This document shows positions 1-64,000 of a stretch of 64,000 nt of DNA, in pieces (the stretch's first letter is position 1; each line of letters opens with the position of its first letter). Location: positions 252,935 to 316,934 of the forward strand of contig NZ_SEWZ01000002.1 in NCBI RefSeq assembly GCF_004307425.1, read 5' to 3'. Below the pieces are notes generated by a model that was not told the DNA's origin, did not search any database, and was given only the letters and a program-made list of their open reading frames with translations. Position numbers and translations under genes: made by a program. The stretch comes from Aquirufa antheringensis. Lineage in GTDB: Bacteria; Bacteroidota; Bacteroidia; Cytophagales; Spirosomataceae.

Positions 1-2
1 AT

Positions 3-626
3 TTTAGAGAGACAGAAGACAAATTCTGCGCGCTCTTAGAAGATTATTTACCCGTCCACACCACCGGTCAAGAGTTGTTTAAAGTCGAGATGAATAATCT
101 TGCACTCTATGGTTATGGGGTCAAAGGTTTTATGCTTTCCATGGTCGAAACCGCGATTCAAGTTTCTGGCGGAACGATGGGGCTAGACGGAATCGAAAAG
201 ATTCTGAACCTAGGCAAAGAATTACTCGAACGCGATATCGAAATTTTGCCCGGCGTCGTCGAAGTTCTACAATCCTTACAAGGCAAATACCGATTAGTCG
301 TGGCCACCAAAGGCGACCTATTAGATCAACAGCGCAAACTAGCTAAATCCGGCTTAGAGCAATATTTCCACCACATCGAAATCATGTCGGATAAGCAGGA
401 AAGCGATTATTTAAAACTGATCAAACACCTCGATGTCGATCCCGCTCATTTCACGATGATAGGAAATTCATTAAAATCAGATATCCTACCGGTACTCGCA
501 GTAGGCGGACGCGGCATTCATGTACCTTACCATACAACTTGGGCTCACGAGGTGGTTTCGCACAAGGTGGAGCATGAGAATTTTAGAGAGGTGGAGGCTT
601 TACGATTAATTTTAAATTTCATTTAA
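3..626 (+). CDS. HAD-family hydrolase, 5' end beyond window
   Basis: A haloacid-dehalogenase-fold phosphatase, probably acting on a small cytosolic phosphate ester. The frame is open from base 3 with no start, so the gene begins left of the window and the catalytic DxD motif I is not visible. The visible part shows motif II (VVATKGD, Thr in the usual Ser/Thr position) and a motif IV-like MIGNSLKSDI, where acidic residues normally bind Mg2+. The cap region precedes motif II. The gene ends inside a perfect 20-bp inverted repeat that includes its stop codon, and a bidirectional terminator follows. The family call is firm; the substrate cannot be named. Confidence 0.82.
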   Translation, partial: FRETEDKFCALLEDYLPVHTTGQELFKVEMNNLALYGYGVKGFMLSMVETAIQVSGGTMGLDGIEKILNLGKELLERDIEILPGVVEVLQSLQGKYRLVVATKGDLLDQQRKLAKSGLEQYFHHIEIMSDKQESDYLKLIKHLDVDPAHFTMIGNSLKSDILPVLAVGGRGIHVPYHTTWAHEVVSHKVEHENFREVEALRLILNFI

Positions 627-640
627 AATTAATCGTAAAG
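598..640. repeat. Perfect 20-bp inverted repeat over a stop codon
   Basis: The left arm CTTTACGATTAATTTTAAAT (598-617) and its exact reverse complement (621-640) are separated by only TTC. The last codons and the TAA (624-626) of the HAD gene lie in the hairpin. There is no T-run directly after it, so it is not a standard terminator; it could protect the mRNA 3' end or be a remnant of an insertion. Confidence 0.9.
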
Positions 641-669
641 TAAAGCACAAAGAATAAAGAATAAAGGTG

Positions 670-771
670 GCATCGCCTGCGGCGATAACCTTCGTGAAAT
701 GTTTTAAAGCATTTCATAAAACATAAAAAATGGGGCCTCGGCCCCGTTTTTTATTCCAACTTTATTCTTTG
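670..771. repeat. Structured terminator repeat, copy R1
   Basis: A ~102-bp non-coding element that recurs at 2887-2987 in the same orientation with few differences. It holds a small hairpin (ATCGCC/GGCGAT, 672-686), two mutually exclusive hairpins (TGAAATG/CATTTCA 695-716, or ATGTTTTA/TAAAACAT 699-724), then a GC-rich terminator. It sits between the convergent 3' ends of the HAD gene and the minus-strand gene at 811. No coding capacity is seen. Confidence 0.85.
725..752. terminator. Bidirectional intrinsic terminator (in R1)
   Basis: GGGGCC (732-737), loop TC, GGCCCC (740-745), followed by six T (747-752) and preceded by an A-run (725-730), so it can stop transcription from both sides. It serves the HAD gene on plus and the gene at 811-1323 on minus. 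Confidence 0.85.
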
Positions 772-810
772 TACTTTCAGTTGATTAAACAGTCATTATT
801 GTTTCAGAAG

Positions 811-1323
811 TCACATAAAACTTTCTTCCATCGACTTGTTAGTCAGACTTTTGTATGCGCGGATCAATACAACATGTCCAGGGTATTTCATCATAAAATC
901 TCTTAATGCATTAAAATTGTGCTCTTGGGTTAGTATTGCCAATTCAAGTTCTTTAGGTTTATAATTCGGTTGAATTTGGCCAAATAACACTGGGAGTATA
1001 TACCACAAGTATTTATTTCTATTCTTTTTCAGCCAAGGAGCTTTTGCGTCATGAACATTCGCTTCTAAAATTTTCTTAAACTTATCCTCAAGTTCTCCTG
1101 CCAAATGAAGATTTGTGACTTTTCCTGTTTTTTCAACTTTAATTACAACCCAGGCTGATTGCAGTTTTATTGTAGAATCAATAATTAACCCTTTTGTCAA
1201 GAATGATCGTAATTTTTCTGATTCAACATGTTCATTGAAATTAGTAGAATTTATTTGTATTTTTTGAGAGAAGGCTCCCAAAGCAATGCTAATAAAATAG
1301 AGTGTAATTATATATTTTTTCAT
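811..1323 (-). CDS. Secreted protein of unknown function, TonB-C-like core
   Basis: A 170-residue protein with a clear Sec signal peptide (hydrophobic stretch to about residue 19, likely cleaved near GAFSQ). No family is recognised with confidence. The middle (about residues 55-103: AWVVIKVEKTGKVTNLHL, then an amphipathic helix) resembles the strand-helix pattern of TonB C-terminal domains, but this is only a visual resemblance. It lies 11 bases downstream of the HExxH lipoprotein gene and is probably co-transcribed with it. Both genes are clearly more AT-rich than their neighbours, which suggests horizontal acquisition. Confidence 0.6.
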   Translation of the reverse strand: MKKYIITLYFISIALGAFSQKIQINSTNFNEHVESEKLRSFLTKGLIIDSTIKLQSAWVVIKVEKTGKVTNLHLAGELEDKFKKILEANVHDAKAPWLKKNRNKYLWYILPVLFGQIQPNYKPKELELAILTQEHNFNALRDFMMKYPGHVVLIRAYKSLTNKSMEESFM

Positions 1324-1334
1324 TTTTTGTTTGG

Positions 1335-2597
1335 TTAGTTACAATAATGCCCAAGGGTAGATTTATTAAACCTATAAATATCAATTGCCAGGTCTATATC
1401 TGTATATCTTCTAGTAACGAAACCACCAGTTACTGTCACATAATTATTAGCATTTTTAAGACCTGCAATGAATAGATTTTCAGCAGAAGTTTTATCTATA
1501 TTATAAATTTTATTTAAATATTCCCCTGCTGGTTTTACATATTTTTCTAACATTGTTACGTGATCTAAATCTTCCGTCTTTCCAATATTAGCGTGCAAAA
1601 CTTCATGAATTAGTACGGATGCTATAAACTCTTGCGAAGAACTTGAGAGTAAACTTTCACTTAATTTTATAGTTTTTGTATTAGGGTCATATAGCCCCAA
1701 TAAAGGCTTCTGGGTTATTAAATCTTTCAGACTATTTTCCTGAGTAAAATTTAACTTAATTTTTGGATTAACTATAAATTTATTAATTATGTCTCCAATT
1801 TCCCCATAAAAATTGTGAGCTCTCAAATCTGCCAAAACCTTTGAAAAACATGGATTGGTAAACTTATCTTCAAATTCGGTAATATTATAATCGACAAAAC
1901 CATATTGTGAATTACCCCCACCATAATTTCCTGCATTAAAGTAGCCCGCTTCAAAATAATAATTAAAAGTATTCATGTCGAATCTGGTATTCCCAAAATA
2001 AAATCCACCCCCTCCTTGGTTTAATCTGGGTGCACTAATAGTAACGTTTTCTAATAGAATGCCGAGTATTTCTTCAATAAGCATCCAATCTATCGGTGTA
2101 TCAAAATTCATTTCGCGCATCGGTGTAGCCTTTCCTTTAGGGGTAGACGCACTTTTCTTTCGGATAAATCCAGATCTTAACGTTTTTCCCTCTGCCGTCT
2201 GAATCACGATTTGCATATCGGTACTATTTAATCTATTGTAAGACTTGTACCATCCATGTCTTTTTCCTCCTAGCTCAAAAGTAATAAACTCTTTGTATCC
2301 AGATGCTGTCTTGACAGGAGCAGCATATCCTTTAATACTATCAGGCAGCATAATTGGAATAGAATTATTCCATTCAATCAAATTGGCCTGATTTAACTTA
2401 TCATTTTTTGTTGCCCACGTTTTTAATTCAGAAATGGTCTCAACAGAAGAAGGTCTTACCTCATCCAATGTAGCTTCCTTACTACATGAATTCAACAACA
2501 AGAGAGAGAATAATCCGAATAACAGTTTGAAAAAACCTTCGGGGGTTAAATGAATAACTCGAAATTCACTTAAGGTTAATAGTACTTTGTTTTCCAT
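1335..2597 (-). CDS. Lipoprotein with HExxH zinc-metallopeptidase motif
   Basis: A 420-residue protein with an unusually long N-region, then a hydrophobic segment and lipobox ending LLNSC-S (Cys38), so probably anchored in the outer or inner membrane. Near the C-terminus is HEVLH (residues 331-335) in the context SVLIHEVLHANIG, followed by acidic residues; this is the zinc-binding motif of many metallopeptidases. The region before it (about 245-320, beginning around a Cys-containing segment NPCFSKVLADL) looks like the accessory domain that precedes HExxH in other Bacteroidota secreted proteins. Whether it is an active protease, a toxin-like effector or a binding protein is unknown. The long N-region means the true start may lie downstream. 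Confidence 0.62.
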   Translation of the reverse strand: MENKVLLTLSEFRVIHLTPEGFFKLLFGLFSLLLLNSCSKEATLDEVRPSSVETISELKTWATKNDKLNQANLIEWNNSIPIMLPDSIKGYAAPVKTASGYKEFITFELGGKRHGWYKSYNRLNSTDMQIVIQTAEGKTLRSGFIRKKSASTPKGKATPMREMNFDTPIDWMLIEEILGILLENVTISAPRLNQGGGGFYFGNTRFDMNTFNYYFEAGYFNAGNYGGGNSQYGFVDYNITEFEDKFTNPCFSKVLADLRAHNFYGEIGDIINKFIVNPKIKLNFTQENSLKDLITQKPLLGLYDPNTKTIKLSESLLSSSSQEFIASVLIHEVLHANIGKTEDLDHVTMLEKYVKPAGEYLNKIYNIDKTSAENLFIAGLKNANNYVTVTGGFVTRRYTDIDLAIDIYRFNKSTLGHYCN

Positions 2598-2631
2598 AAT
2601 AAAAGATGTTTTATCTCGATCTTAGCTAGGC

Positions 2632-2671
2632 CAAAATAGAGAATGGTGAGATCATCCATCAGTAGGATGAT
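2632..2671 (-). promoter_or_regulatory. Possible promoter and inverted repeat upstream of lipoprotein gene
   Basis: Read on the minus strand, TATTTTG (2632-2638) is one base short of the Bacteroidota -7 consensus TAnnTTTG. Just upstream is ATCATCC-7 nt-GGATGAT (2651-2671), a perfect 7-bp inverted repeat that could be an operator. No clear -33 TTTG is at the expected spacing. Confidence 0.35.
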
Positions 2672-2886
2672 TTAAACAAATTATGATGGGGGAGAACAGG
2701 ATTATTGAAACAGAAAAAATTCAACAATACGAAGTAAAATAAGTGGTTGTCTATTCTGAATTGAGTTTCACCACAGGATTAAAAGTACCCTTAATAATTG
2801 AAGAAACAATTACAATCAAAAGAATGCACGTAGAATATCAGTTATCTGGTATTTTTAAAAAGTGCTAGGTTCATAGAGCAAAGTTA

Positions 2887-2987
2887 GCATCGCCTACGGC
2901 GATAACATTCGTGAAATGGTTTAAAGCATTTCATAAACCATAAAAAAGGGGCCTGAGCCCCGTTTTTTATTCCAACTTTATTCTTTG
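2887..2987. repeat. Structured terminator repeat, copy R2
   Basis: The second copy of the element at 670-771, in direct orientation. Relative to R1 the loop of the first hairpin differs (CCTGCGG to CCTACGG) and the second stem carries a paired change: ATGGTTTA/TAAACCAT (2916-2941) against ATGTTTTA/TAAAACAT, so base pairing is kept. It lies downstream of nfu on the minus strand. Together R1 and R2 bracket the AT-rich two-gene insert. Confidence 0.85.
2942..2968. terminator. Bidirectional terminator (in R2), downstream of nfu
   Basis: GGGGC (2948-2952), loop CTGA, GCCCC (2957-2961), with A6 before (2942-2947) and T6 after (2963-2968). On the minus strand it would terminate nfu. Confidence 0.8.
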
Positions 2988-3029
2988 GTATTTGCCTCTG
3001 AACTTTGAACTTTGGTCTTTGGTATTTGC
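2982..3029. repeat. 14-bp direct repeat
   Basis: TCTTTGGTATTTGC occurs at 2982-2995 and again at 3016-3029, with related CTTTG units between. It looks like a short slippage-type repeat family next to the nfu stop codon. Confidence 0.75.
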
Positions 3030-3622
3030 TAAACCCCTTCCGCCACCACTTCCTTCACCCCCGGAACCATACGCGTTAATAACGCTTCGATTCCTTGCTT
3101 TAGGGTCATGGTTGATGATGGGCAGCCAGAGCAAGAACCTTGCAATAAAACCTTTACTTGGCCAGTTGCTTCGTCAAACGAGTGGAAGGTGATCGCACCA
3201 CCGTCGGATTCTACTGCTGGACGAACGTACTCATCTAGAGCTTGCTTGATTTGTTTGATAGCTGGCGTGTCGTTAGACTGATCGTCAGCAATCGCTGCTT
3301 CTGGTAGAGAGAAAACGGGTTGTTTCTCCTCGAAATATTTCTTTAAATAGGTCTTGATCCCGAATAACTCATCTTCCCAAGCCACTGACTCGGATTTTGT
3401 TAAGGTGATGAAGTTGTTCGTGATGAAAACGCGGGATACGAAATCAAAGCCAAAAAGAGCGACAGCTAGTGGAGAGTTTTTCTCCTTCGTTAATCCGTCG
3501 GCTGGTTGGGTGTAATCGAATGACATCCCTTCTGGTAGTAATTCCATATTGAAGACGAACTTCATGGAATGTGGATTAGGGGTAGATTCCGTATATATGT
3601 GGATAGTAGTCGAAGTATTCAT
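3029..3622 (-). CDS. nfu: NifU-like Fe-S cluster scaffold/carrier protein (Nfu)
   Basis: A 197-residue two-domain protein. Residues about 8-95 match the Nfu N-terminal domain (begins IHIYTESTPNPHSMKF). Residues about 120-195 are the NifU C-terminal domain with the cluster-binding CSGC (Cys164, Cys167) in GSCSGCPSS. It binds a 4Fe-4S or 2Fe-2S cluster on the paired cysteines and hands it to apo-proteins in the cytoplasm. It has its own candidate promoter (3663-3670) just downstream of the rpmA terminator and ends at the R2 terminator, so it is probably monocistronic. Family call is firm. Confidence 0.93.
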   Translation of the reverse strand: MNTSTTIHIYTESTPNPHSMKFVFNMELLPEGMSFDYTQPADGLTKEKNSPLAVALFGFDFVSRVFITNNFITLTKSESVAWEDELFGIKTYLKKYFEEKQPVFSLPEAAIADDQSNDTPAIKQIKQALDEYVRPAVESDGGAITFHSFDEATGQVKVLLQGSCSGCPSSTMTLKQGIEALLTRMVPGVKEVVAEGV

Positions 3623-3662
3623 TCCAGTGTATTTAAAAGGAGGGGTATTTTAAAATCTAGAA

Positions 3663-3670
3663 CAAAGGTA
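3663..3670 (-). promoter_or_regulatory. Bacteroidota -7 box for nfu
   Basis: On the minus strand this reads TACCTTTG, an exact TAnnTTTG -7 box. Two TTTG-like -33 candidates lie further upstream (complement of CAAA at 3687-3690 and 3694-3697), at spacings slightly off the usual 19-21. The predicted leader is about 35 nt. Confidence 0.6.
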
Positions 3671-3693
3671 CGGCCTATTTGGTTTCCAAAAAA

Positions 3694-3722
3694 CAAAAAA
3701 ACCCGGCATTTTCATGCCGGGT
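3694..3722 (-). terminator. Intrinsic terminator of rplU-rpmA
   Basis: On the minus strand ACCCGGCAT (3714-3722), a 4-nt loop, ATGCCGGGT (3701-3709), then a run of T (3694-3700 complement). A strong 9-bp stem about 22 bases after the rpmA stop. Confidence 0.92.
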
Positions 3723-3744
3723 TCTCTATGTCAAATAACGAAAA

Positions 3745-4191
3745 TTACTCAGCTTTCGCCGCTTTTTTCGCTGGTGCTTTTTTCTCTGCTGCTGGAGCTG
3801 CTGCTTTTTTCGCAGGAGCTTTCTTAGCTGGAGCCTCCGCTGCTGGAGCTGCTTCTACTGCTGCCTCAGCTACTGGTGCTGGAGCTGCTTTCTTAGCTGG
3901 AGCTTTCGCTGGTGCATCTGCAGGAGCTGCATTAGCTGAAATAGGTAAAACGTGAACGAATGAACGTCCTTTGAAACCTTTTTGGAACTTAACAACACCA
4001 TCCGTTAAAGCGAATAATGTGTGATCTTTTCCGATTCCTACGTTTAAGCCAGGATTGTGAGCAGTACCACGTTGACGAACGATGATATTTCCTGCAATGA
4101 TTGCTTGACCTCCAAATAACTTAACGCCTAATCGTTTTGAATGTGATTCGCGACCGTTTTTGGATGATCCGGCGCCTTTCTTATGTGCCAT
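3745..4191 (-). CDS. rpmA: 50S ribosomal protein L27 with long Ala/Lys/Pro C-terminal tail
   Basis: Residues 1 to about 85 are canonical bL27 ([24 protein letters not shown], cut here after 20: [20 protein letters not shown]), which sits near the peptidyl-transferase centre of the large subunit. L27 normally stops at about 85 residues; this one continues in frame for ~60 more, made almost wholly of Ala, Lys, Pro and Glu in histone-H1-like units such as APAKKA. The tail ends just before the operon terminator, so it is a genuine part of the frame. It follows rplU by 56 bases, the usual rplU-rpmA order. The role of the tail is unknown; RNA or subunit-surface contacts are plausible. Confidence 0.95.
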
Positions 4192-4247
4192 GTTATTATT
4201 TATTTATGCGTTCCGAAGAATCGCTTAGTTTAAGACTTATTTTACCC

Positions 4248-4562
4248 TTATTTAAGGTTAATTGATTCAATCAATACTTTCGTCAAATCTTGACGGTGAC
4301 CATTCATTTTTTGGTAGGTCTTTCTACGCTTTTTCTTGAAAACTAAAACTTTCTCGCCACGAACGTGTGCAACAATTTTAGCTGTAACAGTGGCTCCAGC
4401 TACTGTGGGAGCTCCTACGGAAATCTTTCCGTCATTGTCAACAAGTAATACCTTGTCGATAACCAGTGCAGCGCCTTCTGCTCCCGCTAAACGGTGAGTG
4501 TATACAGAACGGTCTTTTTCTACTTTAAATTGCTGCCCGGCAATTTCTACGATTGCGTACAT
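4248..4562 (-). CDS. rplU: 50S ribosomal protein L21
   Basis: A 104-residue bL21, starting MYAIVEIAGQQFKVEKDR and ending in the basic KKRRKTYQKMNGHRQ region typical of the family, which binds 23S rRNA. A longer frame exists upstream (to 4592), but the family always starts at MYAIV, so the ATG at 4562 is chosen. It is the first gene of the rplU-rpmA operon, with a well-formed promoter at 4649-4680 and a leader of about 80 nt that contains a TTTAAAA/TTTTAAA hairpin (4624-4640). Confidence 0.96.
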   Translation of the reverse strand: MYAIVEIAGQQFKVEKDRSVYTHRLAGAEGAALVIDKVLLVDNDGKISVGAPTVAGATVTAKIVAHVRGEKVLVFKKKRRKTYQKMNGHRQDLTKVLIESINLK

Positions 4563-4648
4563 TTTTACTGTATTTAAGTGAAACAATCCCACGAGGCTAG
4601 TGATTCAAGACAAATGAAAAACTTTTAAAAGCCTTTTAAATGGGGGTG

Positions 4649-4680
4649 CAAATCTAAAAATTAATTCGCTTAATAGCAAA
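4649..4680 (-). promoter_or_regulatory. Promoter of rplU-rpmA (TTTG-N20-TAGATTTG)
   Basis: On the minus strand the -33 element TTTG (complement of CAAA, 4677-4680) is followed by a 20-nt spacer and the -7 element TAGATTTG (4649-4656). This is a textbook Bacteroidota promoter. Transcription should start near 4642. Confidence 0.75.
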
Positions 4681-4682
4681 CA

Positions 4683-5852
4683 CTATTCATAAATAAATTC
4701 TCCGTATTCGCTACTGATGGTCAGCTTCTTAGTCGCTGAGGCTTCTACGCGGCCCACGATTTGGGCAGGAATACCAAAGGACTGGGAGATGCGGATGATT
4801 TCATCCGCGTGTGCTGGATTCGCATAGACTTCTAAGCGATGGCCCATGTTGAATACTTGGTACATCTCTTTGAAGCTAGTTCCGCTCTCTTTTTGGATCA
4901 AATCAAACAGCGGAGGAATCGAGAACAAATTATCCTTAATCACGTGCAAGTTGTTCACAAAGTGCATCACTTTCGTCTGCGCTCCACCGGAACAATGCAC
5001 CATTCCGTGCAAATGAGGACGTAATTCTGTTAGTAAAGCTTTCACGACTGGCGCGTAAGTACGCGTAGGGGAAAGGATCAATTGACCTACGTTTAAAGGG
5101 GTTCCTGGAACCGCTTCCGTTAAGTTGCGAGAGCCGGAATACACTAAATCCGAGGGAACAGATGGGTCAAAGCTTTCTGGGTATTTGTTCGCTAGGTATT
5201 TTCCTAACACGTCGTGACGTGCGGAAGTCAAGCCATTGCTGCCCATTCCGCCATTGTACGTGTTTTCGTAATTCGCTTGGCCGTCTGAAGCTAAACCGAT
5301 AATCACATCGCCTGCTTGGATATTGCCGTTTGAAATGACGTCTGAGCGCTTCATGCGACCGATGACCGTGCTATCCACGATAATCGTGCGCACTAAATCG
5401 CCCACGTCTGCCGTTTCGCCGCCAGTGGAGTAAATGCCGATGCCGTTATCGCGTAACATTTGTAAAACTTCTTCGGTTCCGTTGATGATTTCGGCGATGA
5501 CCTCTCCTGGAATTAAGTTCTTGTTGCGACCGATGGTGCTGGAAAGCAACATTTGGTCTGTGGCGCCCACGCAGATTAAATCGTCCGTGTTCATCACTAC
5601 GGCGTCTTGTGCAATGCCTCGCCAGACGGAGATGTCACCCGTTTCTTTCCAGTATAAGTAGGCCAAAGAAGACTTCGTCCCCGCCCCATCCGCGTGCATA
5701 ATGTTGCAATAGTCCGCATCACCGCCCAAGATATCTGGGGAGATTTTGCAGAATGCCTGCGGGAAAAGACCTTTGTCTAAGTTCGCAATGGCTTTGTGAA
5801 CATCTTCTTTCGAGGCAGAAACGCCTCGTTGCATGTAACGGTCTGACGACAT
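4683..5852 (-). CDS. purM: Phosphoribosylformylglycinamidine cyclo-ligase (AIR synthetase)
   Basis: A 389-residue PurM of the long form seen in Bacteroidota. It closes the imidazole ring in step five of purine synthesis, using ATP to make aminoimidazole ribotide. The N-terminal half carries HADGAGTKS (residues 53-61) and TGGETADVGD, and the C-terminal half carries the PurM C-domain with MVHCSGGAQTKV. It starts 13 bases after the hemB stop, so the two are probably co-transcribed, and ends 26 bases before the rplU promoter region. Confidence 0.93.
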   Translation of the reverse strand: MSSDRYMQRGVSASKEDVHKAIANLDKGLFPQAFCKISPDILGGDADYCNIMHADGAGTKSSLAYLYWKETGDISVWRGIAQDAVVMNTDDLICVGATDQMLLSSTIGRNKNLIPGEVIAEIINGTEEVLQMLRDNGIGIYSTGGETADVGDLVRTIIVDSTVIGRMKRSDVISNGNIQAGDVIIGLASDGQANYENTYNGGMGSNGLTSARHDVLGKYLANKYPESFDPSVPSDLVYSGSRNLTEAVPGTPLNVGQLILSPTRTYAPVVKALLTELRPHLHGMVHCSGGAQTKVMHFVNNLHVIKDNLFSIPPLFDLIQKESGTSFKEMYQVFNMGHRLEVYANPAHADEIIRISQSFGIPAQIVGRVEASATKKLTISSEYGEFIYE

Positions 5853-5865
5853 CGTAGGATCAGTT

Positions 5866-6837
5866 TTAGGATATTTTTAATTGGGCAAATTCTTTCGCAA
5901 AATAGGTCAAAATGACCTGAGCTCCGGCGCGCTTCATCGAAAGCAAGCTTTCTAACATCGCTTTTTCGCCATCGATCCAGCCGTTTGCTGCGGCTGCTTT
6001 GACCATCGCATATTCGCCTGAAACGTTGTAGGCGGCGATCGGTAAATTCGTATTGTCGCGGAGTAAAGAAATGATGTCTAAGTAGGCCAAAGCCGGTTTG
6101 ACCATCAAGAAATCTGCTCCTTCTAATTCATCTAATTCCGCCTCGCGAAGGGCTTCGCGACTGTTTGCGGGGTTCATTTGGTAGGTCTTTTTATCGCCAA
6201 ATTTAGGCGCAGACTCTAACGCATCGCGGAAAGGTCCGTAAAAAGCAGACGCATATTTCGCACTGTAAGCCATAATACCCACATTCGTGAAACCGGCATC
6301 GTCTAAGGATTCGCGTAAATAACCCACGCGACCATCCATCATATCCGATGGACCGATCAGTTTTGATCCGGCTTGGGCTTGTGCTATGGCCATTTTGGCC
6401 AACACCTCTAACGTTTCGTCATTCAAAATCTCGCCGCCGCGAACAATCCCATCGTGTCCATCCGAACTGTAGGGATCCATCGCCACATCCGTTAACATCG
6501 AAATCTCCGGAAAACGGCTCGTCACGGCGTGAATGGCTTCTAAATACAGGCTACCTTGGCGGTGCGATTCAGTCGCTAGCGAATCCTTGCGGTCCTCAGC
6601 CACCTGTGGAAAAAGGGCGTAAGAGGTAATTCCTAGGTTTAAACACTCCTCGATTTCTTTCAATAAAAGGTCGGTCGTGTAGCGGTAAATGCCCGGCATC
6701 GACTTGATTTCGGTTTTCGTAGCAGAACCATCCATCACAAAAAGAGGGAAAAGTAAATCCTTCACCGAAAGGCGATTTTCCTCCACCATCGTGCGGATAG
6801 CGGCACTGGAACGGTTACGACGCGGTCTATTCAACAT
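5866..6837 (-). CDS. hemB: Porphobilinogen synthase (delta-aminolevulinate dehydratase)
   Basis: A 323-residue HemB, which condenses two 5-aminolevulinates to porphobilinogen in heme synthesis. Both active-site lysines are present: Lys194 in YSAKYAS and the Schiff-base Lys247 in FLMVKPALAYLD. The metal loop reads DVAMDPYSSDGHDG (residues 117-130): the cysteines of zinc enzymes are replaced by Asp and other residues, so this is the Mg/alkali-dependent, zinc-independent type. It precedes purM in an apparent two-gene operon. Confidence 0.95.
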   Translation of the reverse strand: MLNRPRRNRSSAAIRTMVEENRLSVKDLLFPLFVMDGSATKTEIKSMPGIYRYTTDLLLKEIEECLNLGITSYALFPQVAEDRKDSLATESHRQGSLYLEAIHAVTSRFPEISMLTDVAMDPYSSDGHDGIVRGGEILNDETLEVLAKMAIAQAQAGSKLIGPSDMMDGRVGYLRESLDDAGFTNVGIMAYSAKYASAFYGPFRDALESAPKFGDKKTYQMNPANSREALREAELDELEGADFLMVKPALAYLDIISLLRDNTNLPIAAYNVSGEYAMVKAAAANGWIDGEKAMLESLLSMKRAGAQVILTYFAKEFAQLKIS

Positions 6838-6899
6838 AGGAATTGATTTTGAACCTGCAATTTAGGCATAAGCCCTGATTCCGCAATGAAAAAGGGGGA

Positions 6900-7235
6900 T
6901 TAAAGGAGGCGATCGTTCAAATTCCGCAATTGCTCTTGCAGGTCGCGAACTAAGCCTACACAAGCATCAAATTCATAGCGAAAAACGGGTTCATTGGAAC
7001 CACCAGGATCGGCAACGCCGGAGAAATGGGGATAGTCTTTGGACTTAAAAAGAACCGACAAATCTGCTTCTAAAATTCCTGCGATTTGCTTCATGCGACT
7101 CAGGGAAGGATCCGTCAAGCCGCGTTCGATTTTAGAGTAGGCAGATACCGTAATTCCTAATTCCGAGGATACATAATCTTGGCTATAGCCTATATCTATC
7201 CGGGCTTTTCGAATTAAAGTAGCAAATTCTTTCAT
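6900..7235 (-). CDS. XRE-family helix-turn-helix regulator
   Basis: A 111-residue cytoplasmic DNA-binding protein. Residues about 5-62 form an HTH_3/Cro-type domain (IRKARIDIGYSQDYVSSELG, then YSKIERGLTDPSLSRMKQIA). The C-terminal third (VRDLQEQLRNLNDRLL) looks like a short coiled coil for dimerisation. It stands alone, 82 bases after the M61 operon and 63 before hemB, all on the minus strand. Targets cannot be read from the sequence. Confidence 0.88.
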   Translation of the reverse strand: MKEFATLIRKARIDIGYSQDYVSSELGITVSAYSKIERGLTDPSLSRMKQIAGILEADLSVLFKSKDYPHFSGVADPGGSNEPVFRYEFDACVGLVRDLQEQLRNLNDRLL

Positions 7236-7316
7236 TCCGGTAAAATTCTAAAACTCTGAGGATAATTCGTAGCTACTGAAAAGACAAAACTTCTACTTTC
7301 AGGACAAAAAGCGCAA

Positions 7317-8684
7317 TCAAAAGGCGTGTTTTTCAATTAAGGTCCAGCCTTTCGAAATGTCCTGCGCGAATTGCAGGCCGGCGCTTTCGAGAATGCCCTG
7401 TAAATCAGCGGTAATGTCAGTTGTTGTTTCCACGAATTGATGGAAAAAATCTTGTAAAGATTCGCCATACGTTTCCTCGCAAATCCGGATGAAGTCGGCT
7501 TTCGTGTAGCCTTTTTTCAATGCCCCAAACTCCGCGTTCATTTTATGCATTACTTCTTTTAACGACTTGCCATTTTTTGCCTGTAATTTTAGGTCCAAAG
7601 CCAAAGCCACCACCGCTCCCTTATAATAAATGGACGCGCGCTTAGAAGGCAAGCTCACCCCGTAACCGTCCAGCCATAAATCGATCGAACTTTCCTCTAG
7701 CGACTGCTGCGCATTCGCGTCGCGATCAAAATGTAACTTCAAGTTGCCTAATAAACCGGCCAGGTATTCTTGCCGATTCCAAACGCCCGACTCATACAAA
7801 AACCAATCCCCAAGATAGGTCGTAATTCCTTCCACGACCCAGCCGGTGGAAAACGGCACCTCTCGGTCGTATGCATAAGGAAATAGTTCCTTCGGGCGAA
7901 TCGTCGCAATGTTCCAAACGTGAAATAATTCGTGCGAACCTAAGCCGATCAAGTCTTCATAGGCATCGCGGTCCGGCGGTCCCATCACCATCATCGTAGA
8001 TTTTGTGTGCTCCACCCCGTGGTAATAGGGCGTAGGACAAACCCAGAGCATATAGTGGTATTCTTTGACGGGGAAAGTGCCCATCCAGTCGAGCTGGGTT
8101 TGGGTGAATTTTTCGTAGGCGTCTGTCAGTTTTTTCGTCAAAGCCTGGCGCGATCCCACTACATCGATCGCAAATTTCACGCCATTGCATTTCCATTTAT
8201 GTTGAAAGATGGCCGGGGCGGCGATGTAAGGCGAGTCCACAAGCTCGCGGTATTTTCCACCGTTTTTGAAAGTACAGACACTCTGCCAGCCAGCTGGTTT
8301 TTCAATCTGGATTTCGCAACGCTCGTTTTCACGGCCCTTGACATACAGAAGACAATTGATGAAATTGATATAGAGCAAGTCAGCCTCCGCCACAGATCCG
8401 CCGGCATCGGGTTGATTCGCATAATAGCTGTAGCGAATTTCGACGGTTTCTGATGCTTCTAAGGTCCAAATAGAGGAAGCGATTTTTTCGATGGGTATGG
8501 AAACACCCCCACTAAAAGCCTTTAAAACCGGAATGTTTTTCGCAAAGTTTTGAGCCTGGTAGCGGCCTGGGCGCCAAATAGGTAATTGAATCACCTGTTT
8601 GCCCGGTTTACGTGGGGTAAACTGAAAGGTGATGTCCAGATAGTTCGGCTTTTCAGCCAGCTGAATGTGATAGCGATTAAGCAT
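7317..8684 (-). CDS. M61-family (glycyl aminopeptidase-like) metallopeptidase without PDZ domain
   Basis: A 455-residue zinc peptidase. HELFH (residues 251-255) in LGSHELFHVWN is the M61 active-site helix, with VVEGITTYLGD downstream supplying the likely third ligand and YHGVEH (221-226) in place of the usual GGxEH. The N-terminal beta domain (1 to ~165) is typical. Most M61 proteins have about 580-620 residues and end in a PDZ domain; this one stops after the catalytic domain. No signal peptide is seen, so it appears cytoplasmic. Its ATG overlaps the recO stop (TAATG), so it is the last gene of the operon. Confidence 0.87.
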   Translation of the reverse strand: MLNRYHIQLAEKPNYLDITFQFTPRKPGKQVIQLPIWRPGRYQAQNFAKNIPVLKAFSGGVSIPIEKIASSIWTLEASETVEIRYSYYANQPDAGGSVAEADLLYINFINCLLYVKGRENERCEIQIEKPAGWQSVCTFKNGGKYRELVDSPYIAAPAIFQHKWKCNGVKFAIDVVGSRQALTKKLTDAYEKFTQTQLDWMGTFPVKEYHYMLWVCPTPYYHGVEHTKSTMMVMGPPDRDAYEDLIGLGSHELFHVWNIATIRPKELFPYAYDREVPFSTGWVVEGITTYLGDWFLYESGVWNRQEYLAGLLGNLKLHFDRDANAQQSLEESSIDLWLDGYGVSLPSKRASIYYKGAVVALALDLKLQAKNGKSLKEVMHKMNAEFGALKKGYTKADFIRICEETYGESLQDFFHQFVETTTDITADLQGILESAGLQFAQDISKGWTLIEKHAF

Positions 8685-9361
8685 TAGGCTAATACTTCTT
8701 GTAGGATTTGCAAGGAACGAATCTCTCCGAAATTTTCCATGTGCAATTGATAATAATTAAGCATTCCGGCCAATAATTCTTTGCGTTCCGCCCGGTGCAG
8801 CACAATGGGATGCCCGTAATCCGCGTGAATTAAGGCGTCTAATTCCGTAAAATTTGGCACGATGCAGCCGGCGGCTTTCAGTTGCTGGTAGAATTCTGCC
8901 GCATTGCCTGCCCCAAAACCTAAAAACGCCGCTAATTGCCACAGAAACTGCAAATGGAAATTTTCGAAATGTTCTGAAGCGCGATCCAGATACTGCATGG
9001 AATGGCTCAAGAACTCAAATAAAGCGGGATTTGCCTCCTCTTCTTTTAAAACTTTACTCAATACTTCGGAGAGGAATAAGGCAAGAGAAGACTTCGCGAT
9101 GTCGAAGGGGATGGCTTGGTAGGGGAAGAAACATTTGGCCTCTGAAATCCGATGCAACCCCTTTCCCGGCTTGTGGTAGACTTCTAAGTCTAGCAAGGTG
9201 AGCGGTTGGAAGAGGGCCATTTTATGCTTGGCTTTGGCAGAACGCACCCCATTTTCGATGTAAGAACTGATCCCCATTTCCGCGGTGTAGACGTTCACCA
9301 AGATCGAGGTTTCCCGATACCGCATATAGGAAATGACGATGCCTTGGGTTTTAGTTAGCAT
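8684..9361 (-). CDS. recO: DNA repair protein RecO
   Basis: A 225-residue RecO: an N-terminal OB fold (MLTKTQGIVISYMRYRETSI) followed by a helical domain. It works with RecR (and RecF) to load RecA on SSB-coated single-stranded DNA. No Cys4 zinc knuckle is seen in the helical domain, as in many Bacteroidota RecO proteins. It overlaps plsC by 11 bases upstream and the M61 gene by one base downstream, so translation is probably coupled. Confidence 0.92.
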   Translation of the reverse strand: MLTKTQGIVISYMRYRETSILVNVYTAEMGISSYIENGVRSAKAKHKMALFQPLTLLDLEVYHKPGKGLHRISEAKCFFPYQAIPFDIAKSSLALFLSEVLSKVLKEEEANPALFEFLSHSMQYLDRASEHFENFHLQFLWQLAAFLGFGAGNAAEFYQQLKAAGCIVPNFTELDALIHADYGHPIVLHRAERKELLAGMLNYYQLHMENFGEIRSLQILQEVLA

Positions 9362-10151
9362 TTGGGTCGGCCATCGGAATACCAGTAGCTTCCGAAATTC
9401 GTTGGCAAATTTCTTCGATTGAATCTGATTCTTTAAAGCGAATCGGGTCTTTGAACTCCACGCTCAAAGTCGTGTTACGTTTCTTTAAGAAGAAGCCTTT
9501 CTTGTCAAAGGCGCGGCGGAAACCGTTGATTTGGACAGGAACGACGATGGGATTTGCGGCCTTAATGAGGTGCGCAGTTCCTTTTCTGATGGGGGCAAAT
9601 GGACGCGTAGTTCCTTGTGGGAAACTAACTACCCAGCCAAAATTTAGGCCTTTAATAACCTTCGCTTGGGCTTCTAAATCTACCTCCCGCTTTACATCCT
9701 GGCCATGTGCACGCCAGGAGCGATTCACTAAAATAGCCCCGGCTAACGAAAATACCCGGGGTAAAAAACCATCCTCCTTCATCGTCTCTAATGCCGCCAC
9801 GTAAAAAAGCCGAGAACGCGGAGCCAGTAAATAAAAAGGAAAGCGAATACTGTTATTCACCCGCCATTTCACGGAGAAAAAGATGTGGTAGAGGCAAATC
9901 ACGTCCATAAAGTAGGTTTGGTGATTCGATAAAAACAGAACGCCTTCGTGTGGTAAATCGATGATTTTTTCAGTCCCCTTAATCTCGGTTTTATTGTAAA
10001 TGCTCAAGCGAGCAAAGGTTAACCAGCCTAGAATAAACACGATGATTCGTTTCATTCCGATCGGGTTCCCAAACGGGTCACGACGCACCAGACCCCAGCG
10101 GTCTAAGCAATCAAAAAAATGCTGTAAAAAGGTTATACTCTTAAAATCCAC
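9351..10151 (-). CDS. plsC: 1-acyl-sn-glycerol-3-phosphate acyltransferase family protein
   Basis: A 266-residue membrane-associated PlsC-type acyltransferase making phosphatidic acid or a related lipid. The catalytic histidine lies in LSNHQTYFMD (His77, Asp83): five residues separate His and Asp instead of the canonical four. The glycerophosphate-binding motif is FPQGTTRPFAPIRKGTAHL. A hydrophobic stretch near residues 35-50 is a probable membrane anchor. It overlaps the giant exported protein gene by 11 bases and recO by 11 bases. Confidence 0.85.
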   Translation of the reverse strand: MDFKSITFLQHFFDCLDRWGLVRRDPFGNPIGMKRIIVFILGWLTFARLSIYNKTEIKGTEKIIDLPHEGVLFLSNHQTYFMDVICLYHIFFSVKWRVNNSIRFPFYLLAPRSRLFYVAALETMKEDGFLPRVFSLAGAILVNRSWRAHGQDVKREVDLEAQAKVIKGLNFGWVVSFPQGTTRPFAPIRKGTAHLIKAANPIVVPVQINGFRRAFDKKGFFLKKRNTTLSVEFKDPIRFKESDSIEEICQRISEATGIPMADPNAN

Positions 10152-13100
10152 CGCTCTTCTCTTTGCCTTTCTTGGCTGGTTTTGTTTTTGTTGGTTCTAT
10201 CTTAGCCGGCGCTTTCTTCACCGGAATCAATGGTTTGTAATAGGTAGTGAAGCGCTTGATAAACGCATTTTTTTCTTCTGCAGCCGCCTCCACTACTTTT
10301 ATTCCGCCTTTTTTCTGTGTCTTCATCGACTCACGCACTGTGGCTAAAAAGGAATTGTCAGAAGAATAAACACCTAACTCTCCCTCAAAATAAGCGAAAT
10401 AATACCAAAGATCTTCGGATAATTCCCAATAGGCGTAAAACTCTTCCTTGTTTGGCTTCTTCACCACCTCCATCATCCCCTTCACCGTAGCATTCACATC
10501 TACCGGCCCCACATGAATCAAAGGCAGATCCCCTATCGAATAAAAAGCACTCAAATTAGGCGACCAAGCCCATTTTACAGAAGAGAAATTAATCATGCTG
10601 GCGAATTCAGGATCCACTTTATCCAAGGCCAAATGCTCCCGATCCATTCTGGCTTTCGTGGCCTCCGGAATTTTTTTGCCTAAAATCGGCTCTACCCGCT
10701 TCAAGTATTCGTCTCGATCCGCCGGCTCATCCGCCGCAGCTGTAAGTAATCCCTCTTCTAAATTGTATTTCACAATGCGATCGCCCATTTTCTGTAGAAT
10801 GGGAACCGGCACTTGAAACTGTAAACTGAGCCAAGATTCGATGCGCGGAATCAGCGTGTCGATGGACATCGAAATCTTACCAAAAGACCGTACCAGCTTA
10901 TTTCCCGTGAATAATTGCACCATCCCGTCCGTGTCCACGCGCTTTTTCGGAATCGATAAATGCATCTGCGATTCCGCATTTTTAATGCTGTACACTTCGG
11001 ACGCTTCCGTCACTTCGCCGGCCGCTTTGAACAAGACTGGGTCGTCTTCATTCGACATGGGACCTAGGAAAGAGGGGTATAATTTATTCGCCGCATTCAC
11101 GAAAATACCGGCGGTGACCGAGCGACCGAGTTCGTCTTTTAACTCGTCGTTTACCACAATTCCCTTCGAATTCGCGAATGGAATCCAGGCCGTTTTGAAT
11201 TTCAGGGTGCCTAATAAGGGCCGGATGGATCCTTTGAATTCCAAGCTCGGTTTTTCAGAAAGGAAATACACATCGCCTTTGAATTCTTGGTGTGCCGTTA
11301 ATTTTAAAGGCGTTTTCTCGATGTAGCGTGCCTCGGCTCGGATTCCTTCAGGCAGAAAATCGAAGTTCTTCATCGGAATCATCAAGCTGTCGCTTCCCTC
11401 CACCGGCAACAAGTAATTCGCTGTTCCCGTAAATCGATTCGCGTTAGCGGTAACGGTGTTGATGTTTGCCAAAACATGGCCATTCACCGTCGCCCTCGCT
11501 CCTACTAAAGATTTAAATTGGCCACCCTTCGCGATAGCGAGTAAGCCTTTTGCTGGATAAACGGTTGCAGGCCCAATCTCGATTTCTTTCACGCCTTCTA
11601 GCGAAATGACCTCAGAAACTTGATCCAGCACCCCAAATTTCGCGGTGATGGGCCCTGCTTTCGAAGTGGAATCTAAGATGTGTAAAACAGGCTTCTGTAG
11701 TTTGATCTTTTGGTTTTTTTGCTCCCAAACCGCTCCTGCGTAAGTCGTGGAATACCCTTGAATCGGCAAGACAGCTTTCGCATCTTCCACCGCTTTAAAG
11801 TTCAGATTCACCGCGCCGGGTGCAGCTTCGATAGAAATCCGTTCCGCCTGGAATACCGGTTTCTTCAAACCTATGGTGAGCGATGCATCCTTCGATTTCC
11901 ACGTCGCAGGTTGGAAATAATACAGTTCTGATTTCAGTTTTCCATCACCTAAGGTAATGTCGCCCTTCCCAAAAACCTGCTTCTTGTGCATCCAAACCGG
12001 ACCCTCTAATTGCAATTGATTCGCATAGAGCGCAAAGGAATTCTTCTCCGGATAAATGGCTAGGGAATCCTCGCGTGGCAACCAGGTGAATCGGTGTCCT
12101 GGCAGACTCGCAATGGGGCCTTTCTTGTTCGCCATCTCCCCTAGTTTCCCTTCGGAGCCGACACTAATTAGCGAATCCGGATACAGGAAGGCCTCTTTTA
12201 GCGTGGATTGGAACCCATCCATCGAGAAAAATCCTGCCGTGTGGAGGCCCTTTTTGTCCATTTCCAGTGGGGCGCTTAGGCTGAGGTTGGCCTTGTTTTG
12301 ATAGATTTTAAGGGGCGTTTTCTGAGTATAGGTAAAGCCAAAACTTTGGTCCGGCTTCAAGATCAATTGCGTGTTTAAAGCAGGAACTAGTCCTTTGGAA
12401 TGGAAAGTACCCACAAATACGGGCGCCTTTTGCGTCAAACTATCTAATGCAATGCTGGGCACCTTAAAATAGTAGGTCGAATCATACACCCCATTCGCGC
12501 GCCAGGGCTCGTCGAAGTGGGCGGTCATTCCCTTGGGAATAATCAATTTAGGGTATTCTGCTACGCCAAAACGTCCCGACTTATTTCCTGGTGGACTCAA
12601 AATAAGCGAACCAGATCCGTAACGAAAAGCCCCTCCAAACTCCTTGGATTGGCCTTTAGGGATAAAAGTGATCGAATCAATCTGCGCAAATTGCGCGGTA
12701 AAGTCGTTGAACTTGAAGGCAAAATCTGGGCCTCGGAAACGGTAATCACCGATCTTGATTTCGCCTAGGAAGTTGAAGTCGCGCCCTTTTTGGAAAGTCA
12801 ACGCCTCATCATACGGAATAAATTCCGCCTTCAGCGAGTCCGAAATCATTACCTGCTGGATGCCCCGAATGCGCAATTTCTTGTCTACTAAATCGAGGGA
12901 AATCGAGGCCGAATCCGCATCGAGATTTTCGCCCATCGAGGCCGCATAAAAGGTGTCAAAATCCTTTTTCTCATACGCCACACGTGCATAATGCCGCCCC
13001 AAAGCCGTAAAAGAATACAACCCGTCCACCACTTGCATATAGCCCGCATCCACATAGGACTGAAAACCGGATTGAATCTGCTCCGGCCGGCGATTCACTA

Positions 13101-14076
13101 AAACAGCTAGGTCGCCGATGGTCGCCGCCTCTACTTTATTCTCCACTACATAGCGGTACAGAATCCGCATAGGGCTATAATTCAACAAGCCTTGTAATTC
13201 CTGAATGCGGCCGTCGTTGTAATAATCCTTCGACTCAAGCCAGGCTGGAACTTGGTTTCGTCCGGAAATTTGGTAAAAATCGATGCGCTTTTCCTTCACC
13301 CTTAACACCCCTAAATCCACCGACATCCGCATCTCGTGGAACGTGTCTTCGAACAAGGCGCGATTCGTGGCACCGGTTAATTTTTTAAAATGGAAGGTCT
13401 GGTTTTTCGGATAATACTGACCGGCTAAATCCCTTCTTGTGAGCGAATCGTTTTCGCTTAATGGACTACTCCAGCGACCTTGCGGAACGACAATTGACGA
13501 GTCTGGCAAGAACCAGATCAGTGGCGCAGCCATCGTTCCCAGCTGTTGGAAATGCAAAGCCCCGTCCCTTAAACCTTTCCGCAGATCCTTGAAAACGGGT
13601 TTCCCCTCCGCTTTCCAGACATCGCCGATCATTTCGGTGGCTTCGGTTCCCTTAAATTCAAAGGGAAAGTATTTGTCTTTGCGCCGTAAGGTGAGTGATC
13701 CCTCGCCATTCAGCGCTTTTTCCTGCTCAATCCAGTCCGCCGAAATAAATCGAAGCGTTCCATTCGCCGGTTGAAATTGCATCGCATCGATTTGTAGACG
13801 TGCGTTCTTGTGACCTAGTTTTTCGCCTTGAATTTCTCCGCCTTTGGCTGTGCCGGTTTTCGACTTTTCGTCCCACGAAAATTCCGTCACTTGAAAAACG
13901 AGGCTATCATTCGCGACGCGGTAAGTGATTTCCGAGGGCCCCCACTGGTTCTTCTCTTTCTGAGCGCTATTCACGCGCAGCGAATAGGGCCCCACCTGAA
14001 TCTTTTGCGCAGAAAGGCTAAAGCTCAGGGCGAGGGTGAAAAGTAGGATGCGAAAGAAAGTGATCGTATTCTGCAT
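10141..14076 (-). CDS. Giant exported protein of unknown function (1311 aa)
   Basis: First gene of a four-gene operon (with plsC, recO and M61). The frame is open to 14241, but the ATG at 14076 gives a clean signal peptide (MQNTITFFRILLFTLALSFS) and avoids overlap with kdsC, so that start is chosen. The body is a long series of beta-rich segments. Around residues 295-365 (QGLLNYSPMRILYRYVVENK and on) it looks like a winged-helix module, which is surprising in an exported protein. The last ~25 residues are a Lys/Pro-rich tail. It belongs to a large Cytophagales-type periplasmic or envelope protein group I recognise only as hypothetical. No enzyme motif is seen; a scaffold or cell-surface role is a guess. 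Confidence 0.75.
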   Translation of the reverse strand: MQNTITFFRILLFTLALSFSLSAQKIQVGPYSLRVNSAQKEKNQWGPSEITYRVANDSLVFQVTEFSWDEKSKTGTAKGGEIQGEKLGHKNARLQIDAMQFQPANGTLRFISADWIEQEKALNGEGSLTLRRKDKYFPFEFKGTEATEMIGDVWKAEGKPVFKDLRKGLRDGALHFQQLGTMAAPLIWFLPDSSIVVPQGRWSSPLSENDSLTRRDLAGQYYPKNQTFHFKKLTGATNRALFEDTFHEMRMSVDLGVLRVKEKRIDFYQISGRNQVPAWLESKDYYNDGRIQELQGLLNYSPMRILYRYVVENKVEAATIGDLAVLVNRRPEQIQSGFQSYVDAGYMQVVDGLYSFTALGRHYARVAYEKKDFDTFYAASMGENLDADSASISLDLVDKKLRIRGIQQVMISDSLKAEFIPYDEALTFQKGRDFNFLGEIKIGDYRFRGPDFAFKFNDFTAQFAQIDSITFIPKGQSKEFGGAFRYGSGSLILSPPGNKSGRFGVAEYPKLIIPKGMTAHFDEPWRANGVYDSTYYFKVPSIALDSLTQKAPVFVGTFHSKGLVPALNTQLILKPDQSFGFTYTQKTPLKIYQNKANLSLSAPLEMDKKGLHTAGFFSMDGFQSTLKEAFLYPDSLISVGSEGKLGEMANKKGPIASLPGHRFTWLPREDSLAIYPEKNSFALYANQLQLEGPVWMHKKQVFGKGDITLGDGKLKSELYYFQPATWKSKDASLTIGLKKPVFQAERISIEAAPGAVNLNFKAVEDAKAVLPIQGYSTTYAGAVWEQKNQKIKLQKPVLHILDSTSKAGPITAKFGVLDQVSEVISLEGVKEIEIGPATVYPAKGLLAIAKGGQFKSLVGARATVNGHVLANINTVTANANRFTGTANYLLPVEGSDSLMIPMKNFDFLPEGIRAEARYIEKTPLKLTAHQEFKGDVYFLSEKPSLEFKGSIRPLLGTLKFKTAWIPFANSKGIVVNDELKDELGRSVTAGIFVNAANKLYPSFLGPMSNEDDPVLFKAAGEVTEASEVYSIKNAESQMHLSIPKKRVDTDGMVQLFTGNKLVRSFGKISMSIDTLIPRIESWLSLQFQVPVPILQKMGDRIVKYNLEEGLLTAAADEPADRDEYLKRVEPILGKKIPEATKARMDREHLALDKVDPEFASMINFSSVKWAWSPNLSAFYSIGDLPLIHVGPVDVNATVKGMMEVVKKPNKEEFYAYWELSEDLWYYFAYFEGELGVYSSDNSFLATVRESMKTQKKGGIKVVEAAAEEKNAFIKRFTTYYKPLIPVKKAPAKIEPTKTKPAKKGKEKSGGF

Positions 14077-14128
14077 AAAGGGATAAAAATACATAAAATA
14101 TTCAGATATTTGGGTCAAAATAATCCCT

Positions 14129-14638
14129 ATGTCTAACGTACTTTCCTTATTCTCAGCTATTAAAGCCTTTATTTTTGACATCGACGGTGTGATGACGGAC
14201 GGCAATGTACACGTTCTGGAGACAGGCGAACATTTCCGCACCTTCTACATCCGCGATGGCTATGCGCTAGAAAAAGCGCGGGAGGCTGATTTTCAACTGT
14301 GCGTTATCACAGGCGGAAGTCATCCAGGGGTCAAAAAACGTTTAGAAAACCTCAAGTTTCAACACATCTATTTCGGTTTAGGCGGGAAAGATAAATTAGA
14401 AACCTACCTCGAATTATTGCCCAAATTAGGGGTCAAAGAAAATGAAATCCTATATATGGGCGACGATATGGCGGATTTAAAAGTCCTGTCTCGTCCAGAT
14501 ATTTTAAGCACTTGTCCGGCAGATGCGATTCCTGAATTGCACCAAGTCGTGAAATACGTTTCTCCTTTTAATGGTGGCCGCGGTGCGGTGAGAGATGTGA
14601 TTGAAAAAGTATTAAAACTCCAAGGAAAATGGGCTTAA
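14129..14638 (+). CDS. kdsC: 3-deoxy-D-manno-octulosonate 8-phosphate phosphatase (KdsC family)
   Basis: A 169-residue cap-less HAD-IIIA phosphatase. Motif I is DIDGVMTDG (Asp17, Asp19), motif II is CVITGG, and motif IV is YMGDDMADL. Length and motifs match KdsC, which removes the phosphate from KDO-8-P for lipid A-core synthesis and works as a tetramer. It overlaps the gamma carbonic anhydrase gene by 10 bases. The gene upstream is divergent, with only 52 bases between. Confidence 0.9.
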   Translation: MSNVLSLFSAIKAFIFDIDGVMTDGNVHVLETGEHFRTFYIRDGYALEKAREADFQLCVITGGSHPGVKKRLENLKFQHIYFGLGGKDKLETYLELLPKLGVKENEILYMGDDMADLKVLSRPDILSTCPADAIPELHQVVKYVSPFNGGRGAVRDVIEKVLKLQGKWA

Positions 14639-15150
14639 TCTTACCAGTAAAGGGGATATCACCCGTTTTAGGAGAAGACAACTGGGTCGCACCTAATGCC
14701 ACCATCGTGGGGGATGTACAGACTGGAAAGCAGTGTACAATCTGGTTCAATGCGGTTGTACGCGGGGATGTGAATTCCATTCGCATCGGCCATTATTCGA
14801 ACATTCAGGACGGTGCGGTAGTGCATTGCACCTACCAAAAAACCGTTACTTCCATCGGTGATTATGTTTCTATCGCACACAACGCGATCGTTCACGGATG
14901 TACCATCGAAGACAATGTGCTCATCGGAATGGGGGCCATCGTGATGGACAACGCCTACATTGAAACAGGCAGTATCGTTGCAGCAGGTGCCGTGGTGACG
15001 CAAGGAACTCGGGTGCCGGCAGGCAGTATTTACGCGGGAAATCCGGCCAAATATTTAAAAGATGTCAGCCCTGAGGCGGCTGAAGTTTTCAAGCGCACGG
15101 CCTATAATTATGTAGAATACGCGTCTTGGTTTTCAAATCCAACACAATGA
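14629..15150 (+). CDS. Gamma-class carbonic anhydrase family protein
   Basis: A 173-residue left-handed beta-helix trimer protein built on hexapeptide repeats (for example [20 protein letters not shown]). The three zinc ligands of the gamma carbonic anhydrase/YrdA group are present: His66 (VVHC), His84 (IAHN) and His89 (IVHG). It may hydrate CO2 or bind metal without that activity, as for several YrdA/PaaY relatives. It lies between kdsC and the VF530-type gene in a tight operon. Confidence 0.9.
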
Positions 15151-15401
15151 GCAATGATCCCTTACATGGCGTAACACTCGAAGCCATTTTAACTGATCTA
15201 GTCGATTTATTAGGCTGGGAAGAGATGGCTCGCAAAATCCGCATTAACTGCTTTGCAAGCGATCCGAGTATCAAATCTAGCTTAACATTCTTGCGCAAGA
15301 CGCCTTGGGCGAGGGCGAAGGTGGAGACGCTGTATATTTGGAATATTAAAAAACTAGAGAAGCACAAAAAGGCCCGCAATGCCCAGCAGGTAGACGAGTA
15401 G
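15147..15401 (+). CDS. VF530-family small DNA-binding protein (DUF2132)
   Basis: An 84-residue protein. It contains the DUF2132 signature [20 protein letters not shown] and [13 protein letters not shown]. The start at 15147 overlaps the previous stop (ATGA) and removes seven upstream residues that do not match the family. VF530-type proteins are small helical proteins with proposed DNA binding. The last 48 bases overlap the end of the antiporter gene on the other strand, so the final ~15 residues are encoded opposite the antiporter C-terminus. Confidence 0.85.
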
Positions 15402-16376
15402 GACCACAAAGGAGTCGTAGCCCATCCGCAGAATTTGCTTTTTCGGGTGTATCACCATTCCCACCATGTAAATGCCGGTTAAGAAGATGCCCAAAGCCGT
15501 GAGGTAAATATCTGGTTTAGAAATACTCGGCAAAATCGCGTCGCCACCGATCAGTGAGGCGACTAAAAACAAGACCGGCAAGAAGGCATTACCGCCAAAA
15601 ATATCACTCACTGCCATATTATAATCCCGGATCCGTGCTGACGCAATTCCGGTGGAAATCTCCGGCAAGGCGGTGCAAAGTGCCAGTATTGTTCCTCCAA
15701 AAAGTACCCCATCAATCCCCCAGCGAACAGACAACGTTTCTCCAGAAGCTTCTAAGGCCCAGCCAGCGCTTAAGGTGAGCACGGCGCCACCCGCTAAGAC
15801 GAAAAAGGCTTGACGTAATGTCCCCTTAAAACGAACATTGGGATGACGAAGCTGGTAATTCACATCTTGTTTGCTGCGGTAGTCCGGCTCGGATTTACCT
15901 ACTTTGGCAATCATAAAAATCGATCCCAACCAGATTAATGCAATCATCCACTCGAAGGGGGTCGAACGCAATAGCAGGAAAGAGGACGGGAATGTGGTCC
16001 CCATCAGTACCAAAGTCAAGATAAATATAAGCGCCACACCCTCTAAAACGAGTACCTTTGAATGCCCTTTCCAAGTCAAGGGGGCCGATCTCCCTACCCC
16101 AAATACATCGATTAACACCAACACCACCGTCTGAATCGCAATGCCGCCTAAAATATTGCTGACAGCGATATCATAATCTCGGTGATAGGCCGCGACAACC
16201 GTAATAGCGATTTCAGGCAGATTAGTCACGATGGCCAAAAAAACCATCCCCCCAAAAGCCTCCCCTAAATCATAGTGGTCTGTAATATGGTCAATGGCCT
16301 TAGTCAAGTGGATTCCGGTGATCCAGATCACAGCGGTTGAAACCAGAAAAATAGCTACTAGGATGAAATCAGACAT
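15354..16376 (-). CDS. CaCA-superfamily cation antiporter (Ca2+/Na+ or H+ exchanger type)
   Basis: A 340-residue inner-membrane protein with about ten hydrophobic helices in two inverted halves. Each half has an alpha-repeat: [15 protein letters not shown] (42-56) and [16 protein letters not shown] (227-242), which carry the conserved acidic residue of the ion site. It likely exports Ca2+ or another cation in exchange for Na+ or H+. It follows the BASS transporter with an 8-base overlap, and its 3' end overlaps the DUF2132 gene on the opposite strand by 48 bases. Confidence 0.87.
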
Positions 16377-17229
16377 GTTCGCCGCGATTTACCAGCCAGC
16401 CAAAAATAGCCGCCGTGATGAACATGATAATACTATACACCACCGCCGGAATCGTCATTGTCCCATTCCCGATCTCGCTCAAGGCAATAAATATCGCCAA
16501 AGACCCATTGTGAATCCCGATCTCCATCCCTATCGCGATGGCCTGCTTCTTCTCCAAATTCAACAATCGCGGCAGAAAATACCCAATCGAAAGGCAGGCC
16601 ACATTAAATAAAAGACAAGCCAAACCGACCGTCTGAATATCTTGCATCAAGTGATCGCGCTCTTTCCATCCGGCCAAAACGATAATTAAGGCGAGGAAAA
16701 TCGCGGATAAGATTTTCACGGGAGACTCGAGCTTTTGTGCAAATCCGGGTGCTTTTTTTCGAACCAACATCCCGATCGAAACAGGTAAAATAACAATCAA
16801 ACACACCTCTAATACTTTCGAAAATTGCAGAGGAACGTAGGCGTCCTGCTGCATCAATAATTTCATCGAAAGATTGACGATAAAAGCGATGGAAACCACC
16901 GATAAAATGCTGTTGAGGGCGGTGAGGGTGACATTCAGCGCGACGTCGCCTTTGGCAATATGCGAATACAAATTCGCCGAAGGACCGCCAGGAGCCGCAG
17001 CTAAAAGCATCAAACCGACGGCTAATTCAGGGGGTAAGTTTAGCCCTTTCGCGATGAAAAAGCAGATGATAGGCAGCAGAATCATTTGGGTTCCTAGGCC
17101 TACGATGACCGCTTTCGGATATTCATAGACGCGCTTGAAATCCGCCATCGTGAGCGACAAACCTAATCCGGTCATAATTATCGCGAGGGCGATGGGCATT
17201 AAAACGACGGAGAGAAAGCTTGCTTGCAT
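16369..17229 (-). CDS. Bile acid:sodium symporter (BASS) family transporter
   Basis: A 286-residue inner-membrane protein with nine or ten transmembrane helices. BASS-type features are GLSLTMADFKRV near the N-terminus, LMLLAAAPGGPSANLYSHIA and GMEIGIHNGSLAIF, which form the crossover and Na+ sites. Bacterial members carry organic anions such as pantoate or other carboxylates; the substrate here is unknown. It is the first gene of a two-gene operon with the CaCA antiporter. Confidence 0.88.
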   Translation of the reverse strand: MQASFLSVVLMPIALAIIMTGLGLSLTMADFKRVYEYPKAVIVGLGTQMILLPIICFFIAKGLNLPPELAVGLMLLAAAPGGPSANLYSHIAKGDVALNVTLTALNSILSVVSIAFIVNLSMKLLMQQDAYVPLQFSKVLEVCLIVILPVSIGMLVRKKAPGFAQKLESPVKILSAIFLALIIVLAGWKERDHLMQDIQTVGLACLLFNVACLSIGYFLPRLLNLEKKQAIAIGMEIGIHNGSLAIFIALSEIGNGTMTIPAVVYSIIMFITAAIFGWLVNRGEHV

Positions 17230-17246
17230 GCGAAAATTTTTAAACC

Positions 17247-18089
17247 TTGCGGTGCTTAAAATTAAAGAAATACTTGATCTTTCTCCTAAAAATCTTTGTT
17301 CGTTTAGCTCTTCGCCTCTTTTGCCCGTCCCTCGTGGTAAAAAATGCGGAACTGATGAAAACCAAAGGCCCCGTTTTATTAGTCGTTAACCACCCGGATT
17401 CTTTTTTAGATGCGATCATCATTGGCGCTTTGTATCCGCGAAATATCAATTATTTAGCGCGGGGAGATGTATTTAGAAATCCAGTTTTCGGGTTCTTGCT
17501 GAGGCAATTAAATATGCTTCCGGTATTTCGCCAACGAGAAGGGAAAGAGCACCTGCACCTGAATTCAAACACCTTCCGTCAAGCAGTGGAATGCCTCCGC
17601 AACGACGGAATTGTATTGATTTTCATCGAAGGAATCTGCCTGAATACCCACGAGTTGCAACCGTTTAAAAAGGGCGCGAGTCGTATTTTAGAGAGTGCGC
17701 ACGCGGAGGGAATCTTCCCGATTGTTCAGATTGCGGGGATTGGGTATTCGAGTTTTACGGCTTTTGGGAAGGGAATTCACCTGGCTTTCAAAAATATGTC
17801 GTGGACTTCGCCTATCGTGGAAGCGGCGGATCGAGTCAAGTTTAACGCGGCGGTTTTCGAGAAGATGGAACGCTTGATTGAGGTTCCGAAGCACGTAGGA
17901 TTCCCACGCGGATTGCTTTACTATTTTGCCTTGCCTTTGTATATTCCGGTGCGGGCTTTTGCGGCGGCGAAAACGAAGGATTCTGTCTTTTATGATTCGG
18001 TTTTGTTCGCCCTTTTGCTTTTTACTTTCCCCGTCTACGTCGCGCTCGTGGTGACGATCGTTCTGAAGGTCAAATTGATTCTGGGCTGA
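17247..18089 (+). CDS. Glycerophosphate acyltransferase-like protein (PlsC superfamily)
   Basis: A 280-residue membrane acyltransferase. The catalytic box is VVNHPDSFLDA (His49, Asp55: again five residues between His and Asp). The substrate loop is LIFIEGICLNTHELQPFKKG. A C-terminal pair of hydrophobic helices (about 235-275) anchors it. The only usable start that keeps the N-terminal helix is TTG at 17247, because a stop lies two codons upstream and the first ATG comes at residue 37. The last 55 bases overlap the alkB gene on the other strand. Confidence 0.8.
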   Translation: MRCLKLKKYLIFLLKIFVRLALRLFCPSLVVKNAELMKTKGPVLLVVNHPDSFLDAIIIGALYPRNINYLARGDVFRNPVFGFLLRQLNMLPVFRQREGKEHLHLNSNTFRQAVECLRNDGIVLIFIEGICLNTHELQPFKKGASRILESAHAEGIFPIVQIAGIGYSSFTAFGKGIHLAFKNMSWTSPIVEAADRVKFNAAVFEKMERLIEVPKHVGFPRGLLYYFALPLYIPVRAFAAAKTKDSVFYDSVLFALLLFTFPVYVALVVTIVLKVKLILG

Positions 18090-18655
18090 TGCACTTTCGT
18101 GGTGGGTGGCAGACGATGTAGCCAGTGCGTTTGGGTTTCGCCTTTCATGACAAGTAAGCTTCCGGCTTCGAGGAAGACGTCTATTTTTTCGCCAGATTGT
18201 TTGTGCTTGAAACAGAATTTACGTTCTGCGCCAAAACTCAGCGAGCCAATCGCCCCATTTTTCTTCAGGTCTTTTTCGCCGTCACTGTGCCAGGCCATTC
18301 CTTCGGAGCCGTCGTGGTACAAGTTCAAAAGACAGGAATTATAGGTTTCGCCGGAGTGTTTTTCCGCGAGGGATTTTAAGGCTTGCAATTCAGGCGTCCA
18401 AGGCAAGGCCGTCTTAGTCGTGTTCGAATAGGTATACGAAAAAGGTTCGTCTCCATACCAAGCCACTTTGCGTTTCGTGATGATGCGTTTGCCATAAATG
18501 ACCGCCTCATCGTTGCGCCATTCGATGCGTTCTAGTAGGGCCTGCGCCATGTCGGCAGCTTCCGTAGAAGACATCAACTTCCCGTAATAATGAACGATTC
18601 CGTCGCCTGGAAGCAGGTTTACCGAAGGGTCCGCAGGGAAATCGAATAGCTCCAT
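18035..18655 (-). CDS. alkB: AlkB-like 2-oxoglutarate/Fe(II) dioxygenase
   Basis: A 206-residue protein that probably reverses N-alkyl damage in nucleic acids by oxidative demethylation. The iron ligands are His123 and Asp125 (AWHSDGE) and His180 (THWLH); the 2-oxoglutarate-binding arginines lie in PRINLTFR (Arg192, Arg198). Size and order match the ALKBH2/3-type bacterial group. It starts one base after the GH97 stop, so it is co-transcribed with an unrelated glycosidase, and its 3' end overlaps the acyltransferase gene by 55 bases. Confidence 0.92.
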   Translation of the reverse strand: MELFDFPADPSVNLLPGDGIVHYYGKLMSSTEAADMAQALLERIEWRNDEAVIYGKRIITKRKVAWYGDEPFSYTYSNTTKTALPWTPELQALKSLAEKHSGETYNSCLLNLYHDGSEGMAWHSDGEKDLKKNGAIGSLSFGAERKFCFKHKQSGEKIDVFLEAGSLLVMKGETQTHWLHRLPPTTKVHQPRINLTFRTIVTTSAT

Positions 18656-18656
18656 G

Positions 18657-20708
18657 TTAGTTCAGACGGCGTAAGCTGATCGCACAGCCGCCACCGCGTT
18701 GCAGGCGGAATGTCATTTTTGACTTCGCCGTTACGAGGCGTTTTTCGACTACGTAGGCTTCTGGATTCTTCTCAAAATCCGCATCATCCGCATCGCGGTA
18801 GAGTAAGGCTTCGTAGGTTTTATCCGGATCTAAAAAGTCTAGATCGAAGGACATATTTCGAGCCGTCGCGTTCGTGATCGAACCGATGAACCAGGTGTCT
18901 TTGTTTTTTGCCTTGCGGGCAATCGTTACGAATTCGCCCGGTTCTGCGGTGATGATTTTCGTGTCGTCCCAGTCCACCGCTACGTCCTTGATGAATTGGA
19001 AAGCGTCCAGTTTAGGCTCGTAATTTTCCGGTAAATCTGCCGCCATTTGCAAGGGGCTGTAGATGGTGACGTAGAGGGCTAATTGTTTGGCCAAAGTAGA
19101 GCGTACTTTCGTCGTCCGCGTCGAATCGAATTGATTCAAGTTCATGTGGAAAAGTCCCGGTGTATAGTCCATTGGGCCACCCATCAAACGTGTGAAAGGA
19201 AGAATAGTCGTGTGTTCCGCGTTAATTCCAAGCGTAGGCGCGTTGTTAAATTCCGATCCTCGGGCGGCTTCGGCGGCCATCCAGTTCGGATACGTGCGAT
19301 GCAAGCCCGTCGGGTGAACCGACTCGTGTGAATCGACCATCAGGTGGTAATTCGCGGCTTTCTCTGCTACACGAGTGTAGTGGTTCACCATCCATTGGCT
19401 ATCGTGGTGCTCGCCCCGCGGGATGATTTTACCTACATAACCCGTCTTCATGGTGTTGATTCCTTTGTCTACCATAAATTGGTAAGCTGCATCCATTCGG
19501 CGCTCGTAATTCGTGACTGAACTCGAAGTTTCGTGGTGCATAATCAGTTTCAAGCCTTTCGATGCGGCATATTTTGTGAGGGTGTCTATTTGGTAATCCG
19601 CGTAAGGCGTCACGAAATCGAATACTTCTTCCTTCCAGTTTCCGAACCAATCTTCCCAGCCCGTGTTCCAGCCTTCCACTAAGACGCCGTCGAATCCGTG
19701 TTTGCCCGCGAAGTCGATGTAGCGTTTCACGTTTTCCGTATTTGCGCCGTGTTTTCCACCTGCTAAAGGCCAGTTCGCTTTGCCCACGTGCATTTCCCAC
19801 CACATGCCCATGAATTTTTGGGGTTTGATCCAGGTGGAATCCTTGATTTTCGAGGGTTCGTTTAGGTTCAAGATTAATTTAGAGGCCAAAATCTGTTCCG
19901 CCTTATTCGACACCACCACCGTTCTCCACGGGGTGTTGAATGGCGTCTGTGCGTAGGCCTTATTTCCAACTGCATCCGGCACTAGAGCGGAGGTAAATTC
20001 GAGTCCCTCTAGCTTCAAATGCATCGCCGGATAATTGACTAATGCCGCCTCATGCACATTCACATAGAGGCCATCCGCTGACTTTAACATCAGGGGAGTT
20101 TGGACGAAGTTTTTGCCCATTAAAGACGTCACCGCGATGTCTTTTTCTTTTGCCGCTGCGGCAAGGGCATCGATTTCAGAGATTTTAGTTCTTTGGTAGG
20201 TATATTCATTCGTATCGTAATCTCCCGGAATCCAGAAGGCATTGTGGTCGCCCGTCATCGTGAAAGAAGACCACTCGTTATCGACGATAAAATGTTTGAA
20301 ATTGTCTTGCGACGGGAAGAAATAACGGAAGCCGATTCCATCATCAAAAACGCGGAAAATCACGTCCATCCATACCCCCGATTCCTTCAAATGCAGGGTC
20401 AATTCCTTGTAGTTATTTCGGATCTCCTTTACCTCGCCCCACACCGGTTTCCAGGTGCCGTCCACGATAGTAGAATCCACGCCTAGGATTTGGAATTTAC
20501 GTAATTCTAATGCCGGCTTCTTCAGAGTCAAGCCTAGATCAGAAGGTGCGATGACCTCTTTGGCTTTATAAAAAACCTGGTATTTTAAAGCTCTATCAGC
20601 ACCTTGCGATACTTGAATTGAAATTTGATCTGTAGGCGAAGCTATCTTAAACGATTTTTGGGCGAATAAAGAGACGCTCAAAAGTAGGAGAAGAAGGGTT
20701 TTGTTCAT
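18657..20708 (-). CDS. susB: GH97 alpha-glucosidase, inverting (SusB-like)
   Basis: A 683-residue exported enzyme (signal peptide to about residue 16, SLFAQ). It has the GH97 N-terminal beta-sandwich, a (beta/alpha)8 barrel from about residue 300, and a C-terminal beta domain. The residues equivalent to SusB of Bacteroides thetaiotaomicron fall at a constant offset of 46: Glu393 (HHET) and Glu462 (SHES) as bases, Glu480 as calcium ligand, Glu486 (ARGSE) as acid. It is therefore the inverting type, expected to release glucose from alpha-glucans in the periplasm, not the retaining alpha-galactosidase type. It is not next to the SusCD pair in this window. Confidence 0.93.
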   Translation of the reverse strand: MNKTLLLLLLSVSLFAQKSFKIASPTDQISIQVSQGADRALKYQVFYKAKEVIAPSDLGLTLKKPALELRKFQILGVDSTIVDGTWKPVWGEVKEIRNNYKELTLHLKESGVWMDVIFRVFDDGIGFRYFFPSQDNFKHFIVDNEWSSFTMTGDHNAFWIPGDYDTNEYTYQRTKISEIDALAAAAKEKDIAVTSLMGKNFVQTPLMLKSADGLYVNVHEAALVNYPAMHLKLEGLEFTSALVPDAVGNKAYAQTPFNTPWRTVVVSNKAEQILASKLILNLNEPSKIKDSTWIKPQKFMGMWWEMHVGKANWPLAGGKHGANTENVKRYIDFAGKHGFDGVLVEGWNTGWEDWFGNWKEEVFDFVTPYADYQIDTLTKYAASKGLKLIMHHETSSSVTNYERRMDAAYQFMVDKGINTMKTGYVGKIIPRGEHHDSQWMVNHYTRVAEKAANYHLMVDSHESVHPTGLHRTYPNWMAAEAARGSEFNNAPTLGINAEHTTILPFTRLMGGPMDYTPGLFHMNLNQFDSTRTTKVRSTLAKQLALYVTIYSPLQMAADLPENYEPKLDAFQFIKDVAVDWDDTKIITAEPGEFVTIARKAKNKDTWFIGSITNATARNMSFDLDFLDPDKTYEALLYRDADDADFEKNPEAYVVEKRLVTAKSKMTFRLQRGGGCAISLRRLN

Positions 20709-20714
20709 ACCGCA

Positions 20715-20722
20715 AAATTACT
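20715..20722 (-). promoter_or_regulatory. -7 box of the GH97-alkB operon
   Basis: On the minus strand TAATTTTG matches TAnnTTTG exactly. It ends only six bases before the ATG (20708), so a transcript from this box would have almost no leader. No -33 TTTG is seen at the normal spacing. Confidence 0.5.
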
Positions 20723-20761
20723 AAAATAATAGATTAAACGGTAAATGATAGGCAAAATTGC

Positions 20762-21868
20762 CTAAGGCAAAAACTCGATCGCTGGCTTCTTTCCTGTCTT
20801 CACAAAAGCGCGCATCGCATCAAATGCTTTAGCGGTCTGTGCATCCGTGAACTGACAATGCGCCTGACCGTTCGTGTATTTAACGGCAAAGTATTGATCG
20901 CGCCCTTGTGCGTGAATCATATTTTCAATGTTCGTCACGGCATAGGAAACCGGAATTAATTGATCGTAAATCGTGTGCATTAACACGACTGGCTTATCAA
21001 TTTTTCCGGTGCGGTCGTAGCGTGCAAAAAGCTCTGCCTGATCCTTCGTGGCAGGTAAGCGTTCCGCTACTGCGTTTACTTTCAAGTTATCTGGGAAGCC
21101 CGTGTAAAGCGTTTCAGTATTGTCAAAAGGATTGCCTTTTAGCTTGAGGGCGATGTCGCGTAACACGTTTTGGTTAAAAAATAAGGCGCCAGGAAGGTCA
21201 TCGAATTTCAAGTCAAAACGCTTCGCAAAAGCCACGGCTAACACGGAGTCTTTCTGCAATAAGGCCTTTTTGATCTCGCCCATTCGTTTGCCTGCGGTGG
21301 CAAATGACACAAATCCGACAGTGCTATTGACGTCAAAAATATCTTTCAACGAAGGTACGATTCCTGGGAATAAACCGTTCATCGTCGCATACATATCGTA
21401 CTCTTTTCTGCACTGTAAATACGGGCGAGAGGATAGCGGGCAAAGAGGTAATCCACCGTTATAGTATTGGCCAAAATTCTCCAAAGTCGCGAACGTAATT
21501 CCACCGCCCATCGAGTGCCCCATCATAAAGGTCGAGTCCGGTTGGCCCATCTTTTTGATAAAGGCTTGGCGCAATTCTTCGGTCGCATCCACTCCCTCGG
21601 GCAAAGCAAATCCTTGAATGGGATAATCAGATGCTGCAACCGCAAAACCTCGATCCAAAATTACCTGTAAACGCTTATCTAATCCCGCATTCGCACTCGC
21701 CGCCGGGGTTCCCATAAATTGGTACCCGTGGGCATACATCACGAGTTTTTTGTTCCATTTAGCCGGCATCAAAATCTGATAACCTCCCCCTTTCAGGGTA
21801 CCTAAATCAATTTTTTCTTGGGCAAAAATAGTGGTGCTAAGTGCGAGGAAGAGGAATAGTTTTTTCAT
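20762..21868 (-). CDS. Secreted alpha/beta hydrolase (esterase-like)
   Basis: A 368-residue exported protein from the ATG at 21868 (signal peptide LFLFLALSTTIFAQ); the frame is open 17 codons further, but those residues do not fit a signal peptide start. The nucleophile elbow is GHSMGGG. The likely acid is in DQLIPVSYA and the histidine in NGQAHCQF near the C-terminus. It is probably a serine esterase or peptidase-like enzyme in the periplasm; substrate unknown. Its start region faces the pentapeptide-repeat gene. Confidence 0.82.
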   Translation of the reverse strand: MKKLFLFLALSTTIFAQEKIDLGTLKGGGYQILMPAKWNKKLVMYAHGYQFMGTPAASANAGLDKRLQVILDRGFAVAASDYPIQGFALPEGVDATEELRQAFIKKMGQPDSTFMMGHSMGGGITFATLENFGQYYNGGLPLCPLSSRPYLQCRKEYDMYATMNGLFPGIVPSLKDIFDVNSTVGFVSFATAGKRMGEIKKALLQKDSVLAVAFAKRFDLKFDDLPGALFFNQNVLRDIALKLKGNPFDNTETLYTGFPDNLKVNAVAERLPATKDQAELFARYDRTGKIDKPVVLMHTIYDQLIPVSYAVTNIENMIHAQGRDQYFAVKYTNGQAHCQFTDAQTAKAFDAMRAFVKTGKKPAIEFLP

Positions 21869-21917
21869 AGTGAAGATTAAGGAGAAGCAAAATAGGAAAA
21901 AAATGGTAATTTGCGGC

Positions 21918-22478
21918 ATGGAGAAGCCTTATATCGTCGACCAAAAATTCGAGAAAGAAAGCACACTCGCCATCGGCGAATACGAACATTGCATTTTCAA
22001 GAACTGCCTGTTCGAATCGGCTGATTTTCAACAATTCCAGTTCATCGACTGTGTTTTTGAATCATGTAATTTGAGCCTCGTTAAACTTAGCGGCGCTTCT
22101 CTCCAAAAAGTACATTTCAAAGACTGCAAAATGCAGGGCCTTCGCTTCGAAGCCTGCAATCCTTTTTTATTCGAAGTAAGTTTCGATACCTGTGTTTTAA
22201 ACTTGTCTTCCTTCTACCAAATCAAGGGGAAAAAGGCGAAGTTCGTGGGCTGTTCTTTGCACGAAGTGGACTTCACAGAATCCGATTTCTCGGAAGCCAT
22301 TTTCGATGATTGCGATCTGGCTGGGGCACTTTTTGACCAGACGAATCTAAGCAAAGCGGACTTCCGCAGCGCGTTTAATTTTATCATTCATCCCAGCATA
22401 AATCAGATCAAGAAAGCGAGGTTTTCGCAGGACGGTTTGGCAGGATTATTACAGGGCTTTGACATCTCTATCACCTAA
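21918..22478 (+). CDS. Pentapeptide-repeat protein
   Basis: A 186-residue protein from the ATG at 21918. Nearly the whole chain fits A(D/N)LxX-type repeats with strong Cys/Phe spacing (CIFKNCLFESADFQQFQF, CDLAGALFDQTNLSKADF), forming a right-handed quadrilateral beta-helix, with a bulge near residues 120-130. Related Qnr/McbG proteins mimic DNA and protect gyrase, but that role is not shown here. The start at 21918 is preferred over upstream codons that overlap the divergent hydrolase leader; a TAATTTG box lies at 21907-21913. Two bases separate its stop from the next ATG. Confidence 0.85.
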   Translation: MEKPYIVDQKFEKESTLAIGEYEHCIFKNCLFESADFQQFQFIDCVFESCNLSLVKLSGASLQKVHFKDCKMQGLRFEACNPFLFEVSFDTCVLNLSSFYQIKGKKAKFVGCSLHEVDFTESDFSEAIFDDCDLAGALFDQTNLSKADFRSAFNFIIHPSINQIKKARFSQDGLAGLLQGFDISIT

Positions 22479-22479
22479 T

Positions 22480-23961
22480 ATGAAAAAAATCTTACTCCTA
22501 CTCCTACTGAGCACCACGCTTTTCGCGAAAGGCCGCTATCCTCGTACGATTGTGACAACTGACGGCGAAATCGATGACGTGGACACCTTCATCCGAATGC
22601 TATTGTATTCGAATGAATACCAGCTGGAGGGCTTAGTGTATTCGAGTTCGATGTGGCATTATAAGGGCGACGGGAAAGGGACGAAATTCACCTCCGAAAT
22701 GGAGATGACCCGCCAGATGTACGGCGCAAAAACGGATCTGCGTTGGCCAGGCGTTCAATGGATTCAAGATTTGTTGAAAGCGTATGGACAAGTTCATCCG
22801 AACCTGATTTTACATGACAAAAACTACCCATCTCCTGCCTATTTAAACTCATTGGTCAAGGTGGGGAATATCGATTTCGAAGGAGAAATGGAGCAGGTGA
22901 CCGAAGGATCAGAATGGATCAAAGCAAAATTGTTAGACAACGATCCGGAGCCCATCTACTTGCAAGCCTGGGGTGGAACAAATACGATTGCTAGAGCTTT
23001 GAAATCGATAGAGGAGCAGTTTACGGGAAAGCCGGGCTGGGATGCATTGAAAAATAAAATCTCTCGAAAAGCCATTATCTACACCGTGATGGATCAGGAT
23101 GCGACGCTGAAAAATTACATCGCTGGACATTGGCCGCAGATTCGCGTGTTTTACAATGCGCAGCAGTTTGCCAGTTTCGCTTATCCATGGAAGCGTGTGA
23201 TGCCTAAGGCGACGCAACCCTATTTTGAGGGAACCTATATGGGGCCTAAAATCATCCAGAATCACGGGCCTCTTTTACAGATGTATTATGCCTACGGGGA
23301 TGGCCAAAAGCAGCCCGGCGACGACGAGCACATACACGGTGATCCGACCAAGCTGAAGGATGCGCAATGGGGATCTTTCCAACCTTTTGATTTTATTTCC
23401 GAGGGAGATTCTCCCGCGTTTTTGCACCTGGTGGATGTGGGATTGAATAACTTGAATAACCCGTCCTACGGTGGTTGGGGTGGTCGATTCGCTCTTGCAG
23501 AGGGAAATCCGTATCGCTTCGAAGACAATGATAAAGCGGCGGATTTTAATCCGGAGACAGGGAAATTAGATATTTCTTATTCCCAAACCCGCTGGTTAAT
23601 CGCCGCGCAAGAAGACTTCGCGGCCCGCGCAGATTGGTGTGTGAAATCGTTCAAAGATGCGAACCATGCACCGCAAATAACGGTCAGTGAAGGCATGTAT
23701 GTGTACGCAAAACCAGGTGCAAGTCTTGACCTTCATGTGATTACTAGAGACCCCGATGGGCACGCCATTAAGCTGAAGGTTTGGCCTTATCCGGAGGCAG
23801 GATCCGGGAAAGCTGAAGTGCAAATAGAAAACATAACGGTAAAAGTGCAAATACCAGCGACCGCAAAAAAAGGCGACACTTTTCACGTCGTGGTAGAGGG
23901 AACTGACAATGGTTCTCCTGCCTTAACCCGTTATAGACGTGTAGTAATCACAATAGCCTAA
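22480..23961 (+). CDS. Secreted DUF1593 protein, nucleoside-hydrolase-like
   Basis: A 493-residue exported protein (signal peptide LLLLLLSTTLFAKG). The N-terminal domain (about 20-310) is a nucleoside-hydrolase-like fold with TTDGEIDDVDTF, the acidic metal-binding cluster of that family. The C-terminal ~90 residues form a beta-sandwich. DUF1593 proteins occur in polysaccharide-degradation loci and probably act on a glycoside rather than a nucleoside. It follows the pentapeptide gene directly. The start at 22480 gives the cleanest signal peptide. Confidence 0.83.
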   Translation: MKKILLLLLLSTTLFAKGRYPRTIVTTDGEIDDVDTFIRMLLYSNEYQLEGLVYSSSMWHYKGDGKGTKFTSEMEMTRQMYGAKTDLRWPGVQWIQDLLKAYGQVHPNLILHDKNYPSPAYLNSLVKVGNIDFEGEMEQVTEGSEWIKAKLLDNDPEPIYLQAWGGTNTIARALKSIEEQFTGKPGWDALKNKISRKAIIYTVMDQDATLKNYIAGHWPQIRVFYNAQQFASFAYPWKRVMPKATQPYFEGTYMGPKIIQNHGPLLQMYYAYGDGQKQPGDDEHIHGDPTKLKDAQWGSFQPFDFISEGDSPAFLHLVDVGLNNLNNPSYGGWGGRFALAEGNPYRFEDNDKAADFNPETGKLDISYSQTRWLIAAQEDFAARADWCVKSFKDANHAPQITVSEGMYVYAKPGASLDLHVITRDPDGHAIKLKVWPYPEAGSGKAEVQIENITVKVQIPATAKKGDTFHVVVEGTDNGSPALTRYRRVVITIA

Positions 23962-23969
23962 AATTGTCC

Positions 23970-24527
23970 ATGATCACACTTCAATTAGTTAAATCCCAGG
24001 AGGAGATGAAAGGCGTTTTAGCCTTACAGCAAGCTAATTTGCGTAAAAACATTACCCAGGAAGAAGCGGAGACGCAGGGTTTTTTGATGGCGGAATATGA
24101 TGTTGATTTTCTAGAATTACTGAACCAAAAAAGCCCGGGTATCATTGCGAAAGATGGAGAAAAAGTGGTGGGATACAGTTTAGTCGCCTTACCAGAAACG
24201 GCACGCCAGCACCCTTTATTAGCAGATCTGGTGCAGAATATTGAACGCTGCATTTTCAAAGGTAAGCCGGTTGAAAATTATGCGATTGTGGCTCAGCTTT
24301 GTGTTTCGAAGGAGTATAGAGGACAGGATTTGGTCCAAAAACTCTACGGAAGTTTCCGAGATCATTATGCTAATCGTTACACGTATTGTGTAACAGACGT
24401 CGCCCAGGCAAATCACCGTTCGCTAAAAGCGCATCAAAAACGTGGATTCCAAGTAATTGATACCTTAGATTATGGTGGAATTGGCTGGAATATTGTGTTG
24501 TGGGATTGGAATAAAAAAACTTTTTAA
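23970..24527 (+). CDS. GNAT-family N-acetyltransferase
   Basis: A 185-residue cytoplasmic acetyltransferase with the GNAT core: a substrate-side strand (KVVGYSLVALPET), the acetyl-CoA loop VSKEYRGQDLVQKLYGSF (R/QxxGxG/A-like, here RGQDLV), and NHRSLKAHQKRGFQVI near the end. The acceptor is unknown. ATG at 23970 is preferred over a TTG six bases upstream. Its stop overlaps the end of the convergent DUF2490 gene by four bases. Confidence 0.82.
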   Translation: MITLQLVKSQEEMKGVLALQQANLRKNITQEEAETQGFLMAEYDVDFLELLNQKSPGIIAKDGEKVVGYSLVALPETARQHPLLADLVQNIERCIFKGKPVENYAIVAQLCVSKEYRGQDLVQKLYGSFRDHYANRYTYCVTDVAQANHRSLKAHQKRGFQVIDTLDYGGIGWNIVLWDWNKKTF

Positions 24528-25231
24528 GGGATACGATGATATACCATAATGCTCAAAATACTGCGGTCGTAATAATTCAAATTAGGGCGTTGCTGAAAGG
24601 CGTGCAAATAACCCACATCAACTGTTAAATTATCTCGTAAGGGAATACTGACACCGGCAAACATCCGGTGTTGATCTAAGTCATTCGCGGGATTTTCCTG
24701 CGCCGCATTCAGTAAAATTTCCGTATTCACTTTTCCTTGGATTCGCTTGATGAAGGGAAATAAGGCTTGAATTCGGTAACGAAGTCGGTAATTGCTGAAG
24801 TTGATGGCATCCGTCAGTTCTGTACGACTCGTATTCGGTACTCGGTTAAAGCGCATCTCCGACCTGAAACGATGATCTAAGCGTACCTTGGACACGCGGT
24901 GTTTGTAAACGATATCTAGATGAGGGCGGTATTCCGGAATGGCTAGTCTATTCGCCGTTCGTGGATCATTAGGGGTGTTTAGGAAAAGGGCCGCTCCAGC
25001 AGAAAGATCCCAATTATCCCCAATCGTTAGGTGCACATGCGCTCGAAAGGCATTTTGGTGGTGTACTAATGGGTCTATAAAATGACGGGTATGTGCCTCG
25101 CCTTGGACATACCATTTCGTATGTAAAGAATGAGTGAGGTAATATCCGTACCAAACTTGGGATTGATGCTCAATTAGACCTTGGCTTTGCGCTGCGAAGA
25201 ACGGGAACAAAAAGAAAAATACATACTTCAT
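24524..25231 (-). CDS. DUF2490 outer-membrane protein
   Basis: A 235-residue exported protein (signal peptide ending AAQSQG). The body shows alternating amphipathic strands with aromatic girdles and ends in an aromatic/hydrophobic strand (MVYHRIP), as expected for a small outer-membrane beta-barrel. The repeat of basic turn residues (RLRYRIQ, RLDHRFRSEMRFNRV) is typical of DUF2490. Function unknown. It has its own -7 box immediately upstream of the ATG. Confidence 0.82.
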   Translation of the reverse strand: MKYVFFFLFPFFAAQSQGLIEHQSQVWYGYYLTHSLHTKWYVQGEAHTRHFIDPLVHHQNAFRAHVHLTIGDNWDLSAGAALFLNTPNDPRTANRLAIPEYRPHLDIVYKHRVSKVRLDHRFRSEMRFNRVPNTSRTELTDAINFSNYRLRYRIQALFPFIKRIQGKVNTEILLNAAQENPANDLDQHRMFAGVSIPLRDNLTVDVGYLHAFQQRPNLNYYDRSILSIMVYHRIP

Positions 25232-25235
25232 CTAG

Positions 25236-25243
25236 CAAAGATA
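25236..25243 (-). promoter_or_regulatory. -7 box of the DUF2490 gene
   Basis: TATCTTTG on the minus strand, an exact TAnnTTTG. It ends four bases before the ATG at 25231, so transcription would begin at or within the start codon (leaderless) unless translation starts further in. Confidence 0.5.
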
Positions 25244-25302
25244 CTATTATATTCTATAAAAACGATAGACTAAGTATTCTTTATGTATTTCTGCCTAAAA
25301 AA

Positions 25303-26550
25303 CTAACTAAACAGCACATAAGCTACCGCCAATGTCACAAACACATTAAACAACTGGGCGATTAAGAAAGCGTATAAAGGCTTCTTTCCTTCTTTCGAGA
25401 ATAGGTCTGAGAATTTGGTTTCCAAACCGATGCTCGTGAAAGCTAGGGCAAACCAAAGTCCTTGCAAGGCTTTAAATCCTCCCTTCACTGAATCGATCGT
25501 TTCGGATGAAATCACGAATGAGAAAAGCAACGATGCCGCGATGAAACCCAAAACGAACTTAGGGAAACGCTCCCAAATAATCGCTCCCGTTGGCTTCGCT
25601 TCTTGTACTGTAGCAGATTGATTGTTCGTCACCGTCCAATAGATAGAGATGGCGAAAGCGGCGAAACCTAATAAAACGTTTTGGGAAAATTTAACGATCG
25701 TCGAGATCTTCAAAGCCTCCTCGCCCACCATCGTTCCAGACGCAATCACCGCTCCGGTCGTATCAATCGTTCCGCCTAACCAGGCACCAGTCACCGCTTG
25801 CGAAAGACCCAAAGCCTGTGCAATAAATGGCAAAAAAATAATCATCGGAATCGCTGTAATCAAGACGATGGAGATAACGTATGATAGCTTCTTCGAATCT
25901 CCTTTAATGGCTCCAGACGTCGCAATCGCAGCCGAAACACCACAAATAGAAACCGCACTGGAAATCATGATGGCGAATTCTTCGTCGATGCCCATTTTTT
26001 TGGAAACCCAAAAAGCAAAGTACCAAACCGAAATCACCACCACCAAAGCTTGAATCAAACCGAGTGAACCGGCCTTCAAAATATCCCCGAAAATCACGCT
26101 CGTACCTAATAAGATCAAACCGATTTTCACGAACAATTCTGTCGAGAGGGATTCGGTTAACCACGCCGGAAGCGTGAAGAAATTACTCAAAACCAACCCG
26201 ATCGTTAAGCTGAAAATCACCGCTTCTAAATTCCAATTTTTCAGGAATGCGTTGCCGGCTAACACTAGCGCGAGTGAGGTAAGCACGAAAACAATGGGGA
26301 AACCTTTGGCCGTACCTGACACACTTTTGCCTAAAACACTTGCCGCGAGAATCGCGATGATATACGTGAAAATAAATAGCTGACCCAGCTTTAACAGATT
26401 GCCGGACGTGATAACCTTTTCGGTTAAATCAACGGTGGTGTCCCAGCCGAAAGAAGGAGATGGAATTTTCACTCCAAGAAGGGCCACGCCGATGATGATA
26501 AATCCTAAAAGGACAACGGTCCAATCTTCAGTTAAAAGGTTCTTCTTCAT
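25303..26550 (-). CDS. YeiH/UPF0324 family putative sulfate exporter
   Basis: A 415-residue inner-membrane protein with ten or more hydrophobic helices. YeiH-type signatures include SAVSICGVSAAIAT (about 195-210), GAWLGGTIDTTGAVIASG, and KFSQNVLLG. Family members are annotated as sulfate or thiosulfate exporters; direct evidence is thin. Its ATG overlaps the stop of the DUF1080 gene, so the two are probably co-transcribed. Confidence 0.85.
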   Translation of the reverse strand: MKKNLLTEDWTVVLLGFIIIGVALLGVKIPSPSFGWDTTVDLTEKVITSGNLLKLGQLFIFTYIIAILAASVLGKSVSGTAKGFPIVFVLTSLALVLAGNAFLKNWNLEAVIFSLTIGLVLSNFFTLPAWLTESLSTELFVKIGLILLGTSVIFGDILKAGSLGLIQALVVVISVWYFAFWVSKKMGIDEEFAIMISSAVSICGVSAAIATSGAIKGDSKKLSYVISIVLITAIPMIIFLPFIAQALGLSQAVTGAWLGGTIDTTGAVIASGTMVGEEALKISTIVKFSQNVLLGFAAFAISIYWTVTNNQSATVQEAKPTGAIIWERFPKFVLGFIAASLLFSFVISSETIDSVKGGFKALQGLWFALAFTSIGLETKFSDLFSKEGKKPLYAFLIAQLFNVFVTLAVAYVLFS

Positions 26551-27482
26551 TATTTTGCTGGAGTCAACACGATGTTTCTATATTCCACTGGACCATGATC
26601 GCCCTGAAACATGAGGGGCCCTGGCGCTGCTTCGTCGCTGTCCATCGCGCCGCCTGTGATGCCGGGGATGTTTTGTTCGACGATGACTTTTTGGCCATTT
26701 AGCATGACTGAAACCTTGCGTCCTACTAACGTGATGTCATAAGTTTGCCATTCGCCGGATGGTTTTGCGGCTTGGAAAAGCGGATCGATAAAACCATAAA
26801 TACCGCCTAAATAGATGCTGTAGGGCTCTTTGCCAAAACTATCTTCCACCTGCACCTCGTAACGGCCGCGTAAATACACGCCACTATTACTTCCTGGCGG
26901 CAAGCGGAATTCGATGTGCAATTTGAAGTCGTTGAACTTTTGTTCGGTGCATAAATTTGCACCAGAAGCAGGACTTTTCAGCACGCCATCCTCCGCGATC
27001 CATTGGTTTTTAGGCCCTAAGGCTTTCCATCCTGTTAAATCTTTTCCATTAAATAGGGTGATCGGTTTTTGCCAAACCGGTTCCGCTGTTCTCCACAAAG
27101 AGGGGGCGCGAACTCCAGTAAAAGCCATCGCTTTGCCGTTTGGTTTTGTGATGATTCCAGACAATTTGCCGTCTTTCAAATCTCCCTCAAAACTCATCTG
27201 AACGTCCGTCAATTCCCATTGAGGGGGAATTTTAAAGGAAATGTGTCCATCCTTAAAAAACACTTCTGATATGGGACGAGCAGAACCGCCATCCGCCACA
27301 AAACGACCCGTTAATGTTTTTAATCCTGAATGACGCACCTCTAACCAAGACGGCGCCGTCGAAACGCCGCCATTGCGGTTTTCCATGGATACGTTTAAAT
27401 CCCAAGCACCTTCTAAAGGATGGTGTTCTTGTGCAAATAGGCCCGTTGAAATGGTCAATAAGGCAAAAAGTGCTTTTTTCAT
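26550..27482 (-). CDS. Secreted DUF1080 protein (3-keto-glycoside hydrolase type)
   Basis: A 310-residue exported protein from the ATG at 27482, preceded by an AAGGAGA ribosome-binding site, unusual in this window and decisive for the start. Signal peptide LFALLTISTGLFAQ. Residues about 25-120 are a small lipocalin-like beta domain; residues about 135-310 are the DUF1080 concanavalin-like domain (LFNGKDLTGWKALG, NSGVYLRGRYEVQV, GPVEYRNIVLTP). DUF1080 domains are now linked to hydrolysis of 3-keto-disaccharides. The secreted TIM-barrel isomerase at 44733 would fit the same pathway but is far away. Confidence 0.85.
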   Translation of the reverse strand: MKKALFALLTISTGLFAQEHHPLEGAWDLNVSMENRNGGVSTAPSWLEVRHSGLKTLTGRFVADGGSARPISEVFFKDGHISFKIPPQWELTDVQMSFEGDLKDGKLSGIITKPNGKAMAFTGVRAPSLWRTAEPVWQKPITLFNGKDLTGWKALGPKNQWIAEDGVLKSPASGANLCTEQKFNDFKLHIEFRLPPGSNSGVYLRGRYEVQVEDSFGKEPYSIYLGGIYGFIDPLFQAAKPSGEWQTYDITLVGRKVSVMLNGQKVIVEQNIPGITGGAMDSDEAAPGPLMFQGDHGPVEYRNIVLTPAK

Positions 27483-27519
27483 CTGTGATCTCCTTTTTAA
27501 ATTAGCTACTACATGTAAA

Positions 27520-27527
27520 CAAATATA
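27520..27527 (-). promoter_or_regulatory. -7 box of the DUF1080-yeiH operon
   Basis: TATATTTG on the minus strand, exact TAnnTTTG, just inside the gap after the GH144 stop (27529). Start of transcription near 27514 would give a ~30-nt leader containing the AAGGAGA site. Confidence 0.6.
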
Positions 27528-27528
27528 C

Positions 27529-29196
27529 TTATAAATAGGGGGCACTAAAACCTAATTTTTTCATTCCCGCTTTAATTTCAGAACAAGATGTAAGTAAATT
27601 CCAAACAAGCCCTGTTCGATAATTTTCAATCATTATGACAATTGGACCTTGATCAATTGCTAAATGAGAGTTACTAAACCAACGGTCCTCTAAACTAAAT
27701 GCATCTGCAAAACCTCTATTGCTAGAAAACAACCTATCCCCAAGAACATAATAATAAAAACGAAGGGCTCTCATACTCTCCTCGGGCGTATAAGGCATTG
27801 AAGATAATGCAGCCGTTGGTGAAATGACCCCTATATCCGTTGTCGGATCATTCGCGGCATAACCGTTTGGAATATCAGATGCGGTTAATCCCCAACAATT
27901 CTTACTATAGCCTTGAAAGTTTTTGGGATTTGAAACACAATATTGATAATTGATTTTTGTATGATTGACGACTTGTACTTGGTAATCCGCATATTGATCC
28001 TTTAATCCAAAAGGATTTATGCCTAAAAATGAAAAATGTGAAAAAAATAACGGGCCTCCAAAGCTTGGTCCTAGTGGTAAAGAATGCCCAAAATAACTAT
28101 TTCCATTTTTCATCGTTAATCCTTTTGCAAAACCGTCGTGGTACACCATTGCAGAGATTGGATCTTTTGAAGCGGATGCTGCTAAAATATAGGTTATTAA
28201 GCATTCATTCCAACCGCGGATAGGATGGTTCATCGCAAAAGAATAATTGGGACTCCAATGCCAATATAAAACGTTTTGGTTGTTATTTCTAAACCAATTC
28301 CATTCCACTTCTTCACAAAGTGTATTTATATCTGTTCTTAAGAGTTGCTCCCTCTCATCGTTTGAATTAAAAAATTGCCGTACCGTTAATAAGCCAGCTA
28401 TCAAATACGAGGTTTCCACGAGGTCAGCCCCATCATCTTTTAGACTAAACGGTATAACCTTACCCGTCGTTCCATCGATCCAATGAGGAAAGGCTCCATG
28501 GTACCTTTGTGCTTTTGATTTTAAAAATTGAACCATTTTTAAAGCCCTTGCCAATCCCTCTGATTTTGAAATAAATTGCCTATTAATGGCAATCGGTAGC
28601 GCCATTAATCCAAATCCTGATCCACCAATAGTTACCGTTTGACCAGAACTTGTTCTTTCTCGAGCTAAACCAGAATCCGGATGACCAAATTCCCAAAAAT
28701 ACATAAAATGACTCTTTTGAATTGTATCAAGCAATGCTTCATCTGAAAGAAGAGGAAACTTTTTTGAAGTATCTATCCCCGTTACCCACTCCGTTTGAAA
28801 AGAAGTTAATAAGCGTTTCCCTGAAGGTGATTTTAGGCCCGAAGATAGGAGTAATCGATAGGCACTAAGTGATTCAAATTCCGACAATGGCTTAATTTCT
28901 AAAATACGATCCTCCCCTGAAATCGAAATTTGTACAGGAATTCGTACGCCTCCTTCATTAGAAATAGATGCCGCATCCTCTACGCTTGAATTCGCTACAG
29001 AACTATTAAATTCTAACTTTATAGAGGCATTCAAGGGTACCCCTTTCGTTATCTTGGACTTAATTACCTCTTCATTGATTGTTACTTTAATAACTTGTAG
29101 GTCATTTAATGGATTTGCGGCGGCTGGCAACTCCATCGATTTTGAGCATGACAAAATAATAATACTCAAAAAAAATCCTCTGAATAATAAGCTCAT
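27529..29196 (-). CDS. GH144-like glucoamylase-domain lipoprotein
   Basis: A 555-residue lipoprotein from the ATG at 29196 (lipobox LSIIILSC-S). Residues about 30-135 form an Ig-like domain (SIKLEFNSSV..., ending in a linker). Residues about 145-555 are the Glycoamylase-type (alpha/alpha)6 barrel: YFWEFGHPDSGLARER, GSGFGLMAL, RGWNECLITYIL, CWGLTASDIPNGY, DQGPIVIMIENYRTG. GH144 members are endo-beta-1,2-glucanases. The gene is clearly more AT-rich than the MFS and uxuA genes next to it, suggesting later insertion into the operon. A TAATTTG box over the MFS stop (29218-29224) could give it its own promoter. Confidence 0.84.
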   Translation of the reverse strand: MSLLFRGFFLSIIILSCSKSMELPAAANPLNDLQVIKVTINEEVIKSKITKGVPLNASIKLEFNSSVANSSVEDAASISNEGGVRIPVQISISGEDRILEIKPLSEFESLSAYRLLLSSGLKSPSGKRLLTSFQTEWVTGIDTSKKFPLLSDEALLDTIQKSHFMYFWEFGHPDSGLARERTSSGQTVTIGGSGFGLMALPIAINRQFISKSEGLARALKMVQFLKSKAQRYHGAFPHWIDGTTGKVIPFSLKDDGADLVETSYLIAGLLTVRQFFNSNDEREQLLRTDINTLCEEVEWNWFRNNNQNVLYWHWSPNYSFAMNHPIRGWNECLITYILAASASKDPISAMVYHDGFAKGLTMKNGNSYFGHSLPLGPSFGGPLFFSHFSFLGINPFGLKDQYADYQVQVVNHTKINYQYCVSNPKNFQGYSKNCWGLTASDIPNGYAANDPTTDIGVISPTAALSSMPYTPEESMRALRFYYYVLGDRLFSSNRGFADAFSLEDRWFSNSHLAIDQGPIVIMIENYRTGLVWNLLTSCSEIKAGMKKLGFSAPYL

Positions 29197-29221
29197 CGAA
29201 CAAGTTATTTGATTTGGCAAA

Positions 29222-30487
29222 TTAATGGCGAACCGCCTTCATCTGAGGCGAAATAAAATGAATTAATAACCACGCAAATAAATACGCGCAGCCACAAGCC
29301 ACAAATATAACATTATATCCGGCTGACAAAGCCTGGTCTGCCTTGTAGGAATCTAAAATGACTCCAATAATGTAGGGGAAAATCACGCCTCCTAGCGAAC
29401 CTGCCAAGCCACCGATGCCCACGACGGAGGAAACGGCGTGTTTGGGAAACATATCCGAAACCGTCGTAAAAATATTTGCCGACCAAGCCTGGTGCGCCGA
29501 TGCCGCGATGGAAATTAAGAACACCGCCTGCCAAATATCCGTTGCCCAGCGCGCCCCAATAATGGGCACCGCACAGAGCGCAAAGAAAAACATCGAATAC
29601 TTCCGCGCCTTGTAGACCGGCCAGCCTTTCTTCATCAACCAACCCGAAATATAGCCTCCGCCAATACTCCCGATCGAGGTACAGGTGAACAAAATCGCCA
29701 AATGCAAACTCGGCTTTTTCAAGTCAAGCGCGAAGGTCGTCGAGAAATAGGACGGCAACCAAAACAAGAAAAACCACCAGATGGGATCCGTGAAGAACTT
29801 GCCCACGATGAAGACCCAGGTTTGGCGATATCCAAAAAGTTTAGACCAGGCGATAGGTGCGACTTCGGACTTTTCTTCCTCAGACTGTATATGCGCTAAT
29901 TCTTCCGTAGTTACCGATTTGTGTTTCGCGGGAATTTCATAAAATACCCACCACAAAATCAACCAAATAAATCCGATCGCCCCCGTAATAATGAAGGCTT
30001 CTTGCCAGCCATAGGCGCCTAAAATCCAAGGCACCATAATGGGCGCGACCATGGCTCCTATGTTTGCTCCGGAATTAAAAATGCCCGTCGCTAAAGCTCT
30101 TTCTCTTTTAGGGAACCACTCTGCGACCGTCTTTATCGCCGCCGGAAAATTTCCCGCTTCCCCGGCTCCTAAAGCGGCGCGTGCCGCGCCGAACCCGAAC
30201 GAAGTCTTCGCCAAAGCATGCGCCATCGCCGCGAAAGACCAGATGACGATGGAGATGGCGTAACCCATTTTGGAACCAATCTTATCGATCACCTTCCCAA
30301 AAGCCAACAATCCGATCGCATACGACGCCGTGAAACACATCACGATGAAACTGTAATCCGTCTCCGACCAGTTCAATTCCTTCTCCAGCGTGGGCTTCAA
30401 CAAGCCAATCACCTGGCGATCCAAATAGTTAATCGTGGTCGCAAAAAACAAGAGGGCGACCACCACCCAGCGGTAATTTCCTTTCAT
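29222..30487 (-). CDS. MFS hexuronate-type transporter
   Basis: A 421-residue inner-membrane protein with twelve helices. It fits the anion:cation symporter branch of the major facilitator superfamily (ExuT/GudP type): TTINYLDRQVIGLLKPTLEK at the N-terminus and AARAALGAGEAGNFPAAIKT in helix 4. It likely imports glucuronate or related hexuronates with protons, which matches the adjacent alpha-glucuronidase and mannonate dehydratase. Its ATG overlaps the stop of the dehydrogenase gene (TAATG). Confidence 0.9.
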   Translation of the reverse strand: MKGNYRWVVVALLFFATTINYLDRQVIGLLKPTLEKELNWSETDYSFIVMCFTASYAIGLLAFGKVIDKIGSKMGYAISIVIWSFAAMAHALAKTSFGFGAARAALGAGEAGNFPAAIKTVAEWFPKRERALATGIFNSGANIGAMVAPIMVPWILGAYGWQEAFIITGAIGFIWLILWWVFYEIPAKHKSVTTEELAHIQSEEEKSEVAPIAWSKLFGYRQTWVFIVGKFFTDPIWWFFLFWLPSYFSTTFALDLKKPSLHLAILFTCTSIGSIGGGYISGWLMKKGWPVYKARKYSMFFFALCAVPIIGARWATDIWQAVFLISIAASAHQAWSANIFTTVSDMFPKHAVSSVVGIGGLAGSLGGVIFPYIIGVILDSYKADQALSAGYNVIFVACGCAYLFAWLLIHFISPQMKAVRH

Positions 30488-31245
30488 TAGAATCCGATTG
30501 AATTCCCGCCGTCAACCGGGATTGAGACGCCTGTTACATAATTGGATGCATCCGAAGCTAAATAAACCGCCGCCCAACCGATGTCTTCCGGTTTCCCAAA
30601 ATAGCCCATCGGCGTGCGATCCATCGCCTTGTGTTTGCGATCCGGATCCGAATTCATCGCCGTTCTACTCATCGCCGTTTCGATAAATCCTGGCGCAATC
30701 GCATTCACGCGAACGCCTTTGCCGGACCACTCAGAAGCGAGCACCCGCACTAAACCATAGATACCCGTTTTAGAAGATGCATAGGCCGCGACACGGTCGA
30801 TTCCATAATAAGCCGCCATCGAAGAGATCATGATGATGGATCCTTTTCCGCGTTCCAACATATGTTTCCCCACCTCTCGCGTCAGCGAGAAAACAGCATT
30901 CAAATTCACGTTAATGATGTTCGCAAAATCATCATCTGAAACTTCTACGGCCGGACGTTTCATGTTGATGCCCGCATTGTTGACGAGGATATCGATGGCG
31001 CCATGTTTCGCCACAAGATCCGAAACCAGCTGTGCCGTCAAGCTTAAGTCTGACACATCATTCACCGCATAATTTGCCCCAGCACCCAGATTTGCGACCG
31101 CCTCTTTTAGCACCTCTTCGCGGCGACCCGTGATCACGACTGTGGCGCCGGACGCTAAAAAGCATTTCGCGATATCGAATCCGATTCCGGTTCCGCCGCC
31201 CGTGATGAGCGCCACGCGCCCTTGCAATGAGAATGGTTGTTGCAT
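30487..31245 (-). CDS. SDR-family oxidoreductase, probable hexonate/mannonate dehydrogenase
   Basis: A 252-residue classical short-chain dehydrogenase. NAD(P) loop GGGTGIG (16-22), NNAG (89-92), catalytic Ser141/142 and YASSK (Tyr155, Lys159). It resembles gluconate 5-dehydrogenase/KduD-type enzymes. Placed one base after the uxuA-GH67 frame and before the hexuronate transporter, it most likely interconverts fructuronate and mannonate, the step before UxuA. The substrate is inferred from context only. Confidence 0.85.
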   Translation of the reverse strand: MQQPFSLQGRVALITGGGTGIGFDIAKCFLASGATVVITGRREEVLKEAVANLGAGANYAVNDVSDLSLTAQLVSDLVAKHGAIDILVNNAGINMKRPAVEVSDDDFANIINVNLNAVFSLTREVGKHMLERGKGSIIMISSMAAYYGIDRVAAYASSKTGIYGLVRVLASEWSGKGVRVNAIAPGFIETAMSRTAMNSDPDRKHKAMDRTPMGYFGKPEDIGWAAVYLASDASNYVTGVSIPVDGGNSIGF

Positions 31246-31246
31246 C

Positions 31247-34200
31247 TTATTTCAGTTGGTAAATACGTACAATTTCTTTTATTTCTGCCAAAGTCCGCGC
31301 AGGCGTCCCGTAGCTTATCGGTAATTTCGAATAGGTTTGGAAGTACAATAAATGGGCATCGCGCCACAATACCGACTCCCGTTGTTGCGACGCTAAACGT
31401 CCGCGAACATCCGCAAAAATCTCCGGATCCACCTTGCCTTGCAGCGAATCCCAGTCCTTTTGCAAATCCTTCACTCCCTGCAAACCGGAATTCATGCGGT
31501 AGCAGAATTCATCCCAAATCGTCCGCCCAGAAGTCAATTTCTCTTTCCAGCCCACATGGTGAAACCACAATAGATAATTCAAATCCGTCTTCGCAGGATC
31601 AAGCCATTGTTGTGCGACCGCCGGATGGTATAAACTTAAAGCATTGCTTCCCGACGCTTTTCGGTCAAAACCCAAGCCCACAGAATCCGCGCGATGGTAA
31701 TAAATCGACGTCCAGTCGGGGCGCTGACTACGCTCGAGCCAAGGCTCCGGGCCCCAGTGAATTCCCTGGCCCATCACGTGGTGCAAGCCTAGAGGCGTCG
31801 TAAATTTCACATAAGTGTCGCGGGATTTCATCAGAATATCCGAAGCCGTTTTCGCCGCTTTTTCGTCGTGGGTCAAGGTCTGCTTCACCCACTCGTCCGC
31901 AATTTTTTCGGAGCTCAAGGTGTGATCCCAAGCCAATCGGCCGAACGCATACCAGTTCGCTTGCGACAGTAAATGTCCTGTCCAGTTTCTGTCGGAACCC
32001 GTGTTTGCCACGCCCGCCATCATCGTGATTTGGTCGTTGCCCAGGCTGCCGTCGATGACTTTCGCGACGGTGGAACCCTTACCGTTTTGGTAGGTATCTG
32101 AATCCAAGCATTCCTTAAAGAGGATGGATTGGTAGAAAACGTTCGTGCTGAAACCCGTGTATTCTTGGGTGATTTGGAATTCTAATGCCAAAGGCGTCTT
32201 CGGCATCGCTCCGAAAAGTGGATGAAATGGTTCCCGAGGTTGGAAGTCAATCGGGCCATTTTTCACTTGAACGATCACGTTTTTCGCGAAAGTTCCGTCC
32301 AAAGGTTTGAAGTCGTTATAGGCTTCTTTGAAACGGTCGCCCTTCGGGTTAGGCGCATATACAAACGCGCGCCAAATGACAATTCCATTAAAGGGTTTCA
32401 CCGCCTCCGCCAACATATTTGCGCCGTCGGCATGTGTCCGACCGAATTCTTGTGGCCCCGGTTCGCCCTCTGAATTGGCTTTCACTAAGAAGCCCCCGAA
32501 ATCCGGAATCTGTGCATAAATCTCTTTGGTTTTGGAAGCCCAAAACGCACGAACCTGTGGATCCAAGGGATCTGAGGTTTTCAATTTCCCCACCAGTTTA
32601 GGCGAGGCAAAGTTCACTGATAAAAACAGTTTGATGCCGTAGGGTCGGAACACGTCGGCAAGCACTTTTACTTTCATTAAATACTCCGGCGTCATAAACC
32701 GCGCCGAGGCATTTACGTTGTTCACGGAGACCGCGTTGATCCCGATGGACGCGTTTGCCCGGGCGTAATCCGTGTAGCGCGGGTCGACCGTTTCCGGCAA
32801 TTCGTACCATTTCCACAGCGATTGCCCCGCGTATCCGCGCTCGATTGTGCCCATCACGTTGTCCCAGTGGTTCAACATGCGGAATTTGACTTTGGGCGAT
32901 GAGCTGAAGTTTGCCAAAGGTTTCTCCTGCTGAATCATCCTTAATAATTCGAAAACCCCGTACAAAATCCCGCGGTCAGAGCTGGCTTTTATTTGAATTT
33001 GCGGGCCTGCAACGATGCTAAAAGCTTCTTCTTTAAGACTCGGATCTTTCACGAATTGAATGCTTCCTTTCGACGTCGCGCTGATCGGCGCCACCCCTGT
33101 CAAACCCTTCAAGCCATTCGTTAATTCTTTCTTCGCCGTCTCTAAAATGGGCGTCGAGGCAAACTCGGATGAGATCGATTTCGCATACGGCGCATAGCGA
33201 GCCGAAGATGCGACTTTGTCAAATTTCAACCACAAGCGGTAGCCATCATCTGCCCTCAAAGCGAAACTACACACAACAAAAAACACCGCTAAAAAGGAGC
33301 GAATCGCTAGTTCTAGTCCGCGGATTTCCGCCAAACCGCGCAATCGTCCGATCGCCGAATAGCCTGGATAGGTTTTCTTTTTCAAATCATCTAACATTTG
33401 GTGACCATGATCTGGGCGCATCGGAATCTGTTCACCACCTCTTCTTTTTTCTTCTTCCACCACCGCTTTCACTACTTCAAACATATCCACATCACCCGTT
33501 AAATGCGGTGCCTCGTGGAAAATCAACGGGTCATTCTGTTCTCTAAATGTAGTCCGCAAATGCAAGAAGTGAATGCGATCTGCGAAGCGACGAACCATCC
33601 CTGGCAAATCGTTATCCGCTCTCACTCCTAATGAACCCGTGCAAAAAGTAATACCGTTCGCGCGTTCTGGAGAAGCATCCATCAATGCAGTCAAATCCGA
33701 TTCCGTACTCACCACTCGCGGCAAGCCTAATAAGGGGAAAGGAGGATCATCCGGGTGGATGCATAAATTAATACCCAATTCCTGTGCCAAAGGCGCGATG
33801 GATCGCACAAAATAGTGCAAGTTTTCGCGCAATTGATCCGCAGAAATGTCTTTGTATTCGTCTAAAAGACTTTGGAAATTCTCTAAGTGAAAAGCCTCCT
33901 CTGAACCGGGAAGACCTAAAAGTGCGGTGTTTTTTAACTCTGCTTTTTCTTCGTTCGTCATTGTGGCGAAACGCTGAGCCGCCGCAGTCTGAACCGCCGG
34001 CGTGTAATCTTTCGAGGCCCCGGGACGTTGTAAAATATGCAAATCAAACACCGCAAAATCCGTCCAAACAAAACGCAATGCGCGTGCGCCATCCGGCATC
34101 TCAAAGTTCAGTTTTGTCCGCGACCAATCAAGCACGGGCATAAAATTATAGCACACGGTTTTAATCCCGCAAGCCGCGAGATTTCGTAATGATATCTTGT

Positions 34201-34456
34201 AATTTTCTATGAGTTGATCGCGCGACGACAAGGCTTTCTTAATCCCCTCGTGCACTGGCAGCGATTCCACGACTGACCATTGCAAAGGTGTCCAATCCTG
34301 ATTCCCCGCTTCAATAATCGATATACGCTCTTGAATGGACTCGGTAGGCCAAACTTCCCCCACCGGAATTTGGTGCAATGCAGTCACGACCCCTGTACAT
34401 CCGGCTTGACGAATATCCATCAAGGAAACCGGATCGTTCGGACCGAACCAACGCAT
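31247..34456 (-). CDS. uxuA: Mannonate dehydratase (UxuA) fused in frame to GH67 alpha-glucuronidase
   Basis: One open frame of about 1070 residues (numbering here from an alternative ATG at 34468; the family start is the ATG at 34456). Residues 5-388 are a complete UxuA, the cytosolic enzyme that dehydrates D-mannonate to 2-keto-3-deoxygluconate, with CIHPDD (His238), Cys276, His303 and RPDHGHQ (Asp353, His354). Residues 389-405 ([18 protein letters not shown]) are a Sec signal peptide lacking its own ATG. Residues 406-1073 are a GH67 alpha-glucuronidase, with acid Glu667 (NSEGEPGP) and Asp741/Glu769 as base pair, matching Cellvibrio GlcA67A spacing. Separately encoded enzymes normally act on opposite sides of the inner membrane, so the fusion is odd; see findings. 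It heads the operon with SDR and MFS genes. Confidence 0.9.
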
Positions 34457-34476
34457 CGTGTGTATCATTGTATTTT

Positions 34477-34513
34477 GTTTAGAGGCTTATGCATTCAGTT
34501 TAGAAGCTTTTGC
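34477..34513. promoter_or_regulatory. Direct repeat upstream of the uxuA-GH67 operon, possible operator
   Basis: GTTTAGAGGCTTATGC (34477-34492) and GTTTAGAAGCTTTTGC (34498-34513) match at 14 of 16 positions and start 21 bp apart, two turns of the helix. The second copy also forms AGAAGC-TTTT-GCTTCT. The pair lies about 20 bases upstream of the operon start, where a hexuronate-responsive regulator could bind. Confidence 0.5.
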
Positions 34514-34581
34514 TTCTGGGTAAAGCGCAAAATGCACAAAATTTACTGAAAAACCTGCGGGATTGGGGGGATGGTTGCAAC

Positions 34582-34634
34582 CGTATTTGCGGATATATTA
34601 TCGTATATTTGCGGATATTTACGTATATTTCTGA
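34582..34634 (+). promoter_or_regulatory. 20-bp tandem repeats with -7 box upstream of the Fic gene
   Basis: Units start at 34582 (CGTATTTGCGGATATATTAT), 34602 (CGTATATTTGCGGATATTTA) and 34622 (CGTATATTTCTG, partial). The second unit contains TATATTTG (34604-34611), an exact TAnnTTTG -7 box. A 10-bp palindrome GGTTGCAACC (34573-34582) precedes them. The regular spacing suggests an operator array over the promoter, possibly for autoregulation. Confidence 0.55.
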
Positions 34635-35672
34635 ATGAAAATAAATAACCTACAGCTCGACCTAGATATGGCATTGGTGTCTGAAATAGCAAAAATCGAC
34701 CGATTTGATGCAGCGTGGGCGAATTATGAAAAACGGGAGGGCGACTCGTTGAAACAATTAAAATCCATTGCCACCGTGCAAAGTGTGGGAGCATCCACCA
34801 GAATTGAGGGCTCTCAAATGACGGATGACGAGGTGAAGGTTTTTATCAATAAAATTGAGATATCTTCTTTTACAGAAAGAGATCAGCAAGAAGTGGCGGG
34901 ATACTTTGAAACATTGGATACTATTGCTGAGCACTTTGGCACGATTGAAATTTCAGAAAACCAAATCATGGGGCTGCACAGCCTCCTACTAAAATACGGC
35001 GAAAAAGATGCTTGGCACAGAGGTAAATTCAAGCAGGTAAGTAATTCTGTCGAAGCAAATTTAGCGGATGGAAGCAAGCAAATCATTTTCAAAACGAGCG
35101 AACCCGGACTCCGGACGCAAGATGATATGATTCGTTTACTCGAATGGTATCGCACTGACAAGGAAACCTTACCCCTTATCAAAGCAGCACTTTTTGTTTA
35201 TGAATTTTTAAGTATTCATCCTTTCCAAGATGGAAATGGGAGATTAAGTAGATTATTAGGCAGCTTGCTCCTATTGAAAAGCGGATATTCTTGGATTCAA
35301 TATATCAGTTTTGAAAAGGAAATCGAAAGCAGGAAATCAGCCTATTATAAGGTTCTCATAGACACACAGCGAAACCGACCTAGTGAAAATGTGACGGAAT
35401 GGCTGCGCTTTTTCTTAAGCTGTTTAAGTCATATTCAAGAGAACTTGCTGTTAAAATTAGACCAAAGAAGAACGGACAATTTCGCTTCCAATCAACGTGA
35501 ACGCAAGATCCTTTTCTTCATTGAAAATCATCCGGGATGCAGCTCTGGAGAGATTTCAAGCAAACTCGATTTAGCGCTTCCTACAGTCAAAAAAGACTTA
35601 AAAGAGTTAGTGGAAAAAAAGGTGATTTATAAAGAGGGTGTGGGAAGAGGAACGGCGTATTTTTTGATTTAA
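34635..35672 (+). CDS. Fic-family AMPylase with internal inhibitory helix
   Basis: A 345-residue Fic protein. The active-site loop is HPFQDGNGR (His195 to Arg203), complete, so it should transfer AMP or another phosphate-containing group to a Tyr/Ser/Thr hydroxyl. An inhibitory motif S54-T-R-I-E58-G59 lies N-terminal to the Fic domain, which makes it a class II, self-inhibited Fic. Residues about 285-345 form a winged helix-turn-helix (SSGEISSKLDLALPTVKKDL), suggesting DNA binding. No separate antitoxin gene is next to it. It converges with hemN. Confidence 0.92.
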   Translation: MKINNLQLDLDMALVSEIAKIDRFDAAWANYEKREGDSLKQLKSIATVQSVGASTRIEGSQMTDDEVKVFINKIEISSFTERDQQEVAGYFETLDTIAEHFGTIEISENQIMGLHSLLLKYGEKDAWHRGKFKQVSNSVEANLADGSKQIIFKTSEPGLRTQDDMIRLLEWYRTDKETLPLIKAALFVYEFLSIHPFQDGNGRLSRLLGSLLLLKSGYSWIQYISFEKEIESRKSAYYKVLIDTQRNRPSENVTEWLRFFLSCLSHIQENLLLKLDQRRTDNFASNQRERKILFFIENHPGCSSGEISSKLDLALPTVKKDLKELVEKKVIYKEGVGRGTAYFLI

Positions 35673-35713
35673 GTAAACAAAATTTCTAATCGCCTCATAA
35701 ATCGGGCTTTTTT

Positions 35714-35740
35714 GAGTCGATTAGCGAAATTAATCGACTC
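35714..35740. terminator. 10-bp inverted repeat between Fic and hemN
   Basis: GAGTCGATTA (35714-35723), 7-nt loop, TAATCGACTC (35731-35740), perfect. It lies between convergent genes and is placed like a terminator. An A/T-rich run (CTTTTTTGAG) lies before it on plus (A-run on minus), so termination on the minus strand would lack a T-tract. Confidence 0.5.
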
Positions 35741-35744
35741 ATTT

Positions 35745-37109
35745 CTACACCCCCCTACTAAACTGAGGCGCGGCCTCCGCTGTCGCCAGCAGTTTCAGGT
35801 CAAAAGCCTTGCAGATATTGCGGATGAAATGCTTGCCTAGATCTGTGACGATGACGCCGTGTTCACCCCAGGTGACGAGGTCATCGATCGCAAGTTCGTC
35901 GAGTTCGTGAAAGGTGTATTGGCGGAGGACTTCAAGGTCTTCCTTGTGGAAATGGGTCTTGCCTTGGCAGGCGATGTCGAGGATGTATTGGCGCATTTTT
36001 TGGTCCATCTGACTTAAAAAATAGCCCTTGAAAACGGCCAGTTCGCCGGCATGGATTTGCTGGTAATATTCCTGAATCGTCTTTTTGTTTTGGGCAAAAC
36101 CATAGTAAATATCGCTGATGCTCGAGACGCCTAAACCTAAAAGCAAACCCGTCTGCTGCACCGTGTAGCCCATAAAGTTGCGGTGTAAGGTGCCCTCGCT
36201 GTGCGCTTTAACCATTAAATCCGATGGGAGCGCGAAGTGATCCATCCCGATGTCCGTGTAACCGGCGGCGCGGAAAAGCTCCTTTCCTTTTTGGTATAAC
36301 TGCATCTTCTCAGACGCCTCCGGCAAATCGTTTTCGTCAAAAAGTCGCTGCGCCTTACTCGTCCACGGCACATGCGCATACGAATAAAAAGCAATGCGAT
36401 CCGGCCGCATCGAAATCGCATCCTGAATCGTCTTTTCGATCCGCGGCAAAGTCTGCAAAGGCAGGCCATACACTAAATCCAAGTTCACCGATTCATACCC
36501 AATCTCCCGCGCCCATTCCACCACCTGTCTGACATTTTCCAAAGGCTGCACCCGATTTATCACCTCCTGAACCTGCGGATTACTGTCCTGCATCCCAAAA
36601 CTCACGCGGTTAAATCCGAGCTCAAAAAGCGTTTGCAAATGCTCGCGTGTCGTGTTATTTGGATGCCCCTCGAAACCGAATTCGTGGATCTTTGGCACAA
36701 CTGAATCACCTAAAATCCCCTGCAACATCCGCTGTAAATTCTGCGGCGAAAAGAACGTAGGCGTCCCGCCTCCGATATGTAATTCTCTAATAACGGGCTT
36801 AGAGCTCATCGATTTTCGGTACAAATTCCATTCCTGTAACAGCACATCGATGTACTCCTCCTCCACGGAATGATTCGTCGTAATGCGCTTATTACAGCCA
36901 CAAAAAGTGCAGAGTTTCTCGCAAAAAGGCAAGTGAATGTACACGCTAATCCCCTCCTGTTCATTGCTCTCCTCGAAACGACGCACAAACATCCGTTCCC
37001 AGTGTTCGCTGTCAATCGTCTCATCCCAAAACGGTACCGTCGGATAACTCGTGTAGCGCGGAATCGCTACGTTGTACTTGTTCAATAAATCTAGGCTTAC
37101 CGGTTGCAT
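35745..37109 (-). CDS. hemN: Oxygen-independent coproporphyrinogen III oxidase
   Basis: A 454-residue radical-SAM enzyme that decarboxylates coproporphyrinogen III to protoporphyrinogen IX without oxygen. The cluster motif is CEKLCTFC (Cys63, Cys67, Cys70) followed by Gly-Cys, the extra cysteine typical of true HemN rather than HemW. IHLPFCEKLCTFCGCNKRI and the GGGTPTF motif are present, and the C-terminal HemN domain is complete. Length matches E. coli HemN. It is preceded by an intergenic repeat region shared with the GH29 gene. Confidence 0.94.
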   Translation of the reverse strand: MQPVSLDLLNKYNVAIPRYTSYPTVPFWDETIDSEHWERMFVRRFEESNEQEGISVYIHLPFCEKLCTFCGCNKRITTNHSVEEEYIDVLLQEWNLYRKSMSSKPVIRELHIGGGTPTFFSPQNLQRMLQGILGDSVVPKIHEFGFEGHPNNTTREHLQTLFELGFNRVSFGMQDSNPQVQEVINRVQPLENVRQVVEWAREIGYESVNLDLVYGLPLQTLPRIEKTIQDAISMRPDRIAFYSYAHVPWTSKAQRLFDENDLPEASEKMQLYQKGKELFRAAGYTDIGMDHFALPSDLMVKAHSEGTLHRNFMGYTVQQTGLLLGLGVSSISDIYYGFAQNKKTIQEYYQQIHAGELAVFKGYFLSQMDQKMRQYILDIACQGKTHFHKEDLEVLRQYTFHELDELAIDDLVTWGEHGVIVTDLGKHFIRNICKAFDLKLLATAEAAPQFSRGV

Positions 37110-37170
37110 GGGGGCAAAGGTAGCTTTGAGAGGATTGTTGAAAAATGACGAATGTCAATTTTGCCAAGAG

Positions 37171-37256
37171 AAGAGAGTATAGAGTATAGATAATAGATGG
37201 TAGATTATAGAGTATAGATAAATGATAGCCCATCTCTACTCTATACTCTATAATCT
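37171..37256. repeat. Low-complexity GAGTATAGA-type repeats with a 16-bp inverted repeat
   Basis: Short direct units (AGAGTATAGA, TAGATGGTAG, ATAGAGTATAGATA) fill the gap. AGATTATAGAGTATAG (37202-37217) is the exact reverse complement of CTATACTCTATAATCT (37241-37256), with a 23-nt loop. It lies between hemN and the end of the fucosidase gene and may act as a terminator or be an expandable satellite. Confidence 0.8.
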
Positions 37257-38651
37257 CTACTCTACCGCCGAAGCTAGCTTAAAAGTCCACGCATACTGAC
37301 ACGGACTATTCCCCGGTGTAACCGCCGGTGGTACGATGCTGACAACGCCATTTTTATACGTCGACTTAACTGGCGTTGAAGACCCTACTAGCGTAACCGA
37401 AGTCGGTTTTTTCACACCAGCCACTTGAAGCGCGGCCGTCGGGAATTCTGTCGTAATCAGGTATAAATCGTTGCCCTTTTGAGTGAAGAATTGTTTGGTG
37501 GCGGGCGTGACCTTAGGAGCTTTGGCCCACTTACGCGTACTATAAATCCCCTCGCCATTCACCTTTAACCAAGACCCGATGTCCGTCAAACGTTGCTGCA
37601 TAATCACCGGAATCCGGCCATCCGCAGTGGGCCCGATGTTCAGCAATAAATTACCTCCGCGCGCCACCTTATTAATCAACATGTGCACGAGCTGCTCAGA
37701 GCTGGAATAGTCCTCGAGATTTTCGTTTCGGTTATAGCCAAAAGATCCGGCGATGCCACGGCATTCCTCCCAAGGTTTGGCAAAATCCAAACCATTCGCA
37801 TCCCCATTATGGACTAAATCGTATTCCGTGGTGTAAAATCCACCGTGCTTACTGCGCGTTTCCTTGCCCCAGCGATCGTTCACGACTACACTTTCGCGCA
37901 CTGGCGAATCGTTGTATAACCAAGACAAAAACTCCGTGCTGCGCAACTTATCCGACGTATAATCCCACTCGCCATCTGTCCAAACCAAATCCGGATGATA
38001 CGTATTCACCAAGTCCTTCATCTGCGGGAACATGTGTTGGTCGATATACTCGTTCAGCGTCTCCTTTTTATACAAGGGATTGTACCACTCGAGCAGCGAA
38101 TAATAGTAGCCCATTTTGATGTTTTTGCTTTTGACAGATTTGGTCAAATCCCCTAATAAATCCCGGTGTGGACCCACATCCACCGCATTCCAATTCCACG
38201 ATTGTTTTGATGGCCAAAGCGTAAAACCCTCGTGGTGTTTCGACGTCAACACGACATATTTTGCGCCCGCATTTTCGAACAATTTTGCCCACTCATCTGG
38301 CTGAAAAAGCTCGGCTTTAAATTGATTTGTGAAGTCTTGGTATTTGACATTGGGCCCAAAAGCCTTGTTATGAAAATCCGTAAAGAAATGCTGCGTCTTA
38401 TTCGGCTCTTGCCAGCGACGCCAGTACCATTCCGCATAGCGATCGTACACGCCCACTTTATCTCTGGCAGTCGGACTATAAGCCGGCACAGAATACAATC
38501 CCCAGTGAATGAATATGCCAAATTTCGCATCTTCGAACCAACCCGGTACCGGGCGGCTGTCGATGGATTCCCAATTGTTTTGGTAGGTTTTTTGGGCGAA
38601 TGCGTTGCCCGCGAAAAGGCAAAGTGCCAGAATTAATAACTTGATTTTCAT
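37257..38651 (-). CDS. GH29 alpha-L-fucosidase
   Basis: A 464-residue exported enzyme (signal peptide ending GNAFAQ). GH29 features are KFGIFIHWGLYSVPAY (N-terminal strand of the barrel), VVLTSKHHEGFTLWPS, and VWTDGEWDY with Asp226 as the probable nucleophile. A C-terminal beta domain follows. It removes alpha-linked fucose from glycans in the periplasm or outside. It is divergent from the zinc dehydrogenase gene with 53 bases between, and a second GH29 gene lies at 61673. Confidence 0.92.
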   Translation of the reverse strand: MKIKLLILALCLFAGNAFAQKTYQNNWESIDSRPVPGWFEDAKFGIFIHWGLYSVPAYSPTARDKVGVYDRYAEWYWRRWQEPNKTQHFFTDFHNKAFGPNVKYQDFTNQFKAELFQPDEWAKLFENAGAKYVVLTSKHHEGFTLWPSKQSWNWNAVDVGPHRDLLGDLTKSVKSKNIKMGYYYSLLEWYNPLYKKETLNEYIDQHMFPQMKDLVNTYHPDLVWTDGEWDYTSDKLRSTEFLSWLYNDSPVRESVVVNDRWGKETRSKHGGFYTTEYDLVHNGDANGLDFAKPWEECRGIAGSFGYNRNENLEDYSSSEQLVHMLINKVARGGNLLLNIGPTADGRIPVIMQQRLTDIGSWLKVNGEGIYSTRKWAKAPKVTPATKQFFTQKGNDLYLITTEFPTAALQVAGVKKPTSVTLVGSSTPVKSTYKNGVVSIVPPAVTPGNSPCQYAWTFKLASAVE

Positions 38652-38704
38652 AAGGTTTAGATTTTATCGAGCCTAATTTAATTAAAATTGTTAATTTCAA
38701 CCCC

Positions 38705-39667
38705 ATGCAACAATGGATATGTAATGAGCCTGGTATTTTGGTTTCTCAAGAAGCAGAAATGCCTCAGCGCACACCCGGATTTTCCCTCCTTCGCGTACGC
38801 AACATCGGCATCTGCGGAACCGACATTCATGCCTTCGCTGGCAACCAACCTTTCTTTTCGTATCCCCGCATTTTAGGCCACGAACTGGCGGTAGAAATCG
38901 TGGAATCGGACACCTTTTCGCCGGGAGAATTAGCGACAATTATCCCCTATTTTAATTGTGCTACTTGCGGCACTTGCGTGGCCGGGAAGCCGAATTGCTG
39001 TGAGAATATCCAGGTTTTTGGGGTACATACAGACGGCGGAATGCGGGAATATATCGTGGTGGAAGATCGCTACATTTTGCCAGGCAAAGGTCTTTCAGCC
39101 GACGAACTTGCCCTAGTAGAGCCGCTTTCAATTGCCGCACACGGACTTCGTCGCGCGGAACTAAAAGCAGGTGAAAAAGTCCTCGTGATGGGCGCCGGAC
39201 CTATTGGTTTATTCACGATTTTACTCGCTAATATTCAGGGGGCTTTAGTTGAAGTGGCAGAACCTAATAAGGCTCGTTTGCAATTTTGCGTAGAGAATTT
39301 AGGGGTTTCGGAAGCTTCCTCAGCGGCCTACAGCACCGTCATCGATGCCACCGGAAATCTAAACGCTATTGAATCCGGTTTCGCCAAAATGGCGCACGGC
39401 GGAAAATACGTTTTGATTGGATTACAAAAACAAGCGATCTCCTTTTCACATCCGGAATTTCACAAAAGAGAAGCGACGCTGATGAGTAGCCGAAACGCGA
39501 CTTTGGAAGACTTCGAATACGTCATTAATTTATTCCGCGAAGGCAAAATTCAGGCAGAAAAATTCATCAGCCATCGCTTCACAAAAAATCAAGTTCCTGG
39601 TATTTTTACAAAAATTAACGAGCCCACTCAACAAGTAATCAAGGCGATGATTACTTTAGCGGAATGA
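38705..39667 (+). CDS. Zinc-dependent medium-chain dehydrogenase
   Basis: A 320-residue alcohol/polyol dehydrogenase. Catalytic zinc ligands are Cys37 (GICGTD) and His59-Glu60 (LGHE). The structural zinc uses Cys85, Cys88, Cys91 and Cys99 (CATCGTCVAGKPNCC). The NAD(P) loop is MGAGPIGL (about 163-170). Next to a fucosidase, it could oxidise fucose or a downstream sugar acid, but specificity is inferred only from position. Its stop overlaps the next gene by four bases. Confidence 0.87.
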   Translation: MQQWICNEPGILVSQEAEMPQRTPGFSLLRVRNIGICGTDIHAFAGNQPFFSYPRILGHELAVEIVESDTFSPGELATIIPYFNCATCGTCVAGKPNCCENIQVFGVHTDGGMREYIVVEDRYILPGKGLSADELALVEPLSIAAHGLRRAELKAGEKVLVMGAGPIGLFTILLANIQGALVEVAEPNKARLQFCVENLGVSEASSAAYSTVIDATGNLNAIESGFAKMAHGGKYVLIGLQKQAISFSHPEFHKREATLMSSRNATLEDFEYVINLFREGKIQAEKFISHRFTKNQVPGIFTKINEPTQQVIKAMITLAE

Positions 39668-40032
39668 AACCACTACTACTACTCTTCTGCCTATTTCTAC
39701 TAGGGGCCTGTAAATCCCAAGAAGTACTACCCGATAACTGCTACAAAGGACGTCTTTCCCTGAAGGGTATTTGCAATAATTACGTGATTGAATTGATAGG
39801 GGGAACGATTGATCTTACTAAAGTTGAAACTACTTGGGAAAATCCCTCGACGGGGAAAAAATATACCAATGCCTTCGCTCTATCGAACCCTTGCGCTTTA
39901 CCCGTTAGCCTGAAAGAAGGGGACGAATTCTTTTTCAAATTAGATTCCACCCAGCTGACTGCTGAGTGCGTTACGTGCAAGGCTTACAGCCCTACGCCTA
40001 GGAAATCTTTACCTATCTCAATCTGTCCCTAG
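39664..40032 (+). CDS. Small lipoprotein of unknown function
   Basis: A 122-residue lipoprotein with lipobox LLGAC-K (Cys16). The mature part holds six further cysteines, suggesting disulfides, and no known domain. It overlaps the dehydrogenase gene (ATGA) and converges with the DUF6174 lipoprotein gene, overlapping it by four bases at the 3' ends. Confidence 0.65.
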   Translation: MKPLLLLFCLFLLGACKSQEVLPDNCYKGRLSLKGICNNYVIELIGGTIDLTKVETTWENPSTGKKYTNAFALSNPCALPVSLKEGDEFFFKLDSTQLTAECVTCKAYSPTPRKSLPISICP

Positions 40033-40454
40033 TTGATTTTGAAATTCGTTACTTCATAGCCGATTTCTTCGTCTGCTATCATTTCCGAAAAGTCGAAGAA
40101 GACATTCGTGGGGTAGCCATAGGTGGCATTGAAATTCAGCACTTTCTTCGCTGGATTTTTGTCGACGTTCGCCTTAATGACTTGCAATAATTCCGGGATC
40201 GTATACATCACACCGTAGCGCTCCGCAGCATTATAGGGCGCTCCATTTACGGTGGTTATTTTACCATTTTGAACGACAATTTGATGCGGACCCACATATT
40301 CCAGGGGACAAAAACATACCCGTTTAAAGGAAAAAGAATAGTTAACAATCTTCTTTTCATTCCAAAGATTCAGATTCACCGTCGCTTCATCCAGCGGCTC
40401 CACGGTTTTGCAGCCTACTATACTTAAACAGAAAAGGAAAAGTAATTTCTTCAT
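40029..40454 (-). CDS. DUF6174 lipoprotein
   Basis: A 141-residue lipoprotein (lipobox LSIVGC-K, Cys15). The mature domain (LWNEKKIVNYSFSFKRVCFC, then a Gly-rich turn and TIPELLQVI) matches DUF6174, a small secreted beta domain of unknown role. It is the last gene of the ApbE operon; its ATG overlaps the stop of the outer-membrane protein gene (TAATG). Confidence 0.78.
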   Translation of the reverse strand: MKKLLFLFCLSIVGCKTVEPLDEATVNLNLWNEKKIVNYSFSFKRVCFCPLEYVGPHQIVVQNGKITTVNGAPYNAAERYGVMYTIPELLQVIKANVDKNPAKKVLNFNATYGYPTNVFFDFSEMIADEEIGYEVTNFKIN

Positions 40455-41116
40455 TACAGCGCTAAGCGAGTGAACAGACCTACATTATCTTTCTCCATCT
40501 TCATCGGTCCATAGTAATCAAAGTTAGCTCCAAGGCCTACAGTGAATTTTCCTTTGGTAATACCCGCACGCAACATCAAAGCACTGCGCGCGTGCGTTCC
40601 TTCGCTTAAACTAGCGACATGTAAGATCTGGGCTTTGGAATAAAAAGAAAGGTCCTTCGATATAGCCGGCTTAAATTCGACGATACCAATGGTGGAGATG
40701 GCACGCGATGGCTGTAAATTTATATTGGGATTCAATAAAAATAACCACGTCCGATTCGCCTTAAAATACTGCAAACCCACCTGTGGCACTAAGCCTAATT
40801 TATAATGCCATTCCGCTCCAGCCGTCGCTCGAATATTCCCAAAAAGCTTGTACGTGAGGTTATTCACAATCACTAATTCCGTCTCTGAAGCGGTGTTATT
40901 ATAATCCACCATCCCAGTGCTGAGATTAAAATAACTCAATTTCCCATCCGCTGAAACGGGGCGATTGATAACACCGATAAACTGAACACGGTTATTGCCA
41001 AAAGTCGCCTCCACCGGAAGTGGTGGAAGTGGAGCGTGGTCCTGACCAAACACGGCAATAGAACAAAAAAGTAAAATGGTAAATGGTAAATGGTGAATGG
41101 TGAATATACGTTTCAT
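40454..41116 (-). CDS. Outer-membrane beta-barrel protein with repeat-containing signal peptide
   Basis: A 220-residue protein from the ATG at 41116, which overlaps the PepSY gene stop (ATGA). The signal peptide (MKRIFTIHHLPFTILLFC) is encoded over a 7-bp tandem repeat. The mature part has alternating strands (VQFIGVINRP, FSVGLGANFDY-like segments) and ends GLFTRLAL, a pattern of small outer-membrane barrels. Function unknown; context suggests a role with the PepSY/ApbE redox genes. Changing the number of 7-bp units would shift the frame. Confidence 0.7.
   Translation of the reverse strand: MKRIFTIHHLPFTILLFCSIAVFGQDHAPLPPLPVEATFGNNRVQFIGVINRPVSADGKLSYFNLSTGMVDYNNTASETELVIVNNLTYKLFGNIRATAGAEWHYKLGLVPQVGLQYFKANRTWLFLLNPNINLQPSRAISTIGIVEFKPAISKDLSFYSKAQILHVASLSEGTHARSALMLRAGITKGKFTVGLGANFDYYGPMKMEKDNVGLFTRLAL
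41078..41105. repeat. 7-bp tandem repeat (four units) inside a signal peptide
   Basis: On plus: GGTAAAT, GGTAAAT, GGTGAAT, GGTGAAT. They fall in codons 4-14 of the outer-membrane protein gene. Seven is not a multiple of three, so gain or loss of a unit breaks the frame. Confidence 0.9.
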
Positions 41117-41691
41117 ACAAAATAATAAAATACCCAGGCAACGATCCCGCCGATAGCTAACCAAAGCATCCCGTTCGTCCTCTTTTTCTTTAAAAATAAT
41201 AACAAAATTAACCCCGTTACCGAGATTACAATCATAAAGATCGCAGAAAAGTCAATGACCCAAGACCAAGACTTCCCGGTATCACGCCCCTTGTGCAAAT
41301 CGTTGATCACGGCGATAATACCCATCTTCGTTTCCGTCAATTCGTATTTGCCATCCGCGCGATTCACGAAGAAATCGGCCGTGTAACCGGGTCCTTGAAA
41401 GGAGATCGAAATTTCTTCTTCATCGATTCTGAAATCGTTCAGTTGTCCCTTAATGCTGTGGTTTGCGCGCAGTTGTTCGACGATGTCGAGTTTGGGGATT
41501 TTGGCGGTATCAGCTACCGAAACCCAGCTAGCATTTACAGAACCCTTCAGCTCTGAAACCACCGTACTTTCCGGAAACCAATCCACATGGTTCAGGGTCA
41601 AACCCGTCACCGAAAAGAATAATACGATAATGAAACTGAACATCGACAAATAGATGTGCAGCCACCTCGACCAAGTCGCTAAATCTCTCAT
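41113..41691 (-). CDS. PepSY-associated membrane protein
   Basis: A 192-residue inner-membrane protein. Helix 1 (WSRWLHIYLSMFSFIIVLFF, His12) leads into a short periplasmic domain of about 100 residues, then DLHKGRDTGKSWSWVIDF and two more helices near the C-terminus. It matches the compact PepSY-TM group; histidines near the membrane could bind heme, as suggested for related reductases. It overlaps the ApbE gene upstream (ATGA) and the outer-membrane protein gene downstream, so translation is coupled. Confidence 0.78.
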   Translation of the reverse strand: MRDLATWSRWLHIYLSMFSFIIVLFFSVTGLTLNHVDWFPESTVVSELKGSVNASWVSVADTAKIPKLDIVEQLRANHSIKGQLNDFRIDEEEISISFQGPGYTADFFVNRADGKYELTETKMGIIAVINDLHKGRDTGKSWSWVIDFSAIFMIVISVTGLILLLFLKKKRTNGMLWLAIGGIVAWVFYYFV

Positions 41692-43127
41692 TTAATTGCT
41701 TTATAGACTAAGGAAGCTGCGGTCATCTCCTCGCCACCGGCTAAGGTTTGGCTTTTGGCCTTACCATCAAACTTCATTTCTTGCTTAATCAACTGATACG
41801 TTCCGTGCTCGCGAGCCGCCTCGATAAACACGGTATATTTCCCCAAAGGTACGTATTCCCCCGCATCATTCTTCCCATCCCAAACCAAGGTATACTGCCC
41901 CGCCCCACGCGTCGCACCCGTCACCGAAGCCGCATCAAACTCCACTTCTCTTTTCGCCGCAAACCATGAACGCAAATCCGGCAACCAGCGAGGCTTGTTA
42001 TACCAAACCGCGATACGCCTCACCGGCTTGTGCTTCTCATCTTCAATCCAAACCGCCACAAACGGACGACGCGCGCGTCCTTCGAAACGCGCAAGTTCGA
42101 AATTGATATCTAAGCTTTGGCCTGCCGTCCACAACTTCTCTTTTATATTCACTAGGCTGATCGCGGACTTCTCTACAGATGTCGCTGGCCAGTTCTCACT
42201 TCTATATTCCGCACCCTCTTTGTCCACGATTAAATACGACGCCTCCGGATACTGAGCCGCTAAATCGATCGAAGCCGCCACGCCTAACACGTTAAATGCG
42301 GTTGCCAAAGCTCCCGCCGTCACCGCATCCTCATGCGCCACCGTCGCCGAAATCACTTCCGATGCTGGTTCCGCCGTCCGCGGATCCATAATGTGCGAAT
42401 AATGCACACCATCGATATCTGAACCTCTTCTATAATCGCCAGATGTCGCCACCGCTTGATTATTCACTTGCAAATAACCTAAAACCTCCGCGTTCTCAGC
42501 ATCATTTCGCGGATTTGACACACCAATTTTCTCCGTCCAATCCCCTTTCACCACAAAATCACCCCCAATATTCACGACCACTCCAGCTACTCCCTCCTCT
42601 TTCATCGCCTCTTCGGCGGCTTTCTCCATCACATAAGACTTCGTGAAGCTGTGTAATTTCAATTCTGTGTCCGTTAATCGCGTTGCTCCATCTTCGTCTA
42701 GAGACCAATGCGCCTGATTGACTTCCTTCACCGCATTTTCACGCGCTCCTTCAGAGGGGATTTCCGATGCCCACATTTTGGCAATATGCTCAGACGCCGG
42801 ATTCAAAGCTCCGTCCGTTTTCAAATTCCATTCCTCGAAATGTTGCAACACCTCGCGTAATTCGGAAGAAATTTCGATGGACTCGCCGTGCGATGAGCGC
42901 CATACATTAAACTCCGAAGATTCACGGGAAGAAAGGATATCGTTCAAGCGATTAATCTCCGCTAACACCTTCGATTCTGCGGTGGAAGCAGCGGCTTTAG
43001 ACGAAGCGATGATCTTAAGATCTAAAGAAGTACCTAATACATTTTCGAAATGTGCGGTTAATAAACCGGTAGCGGTAGACGCGCTGGGCGTTAAACTAAG
43101 TAGACTTAGGGCGATTGAATGGATCAT
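41688..43127 (-). CDS. apbE: FAD:protein FMN transferase (ApbE) fused to DUF2271
   Basis: A 479-residue exported protein. Residues about 25-310 are ApbE, which covalently attaches FMN to Ser/Thr of secreted proteins: NIGGDFVVKG, VATSGDYRRG, SHIMDPRT and the Mg site DAVTAGALATAF. Residues about 325-479 are DUF2271 (KPRWLPDLRSW; VTGAT at 402-406; LVWDGKNDAGEYVPLGKY). The VTGAT stretch resembles, but does not fully match, known flavinylation motifs (Dxx(S/T)GAT). The gene heads an operon with PepSY, outer-membrane and DUF6174 genes. Confidence 0.88.
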   Translation of the reverse strand: MIHSIALSLLSLTPSASTATGLLTAHFENVLGTSLDLKIIASSKAAASTAESKVLAEINRLNDILSSRESSEFNVWRSSHGESIEISSELREVLQHFEEWNLKTDGALNPASEHIAKMWASEIPSEGARENAVKEVNQAHWSLDEDGATRLTDTELKLHSFTKSYVMEKAAEEAMKEEGVAGVVVNIGGDFVVKGDWTEKIGVSNPRNDAENAEVLGYLQVNNQAVATSGDYRRGSDIDGVHYSHIMDPRTAEPASEVISATVAHEDAVTAGALATAFNVLGVAASIDLAAQYPEASYLIVDKEGAEYRSENWPATSVEKSAISLVNIKEKLWTAGQSLDINFELARFEGRARRPFVAVWIEDEKHKPVRRIAVWYNKPRWLPDLRSWFAAKREVEFDAASVTGATRGAGQYTLVWDGKNDAGEYVPLGKYTVFIEAAREHGTYQLIKQEMKFDGKAKSQTLAGGEEMTAASLVYKAIK

Positions 43128-43225
43128 AGGGTTTGTATTTAGACCACAATATTGAAAAATAAACTATTTTATGGAATGATATTTGCGATAAAGCGTAGAG
43201 ATTTGTAGATATAATCGGGGAAATA

Positions 43226-43864
43226 ATGAAAATCGAGATTTGGAGTGATATCATGTGTCCGTTTTGCTACATAGGCAAGAGGCATTTGGAAAAGGCATTG
43301 GAAACGTTCCCAGGAAAGGATGATGTGGAGATTGAATGGAAGAGCTTCCAATTAGACCCCACGATTCCGATGGATTTGGGCGAGGAGACCAACGTCTACG
43401 ATTATTTAGCCGCCAGAAAAGGCCTCTCGTTAGAGCAAGTGAAGCTGATTCACGACCGTGTGTCAGACATGGCAGAAGCGGTAGGTTTGCACTATGATTT
43501 TGATCAGGCCAAAGTCGCTAATTCCCTGAAATCCCACCACCTCATCCAATACGCGAAGGACCAGGGCAAAGGCGACGCCATCGAGGAACGCTTATTTCAG
43601 GCCTATTTTATGGAGGGCAAAAACCTAGCACTCGACGAAGCGCTCGTGGAATGTGGAGAAGCTGTAGGATTATCACGCGAGGGAATTCTGAATGCCTTGC
43701 AAGACGAGAATTACGCGTACCGCGTGAAACAAGATATTCAAGAGGGCGAAAATCTGGGCGTGCGAGGCGTGCCCTTCTTCGTTTTTGACAGAAAATACGG
43801 CATTTCAGGGGCGGAACCCATCGAAGTGTTTACGAAAACCTTATTGCAAACAGCCGCAGAATGA
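43226..43864 (+). CDS. DsbA-family FrnE-like oxidoreductase
   Basis: A 212-residue cytoplasmic thioredoxin-fold protein. The active site is MCPFCYIGK (Cys11, Cys14), followed by the helical insert of the DsbA/FrnE group and a second thioredoxin half ending GVPFFVF (cis-Pro loop). Members reduce or isomerise disulfides and some answer oxidative stress. No signal peptide. Its stop overlaps the next gene by four bases. Confidence 0.9.
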   Translation: MKIEIWSDIMCPFCYIGKRHLEKALETFPGKDDVEIEWKSFQLDPTIPMDLGEETNVYDYLAARKGLSLEQVKLIHDRVSDMAEAVGLHYDFDQAKVANSLKSHHLIQYAKDQGKGDAIEERLFQAYFMEGKNLALDEALVECGEAVGLSREGILNALQDENYAYRVKQDIQEGENLGVRGVPFFVFDRKYGISGAEPIEVFTKTLLQTAAE

Positions 43865-44736
43865 AAAAGCTCATAATTTTTTTACTCCTAATAATAACGA
43901 CAGCTGCAAAAGCACAAGATTCCACTTATGTCTCCGTCGAACTGAAAAATGGGAAAAGTGTATCGGGTCAATTGATCCATAAATCAGAGGCAGAAGTAAC
44001 CGTCGCTACAAAGGATTTAGGCAAAGTCACGCTAGCTTGGTCAGCTATCAAGTCAATTAACCTGATTTCAAAGGATGGGAAAGGCCAAAACACGCACCCC
44101 ACCCGCTATTTCTTCGCTCCTTCAGCGATTCCTTTGAAAAAAGGAGACAAATATTACCAAAACGCACTTTTCCTAGTCAATTCGTTCCAAGCTGGAATAA
44201 CGGATCATTTCTCCATAGGGGGTGGTTTAGTCGTCCCTTTTGCGCTTTTTATCACGCCTAAAATAGGCTATCAGGTGGCGGATAAAGTACACGTAGGTGG
44301 AGGAATTCTATTTGCCACTTCCTTGATAGGAGGATTGAATTTTGGGGTAGGAACGGTCTACGGATCTGTCACCTACGGGACAAAAGAAAGCAACCTAACC
44401 TTAAACACGGGATTAGGGGCGTATAATGAAAACACCGGTTTAGGTAGAGATGATTATAACTGGAAGTTTGCCAGCCATCCGATGTTCACTTTATCGGGTA
44501 TGACACGCGTTTCGAATAAAGTCATGTTACTCACAGAGAACTGGTTTTTCTCTAACAAGACCGTGAATTATGACGCTAATGGGCAATTCCTAAATGAAAC
44601 TACCGCTTACAATGGGATTCTTTCCGGAGGCGTGAGAATTTTACTAGAACGCTCCGCCTTCGACGTGGGCTTTTTAGTTCCTACCAGCATCGAAAGTGGA
44701 GCGATTCCTTATTTAGCTTATAATATCAAATTCTAA
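43861..44736 (+). CDS. Outer-membrane beta-barrel protein
   Basis: A 291-residue exported protein (signal peptide ending AAKAQ). Residues about 24-72 (VSVELKNGKSVSGQLIHKSE) look like a small beta domain of the Sm-like kind seen before barrels in Bacteroidota. The rest has amphipathic strands rich in Gly and ends IPYLAYNIKF, a barrel C-terminus. Function unknown. It overlaps the DsbA-type gene (ATGA) and converges with the isomerase gene, sharing four bases. Confidence 0.74.
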   Translation: MKKLIIFLLLIITTAAKAQDSTYVSVELKNGKSVSGQLIHKSEAEVTVATKDLGKVTLAWSAIKSINLISKDGKGQNTHPTRYFFAPSAIPLKKGDKYYQNALFLVNSFQAGITDHFSIGGGLVVPFALFITPKIGYQVADKVHVGGGILFATSLIGGLNFGVGTVYGSVTYGTKESNLTLNTGLGAYNENTGLGRDDYNWKFASHPMFTLSGMTRVSNKVMLLTENWFFSNKTVNYDANGQFLNETTAYNGILSGGVRILLERSAFDVGFLVPTSIESGAIPYLAYNIKF

Positions 44737-45581
44737 AGACTCTTCAAGTACGCAATACTAATAGGTACAAATTGCTCTTCTTGATTGCTTTCGTCCTCGA
44801 TGAAGCAATGTTCGATGCCGTTCTTCTTCGCAAGTTTGATGATGGCTTTCCAATTTCCTTGACCCGTTCCTACCGGAACATCGTTTTCTGCTGGAGTTCC
44901 GCCAGTTAAATCACCCGCCACGCCTTTGCGCAAATCTTTCACGTGCATTAGCTTGAAGCGCGTTGGGTATTTTTTCAATAATTTCTCTGGCATCGAAGCA
45001 CCACCGCCGTGCATCGTCCACAACACATCCATTTCGAAAGAGACGTATTCCGGATTCGTGTTTTGGATGATGTAATCTAAGAGTGTTTCGTCTTTGCCAA
45101 AAGGCTGGAACTCATAGCCGTGATCGTGATAGCAAAGGGTCAAGCCATTTTCTTTGAATTGCTTTCCTGCTTTATTGAATAGAGCAACGGCCTTCTCCGC
45201 TTCCTCTAAAGTAAAGCCTCCGCGCACTTTGTGCGGAATCCAAGCGCACATCACGAACTTTGCGCCTAATGCTTTTGCGTTTGCAATCGCCTCCGCTGGA
45301 TTCTCGAGTTGCTCATAACCTACGCCGGACGAGGGAATGCTGATGCCGCGATCCGCGCACATTTGCTTGAATTGTTGTGGGGTTTGACCCTTTTGAGCAC
45401 CTCCTTCAATCTCTGTAATACCCATCGATTGAATCAGGTCGAGCGTCTTCGCTACATCTTTAGGGAATTGATTTCTGAAAGTATAGGCTTGAACACCAAT
45501 GGGATAGGTGTATAATTTCTGCGCATGCACGAATGCTGGCAATGCCAAAAGGCAAACAATTAACAGTTGTTTAATTTTCAT
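44733..45581 (-). CDS. Secreted sugar-isomerase/epimerase-like TIM-barrel protein
   Basis: A 282-residue exported protein from the ATG at 45581 (signal peptide LLIVCLLALPAFVHAQ); upstream in-frame codons do not fit. The fold is the xylose-isomerase-like barrel with metal ligands in TEIEGG (Glu), CYHDHGYEF (Asp/His), FEMDVLWT (Asp) and CFIEDES (Glu). Exported members act with DUF1080 and Gfo/Idh enzymes on 3-keto sugars, so a periplasmic keto-sugar isomerase is likely. Its position is separate from the DUF1080 gene at 26550. Confidence 0.8.
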   Translation of the reverse strand: MKIKQLLIVCLLALPAFVHAQKLYTYPIGVQAYTFRNQFPKDVAKTLDLIQSMGITEIEGGAQKGQTPQQFKQMCADRGISIPSSGVGYEQLENPAEAIANAKALGAKFVMCAWIPHKVRGGFTLEEAEKAVALFNKAGKQFKENGLTLCYHDHGYEFQPFGKDETLLDYIIQNTNPEYVSFEMDVLWTMHGGGASMPEKLLKKYPTRFKLMHVKDLRKGVAGDLTGGTPAENDVPVGTGQGNWKAIIKLAKKNGIEHCFIEDESNQEEQFVPISIAYLKSL

Positions 45582-45650
45582 ATGTATAGGTTTTATGTAA
45601 AAATGACTTTTTTTTGTGAATAAATCGAGAAACGTAAAAAAATATTTGCC

Positions 45651-46061
45651 ATGCCTATCACCTATATCGCTCAGCCTATAATCACGGCTCAAGATTTCAT
45701 CGACATCCTGGACAAGTCTACTTTAGGAATACGTCGCCCGCTGGCAGATAAAGAGGCGATGCAGATGATGTTCGACCATGGGAATGTGTATGTGGGTGCT
45801 TACGACGGCGACAAATTAGTAGGTTTAGCCCGCGTGATGACCGATTTTGTCTTCACTAGCTACCTATCTGATCTCGCCATTGACGAAGCTTATCAGCACA
45901 GAGGTATAGGAAAACAATTGATCATTGAGGTGAAAAAATTCCTCCCGCGAGCTAAAATTATCTTACTCGCAGCCCCGGCTGCGGAGGGATATTACCCTAA
46001 AATTGGGATGAGAAATCACGGACATTGCTACGTTTTAGATAGCGTTGATGAAATCAAATAG
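45651..46061 (+). CDS. GNAT-family acetyltransferase (small)
   Basis: A 136-residue GNAT protein. DGDKLVGLARVMTDFVF gives the central strands, and YQHRGIGKQLIIEV is the acetyl-CoA loop (RxxGxG/A). The C-terminus AEGYYPKIGM matches the usual end of the fold. The acceptor is unknown. A box TATTTG (45643-45648) ends two bases before the ATG, another near-leaderless arrangement, though the box is imperfect. Confidence 0.85.
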   Translation: MPITYIAQPIITAQDFIDILDKSTLGIRRPLADKEAMQMMFDHGNVYVGAYDGDKLVGLARVMTDFVFTSYLSDLAIDEAYQHRGIGKQLIIEVKKFLPRAKIILLAAPAAEGYYPKIGMRNHGHCYVLDSVDEIK

Positions 46062-46196
46062 TTTGGCTTTTTCTTTGATTTTTAAACATTCTGTGCAAAT
46101 TTTCGGTTTGAAAACCAAATAAACGTTTGGCATTCAGTATAAAACCCAAATTAATTCTATCATTTTTTAACCCAATTTTTGCAAAATTCATCGCTT

Positions 46197-49100
46197 ATGA
46201 AAACAAAAATTACTAGCCTTTTGACACTAATCTTAGTGTTCATGATGCAGGTATCGTTCGCCCAGAAAGCAACGAAAACTGTAACAGGTACGGTAGCAGA
46301 TGAGAACGGCCAACCTTTAGTGGGCGCATCTGTCATCGTAAATGGAACAAAAACGGGAACAAACACAGACAAGTCTGGTAAGTTCTCGATTGCGGCCGCG
46401 GATGGCCAAAGCTTAACTTTCAGCTTCGTAGGTTACAACAAATCTACGGTCGCTGTAACAAGTGCCACTTCATCTGTTCAAGTAGCCTTAACATCTGACA
46501 ATACGTTAGATGAAGTTATCGTAACCTCTTATTCTACGACAACAAGACAATCCTTTACAGGTACGGCGAAAGTCGTAGATGCGAAAAACATCGAGCGTAA
46601 AAACTTCTCTAACATCTCTAAGGGATTAGCGGGTGAAGCAGCCGGTGTGACTGTCATCAACTCATCTGGACAACCAGGTACTTCAGCGGCTATTCGTATC
46701 CGTGGTATCGGTACCGTTAATGGTAGCCGTGGCCCACTTTACGTGTTAGACGGTGTGCCTTTCGAAGGAAACATTAACTCGATTAACCCAGGTGATATCG
46801 AAAACACCACTATCTTAAAAGATGCGGCTGCAACAGCGATCTACGGTTCTCGTGGAGCAAATGGTGTGGTGGTAATCAACACAAAAAGAGGTAGTAAAAC
46901 AGGGGATGCTGTGATTGAACTTGAATTAAAATCAGGCCAAAACATGAGCTTATTACCTCGTTACAGCACCATCCGTAACCCAGAGCAATACATTGGTTTG
47001 ACTTGGGAAGGCTGGTATAACAGAGGTGTGGCCTTGGCTAACGCTAACCCTACGGCTTATGCAAACACAAACTTGTTTGCAAACATGCCTAACTACAATA
47101 TGTGGACTGTTCCAGCGGCTCAATTAATTGATCCTACTACAAGACAAGTCGTTCCAGGAACACCGCGTCGTTATATCCCGGAGAACTGGGCTGATTACGC
47201 ATTCCAAAACTCGAATCGTAACGAAGCAAACTTGAAAATCTCAGGAGGAAATAGCAAGACTCGTTATTTCGCCTCTTATGGTGCATTAGAAGATGTAGGT
47301 TACTCTGTAAACACAGATTACAAGCGTTATTCTACTCGTTTGAACTTGACGCATAACCCTAAGTCTTGGTTAAGCTCGACTACAAACATCGGTTACTCTT
47401 ACGGTGTGACAAACAACCCAGGTCAAACATCTGACTCAGGATCTGTATTCTGGTTTGTGGATAACTTGCCACCGATCTATCCTTTATTCTTACACGATAA
47501 CACAACATCTCAATACGTACGTGATCCATACTACAATGGATACCAATACGATTACGGTGTAGGTCGTGGTTTTGGTGCGTTAACGAACTCGATTGCTGAT
47601 GCTAAATTAGGTATCCGTAACACGAAATCACACGATGTAAACGCAGCGACTTCATTGAATATTCAAATTACGCCTGCTTTGTCATTAGAAAACAAATTAG
47701 GTTTACAATATTCAAACGCTTCTTTGGATAACCAAAACAACCCTTTCTACGGTCCTAACGCAGGTCAAGGTGGTTATATCTACAAGCAGAAAACGGAAAC
47801 CTTAAACTACAACTTGTTAAACTTATTACGTTACAAGAAGTCGTTTGATGTGCATAACTTCGAAGCATTCGTTGCACACGAGAGCTATGCGACAGAAACG
47901 AAGTACATGTGGGCGTCTATGTACAAGTTAGTGATGCCAGACGGTGTTGAATTCAACAACGCGGTTATCTCTAACCCTCCTCAATCGTACTTAAATAACT
48001 ACTCATTAGAGTCGTATTTTGGACAATTGAACTACGATTACGATGGCAAATACTTCTTATCTGCTACCGTAAGACGTGACGGATCTTCTCGTTTCTTGAA
48101 AAACAAATGGGGTGATTTCGGTTCCGTAGGTGCTGCGTGGTTAGTATCTAAGGAGGCATTTATGGACAATGTTCCAGTGATCAAAGACTTGAAGTTAAAG
48201 GCTTCTTATGGTCTAATTGGAGAGCAAGGTGGTATCGGTCTATATCCTGGATATGACTTATTCCAAGTACAAAACTTGAACTCTAACATCTCTTTATCAT
48301 TCGTTTCAAAGGGTAACCCAGATTTAACGTGGGAGATTTCAAAGCAAATGCAAGTAGGTGCTGAATTCAAATTAGGCAAATTCGTAGATGTTGCGATTGA
48401 TTACTACACAAAGACGACTGATAACTTGATCTTCGATCGCCGTGTAGGACCTTCCGTAGGTTATGCGTCTCTTCGTGTGAATGATGGTGCTTTACGTAAC
48501 ACAGGTATCGAATTCGATGTAACAGCTCACTTATTACAATCGAAGAAAAACTACTTAGACTTCACGATTAATGGTGAATTGATTGAGAACCGTATGTTAC
48601 GTTTACCAATCGACCCAGCAACGGGTAAAGAGAAGATCATCGATATCGATGGTATCTACGGTAGAGCAGTAGGTCACTCGATCTTTGATTTCTATACACG
48701 TGAGTTTGCAGGTGTGAATCCAGAGACGGGTGTTTCTGAGTGGAACGTCTATTGGGCAGATGCAAATGGTGACAATGTGCGTCAAGCAACAGAAAACATC
48801 AAGTCAATGGCTGATTTCGAAGCGACTGCTACAGCAGAGACATTGAAAACAGTGAAGGTGTCTCGTACAGCTACGTATGCGGATGGAACAACTAAGTTCA
48901 TTAACAAGTCCCCATTCCCTACCGTTAGAGGAGCGTTTACGTTAAATGGTGGATTAGGAAACTTTGACATCAGTGCACAATTCCTTTACAGCTTAGGCGG
49001 TTACGCTTATGATGGTGCTTATGCTGGTTTAATGAACTCAGGTGGTGCTGCAGGTGGAAATAACTACCACACAGATATCTTAGCACGTTGGACAAAAGCA

Positions 49101-49409
49101 GGTATGGCAACTGATGTACCTCGTCTATCAGCTGGTCAAGATGCAAACGTAAACTCTGCATCGACTCGTTTCATTACGAAATCAGATTTCTTAACGTTAA
49201 ATAACATTCAGATCGGATATAAAGTCCCTAGCAAATTCTTCACGAATAGCCCTATTACAGGTGTGTACCTTTGGGTATCTGGAGATAACTTGTTCTTAGC
49301 TTCAGCTAGAAATGGTTTCAACCCAAGCTCAGCGGAAACAGGAAGCTCTGATCAATACCGTTACTCGCCATTGTCTACTTTGACAGCAGGCTTACGCGTT
49401 AAGTTTTAA
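46197..49409 (+). CDS. susC: SusC/RagA-family TonB-linked outer-membrane receptor
   Basis: A 1070-residue outer-membrane transporter from the ATG at 46197 (signal peptide ending QVSFAQ). A carboxypeptidase-D-like domain (about 25-105, TVTGTVADENGQPLVGASV) precedes the plug (about 115-230, ILKDAAATAIYGSRGANGVV) and a 22-strand barrel ending LTAGLRVKF. It imports an oligomer held by the SusD partner, powered by TonB. Codons are biased toward a small set (TTA, CGT, GGT, AAC), as in highly expressed genes. The substrate is not evident: no glycosidase or regulator gene is adjacent. Confidence 0.95.
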   Translation: MKTKITSLLTLILVFMMQVSFAQKATKTVTGTVADENGQPLVGASVIVNGTKTGTNTDKSGKFSIAAADGQSLTFSFVGYNKSTVAVTSATSSVQVALTSDNTLDEVIVTSYSTTTRQSFTGTAKVVDAKNIERKNFSNISKGLAGEAAGVTVINSSGQPGTSAAIRIRGIGTVNGSRGPLYVLDGVPFEGNINSINPGDIENTTILKDAAATAIYGSRGANGVVVINTKRGSKTGDAVIELELKSGQNMSLLPRYSTIRNPEQYIGLTWEGWYNRGVALANANPTAYANTNLFANMPNYNMWTVPAAQLIDPTTRQVVPGTPRRYIPENWADYAFQNSNRNEANLKISGGNSKTRYFASYGALEDVGYSVNTDYKRYSTRLNLTHNPKSWLSSTTNIGYSYGVTNNPGQTSDSGSVFWFVDNLPPIYPLFLHDNTTSQYVRDPYYNGYQYDYGVGRGFGALTNSIADAKLGIRNTKSHDVNAATSLNIQITPALSLENKLGLQYSNASLDNQNNPFYGPNAGQGGYIYKQKTETLNYNLLNLLRYKKSFDVHNFEAFVAHESYATETKYMWASMYKLVMPDGVEFNNAVISNPPQSYLNNYSLESYFGQLNYDYDGKYFLSATVRRDGSSRFLKNKWGDFGSVGAAWLVSKEAFMDNVPVIKDLKLKASYGLIGEQGGIGLYPGYDLFQVQNLNSNISLSFVSKGNPDLTWEISKQMQVGAEFKLGKFVDVAIDYYTKTTDNLIFDRRVGPSVGYASLRVNDGALRNTGIEFDVTAHLLQSKKNYLDFTINGELIENRMLRLPIDPATGKEKIIDIDGIYGRAVGHSIFDFYTREFAGVNPETGVSEWNVYWADANGDNVRQATENIKSMADFEATATAETLKTVKVSRTATYADGTTKFINKSPFPTVRGAFTLNGGLGNFDISAQFLYSLGGYAYDGAYAGLMNSGGAAGGNNYHTDILARWTKAGMATDVPRLSAGQDANVNSASTRFITKSDFLTLNNIQIGYKVPSKFFTNSPITGVYLWVSGDNLFLASARNGFNPSSAETGSSDQYRYSPLSTLTAGLRVKF

Positions 49410-49430
49410 TTTTTTAAACGAAATAGAAAG

Positions 49431-50885
49431 ATGAAAACAGTATATAAATTTTTATTTGCGGCTGTCCTAATGGGAACAGTTAGTTGTAAAGAAGAATTTT
49501 TGCAGACGGAACCGACCGAATTTATTTCAGCGAATCAAATCGCAGAAGCCTCTGCTTTAAATCCAAGTTTACAATCTGCGAACGTAGCAGGTATTTATGC
49601 AACGATGTATGGCGCGGGAACGGGCGGTACAACGGGTCACGATGACTTTGGTCATAAATCATACGATATGTATGGTGACTTACTTTCTGGTGACATGGCT
49701 TTAACTTCGGTTATCTATGGCTGGTTCAGAACGATTACAGAATTCCAAACAACAGTAGATTATACTTTCCAAGATAACTACCAAGTATGGCGTTTCTACT
49801 ACCGCCTTATCTTTGCTGCTAACACAGTCATCGATGGTTTAGGTGGAAGCGATGCAGTTCCAGCAACGGCAGCTGGTCGTTGGTACATGGGTCAAGCTAA
49901 GGCAATGCGTGCCTTCTCGTATTTCTACTTAGCGCAGTATTTCCAAAACGAATACAACCCTTCTGAGAAGATTTTACCTTTGTACAAAAATACAACTGAT
50001 CCTAACTTGCCTAAGAGCACAGCGGCGGATGTATATGCGTTAATGGTGAAAGATTTAACAGATGCGCAGACTTTGTTAGCAGACTTTAATCGCGCTAATA
50101 AATCGGAAGTAAACGCTTCAGTAGCGAAAGGTATGTTAGCGTATGTTCACGGTGCGATGGGTAACAACGCAGCGATGAAGTCTGTAACGGCTGATGTAAT
50201 CGCAACAGGTGGTTTCAAAATCATGACAGCTGCGGAAGCAACAGGTGGTTTTAATAACCTAGCTACTAGCCAGTGGATGTGGGGTGTAGACATCACAGTA
50301 GATTCGAAGTTAAACTTGATCTCTTGGTGGGGCCAAATGGACCTTTACACGTACTCATACGCCTGGGCGGGTGATATCAAAGGGATGGACAAAGCTCTTT
50401 ATGACTTAATCCCAGCGAATGACATCAGAAAAGCGCAATTCGCAACAGCGAGCAAACTAGCTCCTATTGGTAAGTTCTACCACCCGAACAAAGTGATCGG
50501 TGGTCAAAGAACAATCGACGCGGATTATATCTACATGCGTGTGGAAGAGATGTACTTGTTAAATGCAGAAGCTTGTGCTAAAACAGGTGATGAAGCAGGC
50601 GCAAGAAAATCGTTAAAAGCTATCATGGCGCTACGTGTTCCTGATGCATCTTACATCGATGCATTGACTGGAAAAGCGTTATTAGATGAGATTTACTTAC
50701 AGACTCGTATTGAGCTTTGGGGTGAAGGAAAGTCGTACTTATCATTGAAGCGTAACAAGGGAACTGTGAATCGTGGTGCTAACCACTTAAAATTTGTAGG
50801 AACTCCTATTCCTTCGAACGATACACGTTTAACTTTCAAGATTCCAATCGAAGAAGTTCAAAACAACCCGAACTTGAACAAGTAA
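49431..50885 (+). CDS. susD: SusD/RagB-family outer-membrane lipoprotein
   Basis: A 484-residue lipoprotein (lipobox MGTVSC-K, Cys19), the substrate-capturing lid of the SusC channel. Typical TPR-like helices and SusD features include AKAMRAFSYFYLAQYF and the C-terminal YMRVEEMYLLNAEACAKTGD with RIELWGEGKSYLSLKR. It follows susC by 21 bases and shares its codon bias. A strong terminator follows directly. Confidence 0.94.
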   Translation: MKTVYKFLFAAVLMGTVSCKEEFLQTEPTEFISANQIAEASALNPSLQSANVAGIYATMYGAGTGGTTGHDDFGHKSYDMYGDLLSGDMALTSVIYGWFRTITEFQTTVDYTFQDNYQVWRFYYRLIFAANTVIDGLGGSDAVPATAAGRWYMGQAKAMRAFSYFYLAQYFQNEYNPSEKILPLYKNTTDPNLPKSTAADVYALMVKDLTDAQTLLADFNRANKSEVNASVAKGMLAYVHGAMGNNAAMKSVTADVIATGGFKIMTAAEATGGFNNLATSQWMWGVDITVDSKLNLISWWGQMDLYTYSYAWAGDIKGMDKALYDLIPANDIRKAQFATASKLAPIGKFYHPNKVIGGQRTIDADYIYMRVEEMYLLNAEACAKTGDEAGARKSLKAIMALRVPDASYIDALTGKALLDEIYLQTRIELWGEGKSYLSLKRNKGTVNRGANHLKFVGTPIPSNDTRLTFKIPIEEVQNNPNLNK

Positions 50886-50901
50886 TCAGGTTTAAAATGA
50901 A

Positions 50902-50935
50902 AAGCCGCTCCTTCTTATGAGGGAGCGGCTTTTTT
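50902..50935. terminator. Terminator between susD and the M28 peptidase gene
   Basis: AAGCCGCTCC (50902-50911), 10-nt loop, GGAGCGGCTT (50922-50931), then T6 (50930-50935). It stops susCD on plus and probably the convergent M28 gene as well. Confidence 0.92.
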
Positions 50936-50937
50936 GT

Positions 50938-52203
50938 TTATTTAAGTTTAGCCGTATCTACGCGGCTAGGCGTATCTTGTCCAGAGATAATGCTGGTGGC
51001 GCTCTTCGCGATAGCCTTAATGATTTCAGTCATATTGTCTAGGTCCAAAGTCTGTATCTCATCACTCGCCTTGTGGTAATTAGGCTCGCTGTCCATCTTA
51101 GACGTAGAAATCGTATGGGCTGGAACGCCTAATTCTGCTAGCGTGGCATTGTCAGAGCGGTAAAATAAGTTTTGGTCTAGGTATGGATCTGGATAAAAGG
51201 TGAAGGGAGAACCCACTAAATTCTTCTTCAAAATTTCACCCATCGACGACTTCTCGTAACCGGTGATGTAGGCACTGTTTTTCCCCCATTTACTTTCTGT
51301 ACCGATCATCTCGAGGTTAAACATCGCCATCACTTGATCTGGATTAAATTGCTTCGAGAAATAGACGCTGCCATGTCCCCCACTTTCTTCTGCCGTGAAG
51401 GCTGCAAAGATCAAGGTGCGTTGGTTATTCCGCTTTTTAGCGTAGTATTTAGCAAGCATCATCACCGCCGTAGTTCCTGCGGCATCGTCGTTTGCGCCAT
51501 TGTAGATGGAATCGCCTGCTACGGGTTTTCCAATGCCTAAATGGTCGTAGTGGCCAGAGAAGATCACGTATTCATTCGGGCGGCTTTTGCCGGGAAGGAT
51601 GCCCACGACGTTAGATAATTGTAGTTTCTCTACTTGCTGCGTCGCGCTCACTTTAAACTTCGTAGGAATGGTATTCGCAACTACGAAAATAATCGTAGCT
51701 TGATTTTCTCTGAGTGGACCTCTACCAGAAAGACGCGGGATGTATTTGGCAAAGCTCTCGTGTAAGAAGGCGATCGTTGGTTTTTTGGCGCTCATCAGGC
51801 GGTAAGCATTTTGGCCAAAATTCTCGCCTTCCTTAATGCTCGCCACTTCAAAACCCGATTTCTCGTCGATCTGGATGGTCGCTTCTTTGGAAATAATGGC
51901 GACTTGTTTTGACTCTAAGGTTTGTTCATCTAGACCACCTGCTACCGATAGCACCTTCGACTGATACATCGGGAAACTTTGCAAATAGGAGCCATTCGTC
52001 TTCTGCAATCCCGCTTTCTCGAATTCAGCTGAGATGAATTGCGCCGCCTTTTCAATACCCGGCGTGAACGGTTTTCTGCCCGCCAGCTCGTCAGAGGCTA
52101 AATAGGTTTCGATACGCTCGGTTTCTGAGCGCGTAATGATTTTGTCAATTTTCTGCGCTTGAGCCAATAATGGCAGCGCTAAGAGTAAGAAGATTTTTTT
52201 CAT
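50938..52203 (-). CDS. Exported M28-family zinc aminopeptidase
   Basis: A 421-residue exported peptidase (signal peptide LLALPLLAQAQ). The two-zinc centre is visible as His218 and Asp220 (SGHYDHLG), Asp240 (NGANDD), Glu272/273 (TAEES) and downstream ligands. A PA-like insert lies at about 100-190. It releases N-terminal residues from peptides in the periplasm or outside. It is on the minus strand facing susD. Confidence 0.9.
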   Translation of the reverse strand: MKKIFLLLALPLLAQAQKIDKIITRSETERIETYLASDELAGRKPFTPGIEKAAQFISAEFEKAGLQKTNGSYLQSFPMYQSKVLSVAGGLDEQTLESKQVAIISKEATIQIDEKSGFEVASIKEGENFGQNAYRLMSAKKPTIAFLHESFAKYIPRLSGRGPLRENQATIIFVVANTIPTKFKVSATQQVEKLQLSNVVGILPGKSRPNEYVIFSGHYDHLGIGKPVAGDSIYNGANDDAAGTTAVMMLAKYYAKKRNNQRTLIFAAFTAEESGGHGSVYFSKQFNPDQVMAMFNLEMIGTESKWGKNSAYITGYEKSSMGEILKKNLVGSPFTFYPDPYLDQNLFYRSDNATLAELGVPAHTISTSKMDSEPNYHKASDEIQTLDLDNMTEIIKAIAKSATSIISGQDTPSRVDTAKLK

Positions 52204-52238
52204 CGGAAGATTTTATTCCGACAATATTACACAATTAT

Positions 52239-53405
52239 CTACAGAAAAGGATTCCCCCATTTCTTGTTCGTGTAGACATCCTTTCCGGTTAAGGTGCGCA
52301 AAAAGGCGACCATGGAATTGATCTCGTCGGGAGTCATTTGGAGGTTTTGACCGATGTTATTCGGCTTCAAACGCGCATCTAAATTCGTGTTTCTGGCAGG
52401 TGCGGCAATGGAATTATAATGTGCTAAAACCTGGCGAATCGTGACAGGAACGGCCGTGTGCATGAAGGGCGTGTTTGCGACTCCGGCCGCATTTAAAATG
52501 TCTCTTAAGGAAGGAGAACGCGTATTGGTGAGGTCAGTATTGGTACTTCCGATCACACCTATGAAACCATTATTACGTGAGTTTGGATCAATGTCAAATT
52601 CCGGAGCTTGGTGGCAACCTTGGCATCCGAAGCCCCCGCCAATGCGTTCGCTCGCCGCATTAAAGATAGGCGGAGCTAGAAAGAGGTTCTTGCCCGCATT
52701 TTCTTGAGCGTTGAAATTAGGGAAAGGCGCGCCATCATTGCCCACTTGTGCGCGGCCTATGTCGTATTTAGAATCGAAGGATTGTATGCTGCGAATGAAT
52801 TGGGCCAAAGCCGTTTGCATCCGCGCCTCCGTGATCGTCGCATCGCCATAAGCGAGTGTAAATAATTCTTTGTAATAGCCGATTCCATTCAGTTTTGTGA
52901 GGAGTGAAGTGATGTTGCCGCGCCCTGTTTGGCCACTAAAACCCATCTCTAAATGATCCACAATGGGCATCGTCGTCTGCGCCTCTAGACTCGCCGCACG
53001 CTCGTTCCAGAAAAACTTCGCCTCGTTCGCATAGCGCGTATTAATCAAGCGCATCGAATGCCGTTCCGTCCGCCCATTTTCCACGCCTAAACTGGAAATA
53101 GCGGTATCCCCAAACGCAAATTCCTGCTTATGGCAACTCGCACAGGCAATCGTATTATTCGTACTCAGATTCTTGTCGTAAAACAAGACACGACCTAGCG
53201 TGGCAGCCTTGTCCGTGATTGCATTAGGTCCGGTATTATCCTTGTTCACGTAGGCCGGCTTGCCTTGCGCGGCATAGTTTTCTAGCGCGGAGGGATTGAT
53301 GGAGAGGGCTTTTTGGATTTCTGTATACGGATCCGAGGTAACGGTATCCAGTGCATCTTTGCAGCTGAATAATAAGATTGATAGAACAAGAGTGTATAAA
53401 CGCAT
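52239..53405 (-). CDS. Cytochrome c peroxidase/MauG-family diheme lipoprotein
   Basis: A 388-residue lipoprotein (lipobox LLFSC-K, Cys15) with two c-type hemes: CASCH (88-92) and CQGCH (261-265). The layout matches bacterial cytochrome c peroxidases, which reduce hydrogen peroxide with periplasmic electrons, or MauG-like enzymes that oxidise proteins. The distal residues that separate the two are not clear from sequence alone. It ends 36 bases before the M28 gene start and may be co-transcribed with it. Confidence 0.9.
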   Translation of the reverse strand: MRLYTLVLSILLFSCKDALDTVTSDPYTEIQKALSINPSALENYAAQGKPAYVNKDNTGPNAITDKAATLGRVLFYDKNLSTNNTIACASCHKQEFAFGDTAISSLGVENGRTERHSMRLINTRYANEAKFFWNERAASLEAQTTMPIVDHLEMGFSGQTGRGNITSLLTKLNGIGYYKELFTLAYGDATITEARMQTALAQFIRSIQSFDSKYDIGRAQVGNDGAPFPNFNAQENAGKNLFLAPPIFNAASERIGGGFGCQGCHQAPEFDIDPNSRNNGFIGVIGSTNTDLTNTRSPSLRDILNAAGVANTPFMHTAVPVTIRQVLAHYNSIAAPARNTNLDARLKPNNIGQNLQMTPDEINSMVAFLRTLTGKDVYTNKKWGNPFL

Positions 53406-53489
53406 AGGGTGATTTTTTGTGAAGCTAGGAAAATCTACGTCTATAAGCCGGCTAAGTAGACGTTTCGTAATATCCTGGCGATGAACAGA

Positions 53490-54566
53490 CTAAGGTTGAC
53501 TAATGTCAAAGTCCAAAGGAAGCAAGTCCGCCATCCCTATCTTCCCCATATCTCCCCGCATCTCGATCGAATAAGGGTTCATAATATCACCCGTATTCGT
53601 TACTTGAATCAGGCCTTTCGGAATCAAAATAGTGTAAGGGTATGGGGCATCCATAAAGATGGGTCTTGTCACGCGTTTTTTATTAAACACAATTTCCATG
53701 GGAATTCGCCATTCAAGGGTTCGCAAGCCATCTGTAGTAATAGGTCCGGCTAATTCGGCTGCCTTAAAAGCAACGTGCCGTTCATTATTCCGATCAAAAA
53801 ACAAGCCCCTCCGCAAATTATTCAAGTATTCCGGCTTCAATAAAAACGCATTAAATCCTTCCTCTTCTACCCGATTATCCACTAAAGCCTTCAAAAAATG
53901 CTTCATCGATCCCTCATACGCCTCCACACGATTTCGTTGCCATCTCCGCTCCTGCTTCGCGTCCTCTGCCACCATTTTCTCAAAACTCGCCAAACCCTTA
54001 TACGCCGTCAAGCTATTCGTCTTCTCAAAATTGTCCATAAAATACGTGATCTTATAGCCCAGCGTTTTGTTCACAATTTGCACAGGCTGTGAGGCTTTAG
54101 CCGTAAAAACGTCCTCGTCTTCGGAAAAATCAACTACCTCTCTATTCGTGATATAGACCTCTTTTCGATTGAAACTTTCTCCTAAAAACCCTTTCTCAAA
54201 GGCCCTGAATTGCTTTTCCCAGATCTTGTCTTGCGAACCCACCACCCGAACTTCGTCAAGTGTTTTGTTGTCTTCCTCTAAATTGAAATTCAATTCCGAG
54301 GTTTTTGCGGGAAATTCCAGGGAAACTAACTTGGGTAAATACCCCACCATCGAAGCGACTAAGCGATGTCGACCAGTCGGAATATTTCTCAAAACATAGT
54401 GCCCATTTGCATCCGCCTGTGTCCCTATCGTCGTTCCTTCGATGAAGACACTCGCGCCCGGAATGGAAACGTTTCCTTTCTCCACCACAGAACCAGTTAA
54501 CTGATATTTTTGCTGTGCGAAGAGGAAAAAGGGGGCAAGAAGCAGGGTGAATAGCAGGCGCATCAT
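53490..54566 (-). CDS. Secreted protein with carboxypeptidase-D regulatory-like domain
   Basis: A 358-residue exported protein (signal peptide ending FFLFAQQ). Residues about 20-110 are a CarboxypepD_reg-like Ig domain (LTGSVVEKGNVSIPGASVFI; LRNIPTGRHRLVASMVGY), as found at the N-terminus of SusC, but no plug or barrel follows. The rest (about 120-358) is a conserved Bacteroidota domain rich in charged residues, of unknown role. Two ATG codons stand in a row at the start. It is divergent from the M23 gene. Confidence 0.78.
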   Translation of the reverse strand: MMRLLFTLLLAPFFLFAQQKYQLTGSVVEKGNVSIPGASVFIEGTTIGTQADANGHYVLRNIPTGRHRLVASMVGYLPKLVSLEFPAKTSELNFNLEEDNKTLDEVRVVGSQDKIWEKQFRAFEKGFLGESFNRKEVYITNREVVDFSEDEDVFTAKASQPVQIVNKTLGYKITYFMDNFEKTNSLTAYKGLASFEKMVAEDAKQERRWQRNRVEAYEGSMKHFLKALVDNRVEEEGFNAFLLKPEYLNNLRRGLFFDRNNERHVAFKAAELAGPITTDGLRTLEWRIPMEIVFNKKRVTRPIFMDAPYPYTILIPKGLIQVTNTGDIMNPYSIEMRGDMGKIGMADLLPLDFDISQP

Positions 54567-54567
54567 T

Positions 54568-54575
54568 TATCTTTG
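54568..54575 (+). promoter_or_regulatory. -7 box of the M23 peptidase gene
   Basis: TATCTTTG, exact TAnnTTTG. It lies two bases from the start codon of the divergent gene, and transcription should start near 54581, about 22 nt before the ATG at 54603. It excludes a TTG start at 54573, which lies within the box. Confidence 0.6.
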
Positions 54576-54602
54576 ACTAAATTTAAGCAAATAAATTCAA
54601 GA

Positions 54603-55220
54603 ATGATTAACCGCCTATTTTACGAGCCATTAACGCCTGAAAACAGTATCACGCTGGATCTAAGTGCGAAGAATAAGGAGCTAAAACGCCGTATTTATTC
54701 GAAAATCGACGCTTTTTGTGCGTATATGGAAGAAAAATTAGGGGCCAAATACGGTGTGGGCGGCTACCTCGAACACCGCATCATCTACGAGGCACACGAG
54801 AATTTTGCGACGAACTCGGACGATTTCAGAAACATTCACTTAGGGGTTGATCTCTGGGCTCCAGCTGGAACACCCGTTTTCGCGCCGCTGGCTGGTATCG
54901 TGCACAGCTACCAGGTTAATCGCGGTTCTGGCAATTATGGCCCCACGATTATCCTCTACCACCCGGCAGAAAACATCTACAGTTTATACGGACATCTAGG
55001 GATGGAAGATATGGCCGAGATAGACGAGGGAATGACTTTTGACGCAGGAGAACTACTTTGCCACCTAGGCAACTCGGACGAAAATGGCGGCTGGCCTCCA
55101 CACCTACATTTTCAACTCATTCGCGACCTGCAAGGATTTCACGGCGATTATCCGGGCGTTTGTTCTAAGCGGGATGTAGCATTTTATGCGGAAAATTGCC
55201 CGGATCCAGCTACTTTTTAG
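54603..55220 (+). CDS. M23-family metallopeptidase domain protein, cytoplasmic type
   Basis: A 205-residue protein with the lysostaphin-type zinc site: His79 and Asp83 (IHLGVDLW), His131 (YGHLG) and His167/His169 (PPHLHF). M23 enzymes usually cut peptidoglycan cross-bridges, but no signal peptide is present here, so the protein seems cytoplasmic. Similar M23 domains occur fused to aminotransferases in some bacteria. Start chosen at 54603 from the -7 box position. Confidence 0.83.
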   Translation: MINRLFYEPLTPENSITLDLSAKNKELKRRIYSKIDAFCAYMEEKLGAKYGVGGYLEHRIIYEAHENFATNSDDFRNIHLGVDLWAPAGTPVFAPLAGIVHSYQVNRGSGNYGPTIILYHPAENIYSLYGHLGMEDMAEIDEGMTFDAGELLCHLGNSDENGGWPPHLHFQLIRDLQGFHGDYPGVCSKRDVAFYAENCPDPATF

Positions 55221-55301
55221 CGCTCTTATTCAATTATGTGACATTTTTGAAAACAAGAATTTCGCGAAATCGGTCTTGCCTTTTAGTCCTAGTTTCAAAA
55301 T

Positions 55302-55538
55302 TTACTTTGGACTAACTTTAAATTCTTTCTGAAAATTTAAAAAAGCGAAATACAGCATTAGACCACCAATTGGAATAAACAAAACTAGCATTATCGCTAT
55401 TGTTTTTTTGTAATTGGAAAATGATTTCTCCAAAATAATTTGCCTAAGAACTTTTATCAAAAATAGAAAATAAGCAATGAAAATTCCTGCAACCGTAATT
55501 CTGAATATCAGTGAGTTAATGGGAGATAGAAGGTTCAT
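55302..55538 (-). CDS. Small two-helix membrane protein (PLDc_N-like)
   Basis: A 78-residue protein with two hydrophobic helices (about 10-30 and 47-68). The second, IAIMLVLFIPIGGLMLYFAF, fits the phospholipase-D N-terminal (PLDc_N) pattern of a short membrane anchor ending in a Gly-rich turn and aromatic residues. Such proteins are often orphans of unknown role. It is AT-rich and stands alone. Confidence 0.6.
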   Translation of the reverse strand: MNLLSPINSLIFRITVAGIFIAYFLFLIKVLRQIILEKSFSNYKKTIAIMLVLFIPIGGLMLYFAFLNFQKEFKVSPK

Positions 55539-55867
55539 AGCTAATTGTTTAGTGTAGATTCAAATGTAGATATGGAAACACAACCTATAGATTCATTCAA
55601 GCTAGGAATACTTGTTTCCGATAATTTACATTGATAATAGTTAATATCCCAATTTCCCCCTACTCTTCAGTGGTTTTTCGGGTTTCACCAACACTTCTGT
55701 GTACAGTATAGGAAATTCTGAACAGCTTTTTTACTGTCTACATTCAAGTCTGAGCTCAAGAATATGGCCTGAAATGAATCCGAAATCAACTAGGTATAAA
55801 CGGTAATAGCCTGGTGAAAATCACCGGCTATTACATATTATTCTATCATTTTTTAAAACCTTTAGCG
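55539..55867. other. 329-bp intergenic stretch with a hairpin
   Basis: No gene is seen. The only clear structure is the 14-bp stem GTAATAGCC(T)GGTGA / TCACCGGCTATTAC (55803-55834) with one bulged T and a 3-nt loop, placed downstream of the M56 gene on minus; it has no T-run after it on that strand. The rest is AT-rich without recognised motifs. Confidence 0.6.
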
Positions 55868-57265
55868 CTAGGGCTTTTTGGTGGTGATTTCAATCACACC
55901 ATTCGCTCCTTTTTCTGCATATTTAGTCGTGGCTTTTTCGCCTTTCAAGACATTCATCGATTGGATGTTATTCGGGTTAAGATCATTCAAGTTTATCTCT
56001 GAGGTAATGACTCCGTCGATGACGATGAGGGGCTTGACTTTAGGAGAAGTAGACGCTGACGGACTTAGGATAACATTCGGCTTTTTTCCAGAACCTAAGT
56101 CGTTATTGTTCACTTTTTCAGCACGAAAAACGATCTCTTTCCCACCACTTTGTCCTTTGAATTCAACAGTAGTTGAATCGAGATGGATCACTTTGACGTC
56201 AGAACCAGAGCCATGTAAAGTGAGAACAGCCGGAGTAGGCGGTGCTGGCGCACCAGCGGGTGGCGGCGGAGGTGGCATATCACGTGTGGCAACAGAAAAT
56301 ACTTTCTTGCCTGTTTTAGGGTCAGAAAAAGTGGTCGAATCTGGTCGCATCGTAACCGTGTACTGTGTTGCCACTTCCTTTTTAGGCTTAGGCTTTTGAG
56401 CGCTCAATTGGATCGAGAATAAGACCAAAGAAATCGCCACTAGAGGCAATACGGCCACCTTTCTAAGGTAGGCGTATTTAGGGGTATTGGAGGTTGTTAA
56501 CATAATAATTCTTCGTTTAATAGATGAGTAATAGAATGAGTGACTCGGATTTAAAAAATGATTACCGTAATAGGTTTGTAAGAGCATTTTGGCAAAAGCA
56601 TCCACCTCTCCGGTGCCCACCGCGTCGCGGTCAGCGATAAATTCATGAATGTTTTGCAATTCCTTTTGCATGATCCAGTTGAAAGGATTCATCCAAAAAA
56701 CGGAACAAATCAATTGAGAAAAAAGACGATCCCAGGAGTGTTTCTCCCGAATGTGAGTGAGCTCGTGCTGCAGCATTTTTTGGCCATTTTCGTCTTCTAT
56801 GGAGATGGATTTTTTCCAAAAAAGGTTCGAGAAAAACGAGAACGGCGCCTCCTCTAAGTCTGTTTCGATGAAGGTAAAATCGCCCATTTGTTTTTTGGCA
56901 TTCATCGCCTTCAATCGGAAAATCCGAATAATCGAATAGGCTAAATAACAGAGTAATAAGGCACTGATTACATACATTGGCACTAATTCCGAAGGAATAT
57001 TTGCACTCGTTACCCTTAATCCCTGCACTGGCGCGGTTGAACCATACATCAGGTATTTTAATGCGGGTGTGGCAGCTACTTCTTCTTCAAAAACACTAAT
57101 ACTTAGATGAAACATGGGAAAAACTACACTTAAAGCCATCGCCGCTAACAGATAAAAGCGATTATAGGCGTGGTAAATCGTATTCTTTAAGAATAGCGTA
57201 TAATAGCCAAAGAAAATCCCTGCATAAATCATCGATTTCAGCAGGTAAATAAATGTATCATTCAT
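55868..57265 (-). CDS. M56 (BlaR1/MecR1-type) sensor peptidase with TonB-plug-like C-terminus
   Basis: A 465-residue membrane protein. About four hydrophobic helices surround the cytosolic zinc site HELTH (167-171), with His207-Glu208 (HEFIAD) downstream. In BlaR1 such a site cleaves the partner repressor. After a Pro/Gly-rich linker (about 340-350) the extracytoplasmic tail ends in residues about 409-465 (PLIVIDGVITSEINLNDLNP; NVLKGEKATTKYAEKGANGV), which copy the plug domain of TonB receptors. It overlaps the blaI-type gene by eight bases. Confidence 0.87.
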   Translation of the reverse strand: MNDTFIYLLKSMIYAGIFFGYYTLFLKNTIYHAYNRFYLLAAMALSVVFPMFHLSISVFEEEVAATPALKYLMYGSTAPVQGLRVTSANIPSELVPMYVISALLLCYLAYSIIRIFRLKAMNAKKQMGDFTFIETDLEEAPFSFFSNLFWKKSISIEDENGQKMLQHELTHIREKHSWDRLFSQLICSVFWMNPFNWIMQKELQNIHEFIADRDAVGTGEVDAFAKMLLQTYYGNHFLNPSHSFYYSSIKRRIIMLTTSNTPKYAYLRKVAVLPLVAISLVLFSIQLSAQKPKPKKEVATQYTVTMRPDSTTFSDPKTGKKVFSVATRDMPPPPPPAGAPAPPTPAVLTLHGSGSDVKVIHLDSTTVEFKGQSGGKEIVFRAEKVNNNDLGSGKKPNVILSPSASTSPKVKPLIVIDGVITSEINLNDLNPNNIQSMNVLKGEKATTKYAEKGANGVIEITTKKP

Positions 57266-57626
57266 CGCCTTTCGATTTTAAGTTTTGCAAAAGGAGTTCT
57301 AAATCTTCGATCGACATCTGCTTCTTGTCCACTAAATAGGACACGACATTCGTGTAAGATCCATCGAAAAAGGATTCCGTTAAACCGGCCATGCGTTGGC
57401 CAGAATAATCCCGTTTCGAGACTTTCGCGGAATAGAGATTATTTCGGTTCGGATTAGAGATTTGGACAAAATCCTTCTCCACTAAAATCTTCAACAGCGT
57501 CGCCACCGTATTCGAGTGTGGCTTCGGCTCCGGCAACAGCTCGATGATGTCCTTCAAAAATCCGCCTTCCGACAAATTCCAAATGACCTGCATGACCTGC
57601 TCCTCTGCTTGTGTTAATTTTTTCAT
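57258..57626 (-). CDS. BlaI/MecI/CopY-family repressor
   Basis: A 122-residue winged-helix repressor (LTQAEEQVMQVIWNLSEGGF; SNTVATLLKILVEKDFVQIS, the recognition helix and wing), with a dimerisation helix at the end. In this family the M56 partner removes repression by cutting the repressor. Start at 57626 fits the family; 19 more upstream codons are open but do not match. Two operators lie in its promoter (57689-57735), so it should control itself and the M56 gene. Confidence 0.9.
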   Translation of the reverse strand: MKKLTQAEEQVMQVIWNLSEGGFLKDIIELLPEPKPHSNTVATLLKILVEKDFVQISNPNRNNLYSAKVSKRDYSGQRMAGLTESFFDGSYTNVVSYLVDKKQMSIEDLELLLQNLKSKGDE

Positions 57627-57680
57627 TCGTTTTACTTTTCGTATGCTTTGCGTTCGAGTTTCTTTTGCGTTTCGTTGAGG

Positions 57681-57735
57681 CAAATGTATAACTAAAATTT
57701 TAGTTACAAAATATTTCTAACTATTTTTTTAGTTA
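57681..57735 (-). promoter_or_regulatory. Promoter and twin BlaI-type operators of the blaI-M56 operon
   Basis: On minus: -7 box TACATTTG (57681-57688) and -33 TTTG (57707-57710). The 18-bp spacer between them is a perfect palindrome, TAACTAAAATTTTAGTTA (57689-57706). A second site of the same length and ends, TAACTATTTTTTTAGTTA (57718-57735), lies 29 bp further upstream. Binding to the first site would block polymerase directly. Confidence 0.8.
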
Positions 57736-57792
57736 TTATTTTGTGTGTAGTAATTTGGAAAGTCAAATAATCTATCGAAATTTAATTCCACT

Positions 57793-58632
57793 ATGGTACA
57801 CGAAATCGCGACCTGCCTCTGGTTTGACAAGAATGCAAAAGAGGCTGCTGACTTTTATCAAAGCACTTTTTCAGGCTTTGAACCTCTTTCCGAAAATCCG
57901 ATGGCGGTGAATTACCGTCTTTTCGATAGACGCTTTATGCACCTAAATGGCGGACCGGGATACCCAATTAATCCATCCATTTCCTTCTTCTTGAACCTAG
58001 AAGACGAGGAAGAAATCAAACGTGTTTGGGCGAAGTTAACCGAAAATGGAACCGTATTAATGGATCTAAATACCTATCCTTGGAGTCCTTTGTATGGCTG
58101 GTGCGCGGATCAGTTTGGGGTGAATTGGCAGATCATGAAGAACCATGAATCACACGCTAAGCTGGCCCCTAATTTGATGTTTAACGGCGTCAATAATGGT
58201 AAGGCAAACGAAGCGATTGATTTCTATACCTCTCTTTTCCCAAATTCTGAAATACTGCACAAAGCGCTGTATGAAAAAGGGGAACACGACACAGAGGGGA
58301 ATGTGAAATATTCACAGTTTACACTAAATGGCAAACCGTTCCACTTAATGGAGAGTTCGATGGAGCACCAACATAACTTTAATGAGGGTGTATCCATGAT
58401 GGTCTCGGTCGATACGCAGGAAGAAATTGATCACTTGTGGGATCATTTAGTTGATGGTGGTTCGCCGGGAAGATGTGGATGGTTGAAAGATAAGTACGGT
58501 GTTTCTTGGCAGATTGTCCCTTCGGTTTTAGGAAAATTAATGACTAATCCAGAGACCGCTCCTAAGGCGACTTATGCCTTTTTACAGATGTCTAAATTTG
58601 TGATTGCAGAGTTAGAGGCTGCCGTAAAATAG
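57793..58632 (+). CDS. VOC-superfamily protein, two glyoxalase-like (PhnB-type) domains
   Basis: A 279-residue cytoplasmic protein with two similar halves: residues about 3-118 (CLWFDKNAKEAADFYQSTF, ending WCADQFGVNWQIM) and about 128-275 (LMFNGVNNGKANEAIDFYTS, ending GWLKDKYGVSWQIVPS). It belongs to the PhnB/3-demethylubiquinone-methyltransferase-like branch of the VOC fold. Function unknown. It is divergent from the BlaI-type operon and lies beside its operators. Confidence 0.87.
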   Translation: MVHEIATCLWFDKNAKEAADFYQSTFSGFEPLSENPMAVNYRLFDRRFMHLNGGPGYPINPSISFFLNLEDEEEIKRVWAKLTENGTVLMDLNTYPWSPLYGWCADQFGVNWQIMKNHESHAKLAPNLMFNGVNNGKANEAIDFYTSLFPNSEILHKALYEKGEHDTEGNVKYSQFTLNGKPFHLMESSMEHQHNFNEGVSMMVSVDTQEEIDHLWDHLVDGGSPGRCGWLKDKYGVSWQIVPSVLGKLMTNPETAPKATYAFLQMSKFVIAELEAAVK

Positions 58633-58665
58633 GCGGTAAATAAAAAAGGGAGCAAATCCGTACAA

Positions 58666-59655
58666 TTACTGCATCGATTGAATCCAAGAGCGAACTAATT
58701 CAACTCCCTCGTGATGAGTGAGTTGCCTGCCTAATTCCGGCATCATGACGCCGGGGTCACGGGAAGCCATGCGGTAGTGTAAAATACTCTGTTCCGGCTT
58801 GCCAGGAACAATGTCATAATTCAGATTTCCGGAGCCGCGACCGGCAGCAACAGGGGATTTTAGGAAACCATAGGCGGTGCGATCTTTGGAATCCCAGGTT
58901 AAATAAAGGCCAGAAGAGCGGGCTGGTCCGGTGGGATTATGGCAATGGGCACAGTTGATATCGAGGTAGGCTTTCACGCGATCATCGAGCGAGGCCGCTG
59001 TGTTCGAATAATTCACCAGAGCGGGAATGTGGTCTTTTGGCAAGCCTTTTAAGATGCCTGCCGTCTCCCAATGTTGCAATTGTTGGCCATCGTTTAATTG
59101 ACGAACGGATGGGCCGATAGGCGTCATTTCCCCTGATCTTTCGTGGCAGCCCTTGCATTGGTTCATGTTAGGGACTTGGTATTCGAAAGATTGCTTTTTG
59201 CCGGAGGCGTCTGTCCATGCCACCATGTCGCTTCCGCCAGCCACTTCCAGCGTCGCATCGGTTTGTTCTTTATTCCAAATGTAAGGTAATGCCACCCAGC
59301 CTTTGGCTTCATGCAATAAAACGCGGGTTTCCATCAGGCGACGGCCCTTCTTCGGATTGCGTTCGTCCACCGGATAATAGAAGGTTTTGACGATCGCCGT
59401 ACCCACGGGGAATTGCAAAACGGAATCCGGATTATAGGAGACCGATTGCCCTTCTGGGAGTTTTATGAAACGTAGTTTCGAAGCGTAGTCAGAGAATAAG
59501 GGGGAATTGAGGGCGTAGGGAACGACGCCATCAGCCGGGATTTGGTCCTTTAAGGTGCCTTTGAAAAAACCGTAATCAGACAGGTTTTCTCGGTAATTCG
59601 ATTCCGCCGAAACTAGCCCAATAAACGCTACCAATAAAACGATTAGTATCCGCAT
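58666..59655 (-). CDS. SO2930-family diheme c-type cytochrome
   Basis: A 329-residue exported protein (signal peptide ending VSAES) with two heme c sites, CKGCH (167-171) and CAHCH (235-239). The order of elements (GFFKGTLKDQIPADGVVPYA at the N-terminus, PGKPEQSILHYRM and MMPELGR near the end) matches SO2930 cytochromes, whose redox partners are unknown. Its ATG overlaps the stop of the beta-helix gene, the usual genomic partner of this family. Confidence 0.87.
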   Translation of the reverse strand: MRILIVLLVAFIGLVSAESNYRENLSDYGFFKGTLKDQIPADGVVPYALNSPLFSDYASKLRFIKLPEGQSVSYNPDSVLQFPVGTAIVKTFYYPVDERNPKKGRRLMETRVLLHEAKGWVALPYIWNKEQTDATLEVAGGSDMVAWTDASGKKQSFEYQVPNMNQCKGCHERSGEMTPIGPSVRQLNDGQQLQHWETAGILKGLPKDHIPALVNYSNTAASLDDRVKAYLDINCAHCHNPTGPARSSGLYLTWDSKDRTAYGFLKSPVAAGRGSGNLNYDIVPGKPEQSILHYRMASRDPGVMMPELGRQLTHHEGVELVRSWIQSMQ

Positions 59656-60842
59656 TAGAACTTAATAGATTTCACATGTTCTAAATCACAATCAAACAAA
59701 TCTTTACCCTGCTGCAAACCCTTGAAATTGTGCTCTGCATCTAGGTTAGCCGTACTTTGGTTGACATTATCCCGCACGCAAATCGAATAATCCAGTGGGT
59801 ATTTTCCGTCTGGACCCACCTTCGCGGGATTCAAAATGCCGTCATATACGACCGCGGGAACGTGGCGACCGAAGCGTAAAACGAAGCGGTACATTTTGCC
59901 AAAACGGCTGTCCATAGGCACTCGACGCGGCTTTCGCTCGAAGGTGTTATGGTGAATCGAAATCGCCGTAGGATAGGGATCGTAATCCTTGTCTTTGATG
60001 GCGTTTTCGGTCATATAATACGAGATAATCGCAACGCCGATGGTGGCGTGGTTGATGATTTGGTTCTCAAAAAACTCGACGTTACTCGCCGCCAAAACCA
60101 TCATCCCCGTTCCTTTAGGCACATTTCCCACAATATTTCCTTTAGGGGCAAAGTTCTTCAAATTATTGTCCTTCACCAAGTTGTGGTGGACACGGACGTG
60201 GCCGCCCTTTTTTTGGACTAAATCCGGTAAATCAAAAACCAAAATGCCACCCGTATTCCCGATCGCCTTATTATTATAGACATCCGCATAGAGGGAATTT
60301 TCTATTTCGATGCCAGCTACATTTTCGTAGGCCTCCGAGTTCCGAACGATAATATGTTTAGACTGCCCCACGTAAATGCCCGCATCTGAAGCGCCAATCG
60401 CGATGCACGAATCGATTAACACGTTTTCGCATAACACGGGATAGAGTGCGTAAGAGCCATTTGTGGGCTTGGGACCACCTGTCCAGGCGGCCTTCAGGCG
60501 GCGAAAGGTGATGCCTTTTACATTCATCGTCTTGATCAAATCGCCTTTGGAATCCTCCGTCGTCATATCCTCAATCACGATGTTTTCGCAGTTCGAAACC
60601 TTGATGCCTTCTGCGCCTTGGGTTTGGCCCTTAAAACTTAAAATCGTTTTATCGATGCCTTTACCGCGCAAGGTGATGTTCTTTTTGCCCTCCAATGAAA
60701 GGCTTTTGGTCAGCTGGAAACGCCCCGCCTCGATCTCGATCGTGGAGCCATCTTCAGCTAAAATGAGGCGCTTTTGCAGGCTTTTTTCAAAGTCTGCTTG
60801 GCCTAAAGCCGAAAAACACAGGAAAAGGAAGAGGTATTTCAT
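59655..60842 (-). CDS. Exported parallel beta-helix protein (SO2930 partner)
   Basis: A 395-residue exported protein (short signal peptide ending LGQA). Residues about 35-300 form right-handed parallel beta-helix rungs (NITLRGKGIDKTILSF, NIVIEDMTTEDSKGDLIKTM, VLIDSCIAIGASDAGIYVG, and more). Such proteins bind or cleave polysaccharides; no catalytic residues are plain. It stands directly before the SO2930 cytochrome gene, and a joint role at the cell surface is likely. Confidence 0.85.
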   Translation of the reverse strand: MKYLFLFLCFSALGQADFEKSLQKRLILAEDGSTIEIEAGRFQLTKSLSLEGKKNITLRGKGIDKTILSFKGQTQGAEGIKVSNCENIVIEDMTTEDSKGDLIKTMNVKGITFRRLKAAWTGGPKPTNGSYALYPVLCENVLIDSCIAIGASDAGIYVGQSKHIIVRNSEAYENVAGIEIENSLYADVYNNKAIGNTGGILVFDLPDLVQKKGGHVRVHHNLVKDNNLKNFAPKGNIVGNVPKGTGMMVLAASNVEFFENQIINHATIGVAIISYYMTENAIKDKDYDPYPTAISIHHNTFERKPRRVPMDSRFGKMYRFVLRFGRHVPAVVYDGILNPAKVGPDGKYPLDYSICVRDNVNQSTANLDAEHNFKGLQQGKDLFDCDLEHVKSIKF

Positions 60843-60848
60843 CCGGTT

Positions 60849-61145
60849 TTACATTAATTGTTCGGTATCAATTTCCATAAAGTCCTCCACTAAGGGAATG
60901 AAAAATTCCTGCACGAAGGCGTCGTGTTGAGAGTGAATGGAATAGGCTTGGTACAGTTCAGGCGAGGCGAATTCCATCGAGAAGCCGTATTTGAACTTAT
61001 TTTTTGGGCTGGTTTGGCGAGAAACTTCCATTTTTTCTACTCCGTTAATTTCCTCCAAAGCCTTCAGCGCCAAGAAAAATTCGTGCTTCTGTGACTCAGA
61101 AACGGTTGCCTTAAAATTAAAAATGCCTGCGTGTCGTAAACTCAT
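60849..61145 (-). CDS. Dabb-family (stress-response A/B barrel) protein
   Basis: A 98-residue dimeric ferredoxin-like fold protein (MSLRHAGIFNFKATVSESQK; then FKYGFSMEFASPELYQAYSI and HDAFVQEFFIPLVEDFM), typical of Dabb. Its function is unknown. It overlaps the DinB-type gene by four bases and ends six bases before the beta-helix gene. Confidence 0.85.
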   Translation of the reverse strand: MSLRHAGIFNFKATVSESQKHEFFLALKALEEINGVEKMEVSRQTSPKNKFKYGFSMEFASPELYQAYSIHSQHDAFVQEFFIPLVEDFMEIDTEQLM

Positions 61146-61597
61146 GAGTTACCGTATTTATGAATGCTGGCTATTTGTCCAGCATGATAAGCCGTATGGG
61201 AGATAATTCTACCCAAGGCTTCCGCTTTTGTTTTTGTCCCAAATTCCTTCGTCGTAATCACCTCCGACCAAACCGAATCGGGCTGTGCTACAAGGGTGTC
61301 ATGTAGGGTTTCGAAAGACTCCTGCACATAGGCTAACAAGGCGGGCAAATCTACCCACTCGCCCGTATCGTGGCCGGAAATAACCGTTTTAGCGGATACT
61401 TGCACCGAAGAATTCCCAAACACATTCTTCGAAAATAACAATTCCACATCCCCGATGTGGCGAATCAAAAACCCGATCGAATTAGGGGAATCACCTAATT
61501 TTTTAGCTAAATCTACTGCATGTAGCGATTTCAATTGATTCGAAAATCGCGTGCGGGCCTCAAGCCATTGAGCGACAAAGTGAAGGGTAGTTTCCAT
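61142..61597 (-). CDS. DinB-family four-helix protein
   Basis: A 151-residue protein of the DinB/YfiT four-helix type. The metal-site histidines are visible in LIRHIGDVELLF, HDT and ISHTAYHAGQI. Family members are metal-dependent transferases or hydrolases, often for bacillithiol or mycothiol, but this genome's thiol is unknown. The ATG at 61597 is chosen because upstream codons do not match the family. It is the first gene of the four-gene operon ending in the SO2930 cytochrome. Confidence 0.82.
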   Translation of the reverse strand: METTLHFVAQWLEARTRFSNQLKSLHAVDLAKKLGDSPNSIGFLIRHIGDVELLFSKNVFGNSSVQVSAKTVISGHDTGEWVDLPALLAYVQESFETLHDTLVAQPDSVWSEVITTKEFGTKTKAEALGRIISHTAYHAGQIASIHKYGNS

Positions 61598-61672
61598 ACC
61601 CCAAGTTAAGGAATTTGCGGTAAAATTTTTGAATAGCGCTGACAACTAGTAAATTGAGGAAAATCTAGACCT

Positions 61673-62974
61673 ATGAAAAAAGTACTTTTACTATCGTTGT
61701 TGCTAACCAGCACGCTGGTTTTCAGCCAAACTTACTCCCCTACTCCCGCAAATCTAGCGGCGAGAACGGACTTCCAAAACAATAAATACGGTCTTTTCGT
61801 ACACTGGGGCATCTCTTCGATGCTAGCCGATGGCGAATGGGTAATGAACAACCGGAAGATCGAAAAGAAAGATTACCAACGCCTATTGAAGGGCTTTTAT
61901 CCGTCTGAATTCAATGCAGCCGAGTGGGTTTCTGTGGCCAAGAATTCCGGCATGAAATACATTATTTTCATCACGCGCCACCACGATGGTTTCTCGAATT
62001 GGGACACACAGCAATCGGATTGGAAGATCACGAATACGCCGTTTAAGCGAGATGTGCTGAAGGAATTAGCGGCGGAATGCAAGAAGCAGGGGATTAAACT
62101 GGGTTTATACTATTCCACTTTGGACTGGTACCGCGATGATTATCCGCGGGAAACGGGGCGCACGGGACAAAACTCCGGCAGAACAGGCAAGAGCGATTAC
62201 GCGTCTTATTTGAAATTCATGAAGGCGCAGTTAACGGAATTATTGACGAACTATGGCGAGATTTCGAATATTTGGTTTGATGGCCATTGGGATCAAACGA
62301 ATCCGGAGGGAAATAAGGATCGCAGCTCGCGGATTGATTGGAAATACGATGAGATTTATGGCTTGATTCACTCGATTCAGCCGGCGTGTATGATCGGGAA
62401 TAACCACCATTTGGATCCGATTCCAGGAGAAGATTTCCAAATGTTCGAACGAGATCTTCCAGGCGAAAATCTACATGGTTTGAGCTTTCAAACGGCGTCT
62501 GCTTTGCCTTTGGAAACCTGCGAAACCATCAACGGCGCCTGGGGATACAACATGAACGACCACAAGTACAAAACGCCTACCCAAATCCACCAGTTAGTAG
62601 TGGGCGCAGCAGGTCGCAATGCGAACTTATTATTGAACGTGGGCCCCATGCCTACAGGCAAGATTCAACCGGAATTCACGGATAGTTTAGCAGTAGTAGG
62701 CAAGTGGCTAGAGGCGAACGGCCGTTCGGTTTATGGAACGCGCGGAGGTCCGGTGAAACCGCAACAATGGGGTGTTACAACGGAGAACGCGAGCAGCGTA
62801 TTCGTGCATTTGTTCCGCAAACCGAGTGAAGAGAGTATGTTCATTCCAGGCAAATACAAGAAGGCATCCGTTTTAAATGGCGCCGCTGTAAAAGCTAAAA
62901 TCGAGAAGGATGGAATGCGAATTCTGGTGGCGGATGTGCCGATGGGGACGCAGGTGATCGAACTTATAAAATAA
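61673..62974 (+). CDS. GH29 alpha-L-fucosidase (second copy)
   Basis: A 433-residue exported enzyme (signal peptide ending LVFSQ). Barrel features: KYGLFVHWGISSMLADGEW, IIFITRHHDGFSNW and IWFDGHWD with Asp203 as likely nucleophile. It lacks the WYWRRW-type insert of the fucosidase at 37257 and is only a distant paralogue, so linkage specificity may differ. It ends at a strong bidirectional terminator. Confidence 0.91.
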   Translation: MKKVLLLSLLLTSTLVFSQTYSPTPANLAARTDFQNNKYGLFVHWGISSMLADGEWVMNNRKIEKKDYQRLLKGFYPSEFNAAEWVSVAKNSGMKYIIFITRHHDGFSNWDTQQSDWKITNTPFKRDVLKELAAECKKQGIKLGLYYSTLDWYRDDYPRETGRTGQNSGRTGKSDYASYLKFMKAQLTELLTNYGEISNIWFDGHWDQTNPEGNKDRSSRIDWKYDEIYGLIHSIQPACMIGNNHHLDPIPGEDFQMFERDLPGENLHGLSFQTASALPLETCETINGAWGYNMNDHKYKTPTQIHQLVVGAAGRNANLLLNVGPMPTGKIQPEFTDSLAVVGKWLEANGRSVYGTRGGPVKPQQWGVTTENASSVFVHLFRKPSEESMFIPGKYKKASVLNGAAVKAKIEKDGMRILVADVPMGTQVIELIK

Positions 62975-63005
62975 AAAAGGGGCCGCTTCTTTCTAGAGCG
63001 GCCCC
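62973..63005. terminator. Bidirectional terminator between GH29 and serine hydrolase genes
   Basis: GGGGCCGCT (62979-62987), 9-nt loop, AGCGGCCCC (62997-63005), with an A-run before (62973-62978). It separates convergent genes. Confidence 0.9.
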
Positions 63006-63012
63006 TCCTCTT

Positions 63013-64000
63013 TTATTTCAATGCACCGTAAATAATGTTTTCTATTTTTTCTTGGTAATCACCGTGGGAGTTTGGCGTGTGTTGTGACATGATTAACACG
63101 ATCATTTTCTCTTTCGGGTCTGCCCAATAGGTCGTGCCGTAGTAGCCGCCCCAAGCGAAGGAACCTTTGTTGCGCATCTTGCGGTTAGCGGTTTTTTCGC
63201 CGGTGATTTGGAACCCTAAACCATAATCATCATTGCCTAAATTGAAGTTCGGGCTCACCATCAATTCTGCGGTACGGCGTCCAATGATCTGCTTTCCGTT
63301 GTATTTACCGCCATTCAGGATGCATTGCAAGAAAATCGCATAGTCAAATGCCGTAGACGAAAGGCCAGCGCCACCTGAGAAGAAGGTCTTCTTGAATAAG
63401 GGATAGTTCGGGTTAATGCCGCGGAAAGTGGGTGACCAGGTGATGATTTCGTTCTTTTCGTTTTCCGTGTACACGGTGGGCAGGCGCGATCCCTTATCTG
63501 CTGGCAAATTGAAATAGGTATCTTTCATGCCTAATGGGATGAAGATATGGTTTGTTAAATAGGCTTCCAAAGTCTCTCCACTGATTACCTCGATCAAACA
63601 GCCTAACACATCCGTGTTCAAACCGTAGGTGAATTTTTCACCTGGATTGTGGATTAAAGGCAGGGTACCTAATTTTGTGATCGCCTGCAATAAAGTGGTT
63701 CCGTTGTCGCCTAGGCCAGATGGGACGCCGGCTTTCGCGTAAATCGCCTTCATCTTATCGGATCCAATTCCCGCATAGTCTAAGCCCGAAGAGTGCGTTA
63801 ATAGGTCGCGGAAAGTGATCTCGCGTTTCGCCGGTTCCGAAGTATAGCTCGTGTCTGCGGCATTGAAATCCTTCAAGACGCGCGGTGATTTGAAGGACGG
63901 AAGGAAGTCTGAAATCGGTTGGTCTAAGCGCAATTTGCCTTGTTCGAAAAGTTGCAAGATACCTAAGCTGGTTAAGGCTTTGGTCTGTGACATGATGCGG
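63013..64000 (-). CDS. Serine hydrolase (class C beta-lactamase/EstB family), 5' end beyond window
   Basis: At least 328 residues of a penicillin-binding-protein-fold hydrolase. The frame stays open to base 64000. Ser and Lys of the catalytic SxxK are visible as MSQTKA in the first in-view codons, followed by FTYGLNTDVLG (Tyr motif) and a Gly-rich C-terminal region. The ATG at 63993 lies inside the active-site motif, so the true start is to the right, outside the window. Such enzymes are esterases, DD-peptidases or beta-lactamases; which one is unclear. Confidence 0.85.
   Translation of the reverse strand, partial: RIMSQTKALTSLGILQLFEQGKLRLDQPISDFLPSFKSPRVLKDFNAADTSYTSEPAKREITFRDLLTHSSGLDYAGIGSDKMKAIYAKAGVPSGLGDNGTTLLQAITKLGTLPLIHNPGEKFTYGLNTDVLGCLIEVISGETLEAYLTNHIFIPLGMKDTYFNLPADKGSRLPTVYTENEKNEIITWSPTFRGINPNYPLFKKTFFSGGAGLSSTAFDYAIFLQCILNGGKYNGKQIIGRRTAELMVSPNFNLGNDDYGLGFQITGEKTANRKMRNKGSFAWGGYYGTTYWADPKEKMIVLIMSQHTPNSHGDYQEKIENIIYGALK

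Follow-up and report, generated by a model that had tools for sequence, protein, structure and literature searches.

An open reading frame joining mannonate dehydratase to a GH67 alpha-glucuronidase across a signal-peptide-like junction in Aquirufa antheringensis and its relatives

In the window, by which we mean the whole stretch of 64,000 nucleotides that was analysed, a single open frame of 1073 amino acids (31247-34468, minus strand, ATG start) joins a D-mannonate dehydratase, UxuA, to a GH67 alpha-glucuronidase. The fused frame is beyond chance and error, being free of stops in other assemblies of the same genus and in isolates of other genera. Its recurrence in 22 species, isolates among them, together with purifying selection on both halves, marks a real fusion rather than a sequencing error, and probably a useful one. 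Our preferred reading, which we hold with somewhat more confidence than doubt, is that the conserved fusion is translated as one UxuA-signal-GH67 chain from which GH67 is exported, signal peptidase I probably cutting after Ala406. A cytosolic and a periplasmic enzyme would then share one chain, possibly having come to do so more than once in evolution. This suggests that where an annotation takes its name from just one of the halves, the remaining half, or its location in the cell, would be missed. In the open-licence PubMed Central literature we found no published UxuA-GH67 fusion among the matches listed.

Two complete enzymes in one frame

The features on which the analysis rests are as follows.

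31247..34468, minus strand: fused uxuA-GH67 gene, an open frame with the same stop-free course in 22 species, the window's included
33296..34468, minus strand: UxuA half (residues 1-391), D-mannonate dehydratase, matched by TIGR00695 and NF003027, with 4eac as closest solved structure
33251..33304, minus strand: junction (residues 389-406), with basic R390, a hydrophobic core and Ala406 at the expected signal peptidase site; A406 is invariant in 16 fused proteins
33302..33304, minus strand: ATT codon of Ile389, also kept in the GH67-less relatives L013 and L014
33289..33295, minus strand: TTTTTAG, a run of T ending in a TAG that is out of frame, shared by all 10 fused species of the genus, its role possibly none
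31250..33250, minus strand: GH67 half (residues 407-1073), predicted alpha-glucuronidase, with the Pfam GH67 N, M and C domains, of the 1gqi family
30487..31245, minus strand: SDR dehydrogenase, KduD-like though below the equivalog cut-off, starting 1 base after the fusion's stop
29222..30487, minus strand: MFS transporter, by profile match nearest the D-galactonate transporter subfamily though below its cut-off

The earlier note had read a complete UxuA running without a stop into a complete GH67 enzyme, and profile matches over the 1073-residue frame bear this out. Residues 1-391 match TIGR00695 over its full length (534 bits against a curated cut-off of 199.55), and residues 3-389 align to positions 23-407 of the 414-residue chain of 4eac, which we take to be E. 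coli UxuA. The GH67 half carries the Pfam N domain (residues 412-508, 35.2 bits, cut-off 24.3), the middle domain (514-829, 486.7 bits, cut-off 23.5) and the C domain (830-1053, 276 bits, cut-off 27). Key residues are kept in both enzymes across the 16 fused proteins: H238, C276, H303 and D353, presumably the His, Cys, His and Asp metal ligands of UxuA, are invariant, as are E667, D741 and E763, which we take to be the GH67 catalytic acid and two further carboxylates. E667 aligns with the position at which 1gqi has E and 1h41 has A, both entries presumably being Cellvibrio GH67 alpha-glucuronidase, and D741 and E763 fall within matching motifs. The GH67 half is named here as a predicted alpha-glucuronidase with putative activity on aldouronic acids.

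The genome (2.5 Mb, 99.55% complete) has GH67 at this one place. A second, stand-alone UxuA (L002, G000:C2:6784-7968) is 58% identical to the UxuA half, and a like second match (55-59%) is found in 34 of the 37 genomes of the genus searched, its own included. Beyond the SDR and MFS genes the same strand continues with a glucoamylase-like gene and then further genes. Elsewhere in the window, two alpha-L-fucosidase family genes and a TonB receptor/SusD-like pair (37257-38651, 46179-50885, 61673-62974) make the region rich in glycan-use genes, and 10141-14241 holds a 1366-residue frame that begins with GTG and matches nothing in Pfam at E 1e-5.

Recurrence among relatives and selection on both halves

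A search of 59 genomes, the window's own included, found the full stop-free frame in six other genomes of the genus; two more (G003 and G035) are stop-free across the junction up to the contig end, and in another (G027) the GH67 piece is cut by the contig end with the junction out of view. Wherever the upstream junction is in view in this genus, GH67 is fused (10 of 10). Across 222 genomes of the family, again with its own, the stop-free join occurs in 22 species of 10 genera (20 complete, 2 cut), and reading the junctions gave 31 stop-free loci, these 22 plus 9 records that seem to be the same species again. Named isolates with the fusion are Sandaracinomonas limnophila, Persicitalea jodogahamensis, Arundinibacter roseus and Dyadobacter frigoris. 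When 395 genomes sampled across the class were searched, 25 of them had a match at E 1e-200 or better, and both halves are spanned by the window's own match alone.

Among 104 classed GH67 loci, after 15 duplicates or fragments were left out, 14 are fused and 90 are not: 52 have an adjacent but separate uxuA, and 38 have none in view, a class that includes loci with only 1.5 kb of flank, beyond which a uxuA may lie. For the 161 family genomes with a strong match, the junction was read where loci had been fetched and in 20 extra cases, the rest being counted as split from separate half-matches. None of those 20, for 16 of which a frame over 1100 aa had been reported and for 4 one of 782-920, is fused: 16 have an in-frame stop, 3 have GH67 in another frame and 1 has no uxuA upstream. 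The stop-free flag of one locus (L160) was discounted, UxuA lying downstream of GH67 such that there is no junction. Two loci come from metagenome-assembled genomes titled Spirosoma fluviale, a title that looks wrong in both: the genes of one (L098, on the same contig as L014) are nearest those of the window's genus, and those of the other (L094) nearest Lacihabitans.

Comparing the locus in relatives was one of the checks that the earlier note had proposed, and GH67 loci of the genus have neither a stop nor an ATG at the junction, while distant, separate genes do have the stop. Its proposal that the two genes were fused by loss of the stop/start region gains support in the same way, since adjacent genes in relatives have a stop between them, the window's lineage has none and the fused state has been maintained.

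In the window's genus, purifying selection acts strongly on each half. Among 8 complete fused sequences of the genus, dN/dS is 0.030 for UxuA, 0.052 for the junction and 0.039 for GH67, with dS of 1.21, 0.69 and 1.23, respectively. There would have been more than enough time for the junction to acquire a stop. Synonymous sites at the junction show mild conservation (percentile 0.945-0.982 in windows that start at residues 381-391, 0.895 at 395), which could mean an embedded signal, although other windows of the fused gene are conserved to the same degree or more.

Repeated changes between fused and separate states

On a combined UxuA and GH67 tree of 53 rows, 20 of them fused, the fused state requires four changes, three of which are forced by well supported branches. 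A single origin was rejected (AU p=0.002) when the 14 fused rows among 46 were held together. The 46-row tree left out 20 near-duplicate adjacent rows; the 53-row tree left out 4 more and added 11. Locus L085 was dropped when a tree of the classed GH67 loci was built. The four changes fit gains or losses alike.

A finer pattern is seen within the window's genus. On the UxuA tree, a locus without GH67 (L013) falls among the fused ones, and monophyly of the ten fused UxuA sequences of the genus is rejected (p 0.002). In L013 the UxuA sequence closes with AIRSTLN and a stop codon, and the SDR gene comes immediately after. Several loci of the genus (L013, L014, L017-L022) are UxuA orthologues without GH67 and with the SDR gene directly next. 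The placement of L013 suggests that a GH67 block has been exchanged while both flanks were conserved, so that GH67 appears to enter and leave as one unit, with uxuA on one side of it and the SDR gene on the other.

A signal-peptide-like junction

Between the halves, as had been noticed before, lies a stretch resembling a signal peptide with no ATG anywhere in the junction (residues 389-406), and the codon at 33302-33304 is indeed ATT, that of residue 389. In-frame GTG codons occur at residues 395 and 399, within the hydrophobic core, and in-frame TTG codons at residues 376 and 379, farther upstream in UxuA. Fused junctions share a basic residue, an uncharged core of 11-19 residues, a small or aliphatic residue at -3 and Ala at -1, followed by DDGY, the signal-peptide call being based on such simple sequence features. 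We compared 20 fused junctions with 89 leaders of split GH67 genes, once 3 loci lacking a Met start and 2 lacking the motif had been set aside and identical junctions merged. The longest uncharged stretch of the fused junctions lies within the 8-24 residues of the split leaders. Ala stands at -1 in 20 of 20 fused junctions (with L, A, V or T at -3) and in 74 of 89 split leaders, where 11 have Gly instead, a difference that is not significant (Fisher p 0.068); the 11 leaders with Gly are longer at the median (30 against 20.5 residues). This contrast at -1 fits a kept cleavage site. The chain of 1gqi begins at the corresponding residue, reading EDGY against DDGY, in a weak separate local alignment (10.6 bits).

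Export by the Tat route was considered and rejected, a single Arg preceding the core in the window's genus and in Sandaracinomonas. The RR or KR found before the core in some other fused members matches UxuA's own C-terminal motif, present in split UxuA too.

A first AlphaFold model from a shallower alignment of 16 rows was poor (mean pLDDT 65, with residues 355-388 and 397-412 under 50), and an alignment of 86 rows, 13 of them fused, was adopted in its place. The model from this alignment (mean pLDDT 89, pTM 0.66) has both enzymes well folded, the last helix of UxuA (372-401) leading on into the hydrophobic core; pLDDT is about 71 at 391-400 and falls below 50 at residues 401-406. The model gives this continuity of helix and core moderate confidence.

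How the chain may be made and where it may go

In the preferred reading a single chain would be translated and UxuA would fold in the cytosol. The last helix of UxuA would continue into the hydrophobic stretch, such that UxuA's C-terminal basic residue would serve as the n-region of an internal Sec signal. GH67 would then cross the inner membrane and signal peptidase I would probably cut after Ala406, giving a periplasmic GH67 and leaving UxuA with a hydrophobic tail in the inner membrane. The genome also has a signal peptidase I family gene, a GH10 gene and, elsewhere, UxaC.

That the cut is made at all is the point on which a rival reading turns, namely that the chain stays whole as a bitopic enzyme of the inner membrane, UxuA lying on its inner side and GH67 on its outer. 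This is our second choice and we think it unlikely. The continuous helix at 372-401 in the AlphaFold model and the basic residue on the cytosolic side of the core speak for it; an uncharged stretch that is short for an anchor, and the Ala at -1 in every fused junction where some split leaders have Gly, speak against it. The earlier note had raised just such an anchored chain, and its topology fits, but a permanent bridge seems less likely than a cut chain, given the retained Ala at -1 and a core no longer than those of split signal peptides. Alternatively, GH67 may also, or solely, be started inside the 3' end of uxuA, the missing stop being a by-product of an in-frame overlap, which we rank third and regard as improbable. 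Outside the genus, 9 of the 12 fused species have an ATG in the nine codons from a conserved Gly, as do 16 of the 68 other UxuA genes compared (Fisher p 0.001). With GTG and TTG counted as well, the figures are 12 of 12 and 31 of 68 (p 0.0003). Left out of this comparison were 11 duplicate loci and UxuA genes under 65% identity, and the p values are naive in that the tree holds only 3-4 independent contrasts. The ATG often belongs to UxuA's own motif (GLEM), however. Within the window's genus those nine codons hold an ATG in 0 of 10 and a TTG in 1 of 10, although 9 of 10 species do have TTG codons 26-29 codons ahead of the point where the GH67 alignment begins. The exception, L140, lacks ATG, GTG and TTG alike throughout the 23 codons that precede the core GTG. 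Initiation at the ATT, suggested earlier along with a nearby GTG or TTG, finds no support, the codon being equally kept in UxuA genes of the genus that end with a stop and have no GH67. Internal initiation thus appears disfavoured in the window's genus, and a separate GH67 product is quite possible in the other fused genera.

Two further explanations concern the reading of the gene itself. In the genus alone, slippage at TTTTTAG might give a mixture of fused chain and of UxuA that stops at this point: slipping by a single base within the run of T would end UxuA at residue 392. The motif's presence in all ten fused species of the genus and the raised synonymous conservation at the junction speak for it; the motif is, however, absent from the junctions of the other fused lineages compared, Phe and Leu codon bias may suffice to account for it, and other windows of the gene score at least as high for synonymous conservation, such that we consider slippage very unlikely. 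For an assembly error or a decaying gene we found no supporting point. The same junction recurs in other assemblies and isolates, on which ground assembly error was rejected, and strong purifying selection on both halves argues against decay, which leaves this explanation with next to no credence.

Returning to the single exported chain, we are evenly divided over a broader claim: that this is a repeatedly fixed two-compartment fusion in carbohydrate catabolism, in which UxuA's last helix doubles as the start of an export signal, such that one translation would give a periplasmic hydrolase and a membrane-tethered enzyme at a fixed ratio, or possibly an uncut bifunctional protein across the membrane. 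The suggestion that the join links release of glucuronate to its catabolism fares less well. The substrate of UxuA is D-mannonate, which lies downstream of uptake, an isomerase and a reductase. Because UxuA would work only after import and two further enzymes (UxaC being encoded elsewhere in the genome), one would not expect a direct hand-over from GH67. The join more likely pays through a fixed dosage, a tether to the membrane or economy of genome space. To our knowledge, fusions usually join parts that work in one compartment. The gene offers a testable system for asking how the Sec route recognises a signal that lies 390 residues from the start of an enzyme, and why the join has been kept.

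Comparison with known systems

As separate proteins both halves are familiar. The GH67 half resembles the Cellvibrio enzyme (1gqi, 1h41) in sequence family and key residues, and the UxuA half resembles 4eac over residues 3-389, these differing from the fusion in having been solved as stand-alone enzymes. The adjacent uxuA and GH67 genes typified by Hymenobacter and Larkinella have the same order and homologues as the fusion but at least one stop between them, or another frame. In separate adjacent pairs the aligned ends lie roughly 110-530 bases apart, a distance that includes the UxuA tail and the signal peptide.

In FbcH, two proteins are made as one chain and an internal signal peptide is cut by signal peptidase. 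UxuA-GH67 would share the single chain of two proteins and the internal signal peptide, its cleavage being predicted, and of the features of an FbcH-like precursor it has a frame that runs stop-free through the signal peptide and, by simple features, suitable residues at -3 and -1. The two differ in that both FbcH products reside in one membrane complex, whereas UxuA would be soluble and cytosolic and GH67 periplasmic, within the same catabolic route. In two passages of PMC12456017, fbcH is described as encoding a fused cytochrome b/c1 subunit. Hepatitis C virus core-E1 offers another parallel: as described in PMC5402940, the signal peptide of the exported protein forms the end of the cytosolic protein before it, and signal peptidase parts the two while leaving the first anchored. 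We use this as a working analogy only, the viral polyprotein being processed in the eukaryotic ER, and claim no sequence relation. The uncut alternative has a counterpart too. PknB-type kinases have a large cytosolic N-terminal domain, one membrane span and an exported C-terminal part, which is the same layout, although the kinase anchor is uncut and the domains are unrelated. Precursors with an internal signal are already known, and the UxuA-GH67 case would be one in which a cytosolic enzyme stands before a periplasmic hydrolase.
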